Under the pieces are notes generated by a model that saw only the letters and a list, made by a program, of their open reading frames with translations, was not told the DNA's origin and did no database searches. From Thozetella sp. PMI_491 (Eukaryota; Ascomycota; Sordariomycetes; Chaetosphaeriales; Chaetosphaeriaceae): a DNA stretch of 64,000 bases. How positions within the stretch are numbered: position 1 is the first letter of the stretch; each line of letters opens with the position of its first letter. Below are positions 1-64,000 of this stretch, piece after piece. The stretch lies in assembly GCA_021432635.1 (NCBI GenBank), contig MU270029.1:866575-930574 (forward strand), written 5' to 3'. A program made the translations under genes and the position numbers.

Positions 1-1114
1 GGTTTAGCGTACGACTACCCGCTACCGTGGTACCAAGTGCCCATGAACATCTTTCTCATCGTGGTCCTGGTGTTATGCGGCCTCCTGGATCCCCACCGCC
101 GCTCGGTGCAGCGCTATATTTCAGACCACGCCGATGGCGCGAAACTGACTACGCTGAACGACTTGAGTTTCAACACCAAGCGGGCCATCAAGTTTCTTGT
201 GGCGAACAAGAAGGAGCTTGAGTTCCCTCTCCAGGTCATCCCACCCCATATTATCCAATGCGGTCCGATGATTCGACCCGCTAGGCCCGTGGACGAGGTA
301 GACCCGGACTTGGCCAAGTGGCTGACGAAGGGGCCGACCGTGTACATCAACCTAGGCACGCACGCCATCTTCTCTGAGGCATTCGCGCTCGAGATGGCCA
401 AGTCCATACGCATGCTGCTGGACCAGGCCAGCGCCTCGCTTTGGCTCAACAAGGGCTTGGCTAACCTGCAGGTTTTGTGGAAGCTGAAGACCGATGGGAA
501 GTACGAGGTCGGCGTGCCAGGCAGCCGGATCTACGACATTATCGGGAGGGAACTCGACGCGGGCATCGTGCGCGTAGTTAGTTGGATTAAGCCAGAGCCG
601 ACAGCCTTGTTCGAGAAAGGCACCATCGTGTGTGCCGTACATCACGGCGGGGCGAACTCATTCCTTGAGGTGGCTAGGTGAGAGAGAGAGCGTCTGCGGT
701 AGTAGAGTGACGGCTAACCGTTCCGCCTTCTATTTTAGCGCCGGAGTGCCGATGGTAGTGCTCCCCGCCTGGATGGATTGCTACGACTTCGCTAGGCGGG
801 CGGAGGTGCTCGGCATCGGGCGGTGGGGAAACCGGACCGCCCTCCAGGAGTGCAGGGCCGAGGAGCTGGGGCCGATCCTGGCCGAGATCCTCGTTGGTGG
901 GCGCTACTCGAGATACGCAAGCCGAGCTAAGGAACTCGCCGACGTCTGCAAAAAGGACGGCGGCGGTAGGCTGGTCGCGGCTAGATATATATTGGGCGAA
1001 ATCAGCAAGGATATCGAGGAAGAAGGGCGTATTGAGCTCGTCGAAGAGGCCGAGGCTAATGAAGGTTCTACGAGCGAGGAAACTCCACTTATGAATGGGC
1101 ATCATGAGGATTAG
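1..1114 (+). CDS. GT1 UDP-glycosyltransferase, C-terminal part (5' end outside window)
   Basis: The protein would transfer a sugar from a UDP-sugar to a lipid or small-molecule acceptor. The reading frame is open from base 1, so the start lies to the left. The first exon runs to 677, then a 61-nt intron (678-738, GTGAGA...TTTTAG), then 739-1114. About 350 residues are visible. Diagnostic is the GT1 donor-sugar region spanning the splice: HHGGANSFLEVA joined to SAGVPMVVLPAWMDCYDFA, followed by a helix typical of the family C-terminus. Near the visible N-terminus are the YPLPWYQVP segment and a hydrophobic stretch seen in fungal UDP-glucosyl/glucuronosyltransferases. The tail (last ~35 residues) is acidic and probably disordered. 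It converges on the reductase at 1308-2422, so a link to a metabolite cluster further left is possible but only inferred. Family call is firm; the acceptor is unknown. Confidence 0.85.
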
Positions 1115-1307
1115 AAGCTAGAGGCCGGCGGTGATCGCCCAATAGAGGCTCAAAACATACACAGATATGCAGATATGTACTCGTTCTGTTTTCTATAGCT
1201 GAATTCCATAATTTCGTATGGTCAATGGTGAAGATCATATCTTTGTGCATACCACAAGCCTACAGTCCGGTACTCACTCCCCGACCTGCGCCATGGCTGC
1301 TGGTTCT

Positions 1308-2422
1308 CTAAGGTAGGGATTCAACTCCCTCGCGTACTCCTTGCTCTAGCGAGATCCATCTGTCTCGTCCTGCCCACTTCTTAAGCAACCCTAGCACGTG
1401 AGCCTCGTTCCCCATTGTGGCCAGACAAGGGACCTGATTCGGGAGGTCATTCATGAACTGTCTGTCCGGGCACAGCCGGCGGAGAGCTTCGAGGACCGTA
1501 TTGACATTGAGTGGCTTTTCCCAGGCAAAGATCCGTTCGTTCTCCACCTCGGGGTCCAAGACAGCCGCAACATGGAGCGCTGAAACATCTTGGATATTGA
1601 CCTGGAGGCCTTCAGATAGGAGAGTCAGCCACTCTTCGAGATTGATCAATCAAAAAGGGCATAGAATGTAGTTATCACGGACTCACAGGGAGGCAGGAAC
1701 CCCAGAATGCCTGGGTCTCCGTTGTAAATACTGTGTATAAAGCTAGGTGTGCCTTTAAGGTGGCGCTTGTGTAGCACCGGCCCGATGACCACAGCCGGAT
1801 TCAGCACGTTGGCAGTGAACTGGGGCTTCTCATCCTCGAGAAATTTGAACAATGCCTTCTCTGCCGCCACCTTGCTAGCCCCGTACACGATGACGGTGCG
1901 CGTCACCTCGTACGGTGGCGGTGCCCACGCGGCCTGCACGGCGGACTCATTATAAGAGTCCGTCGTATACGTGGTCGGAATACCGGCCTTGGGGGTGAAC
2001 ACGGCCGCGATAGACGACGTGTAGACGAATCGCCTGATCGATTTCTCTTGGGAAGCAGCACGTAGGAGCCCCAAGATCCCGTCGACTGCCTTTGGGATCA
2101 CATTGTGTGGGTCCGGATCGCCCAAGCCAGGTGTCGCGAAGTGCATGATGGCGCTGGCACCGCTCCCCTCGATTACCATGTTGAATGCATCGGGGGCAGC
2201 TAGGTCGGGCACCTGGACGAGCTCAAGAGCACCGCTCTGGGCGAAGGATCGAAATACTTCTTCGGTGAGCCACGCGGACTGGACGAGGTCACGGACTGTA
2301 CCGCGAATGCGGTAGCCACGCTGCAGGAGGTCCTTGACCGTATAAGAGGCCAAGTACGAGGCCACTCCCGTTACGATGATGAGTGAACCTTTGGGGATCG
2401 CCGTCAGATGCTGAGTAGCCAT
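1308..2422 (-). CDS. NAD(P)-dependent extended-SDR reductase (dihydroflavonol/cinnamyl-type)
   Basis: Two exons: 2422-1687 and 1609-1308, joined over a 77-nt intron (donor GTGAGT, acceptor CTGAAG), giving 345 residues. The choice of acceptor restores the family segment CLQVNIQDVSALHVAAVL, the usual 'VDVRDVA-xHVAAL' block. Residues 13-25 (SLIIVTGVASYLA) are the Rossmann nucleotide-binding start; the canonical GxxGxxA glycines are partly replaced (VTGVASYLAS), common in fungal members. The catalytic region is YTSSIAAVF followed by VYGASKVAAEK, supplying Ser and the YxxxK pair. Such enzymes reduce carbonyls of aromatic aldehydes, methylglyoxal or polyketide intermediates in the cytosol; the substrate cannot be told. 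It is convergent with the glycosyltransferase. Start ATG is the first in frame. Confidence 0.88.
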
Positions 2423-3110
2423 GTTGCAAGGAAGTCTTTGTCGAGCGTATGGCGATGTTTGGCAATTCTAGGGCAAGAAACAGTAGCCGATGATTGCTAG
2501 AGATAGACACACACGGCAACTATATTATCTCTTAGCCGTTAAGTACTCTTCTAGAGACCGGCTCCCTTGCTTCCAGGCTGCGCCCCCTACGCGCGGACGG
2601 ACACGAAATTCAACAGCTGAACTCCCATTCCGGCGGCTTCTCTTGCACCAGCGCGTACGAAATAAGCCAGTCGCCATGCTTACGTATGGTACTCACGTAT
2701 ATGATATTCCCTTCTACTTAGGAAGAGACTAGCAGTAGTAGTATGGATCGCGATGGGAATAAGCGAACCTTCCCTTTACGGAATGTGTTCAGGGATGTGC
2801 CCCATCTGCTAGCGCCGGCAACCATGCAGCCAAGTGCTTCCAAGGTTCTTTCGGTGGTCAGATCTGCAGGGCATCATCGTGGCGACTGAGACCCGAGGCC
2901 CACTAACTGGGCCAGCGTCGCAGGCTATCCCCTTGTCGGAAGTTGTTCATGTCTTAGTGGGTGACAAATGCGACCATCTCGCCCGCGCCCTCGGGCCTTA
3001 CCACACTCTAAGCCCACGTACGCCTGCCTATCCATTCCGTCTTACACCCTTGCTCCTCCTGCGGAAGGTTACCTATTCACAGGACTTGCGGGAGGAGCCG
3101 ACTGTCAACG
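2423..3110. other. Intergenic, 688 nt
   Basis: Upstream region shared by the reductase (minus) and the regulator relic (plus). Short open frames overlap here but none has coding character or a recognisable domain. I see no clear TATA box or RNA gene. Confidence 0.5.
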
Positions 3111-4136
3111 ATGCAGTCCGGGACGAGGAGCAAGCCCACAGGCTTCCACTTCATCAACAGCGCGCGCCCGGGCGACGCTACCGACCCCGACACCCTGAGT
3201 GAGATACGGTCTCATGCTGCCAAGGAGATTCGCGCTCGGGCGCGACGGTCACGGGCAGCCGCGTCGCGTCCCGACGAGAGGGCTAGCAGTCGGCTTGGTC
3301 GGCCTGCCCCGGATGCATGTGCCGACGTGGCTCACCTGGAAAATAGCGCTTCGACGAGGCCAGTCCTAATCACAATTCCACGGTCACTTGGTATCGACCT
3401 ATATTGGAGCTCAGCCCTGCCGCTCTCGGATGATGAGATGTTTCTGATACACCACTGTACGCGTCCCCACCCCGATCCTTCCCTGTTCCCTCGCTCCCCT
3501 CGCCTACCTCGGCAGAGAGACCCCTGACACGCATGTTTGGCCAAGACATGAGCTATATCGTCCCATTCGGCATGGTTAGCTGCCAAGAGACAGCCCCCGA
3601 GGTCACCACCCGGCTGATCGCCCTGCAGCTGGAGTTCTGGCTGCCGTTCGCACTAGCTGATGCCGATCTCACAGCCGCGCTGCTCCTCCACGCGTGCCGC
3701 AGCCTCGGGGAGCTGGGCGTTTCGCCACGCTATGCGGGGATGGGCGACACCTACGAGCAGCGGTGTATCCAGGCCATTCACGCATCCGTGTCTCGTGAGC
3801 ATACGCGGGCTAGTGATGCCACCATCGCTATGGTGATGGTGTTGCTGGCGGACCAGGTACGTACTTCTCATGGCGACCCTTGACAGTACGCTCATTCTCT
3901 TGGCGCGATCTAGTACATGCTGGGGAACTTCGACCATTGGGGAGTTCACTTTGACGCTTTCGCCAAAATGATCACCATGAGGGGTGGGGTGGATGCCCTC
4001 GGAGTCGGCGGCTTCCTGAAGGAGATAATTGTCAAGTAGGCTCGCTGCCCGACTCATTCTGGTATACTGTGCAGTTTTTCTGACTTGCAGGACGGTTAGA
4101 TCTCCGCTGTGCTATGGTTATTGGACCCTCGAAGTA
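3111..4136 (+). pseudogene. Broken fungal 'tachykinin-family' transcription-regulator-like gene (Fungal_trans_2 type, no zinc cluster)
   Basis: The N-terminus starting at 3111 (MQSGTRSKPTGFHFINSARP, then SEIRSHAAKEIRARARR) is the hallmark opening of fungal proteins annotated as tachykinin family, which carry a fungal-TF-like helical domain without a Zn2Cys6 finger. Homology continues as DMSYIVPFGMV (from 3548), then ADQ spliced over a clean intron 3857-3913 to YMLGNFDHWGVHFDAFAKM, and finally RLDLRCAMVIGP near 4095-4130. Three problems argue for a pseudogene. Canonical splicing of intron 1 (donor 3457, acceptor 3515) creates a TAG codon. A TAG at 4036 follows EIIVK. The last homologous block lies in a different frame. 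An AT-rich segment then interrupts the locus. A misassembled or recoded gene cannot be excluded. Only about a third of the usual protein length is present. Confidence 0.55.
4090..4131 (+). repeat. 42-bp imperfect direct repeat, copy A
   Basis: Matches 4609-4650 at 34 of 42 positions by eye, sharing AGATCT, CTATGGTT and TTGGACCCTCG. It encodes the end of the regulator relic (DLRCAMVIGPS). Confidence 0.75.
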
Positions 4137-4608
4137 ACTATGTGACTGACGACTTTTCATTGTATTGTCGGCTATCGTTAGGCTAAAATTAGTTTTCTGA
4201 TTCCTTTTCCCTTCAACTAGTTCTTACAATTAGAAGTATATTCTAGGCATATTCTGAAGCCGGACTGGTTAATACTAAATAGATCTCATTATCAAAGAGC
4301 CAAGAGGCTAATAGCACGAATTCCTTGATATCATCTAATAGCCTGAGCAGCATATACTCATACTGTCTAGATGTGTTTGCAACTAATTTCCTGACGATAT
4401 ACCGCAACTTCGTCAAAGCCGAGCTCCGGCACCATTTCCTGAAGGGTTCTCCCTCTACTGTACCATTTCGATCAACTACCGTAAACTATGAGCAACGAGA
4501 TAACGAACAGCTTCTCAACACAATCAATCGCTGTGCGAGACAATTACGCTTGTTCACTTATGCGGTGAATATTCTATTACATAAGGGATCTAAATTCTAT
4601 ACCTTGTA
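4132..4608. other. AT-rich interrupting segment between direct repeats
   Basis: A 477-nt stretch clearly richer in A+T than its flanks, lying between the two 42-bp repeats. One open frame (4325-4609, about 94 codons) starts at a non-ATG codon and has no recognisable domain. It could be a decayed insertion, a RIP-mutated element or a diverged tandem-duplication spacer; no terminal inverted repeats are evident. Confidence 0.5.
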
Positions 4609-4650
4609 GGACCACCAGATCTTAGCTGTCCTATGGTTGTTGGACCCTCG
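4609..4650 (+). repeat. 42-bp imperfect direct repeat, copy B
   Basis: Partner of copy A at 4090-4131. In the homologous frame it reads DLSCPMVVGPS and stays open for about 35 more codons before a stop near 4760, so the regulator-like frame appears to resume here. Confidence 0.7.
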
Positions 4651-6051
4651 GTCTCGCTTAGCTGGGCCGCTTCGGCCCCCGAGGCATTGCAGTCTTATCT
4701 CGACCGCCGAACCCGTCGAAAGGATGGCAATTTGTCTCTCCACATTCGACAGCTTCTCTGAAGCTTGTGAGGCCGTGCCACAGACCGGCCATGAGACTTC
4801 GGCCGGCATCCGTGCCCGCTTCTTTCGCAAGCCCGACCCATTCCTCGGTCAAACATCCCAGCATCGAGAATGGAAAGAAACACGCCATCGTCACCCTTTG
4901 CTATGCCATCTGTACAAATTTGTCCGTCTTGTTTCGCCTGTGTCGCCCTGGTCGCCAATTTGGGCAACATGGGAAGCTTCGCATTGCATCCCGTCTGGCG
5001 TCCACCGTGGCTTGGGGTCTGAGATCTGGTGGAGCCGTTTCATCATTGATCAACCCGAAGGGCAGGGGCAGCCCCCCTTGCCCCCCCCCACGGCAGTTCT
5101 GAAGATCCGCCGATCCTCCCGGGAAGTGGCGTCGACCCCTGTACGTGAACGACTACCAGCTCTGTTGCGATATCAGATACATCTGGTCCGAATCCACAGC
5201 GTCGTACTCCCCTAGTTTGTCTTCGGTGCATGACTAGGTTGAGATGCAAGCTTTGCTCCGCTCCACAAGTCGCCGCTGTGGACTCATCGTCTGGTCCGGT
5301 ACTCCAGCGCAAAAAGTCTTGCTTCCAAGATGCTCATAACTCTATTTATAAGGTTACTCGCTGGCCAAGCCTGCAATGGGTTTCCTCCGCGGTTGGTAGT
5401 GTGTAGATCCCGTCCTCCGGCGCGGAGATGGCGTTCGGCCCAGCCTGCCGCTACCAAGACTCTATTGGATGTGCGCGGTCTCTGCCCTCGCGGCCCGAGC
5501 TCAGGCGCCGAGAGGAATGCTAAATGCCGTCTCTTGTCGCCGTCCCACCGACTTGCGTCAGGTGGGAACGCGCAGGACAACAGTCTCACAAGACGATTCG
5601 GACGAAGTACTGAAACGATTGCGGAGCCGTCTCCTCTGAATCCGCGCTCGCGATAGGGTCCCTCGTCCTTTCCATGCCCTTCCGCATCCCAACCCGAGTT
5701 CAGCTTAACAACATGCTCGTCATGTGGAGCCTTATCCGTTCTACGGAACCCTTTGGGGCCCAGTAACGGCGTCATGTTCATGGCTTGACTGCCACCTTGT
5801 ATCATAGCAGGAGCTAGTGCCCAAACTTGGCCTTTTTTGGGACTCATCCGTCTTGTCCCAGAGCCCCTTCCTTGCTTGGCCAGGTCACAGACACCGGCAG
5901 GGAGTCGGGGGAGAAGAGGGATTCAGGCTGTCAGAGGCTGTATAAGAGAGTCGGCCCGCGCCCCGAGGTAGACACAGCCTCTCTTTTAGGTCATAGGGTC
6001 CTTGCAGTAATCCTTTTCGGTCTGGTAGCTGTCACTGTCCCTACAGTCAAA
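4651..6051. other. Intergenic, 1.4 kb
   Basis: Moderately GC-rich, with scattered short open frames on both strands, none matching a known family. The first ~150 nt may be further relic of the broken regulator. The right end is the cupredoxin promoter. Confidence 0.45.
5941..5946 (+). promoter_or_regulatory. TATA box of the cupredoxin gene
   Basis: TATAAG in GGCTGTATAAGAGAG lies 111 nt upstream of the start ATG at 6052. Spacing suits a short 5' leader. Confidence 0.5.
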
Positions 6052-7035
6052 ATGGTACTCCTACACTCGCTTCTGTTCGCTGTGCTGGTCACCGCCGCTC
6101 CCCGCAGGCTGGTTGAGAAGCCCCAGGCCCTCCACACCCGTCACATCCTCGACAATGGCCAAGAGTTTATTGTCAAGCGGCAGGCGCAGCCCGGCATCGG
6201 TAAGTCACACCAGCTCTTCAGCGCCCCGACACACAGGTGGCTGACCAAACATCCACGAGCAGCAACGCCGATAACCAACCGGGTCATCCCCATCTTGGTG
6301 GGCGGCTCCTCTTTGACGTTCGAGCCCAACAACGTCATTGCGCTCCCAGGCGACGTGCTGCAGTTCCAGTTCGCGCAGCGCAACCACACCGTCACCCAGT
6401 CAGCCGAGAACGCGCCATGCCAGCCTCTGCAGGCGACACAACCGGCGGCGATCAATAGCGGCTTCATCGCGTTCGACGCTGCCTCCGGAAGCGTGGGCAC
6501 CTTCAACATGCCTGTCACCAACTCGCAGCCGATGTTCCTGTACTGCGCCCAGGCCAACCACTGCCAGTCGGGCATGGTCATGACTGTTAACGTACCGAAC
6601 ACGGGCCAGCTCATCGCCTACGCAAACCTAGCGACAACCGCCACGGCCAATGTCCCCGCCTCCCAGGTGGCCGGAGGTCTGCCTGCAAGCATTCCTGCCG
6701 CCCAGGCCGTCTTCCCCGCCGCAGCTCCCGCCGCAGCGGCTCCCGCACCGGCGGCTCCTGCACCAGCGGCGCCTGCACCCGCCGCTCCTGTGCCCGCTGC
6801 TTCCGCACCGGCGGCCCCCGAAGCTGCTGTTCCTGCTGTAGCGTCACCTGCCCCGGCCGTTGCATCAGTTGCGCCGGCAGCCCCCGAGGCTGCTATCCCC
6901 GCTGTTGCTTCTGCCGCACCAGCAGCCTCCGAAGCCACGTCTGCGGAGGCTACGACGTCGCAAGCTACAGCCGCTGAAGCTGCAGTCTCCGAGGCTGCGG
7001 CTCCCGAAGCTTCTACGTCCGAAACGACCGCATAA
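6052..7035 (+). CDS. Secreted cupredoxin (extracellular type-1 copper protein) with Ala/Pro-rich tail
   Basis: Exons 6052-6199 and 6263-7035 give 306 residues. The intron (6200-6262, GTAAGT...AGCAG) is 63 nt and has no in-frame stop, so retention would insert 21 residues silently. Residues 1-16 (MVLLHSLLFAVLVTAA) form a signal peptide, followed by a basic pro-like segment ending near KR. Residues 58-165 form a plastocyanin-like domain: H91 (NHTV), C144 (FLYCAQ), H149 (ANHC) and M154 (SGM) are the type-1 copper ligands in the expected order. From about residue 180 to the end it is low-complexity Ala/Pro/Glu/Ser-Thr sequence, probably O-glycosylated; no clear GPI signal. A longer open frame extends upstream to 5827, but the signal peptide fixes the start here. 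Role at the wall or outside the cell is inferred. Confidence 0.85.
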   Translation: MVLLHSLLFAVLVTAAPRRLVEKPQALHTRHILDNGQEFIVKRQAQPGIGKSHQLFSAPTHRWLTKHPRAATPITNRVIPILVGGSSLTFEPNNVIALPGDVLQFQFAQRNHTVTQSAENAPCQPLQATQPAAINSGFIAFDAASGSVGTFNMPVTNSQPMFLYCAQANHCQSGMVMTVNVPNTGQLIAYANLATTATANVPASQVAGGLPASIPAAQAVFPAAAPAAAAPAPAAPAPAAPAPAAPVPAASAPAAPEAAVPAVASPAPAVASVAPAAPEAAIPAVASAAPAASEATSAEATTSQATAAEAAVSEAAAPEASTSETTA

Positions 7036-8001
7036 GTTGTGCCACCGCTCCAGCCGACCAGGCGCGGCCGCCCGCCGATAGATTGGGTTACAGCCTGAAG
7101 CCCTTGTTCTGTGAAATGGGGCTCCTAGCACGATCTTCCACTTCGTGTACATATGTTTTTCCTGTCGCTAGTGCCGACCCACGACTACCCAATGTGTTTA
7201 TAATGCGGAAGCTTGGTGCAGCTGCTAGCCCAGCTTGCCGTCTTCTCGTCCTACTCGATAACCCAATCTGATTATGTCTACCAGAGAGAAAATCTCAGAA
7301 TTGTGTGCAAGCTGTGAAAGTGCCCATCTAGATAGAGCTTGCGCAGTCTCTCGATGCAGTGTTTGTGGTGTGCTTTCAACGTAGACTACAAGTCCGGGGA
7401 CTAAGTCATCGCCGAGAGCGTGGCTTGCCCAATTTGAAGGAGGTGGCCGTCGCCAGTGAGGCTCAATTTGCAACTAGGCTCGAATTTGGAGTGCCGGATT
7501 GGCTGCTCTTTATAGTGCTACAAGAATAAGCCTCCATATTGGCCTTGTGGTGACTCTAAAAGATGTTCGTTGTATGTAGTGCGGGGCTGGCGCGGGAGCC
7601 TGGGCAGGGCTTCCAGGTGAGGCAGATTCTTTTCGTATGGAGGTACAGCAGGCGATCGTACCGCTGTATATAAAGGCGCCAGTGGGGATTTAGGCACCAA
7701 ACGTCGCTTCTCTGCTAGCGTATCCGCGCCAATCAGCCCCCACCACCGCAACGGTTAGGGCTGAAAGGTACCTAATCGTAACAGCTGCAAGGCCGAGCAA
7801 CACTGCCGGAGCGCACATAAGTTGCCATTGGTTGCGCGATGGGCAGCCTACAGCCGTCGTTGCGTGGCCTCTCTTCCCTTCTTTTGAGCCTCACATAAAT
7901 ACTCCCTCTCCTTCGTATGCCCCTGCGTACTCTCTTCTCCCTAATTATCAATTGCTTTTGTCGCGCAAAGGGGCATATCACTTTCGTGTGAGCTGGGCGC
8001 G
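7036..8001. other. Intergenic, 966 nt
   Basis: No gene supported. An ATAAATA at 7895-7901, about 100 nt before the ATG at 8002, is a plausible TATA-like element for the amidase gene. Confidence 0.45.
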
Positions 8002-9339
8002 ATGGAGTCGGCCGGTGCCCGCCGTCGTGAACGCCTTGGCCAAGAGAACGACAGCCAGCAACTTCAAGTTCAAGCACCACCGCCGCCGCCGCCGCCGCCG
8101 CCGCCAACACGAGCCAAACCGAATGAACCGGGAAGGGCCATTCCAAAATTCACCGTCGACCTCTCACTACCCCCAGAGAAGAGATACGCACACATTGCTC
8201 CTCAGTTCCGCAACGAGGTGGCCGAGTCGAACCTCACTGGCCTATTTGTACAGCTTGTCTTCGCCAACGCCGGCCGGACCATTGGAAGATGGCTCGTGAC
8301 CGCTTCCAGATATGTTTTGCGCCATGTATATACCCGTGAGGAGACGGCAGAGCTCCGCGGCATCTCGGCATCCACTGGTGTTGACATGCACGTGCTGGTT
8401 GCCTTCAACGTCCTGCTGGATCTCCTGCTCGGGTGCACCAGCAGCGGCGTCCGCGTCCACGACGAACAGAGCCAGGCTTCTGTCTCGCGGATGGTCCACT
8501 TTCGTACGCTGGACTGGGGCATGGAGGAGCTGCGCAAGATCATCATCGAGCTGGACTTTGTGCACTTCGCCGGAGGGCCCGTTGTTGCCACCAGCGTCAC
8601 GTACTTCGGATACGTGGGTGTGCTTACCGGAGTACGCCCAGGGCTCAGCATGAGCCTCAACTTTCGGCCACACCACGACCGGAGCTCATGGTGGAAGCGG
8701 GTGGGATTTCGATGGCACCAGGTGATGGTGGTGTTGGGATTCCGCCAGTCCATCTCCAGCGCAATACGGCACATCTTGTTGGACCCATGGCCGGCTGAGC
8801 CTCTTGGGGGGAAAGAAGGCAACCGTGAGCTGGAGCCTGCCGAAGCGGCTGCGGCTCTGGCGGAGGGCAGAATGAGGCGAATTTTGTCCAAACTCTCGTG
8901 CTCCCAATCCACCGCAGCCTACATGATATTCTGCATGCCGCAGCGCGTCTACGTCGTTGAGAAGGACAACCGCGCTGCGTCGGTGCGGGATTCGAGCACA
9001 TTTCTCACGGCCTACAACCACGACGCGTCGGATGAAGCCGATCCATCGCAGCTCGCCGCGACCATAAAGCAGCTTAGAGCGAGCAACGACCCGTCCGGCT
9101 TAGACAGCTTTGTAGCTAGCTCCCTAGACCGTAAGGAACACCTCGAGGCGATCTGGGCGCGAAGGTCCAAGGCATGCCAGCGCAAGTTCCACTCTGAGAC
9201 CGATACCATCACCATGGATGATGTTATGCGGATGGTCAAAGATCGCGAGATCAGGAACGATGAAACGCACTACGCTGTTGTAATGGATCCGGAAGGCGGC
9301 AAGATTCTCTGGAGGAGGTGTTATGATCCCGAAGAATAA
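8002..9339 (+). CDS. Acid ceramidase / N-acylethanolamine acid amidase-like hydrolase
   Basis: Intronless, 445 residues. The family (linear amide C-N hydrolases, NAAA/ASAH1-like) cleaves the amide bond of ceramides or N-acylethanolamines after autocleavage before a nucleophilic cysteine. Residues 50-61 (FTVDLSLPPEKR) match the NAAA-beta region that opens the alpha subunit. The candidate nucleophile is C145 in LLLGCTSSGV, followed by SRMVHFRTLDWGMEELR, the RxxDWG-type active-site block. The C-terminal third ends in YAVVMDPEGGKILWRRCYDP. Unlike secreted family members the N-terminus is not a signal peptide: it is charged and carries a run of ten prolines (residues 26-35) encoded by a GCC/CCG microsatellite, so a cytosolic location is likely. 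Substrate not determined. Confidence 0.85.
   Translation: MESAGARRRERLGQENDSQQLQVQAPPPPPPPPPPTRAKPNEPGRAIPKFTVDLSLPPEKRYAHIAPQFRNEVAESNLTGLFVQLVFANAGRTIGRWLVTASRYVLRHVYTREETAELRGISASTGVDMHVLVAFNVLLDLLLGCTSSGVRVHDEQSQASVSRMVHFRTLDWGMEELRKIIIELDFVHFAGGPVVATSVTYFGYVGVLTGVRPGLSMSLNFRPHHDRSSWWKRVGFRWHQVMVVLGFRQSISSAIRHILLDPWPAEPLGGKEGNRELEPAEAAAALAEGRMRRILSKLSCSQSTAAYMIFCMPQRVYVVEKDNRAASVRDSSTFLTAYNHDASDEADPSQLAATIKQLRASNDPSGLDSFVASSLDRKEHLEAIWARRSKACQRKFHSETDTITMDDVMRMVKDREIRNDETHYAVVMDPEGGKILWRRCYDPEE
8080..8105 (+). repeat. (CCG)n microsatellite encoding polyproline
   Basis: Uninterrupted GCC/CCG triplets within the N-terminal coding part of the amidase gene; likely length-polymorphic, changing only the number of prolines. 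Confidence 0.85.
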
Positions 9340-10058
9340 ATGTAATAAGGAGTAGAATGCATTAGAACTCCAGCGCAATAGATCTTTGTAATTGCCCCGC
9401 AATATTTGCTGGTTACTGAGGTGAACTTTTTCAACACGATGGTGAACGTAGTAGTGTTCTGGCTTCTGATGATCAAAGTCCACAATGGCCGGACAGCTGG
9501 CACACAGAAAACAAAGGAAAATCTATTTGTGTCTCACAGAGACTGTTTATTGACCCATCCAAGCTAAAGAACCCCCTACTCACCCGGATGGCTTCATCTG
9601 CACCTTGGCTGGCTCACAGAGAGGGTGACAAGTTAGGTGTTGTACGCAGCACCACGAACAATATAGAGTAGGCTGCCTTAATTTCTGTCCTATCCTGTGC
9701 TGCGGCGAATCTCTCTGACTGGTGTTCGCAACAGTTCAAGGAAGAAGCGAGGACGCCATAACAAACCAAGCCGCTAGAGGCTCTACAGGGTGTCTAAGCC
9801 ACGTGATGACAAAAGGGTAGGCGGTGGCCCCTGCCAAGTGCCCCACCTCAGCACCTAATGCACGAACACATTTAGGTGGGTTAGTATCTTGTTCCGTTGT
9901 TGTCTATCCATGACCTACTCGGGCAACGCAGCGCGTGCCCTGCTGAAATCCCACTAGGTGAATACTGCGGGTCTCACCAGTCTCACTTCATTTTCAACAA
10001 ATGACCAGCTTGTTGTGAATGTATACCAGCTTTCAAGACCAACCTTTGCTCAAGCATC
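9340..10058. other. Intergenic, 719 nt
   Basis: 3' region of the amidase gene and 5' region of the BTB gene. No gene or clear regulatory motif seen. Confidence 0.45.
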
Positions 10059-11034
10059 ATGGCATCAGCACCGCGCTCGCCTTCCTCCACGGGGGCCGAC
10101 TACCGCGATGAAGATTGCGGTGTAGTCGATGAGCTCCGGACCACCGCAATCTTCTCGTCGATCTCAAAACTTTTTCTCTCGGACAAGTTTACCGACATGA
10201 CCATTCGCTGTCCAGGCCGTGAGTTCAAGGCTCACCGAGCAGTAGTCTGCACCCAGTCAACCTTCTTTGACAAAGCTCTGACTGGAGGATTTGAGGTGAG
10301 TGCTGGCCCGCTTTATCACAGATATCTGGTATCTTCATAGCTGACCAGCTTTGCATCTTTTCCTATAGGAGTCTTTGTCTGGAGTTGTACAACTTCCGCA
10401 AGCCGACCCGACTGTTTTGGAGAAATTTCTCCAGTTTCTCTACACCGGGAACTACAACGACGGTGTTCTTCCAAGCACCATGCCATCGGCCGCAGCCATG
10501 ATGACTCCACAGGAACTTCAGGTCGCGCTAGCCGTCAAGCCAGGAGAGATCGTCGTTGAGGAGGCTGAACAGGACGAGACAGAGTATGACAGTGAGCTTG
10601 ACGACGAGGAGGGCGAGAACGACCCCGAAGAGGAGTACAACGAGTTCTGCGGAGACAGCGGCAAGGCAGGAGAGTTGAACTCCAACGATGAACCCGAGCA
10701 ACGTGATGCTCGAGCCATGTTTCTCTCGCTCCGCGTATACCTGATGGCAGACCAATTTGACGTCCCCGCTCTTCGCCTTTTAGCAAGAGATAGGTTTTAC
10801 CGAGAGGCTGAGGCGCTTTATCATAACTGTAACGCATTTCCTGATGTCGTCGACGAACTGTACGACAACACTCGCCAAAACGATATCGCGATGCGGGAGG
10901 GTATCGCTCGCCTGGTCGCCAACCGACTGGAAGATGACGAGTTTAAGCAGAAGCTGGAGCCGGTGATGAGGAAACATGGAGATTTTGGAGTTGACGTGCT
11001 GAACTGCCGAATGGCTATCAATAAGACATGGTAG
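10059..11034 (+). CDS. BTB/POZ domain protein
   Basis: Exons 10059-10295 and 10369-11034, with a 73-nt intron (GTGAGT...CCTATAG), giving 300 residues. The BTB domain covers about residues 30-110: LFLSDKFTDMTIRCPGREFKAHRAVVCTQSTFF is the canonical 'SDxTI..g..f.vHraVL...S.fF' opening, and LPQADPTVLEKFLQFLYTGNY is the distal BTB helix block. An acidic, Asp/Glu-rich linker (about residues 145-190) separates it from a second helical region beginning FLSLRVYLMADQFDVPALRLLARDRF, the usual C-terminal part in fungal BTB proteins. Such proteins dimerise and often act as CUL3 adaptors; no MATH or Kelch domain is present. Specific partner unknown. Confidence 0.9.
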
Positions 11035-11985
11035 CTAGTCAATAAGGTGATTGAGCGTTACTGGTCTTTGAAGAGGTGTAACACGGTCAGAATTGGGTGG
11101 CGTTACTGCAGGAAAGCAGGCGAATACCATAGTCGATTCAGGCGCAAGTACTTGCGCCAGTGTTTTAAATTCCAAGAATGGAACTGCAAGGCTTCATCCT
11201 TAAATGATTACTCTACGTCCTCGCGTTGGTAATGCTGAGCCTTCTGGAACGACAGTGCACATCCGCCATTTTTTCAGCTCCAAAGACCTCCAAGCATTCG
11301 TTGATTCTCCATCGAACTGGTAGGAACTGGTATTTGTACGATATCCAGTCCCCTTCTCTCCCCATCCAGGCCACAGAGGCACACTTAGTCATCCACGCAT
11401 TATGGTCGTCATTAGTCGTCAAAGGCGGTGCCTGGAGGCCCACAATCCTGTGCCGGATGAAACGGGATGCGGGGAAGGAATCTATAATCTGGGGTTGTTA
11501 ATACACCGTATGACGGAAACTGGCAATCGGAACGCCGTATTAATATCATCCCAGCATTTCTGGGTTGTTCAATGGTCTGGGAACCGCGTCATGGCTGTTT
11601 ATAGGCTACCTCCCGCCGGGCGTCCATAGCCACTTAGCCGCGTCGGTCCCATCATCTCGGACAGCTGTATGCCTAGTTCACCATGTCTGGTGGGAAGACA
11701 AATGGTAAACTGACTTCATTAAAGGGTCAAGATCTGATTGGCGATGTCTGAAAACAAGGCTGGGCACCGTGCCGCGCCAAGGTGCCGATGCAGATCCCGA
11801 AGCTTGTATAAGTCAATTTAGCAAGTGAGCAACCACGCATCAGCTAAAAGACACAATGGCATGGGCGCACATACGTATTGTATGAAGCGGAGACGGATGA
11901 ATTTTCAATGAGACTACTTATATATCCGGTCTAGCTGCTTCTCTGGTATACACAATGTAGACAACGCGATTCCGGTACTTTCACA
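11035..11985. other. Intergenic, 951 nt
   Basis: No gene supported. A TATATAT at 11919-11925 lies about 60 nt before the tyrosinase ATG and may be its TATA element. Confidence 0.45.
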
Positions 11986-13382
11986 ATGGTTGGCATCCTC
12001 TGGGGAGCTCGTCTTTTTCTCGGGGGGCTGCAGTTGGCGGCGGCCCTCCCGCAGCCAAGAGATGCACCTAGCTGCACAGTGAAAACTCAGAGAAAACCAT
12101 GGTAAGGGCTATTTTCCCTTTGAAGCGGATGGCAAGGACCAAAGGTTGAGTACAAACTGACAACTTCTTCTCCTGGCTAGGCAAAATCTGACATCGACTG
12201 AGAGAGCGGACTACATCAACGCGACGCTCTGCCTGATGAACTCCCCCGCGAAGGTTGGCACCAAAGGCGCAAAGACGAGATGGGACGAGCTACAATACGT
12301 ACACATTGTCCAGTCCGACTACATTCATTTTGTGGTTAGTCCCAACTAGGGAAAGGCATTCTGGATAGTGTAGAAGCTGACAGTAAGCAGGGCTCGTTCC
12401 TCCCTTGGCATCGATACTACCTCAAAGTCCACGAGACGATGCTCAAGGATGAATGTGGGTACAAAGGGGCGATGCCGTAAGTTCCCTGTGCCTCCCCCGG
12501 CGCCTCGCTCCCCAGCTGACCCTCTCCGGGAGTTACTGGGATGAGAGACTCGACGTCAAGGACATCAAGCAAGCCGCCATCTTCGATCCCCACACCGGAT
12601 TCGGAGGCGATGGCGTGGCGCCGTATGGCTGCATTGCCGACGGGCCGTTCGCCAACCTGACGCTGCGGTTCCAGTCTGACCTGAGCACGCGGGACTACTG
12701 CATTATCCGGCACATGAACACCTGTCCGTTCGGCGGCGCGGCACAGGCCAGCCTCGACGTCTGCTTTGCCATGAAGGCGTTCTCGGATGTGACACACTGC
12801 TGGGAGGGCCGGCCGCACGCTGCCGGACATGCTGGAGTTGGAGGAGTGGTGAGTGCGGCCGCGTCTCGTAGAGATCTAAGGCGCCACTAACTTGCCGTGC
12901 AGATGGTCAACACCCAGCTCAGCCCCGGCGATCCCGTATTCTTCCTCCACCATGCGTTCCTCGATAGTCTCTGGTGGAAGTGGCAGTCGATGGACCTCGC
13001 GAACCGGCTAACGGACATTGGCGGACCCAACATCCCGGCATCGGCGTTCCCGTTCCCGTTCCCCTTGCCAGGTGCCAACGGGACGCTACCTAACATTACC
13101 ATCCCGGGCACGAACATCTCCTTCACCCCTGGGCCGGATCCTGCCTGCCTGCCACCAGGTTTTGGGGGCGGGGCCGGCACGGCGCCGCCGGGCAATGTGA
13201 CGTTTCCTCCGTTTTCGGCCCCGGCGTTCAAGGAGAACACGGCTCTCACGCACTATTTTAACGATGGCGGAAACGTAACGACGCTGAAGCACACACTTTG
13301 GTCTGTGGGGATTCTCCCGAATGCGACCATCGCAGATGTCATGGACGTTAGGGGGCCGTATGTGTGTACTGAGTATATGTGA
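11986..13382 (+). CDS. Secreted tyrosinase (type-3 copper phenol oxidase)
   Basis: Five exons: 11986-12101, 12181-12334, 12391-12476, 12533-12848 and 12903-13382, 383 residues, all phases consistent. A signal peptide (MVGILWGARLFLGGLQLAAA) targets it for secretion. The CuA block spans WDELQYVHIVQSDYIHF and, after an intron, GSFLPWHRYYLKVHE. The splice at 12476/12533 rebuilds MP-YWDERLD. The CuB block is HAAGHAGVGGV then, after another intron, SPGDPVFFLHHAFLDSLWW, giving the paired His-His and further His ligands. The enzyme oxidises mono- and diphenols to quinones, as in melanin formation or phenolic detoxification. There is no long C-terminal lid beyond the core, matching the short secreted fungal class rather than the long cytosolic pro-tyrosinases. 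The ATG chosen is the one that yields the signal peptide. Confidence 0.9.
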
Positions 13383-13820
13383 AGGCCGAACCATCCAGCA
13401 TGCCTCCTGAGATAGCAAAAATACGAATGACTTATATCAGTGCTATAGCTCATAGGGTCGACATTGGTTGTGCTTGTACTCTCTCTAGTTGGCTTGAACT
13501 CCAAATAGTGAGACAAACGAGGGCCTAGACCTCGGTCCCTTTTGTCACCTAGGTAGATCCCAATATACGCGTGAGATATCTCACAATTCTGTATTCTACA
13601 TCGCTTGTGGAATAGGTAGGAATAGCCAAGTGGCCGGTGATCACTTCACGATACACCACGAAATCGGCAGTTGTGCATTGGATATCAATTTTTGTGTTAT
13701 TGTTTTCCGTGGTGCCCTATCTGAACAGACCCTACACTCCGGTACATGCCTCATATCTCGTGTGAGTGATTAGCTTGCCAGGGCCAATGCCTGGCGCAAC
13801 CCTGTCCCCAGGTGCTTGCC
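13383..13820. other. Intergenic between convergent genes, 438 nt
   Basis: 3' regions of the tyrosinase (plus) and STI1 (minus). No gene seen; no strong terminator recognised. Confidence 0.5.
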
Positions 13821-15727
13821 TTACCGACCGACGCGGATGACGCCGGCGGCAATGAGTTTCTGAATCTTGGAGCGGACACCCGGGTTCCTCATGTGCTCCT
13901 GCAGGGCCGCGGGGTCGCCTTGCGCCTGCTGGAGAATGGCCTGCATGACCGGATCCTGCATGATGCTCATGATCTAGAACGCGATAAGGTCAGCAAGATG
14001 AAGAGAAAAGGGCCAGGAGTTAGTAAGAAATGGGACGGTTGCTCACCTCAGGATCCTTCATCAGCCGCTCCCGGGTCTGCTCCTCTGTCTCGTTCTCACG
14101 CGCTGAGTACATGGCGCCGAAGGCCTTTTGCTGCTGCTGGTCGATCTCGCGGGCGTTAGCGCCGCTGTGGAACTCTGCGTCGACCTTGGCCGCCTCCTCA
14201 CACACGTCCAGCGACTTGCTGTACTCGCGCATGCCGAAGTAGGCTTGTGCCTTGCGGATGAAGGCGCGGATGAACTTGGGGTCCCTCTTGATGGCCGCGT
14301 CGCAGTCCTCGAGGGCGCTGGGGAACTCGAGCAGCTTGATGAAGGCCGCAGCACGGTTGCTGTAGCCGCGGGGGTCCTCGGGGGCCCGCTTGATCATCTC
14401 CGTGTATGCCGCCACCGCGCCGGGCCAGTCTGATTCCTTGAACTTCTTGTTGCCCTCTTCGCGCGCCTGCTCAGCCTTCTCGGGGTCGATGTAGGCCTTG
14501 CGGGCCGAGTCGATCTTGTTGCGCTCTGCGGCGCGAACCTTGTTGACGACTTCTGGGGTGCGGTGCTCCCGGAGTGACATGTTGTAGTGCTCAATGGCCT
14601 TATCGAGATCGCCGAGCTTCTCGTACGCACTTCCGACGCGGGCGTACGACTTGGCGATCATCTTGAAGTCCGCATAGAGCGTGCGGCCCTCCTCGACAGC
14701 CTTAGTGCAGGCATCAATGCATGCCTGGTAGTCGCCCTTCTCGAAATAGGCGGCGCCCAGGTTGTTCAGGTAGGTGATGTCCTTGTGCAGATCCCAGGCA
14801 GCCTGGTAGTGCTTGATAGCCTCGTCGAAGTTGCGCTTCTTGTAGTTCTCGGTTCCGAGGGCCTTCTCCTTATCAGCCGCCTCCTTTGCCTTCTTGGTCT
14901 CGAGCGCCTCCTCATCCAGCTCCTCCACAATCGGCTCGGGCTCCGGAGCCTTCTTGGGCGGCTCAGCCCTCCTAGGAGGAGCCAGATCCGGCATCTCTAC
15001 GTCCTCCTCGGCCTCGGCGCGGGCACCGGAGCCGGCGGGCATGTCTTCCGGTGCCCGCATCTCCATGTCTACGCCCATGAGCACGCCAAGCACCTGGATC
15101 ATGCGAGGGTCGCTGAAGAGGTCCTGAGTGTTCTTGGGGTTCTGCTGCAGGGCCTGCAGCTTGGACATGAAGCTCGGGTCGGCGAGAAAGCCGCTCGTCT
15201 TGGGGTTAGAGGCGAGCTTCTGGAGAAGGGACGGGTCGTTGAACATCTGGCCGATGCCGCCGGTTGGGTCTAGCCCGCCTATACCGTCAGTCTGGGCTTC
15301 GATCCTCTGGCACGGAGTTGGTGGGGTAGGAGGGGAAGGGTGGCATACCTGCGCCCGCGGCCTCGGAGTCGATGGCGCGCTCGACCGAGGCAAGGTCGTT
15401 CTTCATGCCGGCATTGGCGGGATCCAGCTTGAGACCCTGCTCGTAGGCGTCCTTAGCCCCGAACAAGTCACCTTTTCCGTATAGCGCCGTGCCCTTGCGG
15501 CCCCAGCCCTTGGGCCAGTCCGGCTTGAGCTCGGTGGTCTTGTCGGCATCCTTTAAGGCATTTTCCCAGTCTTTCTTGGACGCATAGGCGGCCGAGCGAT
15601 TGCTGTACAGGATGTGGTTGTCGGGCGTGAGGGCGATAGCCTCGGTGAACTTCTCAACGGCCTCGTCAAAATTCTTCGCGGCGATAGCCTTGTTGCCAAG
15701 AGCCTTGAGCTCGTCCGCGGTAGCCAT
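13821..15727 (-). CDS. STI1: Hsp90/Hsp70 co-chaperone STI1 (Hop)
   Basis: Exons 15727-15349, 15278-14047 and 13973-13821 give 587 residues, the normal fungal length. STI1 bridges Hsp70 and Hsp90 in the cytosol and hands clients between them. TPR1 is residues ~3-110 (ADELKALGNKAIAAKNFDEA), followed by a Met/Pro/Gln-rich DP1 domain (MFNDPSLLQKLASNPKT, around residues 135-195). An acidic linker (PEPEPIVEELDEE) precedes TPR2A (KALGTENYKKRNFDEAIKHY) and TPR2B (AREEGNKKFKESDWPGAV). DP2 occupies the last ~60 residues (IMSIMQDPVMQAILQQAQ to IAAGVIRVGR). The last exon is only 50 codons and is needed to complete DP2. Heat-shock-element-like sequences lie upstream. It is divergent from the nicotinamidase. 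Confidence 0.96.
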
Positions 15728-15802
15728 GTTTGCTGTGCCCGGAGAGTCTGAGAGCAAGGATTACGACAGAATAGCTTCTAATCGTGCGTGCGACACGCTT
15801 GG

Positions 15803-15810
15803 GAATCTTC
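15803..15810 (-). promoter_or_regulatory. Putative heat-shock element, proximal
   Basis: GGAATCTTCA contains the inverted pair GAAnnTTC, 76 nt upstream of the STI1 ATG. STI1 is a classic HSF target; the assignment is by sequence only. Confidence 0.45.
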
Positions 15811-16035
15811 AGTGTTCGTTGCGAAGAGGGTGAGAGTGTTGTGGCCAAACGATGCGCAGAGCTGCTTTGGGTCGTCGAGGCTTTGGAGACTTGGAGCTCT
15901 CGTCGAGCTTCGATGTGCTTCGATGGGGCCCCGTGTCTCTGATTGGCTGACACTGCCCCCGCACCTGCTGCTTGCCGGGCGCCTTTAGGGTGGGGTTCTG
16001 TTCTGCCTGGAGCAAAAAAAGACGGGAATGAACTC

Positions 16036-16048
16036 GAACTTTGTGGAA
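16036..16048 (-). promoter_or_regulatory. Putative three-unit heat-shock element, distal
   Basis: GAACTTTGTGGAA fits GAAnnTTSnnGAA with one mismatch (TTG for TTC), about 310 nt upstream of STI1. Weaker than the proximal site. Confidence 0.3.
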
Positions 16049-16595
16049 GGTACCTGCTTCGATGTTTCTGCAGTCCTATTGTGTAGCTCAGGCCTGGAGA
16101 GAGAAGGACCGCTAGGTAGCCACTGAGATGATTCTAGATCTTCTTGTACAATCCTTGTGGGGCGGTCTGGTATCGTCTCGAGAGTTTGTACGGACGCCGT
16201 TTTTTGTTTACTGACACTGTGCATCTCCCCGGCGACCAGTAGTTACCCTGGGACAGTAGGTTCTTTGGCGTAGGCTGCGGGATAGCCGCTCGCATGGACG
16301 GCAAGCACCGCATCTAGACCGTACTAGGGAATGCCTGCAGGACGAGCACGCTGTAGGTCTGCCCAGTTGACTACAAGATAGGCAACCAAATGGTCGGTTC
16401 AAGGCATGGAGGCACCACTACACCTTAGACGCATATTATCGAACCGTTATCTTGGCCGCGAACCCCGCTATCCATTGGCAATCCGGAGCACAACTCCTCA
16501 GTCGGTCCTGCGTGCCACTGGCTAGCACTTTCAAAGCTGACAACACAAATTCGACACCGCCGTGTCGCAAGATCTACTAAGAAGGCAGCCGCAGA

Positions 16596-17348
16596 ATGGC
16601 AACCGAGGAATTCAAGCCCGCCCTGATAGTGGTCGACTTGCAGGAGGACTTCTGTCCACCAGTGCGTCTCGTGTTGCCAAGCGAGGACCAGCCCCCTAGT
16701 TCCTGCAAGGCTAACCTGCGATAGAATGGCTCCCTAGCTGTGAACGAGGGCCGGGACGTCGTGCCCGTCATTAATAGTCTCCTCAAGCTTCCCTTTGCAG
16801 CTAAGATAGCGACTCAGGACTGGCACCCGGCAAATCACATCTCTTTTGCAGCCAACCACCCAGGGAAGGAGCCGTTTGTTAGCACCTGCACCGTCGTAAA
16901 TCCGTCCAACGCCGCCGAGAGCTACGAGACGAGGCTCTGGCCGGTGCACTGCGTGCAGGACACCCCTGGTGCCGCCCTCTTGCCTGAGCTGGATGTCTCT
17001 GGCATCCATGTCATCGTCCAGAAGGGAACGGATCACCGAGTGGAGATGTACAGCGCATTCTACGACCCCCTCAAGCAGCCGAGGGTTAGCGACAGCGGGC
17101 TGACGGCGCAGCTGAGAGGGAAGGGCATCACGGATGTCTATGTCGTAGGCCTAGCGGCGGACTATTGCGTCCAGAGCACAGCCGTCGACGCCCAGGCCGA
17201 AGGTTTCAAGACGTACCTGATCGAAGAGGGGACGCGCGCCGTTGATCCCGTGGCATGGGAGGAGAGGATCAAGGCTGAGGTCGAGAAAGCTGGGGTCCGG
17301 ATCGTCAAGTTAGACTCGCCGGAGGTCCAAAGGCTGTACAAGCAGTGA
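16596..17348 (+). CDS. PNC1: Nicotinamidase (isochorismatase-like), PNC1 type
   Basis: Exons 16596-16661 and 16725-17348, 229 residues. It deamidates nicotinamide to nicotinate, feeding the NAD salvage pathway and relieving sirtuin inhibition. The catalytic triad is visible: D14 (LIVVDLQEDF), K122 (VIVQKGTDHR) and C170 (VVGLAADYCVQSTA). Zinc ligands are D54, H56 and H60 in TQDWHPANHISFA. Length and motif spacing match yeast Pnc1 closely. The short first exon (22 codons) carries the catalytic aspartate, so starting the gene at a downstream methionine would lose activity. Other isochorismatase-family amidases are possible but the DWHPANH motif favours nicotinamidase. Confidence 0.93.
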
Positions 17349-18691
17349 GGTATCGGACGAGCGAGAGCGGCTTAGACGACATGTTTCACCATCCGGGACT
17401 CCGGATTGGCACATCGCTTATGAGGAATGTATTGAGAAAAAGTAGGGCGGCATCCTGATTGCGCGCGCAATGCATTGAATCTGCAGCCCAGAGGAAGGAT
17501 CGCTGTTGTGTGATGGAAACAATAATTGCAAGCCGCAAAGAGGATGCTGGCGGCGGGAGCTGTGATTTTCCAGGTGCCCGAGACGAGAAGTACTGTTTCC
17601 ATCCGCCGAGATCCTCCGGCCCTACCCGCGGATCCATCAAGACCAGGTCTATCACATCCGAACCCATGGGGGCGTCCCGGGCTTCTGGTTCAGGGTGCAC
17701 TGCCTGGCGGGCAATCGCAATCGTATTCGGCCGCCAGCCTCGGGCATGTCGTGCTCAAGACCGTCCAAGACCGTAAAGCGATGCGACGAGGTAAACAGGT
17801 GGTTTCCTGAAACAGTGTTCAGCCAACCTCACCGCTCCCCCCACCTACCTCCCGCCGGGCTTCCTCAAGCCCCCCCCGTGAGTTACCTCCCCCCCCCTCC
17901 TGCGCCCACCAGTGAAGCGTCACCGCCTCGACAATACACACAACACACCCTGCTCTCGGTAGATTGCCGGGGGGGAGGTACAGATGCAGTTGGCATTGAG
18001 ACGCACCAATCGGCCCCACCAACTCACTTCTGGCATGCAGCCACAGAGCTGATACAATGGTGTCTGGACCAATCTTTCCCGAGAGGAGCCGGTGACGCGA
18101 AGCCACAGGCGGGAGGAACTTGTGGGGGTAAGATGATCCTGTAGTCGGGATTTGGCGATTTGTTTGGCGTTTATTGCAGCACTAGTCGGTTGGCTCCATG
18201 TTTCGTGGGCTGGCAAGGCTGGACACTACAGGAAGGAGGCTCAATCCAACTCTCCTTTGTTGCTCCAAAGGATGCTCTGCATGCCGCAGATATTGGGTAC
18301 TTTGGACACCCTGGGCTGTTGGCCTTCGTCTCGAGCATCAACGCGTCATACTACTAAGCGCCGGAAGCGGGTGGGGGCAGTTGAGCAGGGCGGATGACGG
18401 CTGAGGATAGTGAACCATGGGTTCCCCCTATACCCCCCCCTTATCGGCTCCCAATTTTAAGCTCCCTTGGCGTCGTTGATCTCGTGAACAGACGGCAAGG
18501 ACAGGGCACCGAGAGGGATAAATAAGCTAAGAGGAGGCACGGATGAACAATTCGAAGCACAGACAAAGCGACAATAGGTAGATGTAGACGGAGGCGCGAC
18601 AGATGACCTCTTGCGACACGACGCAAGGGAGGCATGGAAGGATGGGTGAATGGAGGGGCAGGTACGACTAAGATGGATATCTGACCTGAGG

Positions 18692-18715
18692 TATGTACAG
18701 TACATACTGTACATA
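18692..18715. repeat. Palindrome, 11-bp perfect arms
   Basis: Arms TATGTACAGTA and TACTGTACATA around a 2-nt centre (CA). Could be a binding site for a dimeric regulator or a cruciform-prone sequence; function unknown. Confidence 0.7.
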
Positions 18716-19564
18716 TGGGTGTGGTGGGAAGAAGCGATGGGGCCATATTCAGGCAACACAAGGATCCTCAGGGGTTGTTGCCTTACTCCGCACAAAAGGA
18801 CGCTGCCCTGTTCCTACACAACGAACACAACGGTGTGGCAAGGCGGCTGGGCGGGACGAGCATGAAGCTTGGGCCCTGGTTGATGCAGGCCCAACTGCAG
18901 CGCCAACTCCATGTGGGGAAGAATCCGGAATCTCAGTTGAAAGGCAGCTAGGACGAGATAGGAGTACGGTACGCAGTAGGAGCCCCGGTGGGGTAGGGGG
19001 GAGCTCAAGTGCGGCTGCTGAGACGTATCGGCGATCATGTCAGGACGACCTGGGGCGGGATTGTAGCCAAGATTGAGTGCAATCCCGGGGCCAAGGGATG
19101 GTGGTGTGTGTGAAAATTCCCCTTCCGCGTTCTGGGCTTAGCGACTTCAGGGAAACTATCGACTTGCCATGGCTCAACCGTTCCATGCTCCGGTGCAATC
19201 TGCAATTACTCTGTAGTACGGGCGTGTGTGCCCGATTGCCCGATCTTATCTCGCCGTAGACTGGGCCGCCCCCCCACCATCGCGGGCCTAAAAGAGCGCA
19301 TCGAGAGACGGTTGACTCGCACTGGCGAGCCGCCCAACGTCAACAATTTCCAACAGCTGCCAGTGCTGCAAGAGCACAGACTACAGCGTACCGCACGGTC
19401 CAAGCCGATGGGGACATCGCTAAGCTACGCCCGGCGAACAGGGGCCTGCCTGCCGGACCTTCCCCTGGTAGGCATAGCCTAGCACTGCTGGAATTGGATT
19501 TTGGAGGTGGCGGGCTTGTCACCGCCATCATGAAATTCTTTTTTTTTTTTTAATGACCGTCCCC

Positions 19565-19574
19565 ATCACCCCAA
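19565..19574 (+). promoter_or_regulatory. SRE-like element upstream of HMG-CoA reductase
   Basis: ATCACCCCAA matches 9 of 10 positions of the classical SRE-1 (ATCACCCCAC) bound by SREBP, about 850 nt before the ATG. Fungal SREBP (SrbA) sites are related, so this is suggestive only. Confidence 0.3.
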
Positions 19575-20417
19575 AGAGTACCGAGCGCGGAAGGTACCGA
19601 AGTCGCAGCTTTTTATTATACCTTGATAGCCCTATTCCAGATCTCTCGTGAGCCCCCTCCCGACCCGCCCCTTAATTGTGAACCTGGCTGCCACTAGCTG
19701 CTGTCGATTCTTCCTTTTCTTTGTTCAACGCCTTTTTTTTTTTCTTCCCCTCCCTCCTCCGTGCCATCCTTGACTCAACGTCTCGTGGCCGAAGTCCCGT
19801 CCTAGTGGTGAAGATCGACGCTGCGCTAAGGAGAGAGACGGAGGAACCATTTGGGTGCGGCAGAAAACTCAATCCCCTTGACCAGGTCTGCATTGCTCCG
19901 ATCCCGACTGCTTTTAACCACACGCAGCGCAGCGACAGCTCTGGGAAACTAGCCACTGACAACGCACGCGACGCTCAGCCACCGCCCTGACGAGTACCCA
20001 ACCACCAATCCTGCTCACCGGCTCGCGACGGCCTCCTCTAGGTCGACTACGAAAAAAATCGCCATACAGAGGTAGCTCGACGAATCCGAGGTGGACGAGA
20101 AGCGGGGGGCTTTGACGACATCGACACCCGTCCCAAATCTGCGGGATTGTGCCGTCTTTGCTAGGTTTGTATGTCCTTTCATTCGGCTGCTTGTTGTCCC
20201 GACCGCCATTGTAGCTCTCTTACTCTCGCCCACACTGGTCTTGTGGAACCACCAGCTAAACTCCGCGGGGCGTGTTGATATATACCGTGGACCTCTGCCT
20301 GCTAACGCTGCTGCCTCTCTGTAGCTTCCCGACCCGCTACCCGAGCCTTGATTGCTCTCCCCTCATGCATTGGTAAAGAATACGAACGCCTCGACTGCCT
20401 CGGCCGAACCTATCATC

Positions 20418-23400
20418 ATGGCCACCATGCTCTCTTCGTCCCTGCTTCCCTCCCGCTTCCGCGGCGAGCAGCCCGCCGCGCAGCCAGCACCCCCTTCCTG
20501 GTTGAACAAGAAGGTCACCCCTCTGCTCCAGGCCCTGGCCAAGCTTACTTCGTCGCACCCCATCCACACGGCCGTCGTCGTTGCTCTCCTCGCGAGCTCG
20601 ACCTACATGGGTCTTCTGGAGGAGAGCCTGTTTGATTCCGGCAGCACCGTCAAGAAGGCCGACTGGTCCTCTTTGGTCGAGGGCAGCAGGAGACTGTATG
20701 CCGGCCCGGAGACCACCTGGAAATGGCAGACATTCGACTCGGACGCCGCGATCCCCCCCCACGCCGACCACCTGGCTCTCATCACCCTCGTCTTCCCCGA
20801 GTCGCTTTCTAGCGACACCCCGATGGCCCCGCCCGTGGTGAACACTGTGCCGATCCCGCAGAATCTCTCCATCACGCCGCTTCCCTCGACCTCCAATTCG
20901 TTCACTACCTACGCGCAAGACAGCGCTCTGGCCTTCTCTATCCCCTATGCCCAGGCGCCCGAGTTCGTCGCCGCGGCCCAGGAGATCCCGGACGAGACTC
21001 CGGGCGAGCAGGCGGCCATGGAGACGGAGAACGGTCGGGAGGAAAAGATGTGGATCATGAAGGCCGCGAGGGTGCAGACCAAGAGCAGCCTGGCGCTCTG
21101 GGTGCAGAATGCTTGGACCGAGTTTATGGACTTGCTCAAGAACGCCGAGACGCTCGACATCGTGATCATGGTGCTCGGCTACATCTCGATGCATCTCACC
21201 TTCGTCTCGCTCTTCGTCTCGATGCGGCGCCTGGGTTCCAACTTCTGGCTAGCCACGAGCGTTCTCTTCTCCTCGGTTTTCGCTTTCCTGTTCGGCCTGA
21301 TTGTCACTACTAAGCTCGGCGTGCCGATTAGCATGGTCCTCCTGTCCGAAGGCCTGCCTTTCCTCGTCGTGACGATCGGGTTCGAGAAGAACATTGTGCT
21401 TACAAGGGCTGTGCTGTCCCACGCCATTGAGCACCGACGCCAGGCACCAAAAGACGCGGCCAGAGCTTCCAAGAGCCCCGACACCTCGGCGAACCTGATC
21501 CAGTCGGCCATTAGCCTCGCCATCAAGGAGAAGGGCTTCGAGATCGTCAAGGACTACGCCATTGAGATCACGATTCTTGTCGCCGGTGCCGCCTCCGGCG
21601 TCCAGGGCGGTCTTCAGCAGTTCTGCTTCCTGGCTGCCTGGATTCTCGTCTTCGACTGCATCCTGCTGTTCTCCTTCTACACCGCTATCCTCTGCATCAA
21701 GCTCGAGATCAACCGCATCAAGCGCCACGTGGAGATGCGGCGCGCCCTGGAAGACGATGGTGTCAGCCGCCGCGTCGCCGAGAACGTCGCCGAGAGCAAC
21801 GACTGGCCCAGGGCTGATGGCCGTGACCAGCCGGGCACCACCATCTTTGGCCGCCAGATCAAGAGCACCCACATCCCCAAGTTCAAGGTCCTTATGGTGT
21901 CTGGCTTCGTTATCATCAACGTCCTCAACTTGTGCACTATCCCCTTCCGAACTAACAACTCCCTGTCCAGCTTCTCGAGCTGGGCCCGTGGCCTCGGCAG
22001 TGTAGGCACCCCCCTGCCGGTGGACCCTTTCAAGGTGGCCGCCAACGGTCTGGATATCATCCTCAGCACCGCACAGGCCCACGGCAGGGAGGTCATCGTG
22101 TCGGTGCTGACGCCGATCAAGTACGAGCTGGAGTATCCCTCTGTCCACTACGACCTTCCCCACTCCCATGCCGGAGGTCACGATGGCTCGTTTGGCGACT
22201 TCGCTGGATATGGCGTTGGTGGGCGCATGGTAGGTGGAATTCTCAAGAGCCTGGAGGACCCTATCCTCTCGAAGTGGATCGTCGTGGCCCTTGCCCTGAG
22301 TGTCGCTCTCAACGGTTACCTATTCAACGCCGCACGATGGGGCATCAAGGACCCGAACATGCCGGACCACCCGATCGACCCCAAGGAGTTGGCCGAGGCG
22401 GAGAAGTTCACCGAGTCGGGAACGACTACCCCTCTGGTGGTCCGTCGCCAGGCGTCGACGCCGCAGCTGCCTGCTGTCCCGATCCTGCGGGAGCCCGAGC
22501 TCCCTGCTTCCGCATCGGCCTGGAATCCGCAGTCTGCTACCCCTAGGAGCAAGGAGGAGCTGGACCTGATGCTCCAGGAGAAGCGTGCCCATGAGCTCAC
22601 GGACGAGGAGGTCATACACCTGTCGATGCGCGGAAAGATCCCGGGATACGCCCTTGAGAAGACGTTGAAGGATTTAACCCGCGCTGTCAAGGTCCGCAGG
22701 TCCATCATCTCTCGCACCAAGGCCACGGCCGACCTGACAAACCTCCTCGACCGCTCCAAGCTCCCATACGAGCACTACAACTGGGGTTTGGTGTTTGGAG
22801 CCTGCTGCGAGAATGTCATTGGTTACATGCCTATCCCTGTTGGAGTAGCCGGTCCCCTTGTTATCGATGGCCAGAGCTATTTCATTCCCATGGCCACTAC
22901 CGAGGGCGTCCTCGTCGCGAGCACGAGCAGAGGTTCCAAGGCGATCAACGCCGGCGGCGGTGCGGTGACGGTGCTGACCTCGGACGGCATGACGCGCGGA
23001 CCTTGTGTCTCCTTCGAGACGCTCGAACGAGCCGGTGCCGCCAAGATCTGGCTTGACTCGGAGAAGGGCCAGACGGCCATGAAGAACGCTTTCAACTCGA
23101 CCAGCCGATTCGCGCGTCTCGAGACCATGAAGACTGCTATCGCTGGAACGAACCTGTACATCCGATTCAAGACGACAACCGGCGACGCCATGGGCATGAA
23201 CATGATCTCGAAGGGTGTCGAGCATGCCTTGGAGGTCATGAAGAACGAGGGCTTCGAGGACATGAACATTGTCACCGTCAGCGGCAACTACTGCACGGAC
23301 AAGAAGGCGGCTGCTATCAACTGGATCGACGGACGTGGCAAGAGCGTGGTAGCCGAGGCCATAATTCCCGCTGATGTGGTCAGGAACGTGCTCAAGACCG

Positions 23401-24033
23401 ACGTTGACACCATGGTAGAGCTGAACGTGAGCAAGAACCTGATCGGCTCGGCCATGGCCGGCGCTTTGGGCGGATTCAATGCCCACGCCGCGAACATCGT
23501 GGCGGCCATCTTCATCGCGACGGGTCAGGATCCAGCACAAGTGGTGGAGAGCGCCAACTGCATCACCATCATGCGCAAGTAAGTCGTACCCCTTGCATCT
23601 TCAAATCTTTCGCCCTAGGCGCTAACAACATCCCAGTCTCCGCGGTTCTTTGCAGATTTCGGTCTCTATGCCCTCCCTTGAAGTCGGCACCCTCGGTGGC
23701 GGTACCATCCTCGAGCCCCAGGGCGCCATGCTCGACATGCTTGGTGTTCGTGGCCCCCACCCCACAAGCCCGGGAGAAAACGCACGCCGCCTTGCGCGCA
23801 TCATCGCTGCTGCCACCCTTGCGGGCGAGCTTTCTCTTCTCGGCGCCCAGGCTGCCGGTCATCTTGTCCGTGCTCACATGCAGCACAACCGCTCCGCTCC
23901 CCCAACGCGGACGACCACGCCGGCGCCGAGCGGTGCCACCACGCCCGTCGGGCTGGCAATGACAAGCACCGTTGAGCGTGTGGCTTCGAGCACTGGTCTG
24001 AGCGCCGCCGCTATCGAGCGGGCTCGACGCTAA
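20418..24033 (+). CDS. HMG-CoA reductase
   Basis: Exons 20418-23578 and 23637-24033, 1185 residues. This ER membrane enzyme makes mevalonate from HMG-CoA with NADPH, the committed step of sterol and isoprenoid synthesis. The N-terminal half has transmembrane segments with a sterol-sensing domain (about residues 235-440; [20 protein letters not shown] onward). A linker of ~200 residues leads to the catalytic domain: [20 protein letters not shown] (catalytic Glu), GDAMGMNM (catalytic Asp), DKKAAAINW (catalytic Lys), GTLGGGT (NADPH) and the C-terminal catalytic His in [15 protein letters not shown]. The motif HMQHNRS is the position of the AMPK-phosphorylated Ser in animal enzymes. The in-frame opening extends to 20352, but the first ATG, in a good context (ATCATGGCC), is 20418. 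The single 58-nt intron near the 3' end splits an Asn codon. Confidence 0.97.
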
Positions 24034-25699
24034 ATACTAATAGTCCCGGGACATCCATGTACATACGACGATGGTAGACCGAGAAAAGACGGAGCAGTGC
24101 AAGAGAAAGATAGTATAGAGTAGAACAGGCGGCGTAGCTAATACGGCGGAGGAAAAGGCCCATGTACGATGGGAGGGGGGCATCTTACGCAGCCCATTCT
24201 GGCTTGAATCGAATTCCAAGCTCTACTTGCGTTGCATACCTATGCTACCTTAAGCTAGATACCTTAGCTATACACGCCTAGCCTGAAGCCAATTTTTTAT
24301 GTTACTGTCGCCCTGGCCGGCAGACAGACCCGCCACATTTAAGCTCCTTGTTCTTTGTGCGCCTGCAGCCGCTTTGCTCTTTTTGGGTTCACGCAGGATT
24401 ATCCAGACATGTATACTACCTTGGATGCTGTATGACTAGCCAATGGGCATTAGAGTCACTATAGGCATATGTCCGCAACATCTAAGCATGCCCGCGTCCT
24501 CGTCTTATTGGTGCCATAGCCCCCGTTCATATCTAACGTCTACCAGAGAGCGTCTGGCCAACATTGGCCCGGGAAGACCCGTAACCATGTTCCCCAGCAC
24601 GCGAGTATGGCGAGTTTGGCGATGCTGCCGGGCTTCGGGTGAACGTAGCTACATGCTCAGCCTTCTGGGCGGATCTAAGCCTCTTCCAGGGGCGCCCTCT
24701 AAAACTGGGCCTCGAAATCATATTCCGTATTTGCTATACCCGACCCCTCGGCAATCGGCACGTTCGATGACGCTATGACCAAAAAGCTCTGTCTGAGGGC
24801 TGACCCAGCGGACGTCCGCACACAGCTTCCAACAGTACAGTTCGGGCCATAACCCGGAGATAAGATGGTCGCGGGAGAGGCTCCGTCGCGGCCTGACTCA
24901 AGGCTAACGAAGGCAACGAGCGGGTGGTTGGATAGAGGGAAAGGTGGGAGTAAGAGAATGAAAAATAGTTGCGTATTGGCTTACACACCATATGGTACTG
25001 ACCTGCGCCTATATCCGAGCTCCGAGTTGTCCAGGGGTGTGGGGAGAAGGGTGGGAGGGGTTCTGAACTGGACATACACGAATAATGAAGCCCCAAACGC
25101 TCTATGTGCCACCACCACCACAACCGCTTTGCCTGTTGACATGCTCAAGGGGGCTAGTGCTTCTCGCACTTCGGGCCCACCCACAAGCCGCGAAGCAATG
25201 ACGAGCTACTCTCATTTCGGAGCATCGCCCGTATCTCCACGGCTACGATCCGAGCCGAAGTGCACGCGCAGAGCTCTACAAGCCTCATCGGCGCCGCTAG
25301 ATGGGGTTTTACGTTATTTCTCCCTCGGCATCTAGTCCCTTGTATATCACCACGCCGCGCCCAGACAACCAAAAGTTGCGGCCGATCCTCCCAGCTTGCG
25401 TTGCAGCCCACCCTTTTTCACGGCCCGGCATCTCATTCCCGAAGCCTCGGCGCCAACGACCAGTACCGCTTCACCGCTGCTGTGTGGCTGAACTATCGCA
25501 TCGCTTCACACCCCCCCGGCAGCCAGCAGCCGGCAGTTATTGTCGCAACCCGCGAGCGACCTTCCCGCGCTTCCTGACGCCCTATGATATATCATCCGTC
25601 CCGTCCCCTTGGCAGACGCCAGAGCTGCTTCCCGTCTGCTGCTTCCGTAGCGCGTTTTGACTAATCCCATTTTGTCTTCTGTGGCAAGCATCCCACCTC
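24034..25699. other. Intergenic, 1.67 kb
   Basis: 3' region of HMG-CoA reductase and upstream region of the MFS gene. Contains an open frame 24865-25335 with biased composition and no family resemblance. Nothing else recognised. Confidence 0.45.
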
Positions 25700-27657
25700 A
25701 TGCCCCAAGACGCCGCCACCGGTGCCGATGACCCGGCGCGGGGGCCAAGTCTGGAGCAGGCAACCCGGCCGGAAGGTGAATCGAGCAGCGCATCCGTGGA
25801 GTCGTCCCACGACAAACAGCTCGGCGATGGCATCCCGATCCCGGGACCCGCTGCTGCGCCGGCGGCCGCCGCCGTGGTCGTCGCCCACGAGCCCGAGGCC
25901 AGCCGCACCAAGCTCCAGACCATTCTGATCATGGCTGCCCTAGCCAGCGGCACGTTTCTTGCGGCGCTAGACGTGACCATCGTCACGGTCGCCATTCCGA
26001 CCATTGCCGAAGAGTTCCATAGCACATCAGGCTATACATGGATTGGCAGCGCGTACCTGCTCGCCAACTCGGCCGCGGCGCCCATGTGGGGCAAGATCTC
26101 GGACATCTGGGGCCGCAAGCCCATCCTGCTCATGGCCGTCGCCGTCTTCTGGGTCGGGTCCCTGCTGAGCGCTACCAGTGTCAACATGAGCATGCTGATC
26201 GCTAGCCGTGCCATCCAGGGTATGGGCGGTGGCGGAATCATCATCCTGGTCAATATCTGCATCAGCGATCTGTTCTCGATGCGCAAGCGAGGTGAGTCCC
26301 AGTTGCTAGCGGTCGCAATCATTTCCTTGTGTCACTCCCCTGCGGGAAATTCCCGGCGTCTGTAGACTCATGAATATTTCTCACAGGTATTTACTTCGGC
26401 GTTATGGGCATGGTCTGGGCCGTCGCTGGCGGCGTGGGACCGGTCCTGGGTGGCGTCTTCACGGACAAGGTAACATGGAGGTGGTGCTTCTACGTCAACC
26501 TGCCCATATCCGGCATCGGCTTTGCGATCCTGGCCTTCGTGCTGGACCTGCACAACCCGCGGACGACGATGCGCGAGGGCCTCGCCGCCATCGACTGGCT
26601 GGGTTCCTTGACCATTGTCGGGGGCACTCTCATGTTCCTGCTCGGCCTGGAGCTTGGAGGCGTAACCTTCCCGTGGAACTCGGCTACTGTCATCTGCCTC
26701 CTCGTCTTCGGTGTGCTCACCATCTGCATCTTTGCTGTCATCGAGTTGAGAGTCGCCAAGTTTCCCGTGGTGCCCATGCGCCTGTTCAAGGTGCCGTCCA
26801 ACATTGCCTCGCTAGCCGTGTGCGCCTTCCACGGCTTCGTGTTCATCTCGGGCTCCTACTACCTCCCGCTCTATTACCAGGCTGTCCTTGGGGCTTCGGC
26901 GCTCCTATCGGGCGTCTACGTCCTGCCATTCACGCTGTCTCTCGCCCTCATGTCGGCGGCCACCGGTATCTTTATCAAGCGCACGGGCAAATACCTCCCG
27001 TGCATCATCTTCGGCATGACCGTCATGACCCTAGGTTTTGGCCTCTTTATTGATCTTGAGCCGAAGGCCAACTGGGCCAAGATCATTCTCTTTCAAATCG
27101 TCGCCGGCCTCGGCACCGGGCCTAATTTCCAAGCTCCCTTGATCAGCCTGCAGAGCGCCGTGGCCCCGCGGGACATCGCTTCGGCCACGGCGACCTTTGG
27201 GTTTATTCGCCAGCTATTCACGTCAATCTCCGTCGTACTCGGCGGTGTTGTGTTCCAGAATGGCATGCAGAAGCAACATGACGATCTGGTTGCGCAGCTC
27301 GGGCCCGACATCGCCAACCTGCTCTCTGGGGGCAGTGCTGCGGCCAACGTCGGCGCTGTCGCTGCACTCCCTGGAGAGCAGGGTGACATCGCGCGGGCAG
27401 CCTTCTGGACGAGCCTTAGGACCATGTACATCATGTATGTGGCATTTGCAGGCGTCGGCATGGTGACGAGCTTTTTCGTCGGAACCCGGAAGCTCAGCAA
27501 GGACCACCAGGAACACCGGACCGGCCTCAATAACATGGCCGGCAGAGAGACGGCGCCGGACGCCGCGGCCGTAAACCAGGGACAAGGATCGAGCGATGAA
27601 GAGAAGGCCACATCGGGCTCGGACAAGGAGGCGTCCAGGAAGGAGGAGCAGTCATGA
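25700..27657 (+). CDS. MFS multidrug exporter, DHA2 (14-TM) family
   Basis: Exons 25700-26291 and 26387-27657, 95-nt intron, 620 residues. Plasma-membrane H+ antiporters of this family export drugs, mycotoxins and other small molecules. After a ~75-residue hydrophilic N-terminus, TM1 carries LDVTIVTVAIPTIAEEF, the DHA2 signature, followed by YTWIGSAYLLANSAAAPMWG and motif A (GKISDIWGRKP). RAIQGMGGGGIIILV is the motif-B region. After the splice GIYFGVMGMVWAVAGGVGPVLGG is motif C, the antiporter motif, and WRWCFYVNLP follows. The C-terminal 60 residues are hydrophilic and charged. It stands alone here, next to a secreted glycosidase, so no cluster role is evident; the substrate is unknown. Confidence 0.92.
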
Positions 27658-27904
27658 TGACACGCCCCGGCAGTCTGCGCCTGCGCAGAGCTGTCTAATG
27701 TTGGGAAGGGAGACCCAAACAAAGGAGAGGTTGGATATACTTCTATAGCATAATGAGTCTGACGGTGGCTTCCGTGCGAGCCACCGACGAAGCAATATGC
27801 CGGTCGGCCCCTGCATGCCGTCGGTAGTTTCTCCAAATCCCGAGCCATCTTGATTCGAAATATATCGGATCTGTTCGTGCACGGTGTGGCGGGTAAATAG
27901 ATGT

Positions 27905-27992
27905 CCCCGCATGCCCTGGGTCCCCTTAAAATGAAGACAACTCACATTGTCTCCAACTGGTCAGGGTCGATCTTTAGCCTTCCGTTCCCCGC
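27905..27992 (-). promoter_or_regulatory. Two CreA-type carbon-repression sites
   Basis: CCCCGC at 27905-27910 and 27987-27992 (GCGGGG on the minus strand) fit the CreA consensus SYGGRG. They flank the XlnR site. Confidence 0.4.
27973..27979 (-). promoter_or_regulatory. XlnR/XYR1-type site
   Basis: TTTAGCC, i.e. GGCTAAA on the minus strand, exactly the XlnR consensus, 321 nt upstream of the beta-xylosidase ATG. A 7-mer can occur by chance, but the gene is a textbook XlnR target. Confidence 0.5.
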
Positions 27993-28299
27993 AAACGCGT
28001 ATAGCAGACCGCGCGCTACGTTCCGAAGGAGGGCAAGCCACGCGGGAACCGCCTTTATCCGCGATCTTGCCTCAGTTAATGCAGAAGCAATTACGTCTAT
28101 ATCGTCTTGGTGCTACTTCCTGCACTATGTTTCTATGCGTCAATTTGCTTGGCCATGTATTGCAAAGCTGCCGCCCGGGTAGCAGGATCGGGAGACGGAG
28201 GGCCAGCTCAAAAAGAGCTGGGTAGCTCGCGCTCCCCTTGGCCAATGTCGTAGCAATTGTCATTTCACTCCCCTCATCTGTCGCCCAGTGCGTGCCATC

Positions 28300-30754
28300 A
28301 TGAAGGCTGCTGCAGTTGCAAACCTCGTAGGCATTGCCTACCTTGGCCGGGGGGTCGTGGCCTTTCAGTACCCAGATTGCGCACACGGCCCTCTCGCCAA
28401 CACGACTGTGTGCGACACTAAGGCATCGCCGTCCGCAAGGGCCGCCGCGCTGGTTAAGGCACTCAACATCACGGAGAAGCTGAACAATCTAATCGAGTAT
28501 GTCTGTTATTCTACGCGCCATGGGAATGCTTGAGTTAATACCAGAGCAGCAGCAGTCTCGGTGCCCCACGGGTCGGACTCCCTCCTTATGAGTGGTGGAG
28601 CGAGGCACTCCATGGCGTTGCTGCTTCCCCGGGCGTTGCCTTCAACCGCACCGGTAATACCTATGGGTATGCAACGTCGTTCGCCAACCCGATCACCATG
28701 TCCGCGGCATTCGATGATGATCTCATCTACGAGATCGCCTCTGTGGTTAGCACGGAAGCAAGGGCGTTCAGCAACGCGGGCCTCGCCGGCTTAGACTTCT
28801 GGACCCCAAATATCAACCCTTACAAAGACCCCAGATGGGGTAGAGGGTCAGAGGTGTGTTTATTCTCCACTTCTAGGGGTTGAACTCGAATACAAGGGCT
28901 CATGCGCTGCGATCCAGACACCTGGAGAAGACCCGCTCCGCATCAAAGGCTACGTGAGGGCTTTGCTTGCTGGCCTAGAGGGCAACCAACCAACTCGTAA
29001 GGTCATTGCTACATGCAAGCACTATGCCGCCTACGACCTGGAGCGCTGGAGTGGTATTACGAGATATCGGTTCGACGCCATCGTCTCGTCCCAAGACCTC
29101 TCTGAGTACTATTTGCCTCCCTTCCAGCAATGCGCCCGCGACTCCAATGTGGGATCCATCATGTGCTCGTACAACTCACTCAACGGCACGCCTGCGTGTG
29201 CCAGCACGTATTTGATGACGGACATTCTACGCGACCACTGGGGATGGAAGGCAGACAATAACTATGTAACGAGTGACTGCAACGCTATTCAGGTAGGTTG
29301 GGACACTGGAAGATAAGTGATCCGAACTAATTGGGCAGAATTTCCTCCCCAAGGACCATAATTACACTGCTACAGCGGCGCAAGCGGCAGCCGTGGCCTA
29401 CGCCGCAGGCACTGATACCGTCTGCGAGGCGGCAGGCTTCCCTCCCTATACTGACGTGCAGGGCGCATGGAACCAAACTCTGTTGAACGAGTCTGTTATC
29501 GATACCGCACTCAAGCGCCTTTACGAGGGCCTCACACGCGCTGGCTACTTCGACCCCCCTACTTCGGCATACCGAGACATCGGGTGGAAGGACGTGGACA
29601 CGCCCCACGCGAGGACGCTGGCTCTCCGTTCTGCGGCGGATTCCCTAGTGCTAACGAAGAATGACGGCACCCTCCCGCTGGACGTGCGGAACAAGACGAT
29701 TGCCTTGATAGGCCACTGGGCCAAAGCTACGCGCCAGATGCTCGGTGGCTACAGCGGGATCCCGCCTTTCTTCAACAACCCAGTGGCGGCGGCCGAGGCA
29801 CGCAACCTGACGTACATATATGCGAACGGGCCAGTGGCGCAGAATGACTCGATGAGCGGAGACTGGTGGACAAGAGATGCTTTGGATGCAGCCCGGAAGG
29901 CAGACCTGGTGTTTTATTTTGGCGGTACGGATCTAAGCATTGAGTCTGAAGACCGGGATCGTTATTCTATCGCCTGGCCAGAGGCACAGCTAAGTTTGGT
30001 GCAAAAGTTGGCAGAATTGGGAAAGCCTTTGGTCGTGGCGGAACTCGGAAGCATGATCGATGACAGCCCTCTACTGGCAAACAAAAATATCTCAGCCATC
30101 ATCTGGGCTGGCTTCCCTGGCCAGGAAGGAGGCACGGCTGTGCTTGACATCATCACCGGCAAGACCGCGCCGGCTGGGCGGCTACCAGTTACTCAATATC
30201 CGTCAAACTACACCAACCAGGTTCCCCTGACAGACATGAACCTCCGACCAGTGGGTGGTAGTCCCGGCCGGACGTATCGGTGGTACAAGAGCTCGGTGCT
30301 GCCTTTCGGCCATGGACTGCATTACACCAAGTTCAACCTCTCGATTGAGAACTTCCCTAGTTCGCACTCTATCAGTGGCCTGCTTGGCGTCTGCAAGAAC
30401 AAGCACATCGACCTATGCGCTTTCCCGGCAGTCCCGGTGCAGGTCACTAACACAGGAAACCGAACCTCCGACTTCGTGGCTCTGGGCTTCCTGGCGGGAG
30501 AATACGGTCCCAAGCCGTACCCCATCAAGACACTGGCGAGCTACAAGCGGTTCAAGGCGGTGAAGCCGGGCGAGACGGCGAGAGACCTCCTACCTCTGAC
30601 GCTAGGAGCACTCGCGAGAGTCGACCTGGCTGGGAACACGGTTCTATACCCTGGGACATACCGGCTGTTATTGGATGTTCCAACGGCCACCGAGGCAGTG
30701 TTCACGTTGACAGGTAATGAGACTGTTCTGGATCAGTTCCCACAGCCAAAATGA
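28300..30754 (+). CDS. Secreted GH3 beta-xylosidase
   Basis: Four exons: 28300-28496, about 28550-28853, 28918-29292 and 29339-30754, about 763 residues. It releases xylose from xylo-oligosaccharides outside the cell. A weak signal peptide (MKAAAVANLVGIAYLGRGVVA) is followed by the fungal xylosidase opening FQYPDCAHGPLANTTVCDT. Family landmarks: GLPPYEWWSEALHGVA, FSNAGLAGLDFWTPNINP, DPRWGRGSE joined to TPGEDPLRIKGYV, CKHYAAYDLE and the nucleophile Asp in NYVTSDCNAIQ. The C-terminus has the GH3 C and fibronectin-like domains (FGHGLHYTKF). The second exon's acceptor sits in a (CAG)n run, so AGs three bases apart give proteins differing by a residue or two. Alternatives such as alpha-arabinofuranosidase activity are possible in GH3, but the motifs fit BXL/XlnD. 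Confidence 0.92.
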
Positions 30755-31075
30755 GGGGTGGTATAGATGGAAAGATGAGCTAGTTCGTGGTTTCACCAGC
30801 GATGGGACTTATGCTGGGGTAGCAACAAGGTCAATTCCTATATCTCTGAGTGCCTGCTACTTAGCCTATATTATCGCATAGATATAGGATACAAAATATG
30901 ACATTGTAATTCAGTTTGAAGGCAGCGTATCATATCAATACTTGGAGGGCGAAGATACAGCTTCTAAGCAAGAGAAAGGCACCACGTGGCCTGCTACTGT
31001 GCTTTCTTGACCCTTCATGCACAACCTCTATTACCTCGTCATAAACTTCTTCGTTCAGACGAGAAGTTTCTTGTA
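30755..31075. other. Intergenic between convergent genes, 321 nt
   Basis: AT-rich 3' regions of the xylosidase and the HET gene; nothing else seen. Confidence 0.5.
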
Positions 31076-33511
31076 TCAGTCAACGCACCACATCTGGTTC
31101 AAAGAAAGCCAACTTCCCTCAACTCGCTTCCAGGGCTCTCGCATCCACTCGTGGCTATCGAAAGCCGGGGTCGCAGAACCAGCAATTTTCCCAAGTCGAG
31201 ACACAATGTACTCGCCGTTCTCCCCTCTACCCCTAATCCGAACCAAGGCGCAATCAAACGACTTGCCCGATGCTAAGCCCACAAAATCCCCTACAATAAT
31301 TGCCAGGGTATTTGAGTCCTCCCTCCTGGGCGCGATATCCTCCGTCCAGGCGCGGCCATCCTCGTCGTGCACGAAACGACATCGCCAGAGTGGGGGCATG
31401 TTCTGGTTCTCACTCAAGGGCACAGGGGTTGAGGCGGTAGTGTCGACGATAAAGAACGGATTCAGACGTGGCTGCGTTCTCTGATTCGGCGCTCCCGGCC
31501 CCGCAGCGAGGATGCTGGCAAGGAGCAGGCCAGGGAACATGACTCTGAGCCCGTGCTCACAAAGGGACCCAGAATGGCGCATGATAGGCTCACTGCCTGT
31601 TACTTTGATCTGATAAGGAAGCAGGGTGCTGAAGACTTCTCGGCGCGTGGAGGCAGAGAGGAATGACTGTGGTGCCCACCGAAACCCTGGGGTCCTCAAC
31701 TTCTTCCCTAGTGGGAAGATCATTGACGGAGGGAAGCAACCTGGAAGGTCGAACGTATTTCCAGCATCGTTTACCAGTCTCAGCAGTGTGACCATGCCAA
31801 TCTCGGAGGGTCCATGGTCGTAGGAATCTTTCTCCTCCCCCTCCACCGCCTCGATAACTTCTTTTACCTGTGGCGTATCGAGATTAAGCAGAAGGGCAAG
31901 GCACTGGGCTTCATCTTTCTGGAAGGTCGATGTTCTGTCCAACACGGCCCGAGTAACATCCGAAACTGCCCGTTCTGTAATTGGTGCGCCGTCCTTTGTC
32001 TTAAATATTAATTCTGGACTTTCCTCAAAGCCTGAATCCGTCGTTTGAGGCTCTTCCTTGAGAATGGCGCTGCCGAAGAGGGGTCGGAGGAAGACCATTA
32101 GCTCCCACAATATCCGTCCTTGAAACAAGTCTCCTGATACAGTGTTGGCTATAGCTTCTACCATGTCGATCAAGAGTCGGGGTCTCGATCCGACAAGGAG
32201 GTATATCCTGCGTGCGAAGCGCCCTTCCTGAAAGGTCCACAGACGGCGAATCCAATTAGAGAGCCGAAGGCGGCAGAGAACTTCCAGTGCGCCCGCGTCG
32301 TCGTCGCACGCGTCAAGATCCGAGTCGACTAGGAGGATACTGTCTGCCTGTAAATAGATCTCACGCATGCTTGAAATGGCCTTGATCTCGGCATCCTTGT
32401 ACTGCTCCTCCTTGGGTACACAGAGGGTGTCCAACCACCACCACCCCGCACCTTCGGGCTCTTCACCCTTCTCCCCAAGGGGTATTTGGTCAACAGCCCG
32501 CTGGATCCTGCGAGCCTGGCAGACATGAATCTGGTTGCCGTGAGGATTCCCTAGCCCATCAGACCAGACATGGGAGATAGCGACAAAGGAGGGTGACGCC
32601 TCCGATGCTGCTGCTATCTCCAGATCGAGAATTCCTGAACTCCGACTTTCCGAACACCTCATGACTGGAATGCGGTCCGAGTCAATTGCCTCCGCAATAT
32701 CAACAGCAGAAGGTGCCGCCAACCCGCACTCACAGCCGGCAGTAGCATGCTTCGCGTCGACGTTCCTCGTCGCATAGCACACGTCCTCGAAGCACCTACG
32801 ATGATCACGCCGTATCTTTGGCCCGCCAAGGGTGCAAAAGTAGTATATCGTGCTGAGCTCATGATGTTTGCCAAGGTTGTCGACAAGGAACGGGCACCAC
32901 CCTTGCAGCTCTAGCTGCTCCAGGAGCAGGGTCCCCGAGCCCCAGACCCACGCAGAAACCCAGTCGCTCTTGTAGTCGAAGGGAATATTTGCAATAGACA
33001 GGGCTTGGCCGAGTAGTGCACATCCCAAAGCACATTCCAATGGCAGAGCGGGAAACAGGCCGGATACTGGGCTCGTAGGGGTTTCAGAAAGGTTATAGAT
33101 GATGTACTGCGCGTCATCAAAGATCGCCCGGTTTCGTTGAACCATAGCCACTTGGTCTTCCTCCGAGAGGTTGCTATGGATCTCCGCCCATCGTTCAAGA
33201 TAGTCGCGGAGTTTAGAGGTGGTGATGTACTTCTTCCCATCTGCCTCTATCCGGACGAAGTCCTCCACCCTCAGCTCGATTTGCGTAGGCAGGACGGCAC
33301 GAAGAAGACCGAAAAAGAGCCAGCGCTGGAGAAATGGTGCCCAACGGGAGGGTGGAAGTTTCCCCCACATGCGATGTTGTACCATTTCTAGATCAAAGCC
33401 TTGATCTTTCGGGTAGTCGAGCCATGCTCCGTTGAAGTTGAAGTCAGACCCACAGATATAAGGGATCGGTATTGTGAGACTGCCCCCCGGCCCATAGGGC
33501 AAATGATCCAT
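31076..33511 (-). CDS. HET-domain (heterokaryon incompatibility) protein
   Basis: Single exon, 811 residues from the ATG at 33511 (MDHLPYGPGG). HET domains are fungal death-inducing modules distantly related to TIR, acting in allorecognition. The domain spans about residues 310-480: FVAISHVWSDGLGNPHGN, GWWWLDTLCVP, then AISSMREIYLQADSILLVDSDL and LSNWIRRLWTFQEG, the three conserved HET blocks. The ~290 residues before it (e.g. APFLQRWLFFGLL) are a common fungal HET-associated region; the C-terminal ~300 residues match no domain I recognise. The frame is open a little further upstream through a T-tract ending in CAG (about 33540-33560), which looks more like a 5'-leader intron acceptor than coding. 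Head-to-head with the NLR at 33934, 422 nt between starts. Confidence 0.88.
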   Translation of the reverse strand: MDHLPYGPGGSLTIPIPYICGSDFNFNGAWLDYPKDQGFDLEMVQHRMWGKLPPSRWAPFLQRWLFFGLLRAVLPTQIELRVEDFVRIEADGKKYITTSKLRDYLERWAEIHSNLSEEDQVAMVQRNRAIFDDAQYIIYNLSETPTSPVSGLFPALPLECALGCALLGQALSIANIPFDYKSDWVSAWVWGSGTLLLEQLELQGWCPFLVDNLGKHHELSTIYYFCTLGGPKIRRDHRRCFEDVCYATRNVDAKHATAGCECGLAAPSAVDIAEAIDSDRIPVMRCSESRSSGILDLEIAAASEASPSFVAISHVWSDGLGNPHGNQIHVCQARRIQRAVDQIPLGEKGEEPEGAGWWWLDTLCVPKEEQYKDAEIKAISSMREIYLQADSILLVDSDLDACDDDAGALEVLCRLRLSNWIRRLWTFQEGRFARRIYLLVGSRPRLLIDMVEAIANTVSGDLFQGRILWELMVFLRPLFGSAILKEEPQTTDSGFEESPELIFKTKDGAPITERAVSDVTRAVLDRTSTFQKDEAQCLALLLNLDTPQVKEVIEAVEGEEKDSYDHGPSEIGMVTLLRLVNDAGNTFDLPGCFPPSMIFPLGKKLRTPGFRWAPQSFLSASTRREVFSTLLPYQIKVTGSEPIMRHSGSLCEHGLRVMFPGLLLASILAAGPGAPNQRTQPRLNPFFIVDTTASTPVPLSENQNMPPLWRCRFVHDEDGRAWTEDIAPRREDSNTLAIIVGDFVGLASGKSFDCALVRIRGRGENGEYIVSRLGKIAGSATPAFDSHEWMREPWKRVEGSWLSLNQMWCVD

Positions 33512-33933
33512 ATTGTGAAGTATTCGTGTGAATTTGGCGCTGAAAAAAAAAAAAAACACCAGCTAATGGTTCCGAGCTAGCTCGTGACTGTTTGTGATTT
33601 CTTCAATAGAGAGGGTAAGGGGGAGCGAACACAACAGTAACGGAGCTGAGGTCGCTGGCATGCAGCATCTGGGTCTGGGACAAAGCAATTTCACCCGAAA
33701 GACGCGTATGCCTGTTACTCTTCATCTATTCCACTAATTTTCAGCTGAGAAGCAAGCCGTCCAATAGTGAAATTTGTATCCAGCTAGGCCCCTTAGTGGC
33801 GTTTCGGTTTCAGCGCTTTGTGCGGCTGAGGTGTTGACTTAATGCTTAACCCCTCTCCATCATCTTTCGGGTCAAGTTTAGAGAAACTGCAGAGTGTCAT
33901 GCTCGTAACATCATCGACGGTTCATTTGCCTAC
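33512..33933. other. Shared divergent promoter, HET gene and NLR, 422 nt
   Basis: Lies between the two start codons. It includes the 14-nt A-tract at 33543 (T-tract plus CAG on the minus strand), consistent with a leader intron of the HET gene. No other motif recognised. Confidence 0.5.
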
Positions 33934-36569
33934 ATGATGGCGTTTACAGTTCCATTCTCTAGAGATGAACAGTTTCTTGGCCGCGTCTCCATTCTTGAGC
34001 AGCTCGACCACTGGGAGGGTGTCACGGTACTTCAAGGGCCGTCAGGGGTTGGGTAAATAAATCCTTCGAAAATGTGGAAACACACAAAAACTCAAATTGC
34101 TATAGGAAAACACAAACAGCCGTCGAGAATGCGTACCGATACAAAGCTACCAGGCAAGATGCGGCAGTACTATGGGTATCTTCATGCGGGTTCTGGAAGC
34201 TCGACTGGTCCGTCAAGAATTTGACCGCAAATTTGGGCATAACTCTATCTCAGGTCTCAGGTCTCGTTTCTTTCCTCCAATGGCTGAAGCGGGATCTCTC
34301 TGGCGACTGGCTTCTAGTCCTAGACGATCTGTCTCTAGATTGCTTCCCCGAGCACGAGAAGAGCGTCTTGGAGGCCTTCTTGGCCAATTTCGAACAGACA
34401 GCCGGAAGAGTCGTTGTCACGACCAGGGAGCAATCTAGAGACTGGTTAAATACAAACCTAGTTTTATCAGCAACCCAGATTATCGACATGGCTCCCCTAT
34501 CAACCCCGGATTTGCACAGTACATTTCTTGACAACAAGCGCTCCCAGACATCTTGGACAGAAGACGAACAAGCGACATTGTTTAACATCTCATGCCAATC
34601 GCCAGCTGCTCTCAACCTTGTAGCAGCATTCTGGCAGCAGAACGCGGATGTCAAGCTCTTCGATACCCTTCTTGGTCTTGCTATTGACCAAGTCAAAGAC
34701 CAAAGTGCAGACGCATACAACATGCTATGCTGCATATCTCTTCTGGATATTCATGGCGTTCCTCTGTTTCTTCTGGGCTCATGCCGGGGAAATTCCGCTC
34801 GGTACTCGACCGTACAGATGCGTCGCGGCATTCGAAAGCTCAACCTGTTCGCTCTTATCAAATCCTCGAGCGACGGACAGCAATGCTTCATGGAGAATCA
34901 CGTTCGTGCGCGCATGCAAAAGCGGCTCAGGGAACAAGGAGCCCTCCAGCAATTTCAGGGACACATCGTCGAAGTGCTAGCTGAGATATTTTCATCCAGC
35001 TCCGGCCTGCGAAGAACATCTGAGGGACTGATTCCTCACGTCCGCTTAGCTGTGACGTACGCTGTCATGGGAACTAGCGCAAAAGCTGCCCGCTCGAAGC
35101 TGTTGATAGATCTTGCAAATTTCAGCGTCCTACATTCCATGTATGAGACGGCGCAGGACCAATTCCAGCAAGCTTTTGAGATACGGAGGAAGATGTACAG
35201 CGAGCTGGACTGGCGAACACTTGATGTTCAGGAAGAAATGGCCAGAGCTCTACTGGACCAAGGAAAGACAAAGGAAGCAGCCGAAATGCATCAGCATATC
35301 GAGGCCCAGTACGAGCAAATACTGCCGCCAGATCATCATCGGCGCCTGCTGCATAGCGGGGACTACGCACTCGTATTTCTTGCACAGGGCAACTTCGACG
35401 AGGCTGAGAGACGCCTCACAGAATGTTACGAAAGTGTACGCCAAGTATACGGCGAGAGCAGCGGTCGGTTTCTGAATACGAAAGGCAGCATAGCGAGACT
35501 GCAATTCGAGTTGAGACGTTATCCCGAGGCAAAGGCTAGCTACGAGGAGCTACTGACAAAAAATAGACTGGAGTACGAGGAAACGCACCCACACGTCTTC
35601 CAGAACCTCAGCTGGTTAGGCCGCATAGCCAAAGCCATGGGCGAACCTCAAGAAGCCATAGCCAAATATCGCGAGGCCGCCACACTCGCCTCGAGAAGTC
35701 CTTACGTGGGTATCGAAGACGCTCTCACCGAGCGGGGCAACCTCGCCGTCGCCCTCTCGGAAGCTGGCCAGCTAAGTGGGGCAGTAACTGAACAACGCAC
35801 ACTGCTGGAAGCATACAAATACCTTGATGAGTCCCCCAGCCAGCGCGCCATCACCGCATCGATGAACCTGGGGACGTCGCTGGAGAGGCTCTCGCACTAC
35901 GAGCAGGCACGTGTTGAGTTCGAGTGGGCCAGGAGCGAGATGGAAAAGACAGAGCGCCCTCCTACGGACTCGACAACCCTGCGGATCCGGAATTCGTTGG
36001 CCCTCATCTACTTGCGCCTCGGCCAATTTCCCATTAGCGAGAGGGCGTACCGCGAGCTGTTACAGACGCAGCAGGCCTGCCATCCGGAAGACCCTAAGCA
36101 CCCTGATATTCTCCTTGTTCAGAACAATCTGGGAGGGGTTTTACAGAGGCAGGAGAAGTACGTGGAAGCTATTACCATCCAGCGGGACGTGCTCGAGAGC
36201 GCGAGGTCGAGAATTGGGGAGAACAGTCGTATGGAGCTGATGGCTCGGACAAACCTGGCCGAGAGCCTTAGAATGCTTGCCGAGTCAGGGGCCGATGGCG
36301 GGTCAGAAATGCTATCAGAAGCAGAGGAATTGCATCGGGTAACTCTTGCAGAACGTGAACGACAGCTTGGCGAGGTGTGGTATACTTGGGTGAGCAGGAT
36401 CAACATTGGCATGACGCTACAGGCTATGTGTCGGCTTGACGAGGTTAGTAGGTGGTATGAGGACATCGAGAGGCTTGCTGCGGCGGTGGGTGAGGGTAAT
36501 TGGACTGTACAGGTGGGACGGAGAAAGCGAGAGATGCTCCTTGCTCAGCTAGGTGGCCAAGAGGACTAG
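33934..36569 (+). CDS. NLR-like protein, NB-ARC plus TPR repeats
   Basis: Exons 33934-34052 and 34106-36569, 860 residues. The 53-nt intron (GTAAAT...CTATAG) falls inside the P-loop; splicing gives GPSGVGKTQ at residues 35-43. Without the first exon the gene would seem to lack its Walker A motif. Walker B is DWLLVLDDLS (about 107-116) and the sensor block is GRVVVTTREQS. From about residue 330 to the end are degenerate TPRs of the kinesin-light-chain type (e.g. AQDQFQQAFEIRRKMYSELD, EAIAKYREAATL, TNLAESLRMLAE). There is no N-terminal effector domain and no amyloid motif in the visible exon. The frame stays open ~28 codons upstream of the ATG, so an additional exon is possible. Divergent from a HET-domain gene, which could supply the missing effector. 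Confidence 0.87.
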
Positions 36570-38043
36570 AGGACAAGCGTACACTCCACCCAGGAACCAG
36601 GTCAAGGGTAAGCTAGGAGACTCGATAAGATAATTTGAATATAGATATTGCCTAGGATGACGGGGGTTACAGGCCGCTGTATGCTCTAGATCTCATATGT
36701 ATAAATCCGTGTCTTGCTCCCGAGTGGTGTCCAAACATGCTGGGCAAGACCCTCGCGCTATCACTTAGCGGTTGCTCGTCGTCTCTGCCGAGAATTCGAC
36801 AGAAATTGCTAGCCTGTTTATTATTTCTGGCATTTTGACTGATGCTTGCTGCTTCACTTCCGCAACCCCATGGAAAGGATCATCCTTCATTCCACGCGCC
36901 AGCCATCGTTGAAGTGGGTTGTCTACTGTCTCTCTGTGTGTCTCGTGGGTAGATCCAAAGAGGGGAGTTTGTTGCCCCCAAGGGCGCTGAATCTGAAGGA
37001 ATATCCCGTCGTCCGACTTCTTGTGCCTGCAAGAGCCAGCTGGCATATGTTCGTTGTCTGCCACGGCCATTATACCGTTACCGCTCGGCGATTAGCCACT
37101 GGTCGCCAAAAAATATTGCAATAGCTTTATTAGACTATAGATTAATCCATCAGAAATGAGAGGCAGCGTTGATATCGGAGTCGAAAGAGAGAGACCTGCG
37201 GGCAGGCCCTTCACTGCCAGTACGTACAGATCGTGATTGAAAGATGCGCACCACTGCGTAAACTGGATGAGTTACATGGCAGGAAATAATCGGAACATCA
37301 TGGCTGCCGTATCCTAGCTCATCTTTATATTCCCTCATAAATGGGAAGTGGTAGCCTTCTTGGGTGTTGGGCCATTGGCAGCCTGGCAAGCACCGGGGAT
37401 CACATCGCCTTGCGGCAGCACATGGCCGCACGAGTCGGATATACTTGGAGATTAGCAATCCGCCTCCTCCATGCAACCAGATTTTGGCCATAGCCAATAA
37501 CCAAAGTTACTCGATGGTGTAAAGCGGGGACGTTTGAATAGGCTGGGAGCTTCATTGGCTTCATACCGTATCATACAAGTCCCTGTGCAGTTAGTGCGAT
37601 GCATTCAGATTCTTGACGGCCATTGGGAAAGACTGCAAGCCCCGTGATTTGCGAAGGCTGTGGACGTGCAGCAGAGCGCCCTCACGTGGTATCGGGCTTC
37701 AAGAAGCAGGCTACATGTAGGCGTAGCCCCGGGAGGCGGCAGCCTTCTGTCGCTTGACGTGGCTCGTTAATAACCACTCTCCGGTGGCGATATGCATTCA
37801 GATTTTTGATGGGCCAATGGGATCATGATCCGGCGAGTAGACAAGCCGTATTATGGTGGGGGTGGGGGATCCTGCAGATGCGTGATGCCCTTAGGCATCG
37901 AGAACCTCCAGCTATTGCCCGCATCCATTCTCGATCAGCAGATTGCGGTTTCCTTCCGCTTACATCGCGGTGTGATAAAAGTTCTCTTCGGCTCTGAACC
38001 GACCTATCCTTGGCTGCTAGCTGCTATGTGCGCAAGAGTTAAC
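36570..38043. other. Intergenic, 1.47 kb
   Basis: No supported gene. Minus-strand frames at 36765-37070 and 37150-37497 show no recognisable domain. A ~33-bp imperfect direct repeat is listed separately. Confidence 0.45.
37596..37822 (+). repeat. Pair of ~33-bp imperfect direct repeats
   Basis: Copies at 37596-37628 and 37787-37822 share GCGAT, GCATTCAGATT, TTGA and GGCC(A)ATTGGGA/CAATGGGA with small indels. They lie just upstream of the Clr5-ankyrin gene. Confidence 0.5.
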
Positions 38044-41000
38044 ATGGCCGATCCCGCCTGCGAGAACCAGTGGCTGCTGTACAAATCCAGGATCCGCCAG
38101 TTATATCTCATTGAGGGCCTGACCTTGAAGGAGCTCGGGGTGGAGATGGAAGCGCGGTATCGATTCCGGGCCACGTATGATCCCCAGACGAGCGTAAAAC
38201 GTCCTGGATGAGTGCTGATGCGCCACAGAAAAGCCCAGTATGAATTCAAGCTAAAACAATGGAAATTTCGCAAAAATTTACCTCAGCATCTTTGGGAGAC
38301 CGTTCATGACGAGATTCGCAAACGAAAACTGAGCGGGAAGGCAAGCGAGGTCATCTGTTCTGGCGTGACCCTTTCGTCCAATCAGGTTGAGAAGGCGACC
38401 AAGAGAGTTTGCTTTTCTTCTACCGTCGAGAAAGGTCAGTGTGCGGAGCGACCGGGCAATCCACCAGAGGATGTCGACATCTGGGTGCGGACGCCTCCTT
38501 CTCATCCCAGCGACTGTACGTGGCCGGACGGCCTTCCTTGGTTCAGCTTTCAAGAGCAATGCATAGAAGGTAATGAATCGCATCGACTTGAGCGCCAATC
38601 TTGGCACTAACAAGCCTATAGTGATAGCGAAGCTCGCAGACCCCGACATCCAAGATGCCCCGGTCATGGTCAATGCCGCGTTCCGCCAAGTGCTAGGGGC
38701 GCGTAGACAACTGTCAGCAATTCCTTTGCGCCCAGATCTGCAGCAAAATCGTTCCCTCGCTTGCACAGTTCTTAGTAATATCATGCCCGAGAAGTTCCCA
38801 GGAGAAAATGTCGTTCGATCGCATGTGCTATGCCACACTGGCCGCCTAGACAACATTCCCGAGATTCTTGAACTGCTTTTCTTTCTCGCCTCCAATAATC
38901 TGCCACAGGCGACTTCGTGGTCTAGAGAATTGGATATATTTGTCATCAGCTTGTTTCGGAAAGCAAAGCTCCGTTTCTCTGCCTTGAAATCGCTTGCCGC
39001 CTCCCAGGAGCCCTCTGCAAACGCCCTAATCCACCAAGTTTTCGCCAGTGCTGTCAGAGTTGCGGACGTCGAGGTAGTGCACGAGTGTCTACAAATCGGC
39101 ATCGATCCTAATCACCCCATACTACTAAAGTACTTTGATCCCCGCCCTCGGCGTCTTCCGTCCACGTACCCTTTCTCTCTAGGACATTCAGCTCTGCCTC
39201 TGCAGTTGGGCTTTTGCACCGGGAACTTTGACCTCATCAAAGTGTTGATGAGCTGGGATGTCGACGTGGACCGAGTGACTGGCGCGTTTTCTTTGCTGGA
39301 CTACCTTGTATTTGCTAGCGCGTCAGATGCCATACGTGGCCGAGACTTACTTCGCTCGGTTCTTGACCAGCATCGCCCAACAGATTCGGAATGGATCCGA
39401 GCTCTGGGGCACGCCGACCTATGCGGGGACCCCCAAGCTTCACGAGAGTTGCTAGATCTGTGGAAAGATCGAATTAGAACTTCTAAGTCCCTGCAGCAAG
39501 AGGCGCTTGTTGCTGCCGTGCGGAGCCAGCACGACGACATGGTGTTGGATCTGCTGAGCAATGGTGTTGATCCGAACTTCGCAACTCGATTGGGAAGGTA
39601 TCCTCTCTGGGAGGCCATCTATGTTGCCCGGTACGATCTTTTTCAGCTTCTACTAGACCATGGCGCCTCTGTTCAGTCTATTCACCCTGACCAACCAACT
39701 CCGCTTCAGTGCGCGGCATACATGGGAGATACCACGGCCATTCAACTTCTTCTCCCAAACGGCGTCGATGTCAACCAGCTAAACTCTAGCAATATCTGCA
39801 AACTCGGCCACACTTGGTGTCTTAGAGACTCAATGATCATGGGTAGAACCGCTCTTGAGGCCGCCCTCTATGGCGGCCAGCCGGAGGCGGCAAACCTGCT
39901 CCTGGGCCACGGAGCAGAGCTCTTCGGGTCGGAGCTCATCATCGCTATTCAACAACGACTTCCATCCGTTGTCGAAAATCTTCTGAGCCTTGGGCCCTCA
40001 TTAAGCAACGTCGGGGAAGCCGATGAGACGGCCTTAGAGGCCGCCATTACTACTGGCCAGTTCGAGATCGCCCACTTGATCCTTGCCAACAACGACTCCA
40101 TTTATGATCCTGGTGCCCTGTGTGCAGCAGTTCATATGGCAATGTTTACAGGAGATTACCATATTGTAGAGAATATCTTGGCCTGTAGGAGCTTCTCAAC
40201 GGTCCGCGACGAATTGCTAGAGGGAACCGCCCTAGGTATCGCGTCATACCATGGCGACGAGATTCTATTCAACACTCTCCTCGCATACGGCATCAACTCT
40301 ACAGTCTCTCTGATCCGTAACGATGCGCGACCAATGTGCTCCCACGAAAGCCTTGGTGCCGGGCAAGATAGTCTCGACGGACTGATCAGGCGAGCAGGCG
40401 AAGAGTCGGGCTGGTGGCACCCCGGTAGAAGCGACTGGGACTTCCAAGTTGTCGACATCACTACCCCACTAGAGCTCGCAGTCGCAGGGAATCACGAAGG
40501 ATTGGTTATCAGTCTTATCAATATTGGCTGCGAGCCGACTCCAGCGTGCGTACTGCGGGCCTCGTTCGACGGCTCTGCTCAGTGTCTTGATATTCTCCTT
40601 GGTGCAGGGGCAGATATCAACGGTAGACGATTCGATACTGACACGGCTCTACAAGTAGCTGTTCGAAGACAGCACAAAGAGGCTGTGCAACTGCTTCTCG
40701 CAGCCGGAGCAGACATCAATGCGGTCCCATCCAGGACAGATGGCGACTTGACCCAAACATTCAACTTCAGCTACGCCTATAGTGCGCGGACGGCCCTCCA
40801 GGCAGCTGTTGAGCTAGGCGACCTCGAGCTCATGGAACTTCTACTTGACAACGGGGCCGACATTAATTCCCCGGCGGGCGACGACCGTGGCGCAACCGCC
40901 CTGCAACTAGCTGCCATCCAGGGTTTTGTTGGGATTGCCAAGACGCTGCTCCAGAGAGGTGCGGACTGCAATGCACCAGCGGCCAAGCATCACGGAAGGA

Positions 41001-41557
41001 CAGCTCTGCAAGGAGCGGCTGAGCACGGAAGAATTGACATGGTCCAGCTTCTCCTCGACTTTGGCGCCGAAATTTACGGCTCGAGCAGGATGCAATATAT
41101 ACAGGCAGTTCAATTTGCGCTCAAGAATGGCCACTCCGGCGCTGTTCGAATCCTCCGTACGATGGGGGATTGGAGTGAACAGGATGAAGCAATCCTGCTT
41201 AGCCTAGATCGACGCGTTCGCGGGAATCCACGCCAGGCGATCAAGCATGACAACATATGGCAGAACGAAGACATAGAAGCGACGGTGAGAGATAGAGACG
41301 ATACTTCTGAGCAATCTGATGCTGGTTCTTCGGGAGTCGGAAGCTCCTCAACAACCCTAGAACTTTCACCTCGACATGCCGCAGAACTATGGAAATGTCC
41401 TGACAGTCCAAGCTCTTCTCTTCCTATTGACACAACTCAAAGTTGCAACGAAACGACTAGATACGACCCGCGTAAAAACGAGGCAGAATTTGTGGCCCAA
41501 GTCGTGGCCGAGGAAGACTGGTTTGCTATGTTTGTTAGCTTTCCTGAGGATTCTTAA
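38044..41557 (+). CDS. Clr5-domain ankyrin-repeat protein
   Basis: Exons 38044-38174, 38229-38569 and 38622-41557, 1135 residues. The N-terminal ~60 residues are a Clr5 domain split by the first intron: WLLYKSRIRQLYLIEGLTLK joined over the splice to KAQYEFKLKQWKFRKNL. Clr5 occurs at the N-terminus of many fungal ankyrin, TPR and NLR-like proteins and is thought to mediate chromatin or protein contacts. The rest is mainly ankyrin repeats from about residue 280 to 980, clearest at the end (TALQAAVELGDLELMELLLD, GATALQLAAIQGFVGIAKTL, GRTALQGAAEHGRIDMVQLL). The last ~120 residues are Ser/Glu-rich and unstructured. An alternative in-frame ATG at 38026 adds six residues; 38044 has the better context. 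Between two NLRs, it fits the ankyrin arm of fungal recognition repertoires, by inference. Confidence 0.87.
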
Positions 41558-41962
41558 TGTGTTAATGTTCTTATCTCTTAATTTGGGAATGTAACCATGC
41601 GGTTATAAAGCCCTTATACGTTGACGACATATTTATATGTATTGATAAAGAGCAAACTACCTATCTACACTTTCTCGGTTGAGCCAATACAAGGTGAGCC
41701 GGAGGAGTAGGTAGGTAGTAAGGCATATGCTTTGCCCGCAAACTACCTAATACAATAAGCGAGATTGACATATACACAGAAAAGAGGTACAGATACTACC
41801 GGATGAAATAGTGTTCAAGGTAGGGCTCACTTGTTCAAGTATTGTTTTCGGCATTTCGCAGATGGAGAGAAGACTGTTGCAGGTTTCTCCGAGTCAAGAG
41901 TATGGCAGTATCATTCTCATCTCAATTTCTAGTCAATAACTAACGCGGGCGCTGCCCTCTCA
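41558..41962. other. Intergenic between convergent genes, 405 nt
   Basis: AT-rich 3' regions; nothing else recognised. Confidence 0.5.
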
Positions 41963-43658
41963 CTATCCATAACGGACCTCTCCTGTCCCCTCTCTGAACC
42001 AGTCATCCTGCCGCATCTCGTCTGGGGAGGCATAGTTGATAATAGTACTTTTAGTTGTCGTATAGGCATTGTACGCATCCACGCCGTTCTCGCTGCCTAC
42101 GCCGCTCGCGCTCTTGGCACCACCCCAGGGGCTGCTTGGGTCGTTGCGGTGGTGTGTGTTGACCCACACGATGCCGGCATCGATCTGCTCGGCCGCCCGG
42201 TGCGCCTGCGACAAATCATTAGTCCAGATAGCAGCCCCTAGGCCGAACTCAGAATCGTTCGCCAGCGCAATAGCCTCCTCCTCGGTGGCGAAAGGCACCA
42301 CGATGATGACGGGCCCGAATGCTTCCTTCCGCCATATCGAGCTCTGCGTCACCTCGGCGGCGCCGGACTGAGCCACCAGGAGGGTTGGCGGGTAAAAGTA
42401 TCCCTTGTCGAATGAAAAACCATCCAGCTGGCTGGTCCCTAAGAGGCGCTCGCCGCCTCGGACGCATGTGAGCGAAGGCACCGCCTTGGCTTCCGTCACA
42501 AGAGTGTGCACATTGTCAAGTTGCCGCTGTGATATCAATGGACCCATCATGGAGTCGGCATTCTTAGGGGAGCCCATGCGGCGCGCGATCGAGTCGACCT
42601 TGGTTGTGAGTTGCTCGACAACCTCGCTTAGCACAGACTGCTGCACAATGATGCGAGTGGCAGCCACGCAAGTCTGGCCGCTCGCGACGAAGGAGCCAAA
42701 GGCAATACCGTTTACAGCGGCCACAACATCGGCCTTCTCGAAGACGACCAACGGTGCCTTGCCGCCCAGCTCCGCCGTGTATTTGGCTAGGTTTCCGCCC
42801 ACGATCTGGCCGATCGCCCTGCCCGCTACGGTGCCGCCCGTGACATCGACCTTGCGCACTAGGGGGTGGCTCACGAGTGCCTTGCCCGTCGTCACACCGA
42901 GACCCGGCAGCACGCTCAGGACACCATCAGGTAGGCCCGCCTCTTTGAGGATCCCGCCGAGCATGAGGCTCGTGATGGGCGTCAGCTCGCTCGGCTTGAG
43001 CACCACACTGTTGCCGGCTGCCAGGGCGGGCGCTAGCTTCTTGACGGCAATGAGCAGCGGGTGGTTGAAGGGGGTGATTTGCACGACCACGCCCAGCGGG
43101 CGCCGGTCGATCCAGTTATGCAGCTTGCCGGTGGTGGGCAGCACAGCGCGCTCCTCGGTGCGCAGGTGCGCAGCGTAGTAGCGGAACCAGCGCACTAGGG
43201 ATGGGACCTGCGCGTTCATCTCGCGGATGGCCCGGCCCGTCTGCTGGACCTCAACCGCGATGAGACCGGGCAGCCGCGCGACCAGGAGGTCGGCGGCACG
43301 GTCGAGCACGTCGGCGCGCGTATGCCGTGGCGCACGGGACCACGTCCCGGCTTGGAAAGCGGCGTGGCCGGCTTCGACGGCTTGTGCAACATCCTCGTCG
43401 GACGCAGCATGGCAGCTGCGGGTGAGGCAGGGTGTTAGGAACCTGTAGGTCAGGATTGGCGGAGGCCGGGAACTCACTGGGCAAAGACTTCACCGGTAGC
43501 GGGATCCTCAACGGGGATTCTGCCGCAAGCATTAGCAGGATGCGAATGAAAAACGATGACATTCAAGAAAGAACACGCCAGGATGGGATCCCCACTCACA
43601 ATTCGCCGCCGCCGGCCTTCTCGTCGCCCCCAATCCATAGCTTATAGCTAGCTGCCAT
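41963..43658 (-). CDS. NAD(P)-dependent aldehyde dehydrogenase
   Basis: Exons 43658-43600, 43519-43478 and 43415-41963, 517 residues. The two small exons supply the N-terminus MAASYKLWIGGDEKAGGG and IPVEDPATGEVFA, the standard ALDH opening, before CHAASDEDVAQAVEAGHAAF. Cofactor-binding QITPFNHPLL and GNSVVLKPSELTP are present. The general base is E249 (YTAELGGKAP) and the nucleophile C283 (FVASGQTCVAATR). KEAFGPVIIVVPF and EFGLGAAIWT complete the family pattern. It oxidises an aldehyde to an acid; sequence alone does not fix the substrate, though the pattern resembles betaine-aldehyde or succinate-semialdehyde-type enzymes. Taking the large exon alone would give a false N-terminus. Divergent from the sulfotransferase-like gene 1.1 kb away. 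Confidence 0.94.
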
Positions 43659-44793
43659 ATGGTGTGATGTACGTCGTCGAGACGATCGACAGTGGCTAAT
43701 CTCAGCAGGAAGCTAGAAGCACAGTAGCCGCCGGGAGGAGCCTTCGCCTCGGCTTGGCTGCGCGTCGCGTGTATTCTGGAGCCTCTTGGGAGTTTCAATC
43801 TGCGTCAAATGCCGCTAGTTGTTGTGGCAGGACTAGGCACCGAAGCAACTCCGGACGAATGAGGCAATACGCAGCGCCGTTACCCAGGTCCGCGCTGATG
43901 CGGGGAAAGGTCCCTGAGTCGCATATGATTTTCAATCTGCAGGGCCACGAGTCGGAGTGGGGCTTTGCTGGCTCTCCCGGAGCCGGCCGGAGCTGTGGAG
44001 CCTAAAGTTCGGGGGACTCAATGGAATTTTGGATTGTTTCTTGAGCCCTGCCCTGAGAACAAGGACCCTAGCTTTACACAGGTCTACCCCTGCCCCAACT
44101 GAGAACAGCCTGGCAAAATAGCTGGGGACTTTGTTACAGTTCCTGCAGCTTCCTATCTTTCCGCCTTGCCATGTCTAAGTTGAGGGCCAAGCCACTGAGT
44201 GCAGACCAAAATCGCGGGCCTGCCGGCAACTAAGCACAGAGACCCCTGCATTCCAGGAACCGAGAGAGGGGCAAAGGACGAAGACACGAGATTACAACCC
44301 TGTACGTATGCACCGTACCACAACCCGGGAGCCTGGAACTGCGCTCGGTATCATCGGTACCAACCAAAGCTTTGCACCTCTTGGCCAAAGAGGTAGTTGG
44401 ACCATTGTTTCTTTGTAGTTGATAAATGAAGCCCTGCCCTTGGAGTTTGGCGAATTACAGCCAAAGCCGAGATCCTAGCTCACGGTGTTGTGCTGACTGG
44501 CTAGCCGAGATGCCGATACTGTGGAGAGCCTGTCCAACCAATCATTGCCCCAGTTCTGAGTAGTTTTGGGGCATTGCTGGTATTACTAGTCGTAACGTAT
44601 TCCTAGTCGTCGTCTCGAAAGGATTGATCGATGTGCATGGATGCCGTCATGAGGTGCTTCTAATCGGCCGTTGTTCGCGCCGGTAGCATGTATATATAAA
44701 AATTGTGTCGTCAAGCCTCGAACAATCCCAAGTCTCCACGTTTAACACAATATCTACTGCGGTTGTGTGATCACTTTGACCAGTCTATCCAAG
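43659..44793. other. Divergent intergenic region, 1.13 kb
   Basis: Between ALDH (minus) and the sulfotransferase-like gene (plus). No gene supported; a TATA box sits at the right end. Confidence 0.5.
44693..44701 (+). promoter_or_regulatory. TATA box of the sulfotransferase-like gene
   Basis: TATATAAAA, 93 nt before the ATG at 44794. Confidence 0.55.
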
Positions 44794-45781
44794 ATGCCGA
44801 GCATGAATAGCTGGTACTATCGATTCCTCGAGAATTATGTATATGTCCGCCCGAGCCCGCCGCCGCGGAAGCGCACCAAGCCTATGGAGGTGCTGTGTGT
44901 CGGGATGCCTCGCTCCGGGACTGAATCCCTCCAAATTGCCCTCCTGAAGCTTGGCTATGACTACACGTTGCATGGATGGGATCTCATTCACGAGGAACCA
45001 AACTATGCCCAGGAGTGGGTTAAGTTGTGTCGCAAAAAGTAAGTCTCCCCTATGCTACTCGCCGACGAACAAAGCTCACCTCCCCCACTGGAAGATGGTT
45101 TGGCCCGCTGGACGGCGGATCCCCCTTCACGGCGGAGGAATTTGACGCAGTACTCGGGCACTCAGTCGCCGTGACAGACGCTGCCGCATCCGTCTTCGCG
45201 GCCGAGCTCATCGCGGCCTATCCCGATGCCAAAGTCGTCCTCAACTACCGCAATGACCTGGATGCGTGGCATCGAAGTGCCACACAAACGATTGTCAAAG
45301 TCAACAAGGGCTGGGGAATTTATCTGCTTGCTGGCCTCAGTGGACAGATCTTCTGGTCTTGGCAGCTGTATATTCGACTTATGTGGCCGGGCCTGTTCCG
45401 GGCTCTGGACGGCGACATCGAGACTGGCATGTCACGGAACGGGAAGTGGGTTTACCGCGGTACGCGTCCTGACTGACATCACATCTAACCTGCACCGCTG
45501 ACTCATTTGTTGCAGAGCATTGTAACATGATCCGTGGCCTCGTGCCCAAAGAACGGTTACTGGAGTGGAAGGTCGAAGATGGCTGGGAGCCTCTGTGCGA
45601 GTTCCTCGGAAAACCCGTCCCCGATGAGCCATTCCCGCATGTCAACGCGACGTCGGGCTGGAAGGACCAGGAGGCCAGGATAGCTAGGCGAGGGTTGACA
45701 GATGCGGTGCAAAATTTGGGCGTTATATTCGCGGTCTTAGGAGGGGCAGTGGCCATCTCTTACCAATTTCTGATTCGATAA
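44794..45781 (+). CDS. P-loop sulfotransferase-family protein with C-terminal membrane anchor
   Basis: Exons 44794-45038, 45095-45459 and 45516-45781, 291 residues. EVLCVGMPRSGTESLQIALL (about residues 32-51) is the PAPS-binding P-loop of the Sulfotransfer_4 family. The second exon has WFGPLDGGSPFTAEEFDAVL, then AAELIAAYPDAKVVLNYRND, the 3'-phosphate-binding block. PKERLLEWKVEDGWEPLCEF and LGKPVPDEPFPHVN are conserved near the end. A hydrophobic segment (LGVIFAVLGGAVAISYQFLI) at the extreme C-terminus looks like a tail anchor, so the enzyme may face the cytosol on an internal membrane. These proteins are often mis-annotated as NAD-dependent epimerases. Actual sulfotransferase activity is unproven for most fungal members. 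A methionine three codons downstream of the chosen start is also possible. Confidence 0.85.
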
Positions 45782-46056
45782 AACTTCCTACCTGGGCTAC
45801 TTATATAGACCCTGACCTTCGTTCCAAAAGCAGCTCGCTCGTGCACCAATAAAATGCGGTTTCAGCCTCGCTGCATAAATGCACACGCAGCCGTTCTGCC
45901 TGACCGGGTACACGAGGATTTCAATTTGCGCGTGGAAGTATGACATGTGCAAGATCTTGCTTGATACACAGCCTTTATCGCCACACAATCAGTCGAGGAA
46001 GATCTGTAACGAACCTAAAACTTGTTCCTCCTAGTGTAACAAAAGATGCACCTAGC

Positions 46057-47517
46057 TCAGATTATAGTCGCGGGCGATAGCCATTTGCCAGTCAATAGTG
46101 CTCGAGCAGCTGTGAAGCAAACACCACCGAGAAATACTGAACCAGTCATCAGTCCAGCTAGAGCCCGAGCGCCAATACTATCCAGCAAGATGGCACCCAG
46201 CGGGATGGTCAACAGGACTGCGAAGCTGACCAAAAAAGTCATGGTTCCTGCCTCAATTTAGCGCTAGCCAGACAAAGAGTTAATAGGCCTGCATTTACCA
46301 TAGTATCTGCCGTAATCTTTTGCCGCACATGTTTTGCCCATGCATACTGGAGGGATCGACAGGAACGACCCAGAGCCAAATCCCCATAGAGCCGCGAAGA
46401 CCCATAGGGCAATCCTTGACTTCTCCGCCAAGGGGATAAACAAAGATACCATGGCGATAATAGCAAACGAATTTGTCATGAATAGAACGTTAAAGGGTCC
46501 GATAACGTCGGAAATCAACCCAGGCAAGGCGCGTCCTAGGAATGAGCCAGCGCCAAGGACTGTAATGAGGATATAGGCGTCTTCAGGTGCAAACCCGACG
46601 TGTATAGCAACCGTTGGGAGCAATCCGGAAATCCCAAATATGGCGAACTCCAGCAGAAATGAGCCTGCAGATACGAAGGCAAACGTCGGAGACCGAAACG
46701 CGGAAAAGTCGAGGACGGTCTCGCTCTGCGCTGATAAATGAGGGGTTGGCAGATTGACAGTGAGCCGACGGTACGGCATGAAACAGAAGAGACCAGAAGC
46801 GGTGATTCCCGCGATCGTGAACGCCAGGATTCTCATCGACCATTGCCACCCGAGCATCGGCAAAGTGGACCGAAGCATGATAGGGAAGATAATGGAGCCG
46901 ATAGCGGAGCCGGTCAGTGAGAGCCCCATCGCGGAACCACGGCGGCGGTGAAACAGCTTCGCAACGACGGACATGGCAATGGTGCCCATCGCAGCACCGC
47001 CGAGCGCTCCAAGGACCCCCAGGGTGAGCATGAAATGCCAGTATGTCTTGCACTCCGCAGCGAGGAGGAACGAGGCAACCGTGATCGCCATGCCGATAGG
47101 AGCGACAACCATAGGCCCGTTGTAATCGCAGATTGGCCCTATCAGGATGTTGAAGAAGTAGCTTAGGAACAAGTACATGCCAGAAATCCAGCCAACGTTA
47201 CCGGCGGAGTACTCTTGGAGCTGGTTTAGTTGGAGGTAGGACTGCACTGTTCCGATCGACTGCATGAAGCCTAGACGCGCTCAATTATTCTCCTCGGATA
47301 GCTTTGAACAAAAAGCGGGAAGTAGGCACCTACCATAGGAAGGCACAACGAACATAAAGGCACCCAAAACACATAGCCAAGCTTGGAACTTATCCTCGAT
47401 GTCCGGAGAAGAATCTCCTGCTGTAGCTTCTCCGACGTTATGCTCGCCGCCGTCGTCCACAATGAGCGGAACCCGCCTCCGGGGTTCTCTAGGCGGGAAG
47501 TCTTGAACCTGATTCAT
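46057..47517 (-). CDS. MFS transporter, monocarboxylate-transporter (MCT) type
   Basis: Exons 47517-47334, 47270-46299 and 46247-46057, 448 residues. After a 45-residue hydrophilic, Asp/Glu-containing N-terminus comes AWLCVLGAFMFVVPSYG, joined by splicing to FMQSIGTVQSYLQLNQL, the first two helices of fungal MCT-like carriers (Mch/riboflavin-transporter group). Twelve hydrophobic segments are countable. Conserved pieces are SYFFNILIGPICDYNGP, GLSLTGSAIGSIIFPIML and AGSFLGRALPGLISDVIGPFN. The last exon adds TM11-12 (TFLVSFAVLLTIPLGAILL). It probably moves a carboxylate, riboflavin or related solute across the plasma membrane; substrate unknown. Confidence 0.9.
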
Positions 47518-48232
47518 TATAGCAGAGATATAACATCTGTGTAGATATGATGAAGAGTAAAGAGTGAGCTGGTGAATTAAACGGAAAAGTCTTCGAAACA
47601 GCGAGGACGGAGTAGCCCCGCACAGCGTACCGAAGGAGGGTGGAGCAAAGATAACAGTAGTGCCATACTTCAGCTAGTGTAAATAGGCACTCAGCTACAG
47701 TGAAAGGCGAAATAGGTGTCGCCAGTTTGTAGTTAACTAATTAAATTTTTTAAAGGTCCACTTGCTGATACCTACGGCTTACACCGCCCCACCCAGGTGT
47801 GTTGAAAAGGTACTGTCATTTACTGCTATAACAGAGAGCACAGACTAGATCAGCCGTTTGCGGTGCCTACATACTGAGCCTTGGTTGTTTCAAGTGTAGT
47901 GTTTGAGTGAGTTGTGCTTCAATTTCCGGCTCACGTCAACGATACCATGCAAACTATCTGCGCGCCACCAGTAAGGTGAAATAGGCACCCAAGTTCTGGC
48001 CTAGATATTTAAGTATATGATGTACGCTCCCTTGAACCTCTTCTCTGAGCTTTTCTCACTGTGCTTATGTCCACCGTTTCTCGCAAAAATTCTAACAGAA
48101 GATACTGCAATAACCAAACGCTTTCCATAAAAGTACCTTATAGTAGCTATGTAGATTGTATCGCAAGGTAGTGCCTATATCAAAGACATACATACGATCC
48201 AGTAGCCTAGTATATATAGACCTGGCTGTTTT
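47518..48232. other. Intergenic, 715 nt, AT-rich
   Basis: Upstream of the MCT gene and downstream of the NLR. No gene or clear motif recognised. Confidence 0.45.
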
Positions 48233-50882
48233 CTAACGATTCCATGCCTCTAGAGTCGCTACAGAAGAAAGAGTATCTGGGTGGTGTTGGCCCAGAATCC
48301 GCTGGCGGGCTCGGACACAGCTCTCCATCAATACCAACGCATCTCGATGTCGACCTAGACTCTCCAAAGTAGAAGCCAGGTTGGCCATACTGGTCAACGT
48401 TTTGGGATGGTCAGCCCCAAGCTTGGCTTTACGGGTCTCCAGTACCTCCACATCTAGCCTCTCAGCGTCGTCCCACCGGCCCTGGTTCCTATATGTCGAT
48501 GCCAGGTTGGCCATACTGGTCAACGTATCAGGATGNNNNNNNNNNNNNNNNNNNNNNNNNNNNNNNNNNNNNNNNNNNNNNNNNNNNNNNNNNNNNNNNN
48601 NNNNNNNNNNNNNNNNNNNNNNNNNNNNNNNNNNNNNNNNNNNNNNNNNNNNNNNNNNNNNNNNNNNNNNNNNNNNNNNNNNNNNNNNNNNNNNNNNNNN
48701 NNNNNNNNNNNNNNNNNNNNNNNNNNNNNNNNNNNNNNNNNNNNNNNNNNNNNNNNNNNNNNNNNNNNNNNNNNNNNNNNNNNNNNNNNNNNNNNNNNNN
48801 NNNNNNNNNNNNNNNNNNNNNNNNNNNNNNNNNNNNNNNNNNNNNNNNNNNNNNNNNNNNNNNNNNNNNNNNNNNNNNNNNNNNNNNNNNNNNNNNNNNN
48901 NNNNNNNNNNNNNNNNNNNNNNNNNNNNNNNNNNNNNNNNNNNNNNNNNNNNNNNTCGTCCCACCGGCCCTGGTTCCTATATGTCGATGCCAGGTTGGCC
49001 ATACTGGTCAACGTGTCAGGATGGTCAGCCCCAAGCTTGACTTTACGAGTCTCCATTACCTCCATCTCTAGCCTCTCAGCGTCGTCCCACTGGCCCTGGT
49101 TCCTATATGTCGATGCTAGGCTGGCCATACTGGTCAATGTGTCAGGATGGTGAGCCCCAAGCTTGGCCTTGCAAGTCTCTATCAGCTGTATAAACAGCAT
49201 CTCTGCCTCTGTCCATCTACCTCGACGCCTGATCACCTCGGCAAACAAGAATGTACTTGCTAGAGTAGCTCTATCTTCCTTTCCCAGCCTCTTTTCTCGA
49301 GCCTTTCGAGCCATCCCTGCCATACGCTCTGCTATATCATACCTTCCCTGCAGCCACGCATACCAACCCCCGTTATATAAGAGAGTTGCCCACTGGTCTA
49401 GCCATTCGTCCTTTGGTCGATATTGGAGCGCTGCTTGGACATGTGTAAAAAGAGCCTGGCAAACCGGCCAGTTCTCATATTGCCCTATCGGGAATGCCGC
49501 CGCCATCCGATCCATATACTGCTGCTGGAACCTCTCCTGCTGGCCAGATGTTGCCAGCCACTTTCTCGTCGATAGCTGTACGAGGCTGTGCATCTCAAAC
49601 TCATCTCCTTGCTCATTTGTGGTTACAAGGCAGAAATCTCGCAGGATTGCTATGTCTTCTTCAAACCCATTCTCACCAAGATTAGAATATCCATCGGAGT
49701 TGCTGTCTGATTGACTAGCCCATTCGCCGTCCGATTCGTTGCCACTATTAGCAGCACCGCGGGCAGGTCCCTCGACGTCAGCCTTTAATACCCACTCTGG
49801 AATCCCTTGTCGGTCGAAGAAGCTCATCAACGAAAGCAAATCGGCGGCCGATGGCTGCTTGGACCGGATGCGATCAAACGAAATACGCCACGTCGTGAGC
49901 ACTGCGTTTGATGCCCCGCCATCTCGCCGCAGGTCTCCGACCTCGTGTTCTAGAAGCCTCGTCTTTGTGCGCTCGCTCTCGTAAAATTCGTTTAGGTATT
50001 TCTCGATTGAGCTCCGCGGTGCTCTTGCCTGTATGTAGGCTGCCGCCTGGATGATGGCCAATGGGACGAGGTCGAGTGCCTGCACCAGCGTGCCTGCCGC
50101 TTCTCTATCCCATTGTGGAGACGGTCCCATCTTCTTTTGTAAGAGTGCGAGCGCTTCTCCTTCCGTCATGGCGCCCACGTCGATCGAACTGCTGCGGCTG
50201 CCCGTCAGCTCGTCCGCCAGGCGCTTGTCGCGTGTTGTGGCAAGAATGCATCCGTTCCGACTCTGCGGTAGGTATGTCGCAAGGGCCCGTCTGTCCTGCA
50301 CGCCGTCCGTGGTGCCGAATAACACATCGTAGTCATCGGCGCTGTCTAAGACTATGACCCATCGGCCGTTCTGCTCGTTGGATAGCCAGTGGTACACAAG
50401 CAGTGGAATATCAGCCTTCGGTTGCTTCCGCCCTGCCAGCTTGACCATATCTGCAATCGCCCTGAAGCCTTCTTCGACCCGTGCACGAGTACCGGCATGT
50501 ACCCAGAATACCCACAGGCCGGTCGTACCCTCGCTGAGTCGGTGCACGTATTCGATGGTGAGTTGCGACTTGCCGATCCCGCCCAGGCCCACGAGGGCGG
50601 CGCGGTAGGGCGCTTTCAAACATATTTGATTGATCTGATCGAGGAGGTCTCCACGGTTGACGAAATCGGGATCGCGGCAGAAGGGGATCGATGCGTAGGG
50701 CTGGGGTGGGGTCTCGGATTGTTCTGGAGAAGTTAACTTGGCTTGGCTTGGAGGCATTACCAGAAGATATCTTTACCGGACGGGAGGTGGATTGTATTGT
50801 TGATCGTCCCAAGGTGGGACCCACCAACCTGAACACCGTAATTATGAGACCCAAAGGAAGTAGTGTTGTCTTGATATGCCAT
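48233..50882 (-). CDS. NLR with N-terminal PP-type amyloid motif, NB-ARC and TPR array (PNT1-like)
   Basis: Exon 1 is 50882-50777; a 53-nt intron (GTAAAG...CTCCAG, 50776-50724) joins it to the large exon 50723-48233. Exon 1 encodes 35 residues with the motif GVQVGGSHLGTINNT (residues 16-30), whose VQVG core matches the fungal PP motif and the animal RHIM. The splice restores HLPSEQSETPPQPYASIPF, the usual linker into fungal NB-ARC domains. P-loop GLGGIGKS is at residues 81-88; Walker B is RWVIVLDSADD; GCILATTRDKRLA is the sensor block. After a winged-helix region (EFEMHSLVQLSTRKWL) come kinesin-light-chain-type TPRs, the later ones nearly identical 42-residue units. A run of 420 Ns interrupts this array, so length and frame across it are unknown. 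Starting the gene at 50757 (MPPSQAK) would lose the motif. The predicted role is ligand sensing by TPRs and templating of the neighbouring HeLo-like protein. Confidence 0.88.
48375..49240 (-). repeat. 126-bp tandem repeats encoding TPR units (with gap)
   Basis: Period is exactly 126 bp: the landmark GCCAGGTTGGCCATACTGG recurs at 48375 and 48501, then at 48989 after the gap, with a variant at 49115. Intact units 48375-48500 and 48989-49114 differ at about 9 of 126 positions. The spacing across the gap (488) is not a multiple of 126, so the N run is only an estimate. Confidence 0.9.
48536..48955. other. Assembly gap, 420 N
   Basis: Falls within the near-identical TPR repeats, which probably caused the assembly to collapse. 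True repeat number is unknown. Confidence 0.99.
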
Positions 50883-51062
50883 TTTCGACTGGTAGGTTGT
50901 CTGTAGATAGTAAACTACCGTGGGTAGATACTATTAGAAATGAAGAACAAGGCTCTGCGGCTGAGTGCCTGCACGTGATGTCAGGCAGTAAAATGTGCCG
51001 TCCGTCCTGATGACAGCAGGGTGATATTCTGATGAATAGTTAAAGAGCTTCCAGGAACCGCA
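50883..51062. promoter_or_regulatory. Shared 180-bp divergent promoter of NLR and HeLo-like gene
   Basis: Only 180 nt separate the two start codons. It contains one E-box, CACGTG at 50972-50977. So close a spacing suggests the two genes are co-expressed. Confidence 0.6.
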
Positions 51063-51924
51063 ATGGACCCCTTAAGCCTTACTCTCGGTATTGTAGGGGC
51101 TGTGCCACCTACGTTACATGGTGTGCGACTTTTGGTGGACGACATCCAGAAGATTCGCGATGCACCCGATACCGTCAACTCGATCCGAGACGAGCTACTT
51201 ATCATCGATACGACCGTTGCATCTCTAGAGGGCATCTCCGACGCCCAGTGGCAGTTTCTTGGCAAGACCGTAGCCACTCAGGCGAAAACCTCAATGTCGT
51301 TATGCACAAAGTCGTGCGTGAAATTCAGGGCTGCTCTGGGCCGCTGGACGCAACACAGCGGTGGAGAACTGTCTTGGCGTGATCGCGCTGTGGTCGGGGT
51401 CTTCAAACAAGGCCAGATCCAGTCGATGCTGACGCAGCTCCAAAGCTGCAAGACAACTCTAACTTCGGTTAATACTATGGCGTCTCTGTACGTGGCCTGA
51501 TTATGCCGGCACATACTGAGTATATATGCTAACTAGACAAAGGCAAAGCTCCTTAGCACAAGCGCGACTGAGCGAGGAAACTATGGCAATTGTATCGAAC
51601 AAAGCAACCGAATTTGCGGATACAATTGCAGCGATAGAGAAGAGGATCACTGAGGTGAATACCAAGCTAGGAGCCTTAGCTCTTACAGATCAGGGTCCGG
51701 ACGAGACAGAGGAGGACGAGTCCGGCGCAACGATTCAGATCAGTGCCGAAAAGTCTGCCTTGGAAGTATCGCATAAGCTGCTCGAAGAGCTAATCTCTAG
51801 GGCTCAGGCGGCAGTTGCAAATACAGGTGATCGGGATAGGTTCAATATCACATTTGGGGACTACAACAAAGGCGTCCAAATCGGCGGCAACGTGTCAGGC
51901 CCTATTAACAATACAGTTAATTGA
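51063..51924 (+). CDS. HELLP-like protein: HeLo-like domain with C-terminal PP amyloid motif
   Basis: Exons 51063-51487 and 51537-51924, 270 residues. The N-terminal ~200 residues are helical and open with MDPLSLTLGIVGAVPPTLHG, characteristic of the fungal STAND N-terminal / HeLo-like family, whose members can permeabilise membranes in regulated cell death. Heptad-rich helices follow (e.g. LSEETMAIVSNKATEFADTI), then an acidic linker (DETEEDESG). The final residues 248-269 hold GVQIGGNVSGPINNT, preceded by FGDYNK: an RHIM-like VQIG core. It matches the NLR's exon-1 motif at 13 of 22 positions. HELLP of Chaetomium globosum has the same order, a HeLo-like domain then a PP motif, beside an NLR with the same motif. 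The predicted role is as the effector, activated when the NLR motif templates its amyloid fold. No activity has been shown for this protein. Confidence 0.85.
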
Positions 51925-53520
51925 GAAGAATAGGTAGAAAATATATACCTTGGTTGCAATTATTTACGTAGAGGGGATGATCATACAGTAAAAAGTACTG
52001 AAGTACTCCGTAGAAACGGGAAGAATGGAAGGGCGGGAGGGCAGATGGGCAGGGGGACAGCACTGTACCTGCTAGCTGACTGCGCGTACCTGTTGATTGG
52101 GTGTGCAGCCAGTTTCGGCTCTATTAAGGGATGCTGACATAAATAGTTACCTTTTACTAGTTACACAGTTAACATATCTTACTGAGCTACAGAAGCCACA
52201 GGCCGTCTCACTTCACTAAACATGTTATCTAAATACCTATCCAGCGACACTTAATTCGCGCTCTACTGTACTCCCTCACAAAGCTAAAATGATATAATAT
52301 GATCACCTAGTTCTATACGGGCTGGCTATTGCAGTCGTTCGGAGGCATTCAGTGGTGCCCACAGTACCTAAGGCACTGCGTCCCTTCTTCATTATGTGCC
52401 TTCTAGAGCACTAACTACCAATCTAAACAATGTTCTCTCTTTAATAAAACCCCTCACTCTTAAGTTTCAGTACTCTCCCTCTCTACACGCGTAGTGTAAA
52501 GGTGCGAAGTTAGGGCATATCTTACTGTTCTTTCCTGCCACCTAATACGAGAGCATAGCAGATGCTACTCTTACTAAGTAGCAGCTTCGGTTGGAATGTT
52601 GGTGAAGAGAATCAATGCTCCGGTTAGGTGGCCGGGTGCTTTGCAGTACCTTGTCATTGGCTACATCTATCGGCATACCTTCCCGGAAATCGGGGTAGAA
52701 GCCGGGGCATAGAAACTTAGTAAAAGGGCAAAGTTTCAAGAGATAAATTTAATTGAATCAAGAACCTATCCTTATAGAGAATGTTGTTGTCTATCCCAAT
52801 GACACGAGCTTGCAGTATATACGGCAGCTTGTGTAGTCACCACAGAAACTTGCATAAAGTTGTGAACCTACTCTTTCCTGGAGCTGTCTCGGCTTTCCTC
52901 ATTTGCTACCATTCGAGCCTCCCAGCTATTTCTAACCCCCCTCACAACTGATTGACTGCTCTGCTAGACCCAAGACGGAATAAATACCCTTCAAGGCCTC
53001 AATGATGCTGAAGTATTACTCACACCGCGGAGTCCTGAGATTCTAAACAAGTAATTAAGCCGTGCATGGTGAGTGCAGTGGTTGAACTAGGACTGGCTGA
53101 TTTAAGTACGTTGACTGTACAGAAAAGAAAATTGTGCCGAGTTTCCGATACTGGAACCACGGGTTAACAAAAGTAGCTTACATTGGTCGAAATAGTTGCA
53201 TCCGGAATAAATTTCACTCTTCTCGGGCTAACTACCTAAAGCCGACAAAGTAATCCTCTATATCGCAGTCAGTTGCACCTCCTCAATGTAAGTTGCTTAC
53301 GTCGGCTCTCACGTCATATGATAGACACTGTCACATTCTCTGACCTAGATTCCACATAGGAATCGTGGATGCCAGTCAAAAGGTCCTCGAGGGTATAAAA
53401 AGTGCTTTCCATCCCACGGGTTGTCTGCCTATCTGCACCTTTCTTGGCAGCGCTACCTTGTATTAGTGCAAGAGCAAACAACTGGTCTGGCCGTCATCAT
53501 CGCGCATTGATCAAAAGAAA
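51925..53520. other. Intergenic, 1.6 kb, AT-rich
   Basis: No gene supported. A minus-strand 65-codon frame (52542-52739) opening KLCPFTKFLCPGFYPDFREG may be a relic of a repeated element; too short to name. The right end has the promoter of the small secreted protein. Confidence 0.45.
53394..53400 (+). promoter_or_regulatory. TATA box of the small secreted-protein gene
   Basis: TATAAAA, 127 nt before the ATG at 53521. Confidence 0.6.
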
Positions 53521-53991
53521 ATGCAGCTACGGAGGGTTATGTTCCTCGCCACGGGGCTGGTGGTACACGTCGCATCAGCTCGCACCCTAATTGCCCGCCA
53601 GGGAGTCAACTTGGGAAGCGAAACGTTTGGGTCGCCGGCCTGCGGCGATGGAGCCGACGTGACTGTTTCGGACTGCATAATCGCAGTTGAACAACTACTG
53701 GCCGCGAACTGCGCATCGGGGACCTGCACTATCCCCCCATCACCCAACGCACAAATCTCCGACATCCAACTGTCCTTCGGGTCATGCCGCGTTATCGTGG
53801 GCGCTAGATTGGGAGGTGAGGGTGCTACCTTCGACGAATCACCCGTAACTTCTGCATTCACTGAGCTGCTCGACGTCTGCACACAGCCCGGGGCTCCAAG
53901 CGGCGGTACTGATGGTGATCCGATGCTCTTTTCGGTGGATGGACTTTTGGAGCTGGTATTCCTTCGGAGCGGGGAAACAGGTGGCGGTTAA
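53521..53991 (+). CDS. Small secreted cysteine-containing protein, unknown function
   Basis: Intronless, 156 residues. MQLRRVMFLATGLVVHVASA is a clear signal peptide and the mature protein, about 136 residues, has six cysteines (PACGDG, SDCII, ANCASG, TCTIP, GSCRV, DVCTQP), consistent with three disulfides. It is rich in Gly, Ser and Asp/Glu with no domain I recognise. Size, secretion and cysteine content are effector-like, and the compact TATA promoter suggests regulated expression. Function should not be assumed; the position beside cell-death genes may be chance. Confidence 0.75.
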   Translation: MQLRRVMFLATGLVVHVASARTLIARQGVNLGSETFGSPACGDGADVTVSDCIIAVEQLLAANCASGTCTIPPSPNAQISDIQLSFGSCRVIVGARLGGEGATFDESPVTSAFTELLDVCTQPGAPSGGTDGDPMLFSVDGLLELVFLRSGETGGG

Positions 53992-56220
53992 AAGGAGTAT
54001 CAGAGGAAATGGGACTACTTCCATCGCGATTGGATCGCCTTTGTAGGTATTATATCGTGCTTGAAAAATCGAATGCGTTCTGCTACGTCGGTTAACATTG
54101 GCTGTGACATGCGAATCAGAGGCGAATGTCCCGTATTTAAACTATCAGAGCCTTCTTTCAGTCGTCTTGTTTTCAAGAGGCCAAATAACTTGTGGCCTCT
54201 ATCGTCCGTGACGCCGTCTCCGGAAGCTGTAAGCTGATATGCGGTGCCTACTCTAAGAGTGTGCGTCAGGCTTTGCGGCTTACTTTACGGAATAGTTTGC
54301 GACCGAGATCCGACTCGTGGCCTGTGCGCCATGGAGGGCAGGGGAGCTGCCCGAGGAAGAGCACGTGATGCAGCCTCTGTAGGGCGGGCCCTGGATGCAC
54401 AGAAGGGTAGTGACAGGAGGAAACTCGGATCACACACCGCTTACTTTCTCCTACGCATATTCCCTGCCCGATCGAGGCATCCGGGATAAAGCCCGTACTG
54501 GGCGCCTAGGATTGCCTAAGCGGTACCTTGGCCGCTGGTACGAGCAAGACCTTGGTCTAATTACCCTGGAAACGCGACCAAGTCTCGTCACCATGCAAAA
54601 GAACCCCTCATCGTGTCCTTTCGTGCCCAAACCTGGCGGCAGATTGCCTCTTCGATCGCCACCACACATCGACGACGGCTGCGACTGGCCGAAACCTGGC
54701 GCTCTGCTCGAACTCCCACGTGATATATTATCCGTGGGATGTCTCTGCGGAAATGCTCAGTTTGCTCCTCGACAATCTCGCCGGGATCTCGTTCGTCGTC
54801 GAACCGTACGGTCCCAAATGGCTCGTTGCAACCGCCCTTCAGGCACGATGGTGCAGGTCCTGAGCAAAGAGAGCCGAACCCGTCTGAGCGGCTCTCGTTG
54901 CAAAACGAGCGTTTGTGCTTGAACCCCGGGGCCGCTATCTTTATACGACTGGCTCCTTCTCTGGCCAACCTGACCATTACTTATGTATTCATTTTCATTT
55001 CCTTGTTCGAAATGCTGCCGCTTAGGCGTAAAGTTTGCAGGGTAGTCAACTTTTGAGTGGAAAGTGTAGTAAGAAACGACATCTCGGGCCACATGCTTGC
55101 CAGAGCCAAAGAGTAGCTAGGTAGCTAACCGCTCTACAGGCCCTCGCCAACTTCTAGCAGCCGCAACCATAAATAGCCTGTGTATAACCGGCCAGCGATC
55201 CAGCCAGCGATCCAGCCACGGCCCCGCGTCCGACTCTGCCGGATTAAGGGGCCGAAGCTATCGCTTTGTTGCTTTCTGTGGGAGAACATATATATAATTT
55301 TTGGACTCGAGGAAATAAAGGCTTGCCATGATCTCCTTCCGCTTGATCACCTTGTTCTTGTTCTTGAGTAAAATATCATAATTAAACTTTAAGAGACAAA
55401 GAAGTTCTTCGGTAGATAATTGGCGGGGATTAAGTAAAGGGTTGATGTTCTTTGCTTGGTCTATGATTTTATTTATATTGGTTGGAGCTTTAATGACGGC
55501 CTCCTTGGTGTTGTATTGGCCTTTGGAGGTGGAAAAAAGGGACTAGAATAGGTTTTGACTTAGCAATAGATATGATTAAGTATGTTGTGTAAGATTTGTA
55601 GGCGAGGAAGTTGTTTGAGGTCTGAGATACAGGTGAGGAAGTTGTTCGACGTTTAAGATCACAGTAGGCTTATATAACAGTTACTCTCTTATCCTCTTAG
55701 GCCTGACCTATTGGAGAAAGGTTAATGTCGATTAAGTCATCTTAGCTGCGATACCTTTTTTTAGAGTTTCTATACCATAGTATAGCTGAAGCTATCACAA
55801 GCTTGCAACAGTGTGGCTAAACCTTGCTATAATTGTATGTTGTTAGGAGTATATAATGATAATAACTTTTATTAATTTTGCGCTGCTTTAAGCAGCAGGC
55901 ACGCCGGACGTTAAATGTTCTGATACTACTGCTTATACGAAGTAAAAAGCAATCCATCTACAGTGATACGACTTTGTGATTCAAAGTCACGTCGCAGACG
56001 TTACCGCGAAGCTGTGTGGTTTCCCTAGAGAGACGAAATGTAGTTAGGCAGTCGCTGTCTTAACGCCACATTGTCAGAACGCCGCTCAGAATTTCGCTTT
56101 GTTGCCTTCTCATTGCCCTTTGTTTGGCTCTATAACTAGGCCCAACTACGTAATAGTGCTTAGTGATTACATCTGGAATTCTAGTCGTCTATAACCTAAA
56201 ACTTTTTGTGTGATGGCGTG
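53992..56220. other. Intergenic, 2.2 kb, partly AT-rich
   Basis: The left 1 kb is of normal GC with non-coding-like short frames. At 55195-55220 a 12-bp unit (CAGCGATCCAGC) is tandemly repeated. From about 55260 onward it is AT-rich and includes an open-frame relic (listed separately). Confidence 0.45.
55258..55542 (-). pseudogene. AT-rich open-frame relic, possibly of a repeated element
   Basis: A 94-codon stretch between stops with no start codon near its beginning. The translation includes STEELLCLLKFNYDILLKN and KRKEIMASLYFLESKNYIYV, coding-like in composition but with AT-biased codons unlike the surrounding genes. It is consistent with a RIP-affected transposon or retroelement fragment; no family is recognised. 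Confidence 0.35.
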
Positions 56221-59067
56221 TTAAAGGCTGAACAGCCCACTCCTCCGCTTCCCAAGAGGATACACTATTAGGGCACTCAGTGAGAGCCCTACCGAGATGC
56301 TGATGGCGATCTGAATGACACTCAACAGCACGTTGAATGCGGTGGCGTTCAGATCAGTAGATGATTTGAATGTCGTCTCGATCACTGTGCCGTTGGGAAG
56401 GATGGTCTGGTTGCGCGTGAGCTGATCCGCCTGGTCAATCCCGCTCAGCAGCGAGCCGCTCACGGCAAGACCGCCTGGTACTTGCACAAAGATGGCGGGG
56501 AGCATGGCGGCAACCGATAAGCCATACCCGATCTTGCGGGCATGCCGTGTTATGCGCTGCTTCACAGAGGCTTCGGGGTCGGATATGGTCGTTGGCCCTG
56601 CTGGTTGCGAGTCTGATTCCGTAAAGTCAATGTCGTCCTGGCTATGCTGGCGCTTCCAGCCCCGCGACAGGCGACGCACGCGGGGTTCTAGATGAGATTC
56701 CCAAACATCCAGCCACCAGTTCTCCACGTATCGTCCTAGCCTGGAGTAGATGTTGGCAAGTACACCGACGCACAAAGCACCAAGCGAGCTCGAGAGCGTC
56801 GAGTTGCCAGAGAAGTAGTTCGATGAATAATTATTCACCAGGTACCCTGCCAATGCGATGAACAGCATCACAGGGAACTGTTTGTATTTGGCCTGATTGA
56901 TGGCGCACATGGCGAGCGTGAAGCCAAAGACAAATAGCACATAGTAGTCCGGACCGGGTCTGTGCAAATACCACTCCGGGGCTGTGGAGCAATGCACGTT
57001 GCTGACGGCATTTCGGTCAATATAGCCGTAGATGATTGATCCGATCGTTATTCCGTAGCCCAGGAAGAGGGTATATATCAGGGCATCTAGCCACCATTAG
57101 CAAGTTGCCGCGCCCCAGGAGCAAGTGCTCGTGAGAGCTAGACTGAAACAGCGGAGAGACTCACAGATCATTCGCACAGAGCCGGTTACCATTTGGTGGT
57201 TTTGAAGCTCCAGACTCCCACAAAGAACCATATACCCGGGTAGAATCATGGCAATTGAGGATTGCGCTAAAGACGAAAAACAGAACAGTGTTCCGCCCCG
57301 GATAGATCCAAACGCACGCGATAGAAAAGACGTAATGACTGCCGCACTAATCTCGAACACATTGGCGTAAAGTTCGTTTGAAGGCGCCAGCACCAGCTGT
57401 AATATTCCGACGATACAGCCTAGGAAGAATGCAATCGGAAGATCGATGTAACGACCCTCAAAGGCAAAGGGTGCCACTAACGCCGATGCAATGCCGTACA
57501 AGAGGACACGGATCCATACGGAGAACCTATCCTTCCTCTTCATAACAGCGTTCAGGCGGTCCATTGCGTCGTCGACGCTTATTAAATCGTGTATAACGTC
57601 CTTGTAAATACTGTGAACGTCTCGCAGGCGGCCGAGGTCGATTCCTTGCACCACCTTCACGAGCTTGATCTCGGCAGTATGCGTATTGCTGTCGTCAAAC
57701 GACATAATCATGACCCCGGGAAAGTATAAAAACTGGCCTTCGATGCCGAGCATACGCGCAGACATCTCCATGTAGGCCTCGAGACGGTGCGTCGGCGCGC
57801 CGTACAGCATGAGGGCACGACACAGCTTGATGAGGTACTTGTGGCGGCTGAGGATCTCGGCGATGTGCACCGTGATGTGGTACTCCTCTTCCTGCCGGAA
57901 GAGGGGCGACTTGCGGCTGCGTAGCTTGCGCGCCCGCTCCTGCTCCCGGTCGTGTTTGATCTTCTCAGACACAGCCGACGGAATGGCTTTGAACCCGGAC
58001 CCGGGCGCCGCAAAGATGGTGGAGGACCCGATGAGCTCCCCTAGCGTGGTCGAGCTGTGGGACCGTTGGTGACCACTCCAGATGCCCATGCGCGGCCGAT
58101 CCGGCTTCGGAGTACCAGGCATTGAGGAAGATGGAGAGTGCTTCGGCGACCTAGCAGGCGTGCCTGGCATGCTACTGCTGGCGTGAGGCTTTGCGTCCGA
58201 GCCGTACAGCTTCAGAAGGCTGCCGAGCACGCCGCCTCTGTATGTTTGAGGGCGCGGAACATACTCAACATCGTCGGCGACTGGTGTCGCAGTTCCTGAC
58301 ACAGAGCGCGCCTCTTGGGCTACCGGCCCTACGGTCTTTCTGGTCGAATGGATCCGGACGAGATTCTGGGCGGTCGCTTGAGTCTTAGCCGATCCCCGAA
58401 GACGAGGTACAGCACCATTTCTCCGCCCAATACTCGATTTTCCGAGGCTCTCATGGCCAGAGGCAAATGCAGCACCCAGGAAGGCTCCGCTTGCACGCCT
58501 CGGTCCCGCATCTTCATCGGCCAGAGAGTCGTGGCCGGCTGTCGAAGACTTTAGGGCGCTGGCAAGGCGATCGGCCCGGTCCTTCGCCTCAGACTCAGAC
58601 TTGAGTCTTCCGCCCAGACCACCAGATCCGGAAGTGTCAGCCCCTGTGTGCTGATGTGAAGCCACTCGCTGGTCTTGCAGTCCAGCAGGATGAAGATCTG
58701 GTGTGAGAATACGAGTTAGGGCTGCCGTCAGCTCCTCCCGGTTGAAGGACTCGCGATTTCCGGGGACATCCAGGCCGATTGGGGTTGTTGACAGCGAGTT
58801 GGCCTCGCTGTGGTCAGAATTGGAGAAATAGTCATCGTGGTCTTGCGAACTCGGGAGTGAGGCCTGGGGCTCGGCAGCACGCGGCGGGTCCAAAACTCGG
58901 CTCTGAGCCCCGCCTGCAAGCTGATCATTGACAAATCCCACTCTTTTCTTCTCCTTCCCCACCGCCGTGGCAGCGTGCGCGCCTCGCGGTGCTCTTTCGG
59001 GACGGGCCTCGTCACCATCGGTTGTGCGAGGCGCGTCGCTCTGCTCTTGAGAAGTGCTCGACGACAT
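56221..59067 (-). CDS. PRM10-like ThrE-domain membrane protein (DUF1212)
   Basis: Exons 59067-57165 and 57086-56221, 78-nt intron, 922 residues. The N-terminal ~430 residues are disordered, Ser/Gly/charge-rich. The ThrE-like domain begins ITVHIAEILSRHKYLIKLCR, with LMLYGAPTHRLEAYM, MLGIEGQFLYFPGVMIMSFD and TAEIKLVKVVQGIDLGRL, the canonical PRM10 N-terminal ThrE blocks. About ten membrane helices follow (RVLLYGIASALVAPFAFEGR; PSNELYANVFEISAAVITSF; GGTLFCFSSLAQSSIAMILP). The second exon supplies the second half, joined as RMI-YALIYTLFLGYGITIG, and ends in VQIAISISVGLSLSALIVYP. Bacterial ThrE exports threonine and serine; yeast Prm10 is pheromone-regulated and of unknown transport function. So a membrane transporter is likely, with substrate unknown. 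Confidence 0.93.
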
Positions 59068-60383
59068 GGCCCCGCACTGCGTTTCTGGCCGCTAGTGCAA
59101 TCGTCGGTCAGAAATGGCTTGTATTGTGAGGTAGAAATCTTGCTAGACCTCCATTGGCCGTACGAGAAGAGCCATAGTGACGGAGAGCATCTTCCCCATG
59201 TGAAGGTGGCAGAGTTAATGATTAAATTTTCCAGAGCAAAATTGTAAGCGAGGACGGTGGGGTTGCTGCTAGGCTAGCATCGGCAACGTGAAGTCCCCAG
59301 AATATGCACCGAAATGGGCTAGATTGGCCGTGAAAAGAGCCCCATCGGATTACGTAGTAGCCTACAGTACATTCCTAGTTGGGCCTACACGGTGTTGCAC
59401 GCCGCGATGATCTTCATGTTCCGGTAAGCGCCGGCCATAAATATGAATAAAGAAAATGTATCGAATAGAATAAAGTTTTCGACAGAAAGTGTTAGGTCTT
59501 GGATGCGGCGTTGTGGTCTTTGTTTTTGAAATCCAAGCAGGCGTGCCTGGTGAAAAGATCTATCGAATAACTAACGGATGCCCAAAATAGACCCGAACTT
59601 CCCGATACGCCAGAAAGTTCCCCGCGTTCCCGCACCAAGAGGACCCAGAAAAATAAAAAGGTTGATCGGCCCGGTTCCAGTTCCCAGTTGTTCCAGTGGC
59701 GACGGGGTGGCGATGCTGCGAGGTTCTGTAGATACAGTGGCTACAGATATATCTGCAGTCCAAAGTATCTAACTACCCAGCTTTAAATTGAGCTCCCTTC
59801 ATTCAAGCCTCTCCCGCTAGGACTAAACATGTAAATCCTGTTCAGTTTAGCTTATCTAACAATGCCACCTATCTAATTCCGTGTAGCCTTGCTAGCAAGT
59901 ACTTGATCTGGAATCCGCTTACTTAGATGGGCGTGTTTCTGCAGCGTATTATAATACCAATATGCAGCGTTCAAAGTGTTGACCTCGGTCTTGAGTCCAA
60001 TGCGGCTAAGAACGAAACTATATCCTGCCCGTCTCATCAATACAAAGCGTCTGCAGTTTCAGCTATTGGGATATGAACGCAAGCAGCTTACTGAGGCACT
60101 GATCCCCATCAAGCAGTGGAGGTCTGCCCATCCTAGCAGAGGTATGAATGGCACGGCCTCCGATTATTATGTCATGTTCCTTCGATGAGTTGGCAGCATT
60201 AACAAGAACAATTTCGAGATCGCAGCTAGAAAGTAAGATATACTTGCTAGTATATCCTAAAAAGAGCCACCATTGGCCAGAGACTAAGACAGATTGACTC
60301 GGCTTATGAGTTGCTCCGATGATTCTCGTGGGCTATGTTTTTTGTTTACCCCGCCTTGCTTCTGCAAAATTTCATGCTGTAGC
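59068..60383. other. Divergent intergenic region, 1.3 kb
   Basis: Between the PRM10-like gene and the second HET gene. AT-rich in the right half; no gene recognised. Confidence 0.45.
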
Positions 60384-63125
60384 ATGAGCAAAGCCTCCCC
60401 CAAGAAAGCTCTTCTCAGTCCCGACTTCGTCCCATGCCCGAAACGGCGGGATCTTTTTAGAAGGATGGGATCCAAACCTTTTGCGGTAGTGGACAACGAC
60501 CAAGGCGGCTTTCGGATCGAGCAAGCTGTGCCAGCTGAAACACGCTACAAGTACGAGAAACTGCCTTCAAAGGGGAGCCATGTACGGCTCCTGACCCTCA
60601 TGCCCGGCAACGATAGTCAACTTGAAGCCACCCTTGCCTCCTACGATCTGGAGTCCCCTCAAACCCCATCATATGCGGCATTGTCATACTGCTGGCAGAA
60701 CCCTAAGTTTGACGAACTCGTCATCGATGGGAAGCAGATCGCTCCAGACGATGAGATTCGATCCAAGTACGTCGTCTGCCACCCGCTATTGTGCAATGGG
60801 AACAATACGCACATTTCTACGAGCCTGCGGGATGCTCTACGCAAGCTGCGGCATAAAACAAAGCCGCGCACATTCTGGGTAGACGCGCTCTGTATCAACC
60901 AGGAGGATATCGCGGAACGCGCGACCCAGGTCCTCCTGATGCAGAGGATCTACCACCAGGCTTCCGAAATTTGCATGTGGCTTGGCAGAGAAGACAAGTT
61001 TGCCGCGGCCGCATTCGACCTCCTCGCTCAGCTCAGGGTCGCAGCGGGCCGTCCAGCTGTAGGGCAGGATCTATACCACTCCGGGGCGATGCAACGGCTT
61101 GATCTTCCAGTCTTCCCTTCGGCACCATGGGAGGCGCTGGTGCGTCTTCTCGAGCGGCCATATTTCCGGCGCATCTGGATCGTCCAGGAAATGATTGCTA
61201 GTCCCCTGGCTGCGAAACTGTACTGCGGTGGCATCCGGCCACTCCCCTGGACAACAATCCTGAAGGCCATCTCATTCCTCACTGTGTCAAACTGGTTAGT
61301 CGCTATCGATGCCTCGTATGGCGGCCAGAACACCATGTCCTTTGTTTCGATTACTGCACTGGTAGGCATGGAATGGATGAAAGGATCATCCACCAGCGAA
61401 GACCGTGCTCGACTACGGCGAATGGCTCTCCGTACCCGTAGATTCGAAGCAACTGATCCTAGAGACAAAGTTTTTGCGCTCGTCGGTATTATCAATGACT
61501 TTGGACACCGAGAGCTCCATGGACAGGACAGTCCAGAAGGGTCGAACGCCCCGCAGGCAGCAGTAAGAGATGGTACAGCGCACCTGACCTTCAAGGTCGA
61601 CGAGCGCGGGAAGTCGAGAGAGGATATAGCTATCGAGATCCTGCAGACAAATTCCGATGAGATGATCGCCAAGCTTCACACATCGTTGATTGGCTATCTC
61701 CGAGGCTGCGTACGTATCGCGGATGTCCTCTTGCATCCGGACGAGCCACGGACCTCAACTTGGCTGCAAGACTACGGCGCCGTAGTCCAGAAAACCATAG
61801 AAGGAATGTTTTTTATTCACGAATTCCACAAGAAATTCAGCAAATCCAGCTTCAACCACCAACGTACGGGCGATTTCGCACTCAACACCTACAAGATGTT
61901 CTCCCACAACATGGAAACGTTCAACAAGATTATAACCGAGCATTGCGAGTCGGCGCAATTTCCTCTCATATGCTCCTTGGAGGAAGTGAGGGAGGAGGTG
62001 GGGCGCTTCAGGGAAGGGACGGCTTTCGTACTGGAAACGATCGAGACGAAGCCAGGCGCAAACCAAAATACCGGCACCAAATCGGACGACAAAACCCCAA
62101 TCTTGATGGGGGATAGGAAAACTTTGGAGAATCTGGAATACAATGTTACCATCCTAAGGCAATATCCCGACTGGGCCTGGAGCGCTGCTGGGTGGGTCAT
62201 GCCAATGTATGACAAGCCGACAGAGCAAGTCTTTGCGGAGTTCACGGTAAAGTATATCCAGGATGACGGTAATTTGGACATTTTGTCCCACGTCGAGGAC
62301 CACTCTGTTCGGCAGATTTCAAAACTACCATCATGGGCACCTGATTTTAGTGTTGCTATGTCCCGACACCCGCTGCCCTCGAAGGACGACGTGAACCAAA
62401 ACCCAGTATATTCAGCCTCAGGAGATGCAACCACGACGCCAAAGTGGACACTACAAGCCGGGGAGGTGTTGGGACTCTCGGGTTATGAGTTTGATGAGAT
62501 AGTAGCTGTGGCTAGCAGTGCATATGCGGAAAATGAGATCGGCAACAGGCCACAGGAATGGAACGCCTTTATTCAAAAGCTGCCGGGGCAGTATCCGTCC
62601 GGGTGCGCTACAGGCGAGGCCCTGTGGCGGACCATCATCGGCGACCGAGCAAAGCAAAGGCAAACATACAGCTGGCCAGCACCCGATGAGTACCAAGGCC
62701 ACTATGCTACCTTACAGCGTCTTCGTCAACTCAATCTTGAGCTGGATAGCCGGGTCGATTCAGGGGAAGATGGTACACAGGCGCTGTTGCAGCTGTGTGC
62801 CAGCAACGGCATCGACCCTGCCGAAATGCCACGCATGTTTGCAGAGAAGAACAAGTTCACCGAGGCCATGTCTGAAGTCATGATCGAAAGGCGGCTCTTC
62901 TTTACCAAGGGAGGTTATCTCGGAGCTGGCCCGTTGTCTACACGGCCGGGTGACGCCGTCTATGTTCTTGCTGGCGGCAGCACTCCCTTTGTACTGCGGA
63001 GGGAGACTTCGAGCAAAGATAGTGAGGCGTTTGAGCTCGTGGGAGACTGTTATTTGCACGGGATCATGCACGGAGAGGCACTGAAGAAATCTGGGTTCCT
63101 GTGGAAAGATCTGCGACTAGTTTGA
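60384..63125 (+). CDS. HET-domain (heterokaryon incompatibility) protein
   Basis: Intronless, 913 residues from the ATG at 60384 (AGCATGAGC, better context); an in-frame ATG at 60306 would add 26 residues. The HET domain starts near residue 90: PSYAALSYCWQNPKFDELVI, then HISTSLRDALRKL, TFWVDALCINQEDIAERATQ and MQRIYHQASEICMWLGRED, the three conserved HET blocks. The long C-terminal part ends in the motif common in these proteins (RPGDAVYVLAGGSTPFVLRR, then FELVGDCYLHGIMHGEAL). HET proteins trigger cell death on non-self contact or act in NLR pathways. It is not adjacent to an NLR, unlike the HET gene at 31-33 kb. Confidence 0.92.
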   Translation: MSKASPKKALLSPDFVPCPKRRDLFRRMGSKPFAVVDNDQGGFRIEQAVPAETRYKYEKLPSKGSHVRLLTLMPGNDSQLEATLASYDLESPQTPSYAALSYCWQNPKFDELVIDGKQIAPDDEIRSKYVVCHPLLCNGNNTHISTSLRDALRKLRHKTKPRTFWVDALCINQEDIAERATQVLLMQRIYHQASEICMWLGREDKFAAAAFDLLAQLRVAAGRPAVGQDLYHSGAMQRLDLPVFPSAPWEALVRLLERPYFRRIWIVQEMIASPLAAKLYCGGIRPLPWTTILKAISFLTVSNWLVAIDASYGGQNTMSFVSITALVGMEWMKGSSTSEDRARLRRMALRTRRFEATDPRDKVFALVGIINDFGHRELHGQDSPEGSNAPQAAVRDGTAHLTFKVDERGKSREDIAIEILQTNSDEMIAKLHTSLIGYLRGCVRIADVLLHPDEPRTSTWLQDYGAVVQKTIEGMFFIHEFHKKFSKSSFNHQRTGDFALNTYKMFSHNMETFNKIITEHCESAQFPLICSLEEVREEVGRFREGTAFVLETIETKPGANQNTGTKSDDKTPILMGDRKTLENLEYNVTILRQYPDWAWSAAGWVMPMYDKPTEQVFAEFTVKYIQDDGNLDILSHVEDHSVRQISKLPSWAPDFSVAMSRHPLPSKDDVNQNPVYSASGDATTTPKWTLQAGEVLGLSGYEFDEIVAVASSAYAENEIGNRPQEWNAFIQKLPGQYPSGCATGEALWRTIIGDRAKQRQTYSWPAPDEYQGHYATLQRLRQLNLELDSRVDSGEDGTQALLQLCASNGIDPAEMPRMFAEKNKFTEAMSEVMIERRLFFTKGGYLGAGPLSTRPGDAVYVLAGGSTPFVLRRETSSKDSEAFELVGDCYLHGIMHGEALKKSGFLWKDLRLV

Positions 63126-63385
63126 ATTCATGTCCGGTTAGGGAGGGGGAAGGTCTACTGAATAAAAATTGGAAATTCGAGATTCATGCTAATAACTAAG
63201 TAGGAATACGTTTGGAAAAGCCTTCATTAGCCGACAGCAGCTAGTGAATAAAGTCTGTTGGGCGTACGATGCAGTATTTCTTATAGAACCGAGCAAACAC
63301 ACACCCTTCAACAAGGGTGGGCTAGCGGTATCATGTTGTACACCTGGCCCTGCCGTTTGCATGACTGCCCGTATCCTAATCCTTT

Positions 63386-64000
63386 TCAGACACTACAAGG
63401 GAGAGTGATTCTCGAAATTCCACCTGCATGCCGAACTGTATGTTCCACGGACTTCAGCTCTTTCGCCTCGGTACGGTTCACACCCGTTCCCGAATTCCGT
63501 GCGAATAGGGGAAAGCTGCCGCCTGCCACAATGACTCTGATGGACGTGCCTTTGTGGAAAACGTGTGCACGATCAGTCAGAGAAAGCGAAAACACCCCCC
63601 CTGGCCGCTCCATGCTGTCCAGGGCATGCCAGCCCTCCGTGAGGTTGTGAGATACGCCGTCAGCGTCGACCTCGCTCAGGCGGATCCACAGGTCCGCATA
63701 GGGAATGTCAGTCGAGTGTGTGAGCTCCACTACCGGCCTACCCATTAGCTCAAGCTCTTCCGTGAGCGGCGCACTGGTGTACACGACAACATCGGATCTT
63801 GAGGCGTAGGCACTATCATCCACGCGTCCACCACGGCTCAGCCGCGGCCCGCCCATGGTTGGGGTGGGGTTGTGGGGATCAAAGGTGAAAGATGCAGTCG
63901 GCGAGTCGGCCGGCGGAGCTTGCGAGCTAATCGTCTTGTCACCGTGGAGGTAGAAGACGCGTTCCTGGGTCGCAGGTGGCCAGGCCGGCAAAGAGCGCCA
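63386..64000 (-). CDS. CocE/NonD-type hydrolase (X-Pro dipeptidyl-peptidase family), C-terminal part
   Basis: Open to the right edge, so the gene starts beyond 64000; about 204 residues are visible. These alpha/beta-hydrolases cleave acyl esters or X-Pro peptides. The visible portion is the jelly-roll C-terminal domain: ERVFYLHGDKTISSQAPPAD, then DVVVYTSAPLTEELELMGRP, DLWIRLSEVDADGVSHNLTE, HVFHKGTSIRVIVAGGSFPL and FARNSGTGVNRTEAKELKSV. The catalytic Ser/Asp/His lie upstream and are not seen. It ends in an ordinary stop at 63386. Confidence 0.85.
   Translation of the reverse strand, partial: WRSLPAWPPATQERVFYLHGDKTISSQAPPADSPTASFTFDPHNPTPTMGGPRLSRGGRVDDSAYASRSDVVVYTSAPLTEELELMGRPVVELTHSTDIPYADLWIRLSEVDADGVSHNLTEGWHALDSMERPGGVFSLSLTDRAHVFHKGTSIRVIVAGGSFPLFARNSGTGVNRTEAKELKSVEHTVRHAGGISRITLPCSV

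Follow-up and report, generated by a model that had tools for sequence, protein, structure and literature searches.

A probable PNT1/HELLP-type signalosome, and a paralogous gene pair with a matched motif change, in Thozetella sp. PMI_491

Introduction

The closest described relative of the locus reported here is the PNT1/HELLP system of Podospora anserina, which consists of two genes, one encoding an NB-ARC-TPR NLR with an N-terminal PP motif and the other encoding a HeLo-like protein with a C-terminal PP motif; the Podospora system has no lipase partner (PMC7885112). Residues 1-31 of PNT1 behave as a prion and switch on HELLP (PMC7885112, section 9), and three amyloid cascades operate side by side in Podospora without cross-induction (PMC7885112, section 14). 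Chaetomium globosum possesses a similar set of proteins (CgPNT1, CgHELLP and CgSBP), in which the NLR and the HeLo-like effector have a PP motif in common and the lipase SBP is a third PP-bearing component. The published core of the PP motif is NxGxQxGxN (PMC9815663), and the Pfam family that represents the motif, PF17046, is wrongly named Ses_B according to PMC12261475.

Here we analyze a gene pair with the same two-gene organization, located at 48233..51924 of a 64,000-nucleotide stretch of DNA (the window, meaning the whole stretch that was analyzed) from contig C15 of the 72-Mb assembly of Thozetella sp. PMI_491. We take Thozetella to belong to the Chaetosphaeriales. The original prediction, made from the DNA alone, had assigned the pair to a class that is already described, and the genus does figure in a 2015 survey of HET-s-related motifs (PMC4518210).

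Results

The pair had been predicted to comprise a PP-NB-ARC-TPR NLR and a HeLo-like protein that are transcribed divergently from 180 bp of DNA. Both genes were found there, adjacent to each other as a PNT1/HELLP (PP-type) signalosome requires, with a distance of 180 bp between the start codon of the NLR gene (50882, minus strand) and that of the effector gene (51063, plus strand). The features of the locus are as follows.

50883..51062, no strand: shared intergenic region, 180 bp with both start codons excluded (from the gene models)
50777..50882, minus strand: NLR exon 1, encoding 35 residues, most of which belong to the N-terminal PP motif (exon also present in database model P0010)
50787..50858, minus strand: NLR PP motif, SFGSHNYGVQVGGSHLGTINNTIH (PF17046, 15.9 bits against a cut-off of 23.2; pair alignment; PP profile)
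50724..50776, minus strand: NLR intron 1, GTAAAG...TCCAG, 53 bp (aligned relatives have no insertion across the junction)
49966..50598, minus strand: NB-ARC domain (PF00931, 35-36 bits)
48233..49275, minus strand: TPR array, at least this extent (TPR_10, 97.5 bits; an N run at 48536-48955 lies inside it, and the frames on its two sides differ)
51063..51487, plus strand: effector exon 1, with the bulk of the HeLo-like domain (gene model; PF17111; identity to P0001)
51488..51542, plus strand: effector intron, 55 bp (same splice in database protein P0001)
51543..51924, plus strand: effector exon 2, with a helical region and the C-terminal PP motif (gene model; P0001; structure model)
51850..51921, plus strand: effector PP motif, TFGDYNKGVQIGGNVSGPINNTVN (pair alignment; relatives; PP profile)

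The effector is a protein of 268 amino acids that is identical over its full length to P0001 (GQ53DRAFT_839923 of Thozetella sp. PMI_491). Its HeLo-like domain matches PF17111 with 59.4 bits (cut-off 27.2), and the sequence NKGVQIGGN within its C-terminal motif fits NxGxQxGxN exactly. The structure model is helical, with pLDDT values below 50 predicted for the last 29 residues (240-268), which fits the expectation for a natively unfolded motif. The effector did not match PF11558, the two-repeat HRAM/HET-s motif, at E-values up to 10, and searches of the PDB by sequence and by fold for kinship with MLKL gave nothing decisive.

The receptor is an NLR with NB-ARC and TPR regions and an N-terminal PP motif, in which the last N of NxGxQxGxN is replaced by S. 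Database model P0010, itself a gene prediction and not a transcript, likewise splices exon 1 to the NB-ARC exon; it uses a different acceptor, which adds AKLTSP, and the relatives (HLPPERPETPP) agree with the acceptor chosen here. The TPR repeats are alike up to 91% over 167 nt, and a run of 420 N (48536-48955) lies within the array. The open frame upstream of the run (48520-50772) is not the one downstream of it (48233-48976), and therefore neither the true length of the gap nor the C-terminus of the NLR can be given. Both genes of the pair are real, but its description as complete is unproven.

The difference in frame on the two sides of 48536-48955 could instead mean that the receptor is a decaying pseudogene, its TPR frame interrupted where the N run lies, and that the pair no longer functions, with the effector left alone or as a relic. 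We consider this improbable, though worth some weight. The gap sits among near-identical repeats, whose length an assembly may get wrong, a single frame stays open between 50772 and the N run, and the effector is intact with a conserved motif. Moreover, positions 50001-52000 have a G+C content of 0.53, and the 2-kb bin with the 420 N has one of 0.40, so the locus gives no clear sign of AT-rich decay.

The central claim about the pair was that the NLR N-terminus and the effector C-terminus carry the same motif, with 13 identities. An ungapped local alignment of SFGSHNYGVQVGGSHLGTINNTIH with TFGDYNKGVQIGGNVSGPINNTVN reproduced these 13 identities over 24 columns with a score of 75, which was reached by none of 20,000 paired shuffles (shuffle maximum, 46). 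A profile comparison of both termini, which had been proposed as a check, was done with a hidden Markov model built from 13 PP motifs of other species, with the C15 pair left out of training; it gave 28.5 bits for the effector motif and 25.9 bits for the NLR motif, and 0 of 2000 shuffles reached the score in either case. PF17046 matched 15 of 16 motif peptides at E-values up to 10, the exception being the C15 effector peptide. The weak scores of the C15 motifs with PF17046 are likely due to a residue inserted after the core (GG-x-x-x-G) in both partners. This insertion was present in one of 12 effector cores (from 24 effector relatives scanned) and in one of 63 NLR cores (two if the ambiguous P0072 is included), and it is private to the C15 pair within this sample. 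A relaxed six-frame scan of the whole window found no PP motif beyond these two, in agreement with the prediction that a third PP component is absent from the window, which distinguishes the C15 window from the Chaetomium globosum system with its lipase.

A resemblance between the PP motif and the animal RHIM had also been proposed, and it holds for the G-x-Q-x-G core. Pfam contains a RHIM model. Beyond the core, however, a Pfam search with the 16 motif peptides listed no RHIM family (E up to 10, HMMER filters on), and the motif profile matched no PDB chain (E up to 10), motifs this short being near the limit of both methods. The lack of a reported RHIM family, together with the sequence-based nature of the C15 analysis, leaves some room for a reading in which the motif is an ordinary folded homotypic docking peptide that forms no amyloid, and in which being drawn to the NLR oligomer is what activates the HeLo-like protein. 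The effector tail, however, is predicted to be unstructured, and in Podospora the PP regions of these families have been seen to form prions and to activate the effector (PMC7885112, sections 4 and 9); we therefore regard simple docking as very unlikely. That the effector is a pigment-biosynthesis protein can be dismissed almost entirely, since this idea comes from names alone (PF17111 is called PigL_N in the Pfam copy used, and a database entry reads 'Azaphilone pigments biosynthesis') while PF17111 is the former Helo_like_N (PMC9815663) and the effector is paired with an NLR and has the matching motif.

Relatives of the two proteins place the same motif at the same ends. A search with the effector returned nine proteins, comprising the effector itself, six proteins from other fungal species (43-53% identity) and two that are C-terminally truncated, and a PP-like core was present at the C-terminus of all seven non-truncated members (the C15 effector included). 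For the receptor, 8000 candidates were scored and the best 120 of 1032 matches were listed; the core scan matched 66 of these 120, three of them spurious in place, leaving 63 with a PP core before the NB-ARC domain. The remaining 54 of the best 120 lack the core, many being cut short at the N-terminus and some having a different N-terminus. In three of the six other species the effector and NLR relatives are probably linked, as they come from contigs of identical length (P0002/P0083, P0004/P0071 and P0006/P0099). By homology over their full length, and with relatives that carry the motif at corresponding ends, the C15 proteins belong to the PNT1 and HELLP families. The proposal that the locus is a relative of the known NLR/HELLP system is accordingly backed by homology, by motif placement and by the independent PP profile.

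A search of the assembly for further PP proteins, by pattern and with one Pfam family, had been suggested as well, and it found two more PP tails, on contigs C105 and C69. No PP-bearing (SesB-like) lipase was found in the assembly by the pattern and PF17046 searches, which diverged motifs could escape. The pattern NxGxQxGxN had 15 matches in the genome (13 for the reversed control), of which those on C15, C69 and C105 were kept. The other 12 were dropped on reading frame alone: they fell in short frames or in Q/N- or G-rich proteins, were two overlapping copies, or lay in frames of 113 and 123 amino acids (C1 and C5). Matches to NxG[VI]Q[VI]G on C29 and C113 do not lie in a plausible coding region and were attributed to chance, as was one at C76:22342, which lies in the linker just before the NB-ARC domain of a long frame, despite a score of 11.4 bits that 0 of 2000 shuffles reached. 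A PF17046 match on C43 falls in a frame that has no PP core, and P0014, considered as a locus at C14:294760, is in fact at the end of contig C14.

The PP-like tail on C69 scored 22.0 bits with the profile (0 of 2000 shuffles) and lies in an AT-rich, stop-ridden context, with a GC content of 0.28-0.37 in the middle of locus L049. We dropped the idea that it belongs to the relic of a nucleoside phosphorylase, as two pieces of the region had no match in Pfam and none of the 11 genome matches listed for PF01048 is on C69; for this locus we claim the PP tail alone. The C105 tail is encoded by an open frame (73871-74245, minus strand) that continues the second half of HELLP, with 44% identity to P0001 and 36-48% identity to the seven effectors compared, and its PP motif, NHNKGVQAGINHGTIHNTFN, scores over the PF17046 cut-off. 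No HeLo-like domain was detected, and no NB-ARC domain occurs on that contig among the matches listed. The frame starts at the apparent 3' end of a former intron, and therefore the killing half seems to have been lost. The C105 tail may be a relic, splicing may join it to a frame further upstream that looks zinc-finger-like by eye, or it may be a headless PP protein that propagates a prion.

Among the matches listed for the whole assembly (at least 27 HeLo-like and at least 30 NB-ARC), the two domains occur side by side only on C15 and on contig C11. The C11 genes are also divergent, with the receptor starting at 529042 (minus strand) and the effector at 529236 (plus strand), 193 bp apart. The receptor has a short first exon with the motif, and the introns, predicted from the DNA, correspond in position to those of the C15 pair. 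The C11 and C15 receptors are 44% identical over 614 residues, and a comparison of the two effectors found 66 identical residues among 137 in the HeLo-like part but 6 among 25 in the motif. In both C11 partners (receptor AQQSVVTGMNYGEI, with QSVVTGMNYG; effector ANQSIVSGINRGSI, with QSIVSGINRG), S replaces the first G of the PP core and V replaces the central Q, such that G-x-Q-x-G becomes S-[VI]-V-[ST]-G. The central glutamine that marks a PP motif is therefore missing, and the PP profile does not recognize the two motifs: the receptor motif scored 7.0 bits, which 15 of 2000 shuffles equalled or exceeded, and the effector motif 3.2 bits, for which the number was 25; a Pfam search with the two C11 motif peptides returned no match.

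The two C11 motifs match each other with a modest score of 44, reached by 2 of 20,000 shuffles. When the motifs of five pairs were matched, one other pairing of 120 scored as high or higher, and when C11 was left out, one other of 24. A DNA pattern of the C11 form, built from these same two motifs, has two matches in the 72 Mb, one for each partner, and the reversed control also has two. The case for C11 is built on gene order, homology and protein P0131 as well as on motif similarity. P0131, which is presumably fungal, retains 20 of 25 C11-motif positions, including the whole QSIVSG core, compared with 78 of 135 in the HeLo-like part and 48 of 101 in the middle; that the changed motif is better conserved than the remainder of the protein speaks for a function and against decay. 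Database model P0130 of the C11 effector is spliced through the motif, which is thereby hidden. In P0138, another of the effector relatives, L occupies the position of Q. Together, these data make the C11 pair a candidate for a separate amyloid channel, one that goes undetected by the PP profile.

Glutamine is retained in the second PP-like class of the 2022 survey, NLR39, as described there by its pattern, G-hydrophobic-Q-hydrophobic-G (PMC9815663), unlike in C11. No PP pair lacking the glutamine came up in our literature search, which took in main-text passages of PMC9815663, PMC7885112 and PMC8086366.

Discussion

The genes, splice structure, domains, matched motifs, family membership and motif placement in relatives were all obtained here, and we give a probability of roughly 0.85 to the reading that the C15 locus is a two-gene PNT1/HELLP-type signalosome, which would act through amyloid templating that leads to membrane attack and cell death. 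The steps that follow, from the nucleation and templating of amyloid to damage of the membrane and death of the cell, are taken from published work on Podospora and Chaetomium. By analogy, the NB-ARC-TPR receptor would sense a ligand through its TPRs and then oligomerize, bringing its N-terminal PP motifs together such that they nucleate an amyloid; the unstructured PP motif at the C-terminus of the HeLo-like protein would be templated by this amyloid, and the HeLo-like protein would then attack the plasma membrane and kill the cell.

Replacement of Q and G in the C11 motifs would alter side chains that line the fibril core, and therefore the C11 and C15 channels should not cross-seed. It is conceivable, and we put it forward tentatively, at somewhat less than even odds, that Thozetella runs two paralogous, PP-descended killing channels separated by a matched motif change, and that the C105 tail could act as a natural prion, setting off HELLP when the two meet in the way that HET-s sets off HET-S. 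Whether HELLP-type killers serve as natural prions for self/non-self recognition is a question that the Podospora authors set for the future (PMC7885112, section 14). A canonical PP pair, its paralogue whose two motifs have both lost the glutamine, and an orphan PP tail with no killing domain thus occur in one genome. Their comparison makes it testable, with short peptides, which residues decide mutual recognition of functional amyloids, and whether HELLP-type killers have become natural prions in self/non-self recognition. For specialists, the Thozetella genome is worth attention on account of the C11 pair and the C105 tail.

Several known systems bear comparison with the C15 pair. The RHIM of RIPK1 and RIPK3 resembles the PP motif in its G-x-Q-x-G core and in its role in necroptosis, and RHIM and PP prions cross-seed partly (PMC7885112, section 14); the two motifs differ in their place in the pathway, as outlined in PMC5485727. 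In the NWD2/HET-S and HRAM systems, as would be the case at C15, an NLR templates a HeLo-type killer via amyloid, and motif classes coexist within a genome. HRAM effectors, however, have two 21-residue repeats, whereas the C15 effector has a single PP motif and no PF11558 match. Elsewhere in the genome, the PF11558 search found two HET-s-type motifs over the cut-off (C76:158583 and C20:191355), which agrees with the two HRAM effectors that the 2015 survey tabulates for Thozetella (PMC4518210). Compared with Podospora PNT1/HELLP, the C15 pair belongs to another fungus, and both of its partners have a one-residue insertion in the motif. It is a new example of the known PNT1/HELLP cell-death switch, and it extends that system to another lineage.

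A second receptor-effector pair and other predicted amyloid motifs in Thozetella

The Thozetella sp. PMI_491 assembly holds a second such pair, in which an NLR gene and a HeLo-like gene lie head-to-head on contig C11 (526000-530100; L048). The predicted proteins, 867 and 274 aa in length, are free of internal stops, and receptor and effector share a matched PP-like motif that lacks the glutamine. In the database model of the C11 effector (P0130) the motif has been removed by splicing, and in that of the window NLR (P0010) the residues AKLTSP have been added at the splice; both models look wrong, and faulty gene models of this sort can conceal such motifs in protein surveys.

Tails with PP or PP-like motifs also occur on two other contigs:

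C105:73871-74245 (L031 4863-5303), minus strand, HELLP-like tail with a strong PP motif
C69:128505 (L045, L049), PP-like tail embedded in AT-rich, stop-ridden DNA

Neither a HeLo-like domain at the C105 tail nor an NB-ARC match on contig C105 was detected; the frame upstream of this tail reads as putatively zinc-finger-like. The C69 tail is preceded by a phosphorylase-like stretch that Pfam did not confirm. Two HET-s-type motifs (L058, L059) exceed the PF11558 cut-off, indicating that several classes of amyloid motif coexist in this genome:

C76:158583, HET-s-type motif
C20:191355, HET-s-type motif

Relatives of the window NLR

Two paralogues of the window NLR, P0014 (the closest, 71% over 88%) and P0126 (61% over 87%), are encoded on contig C14:

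C14:1-1560 (L061), minus strand, P0014 locus, truncated by the contig end
C14:294760-295398 (L050), minus strand, P0126 locus

No PP motif was seen in the DNA upstream of P0014 or in the region 5' of the P0126 NB-ARC, shortly past which the reading frame stops. Read by eye, a stretch upstream of P0014 is putatively lipase-like (HSLGG); its Pfam hydrolase match is weak (E 0.062).

Among the best 120 of 1032 database matches to the window NLR, nine, all named Trichoderma (P0073, P0096, P0114, P0118-P0121, P0125 and P0128), have PP replaced by an N-terminal motif of about FGDNATIHQGDINNVFNY, possibly another signalling motif, whereas T. barbatum P0083 retains PP. At the C-terminus of P0138, a HeLo-like effector relative, the central Q of the core is replaced by L (NTGILMATN).

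The TPR repeats of the window NLR (48369-49275) are up to 91% identical to one another in DNA sequence. The same is described for NLRs in which the count of repeats differs from strain to strain (PMC7885112).
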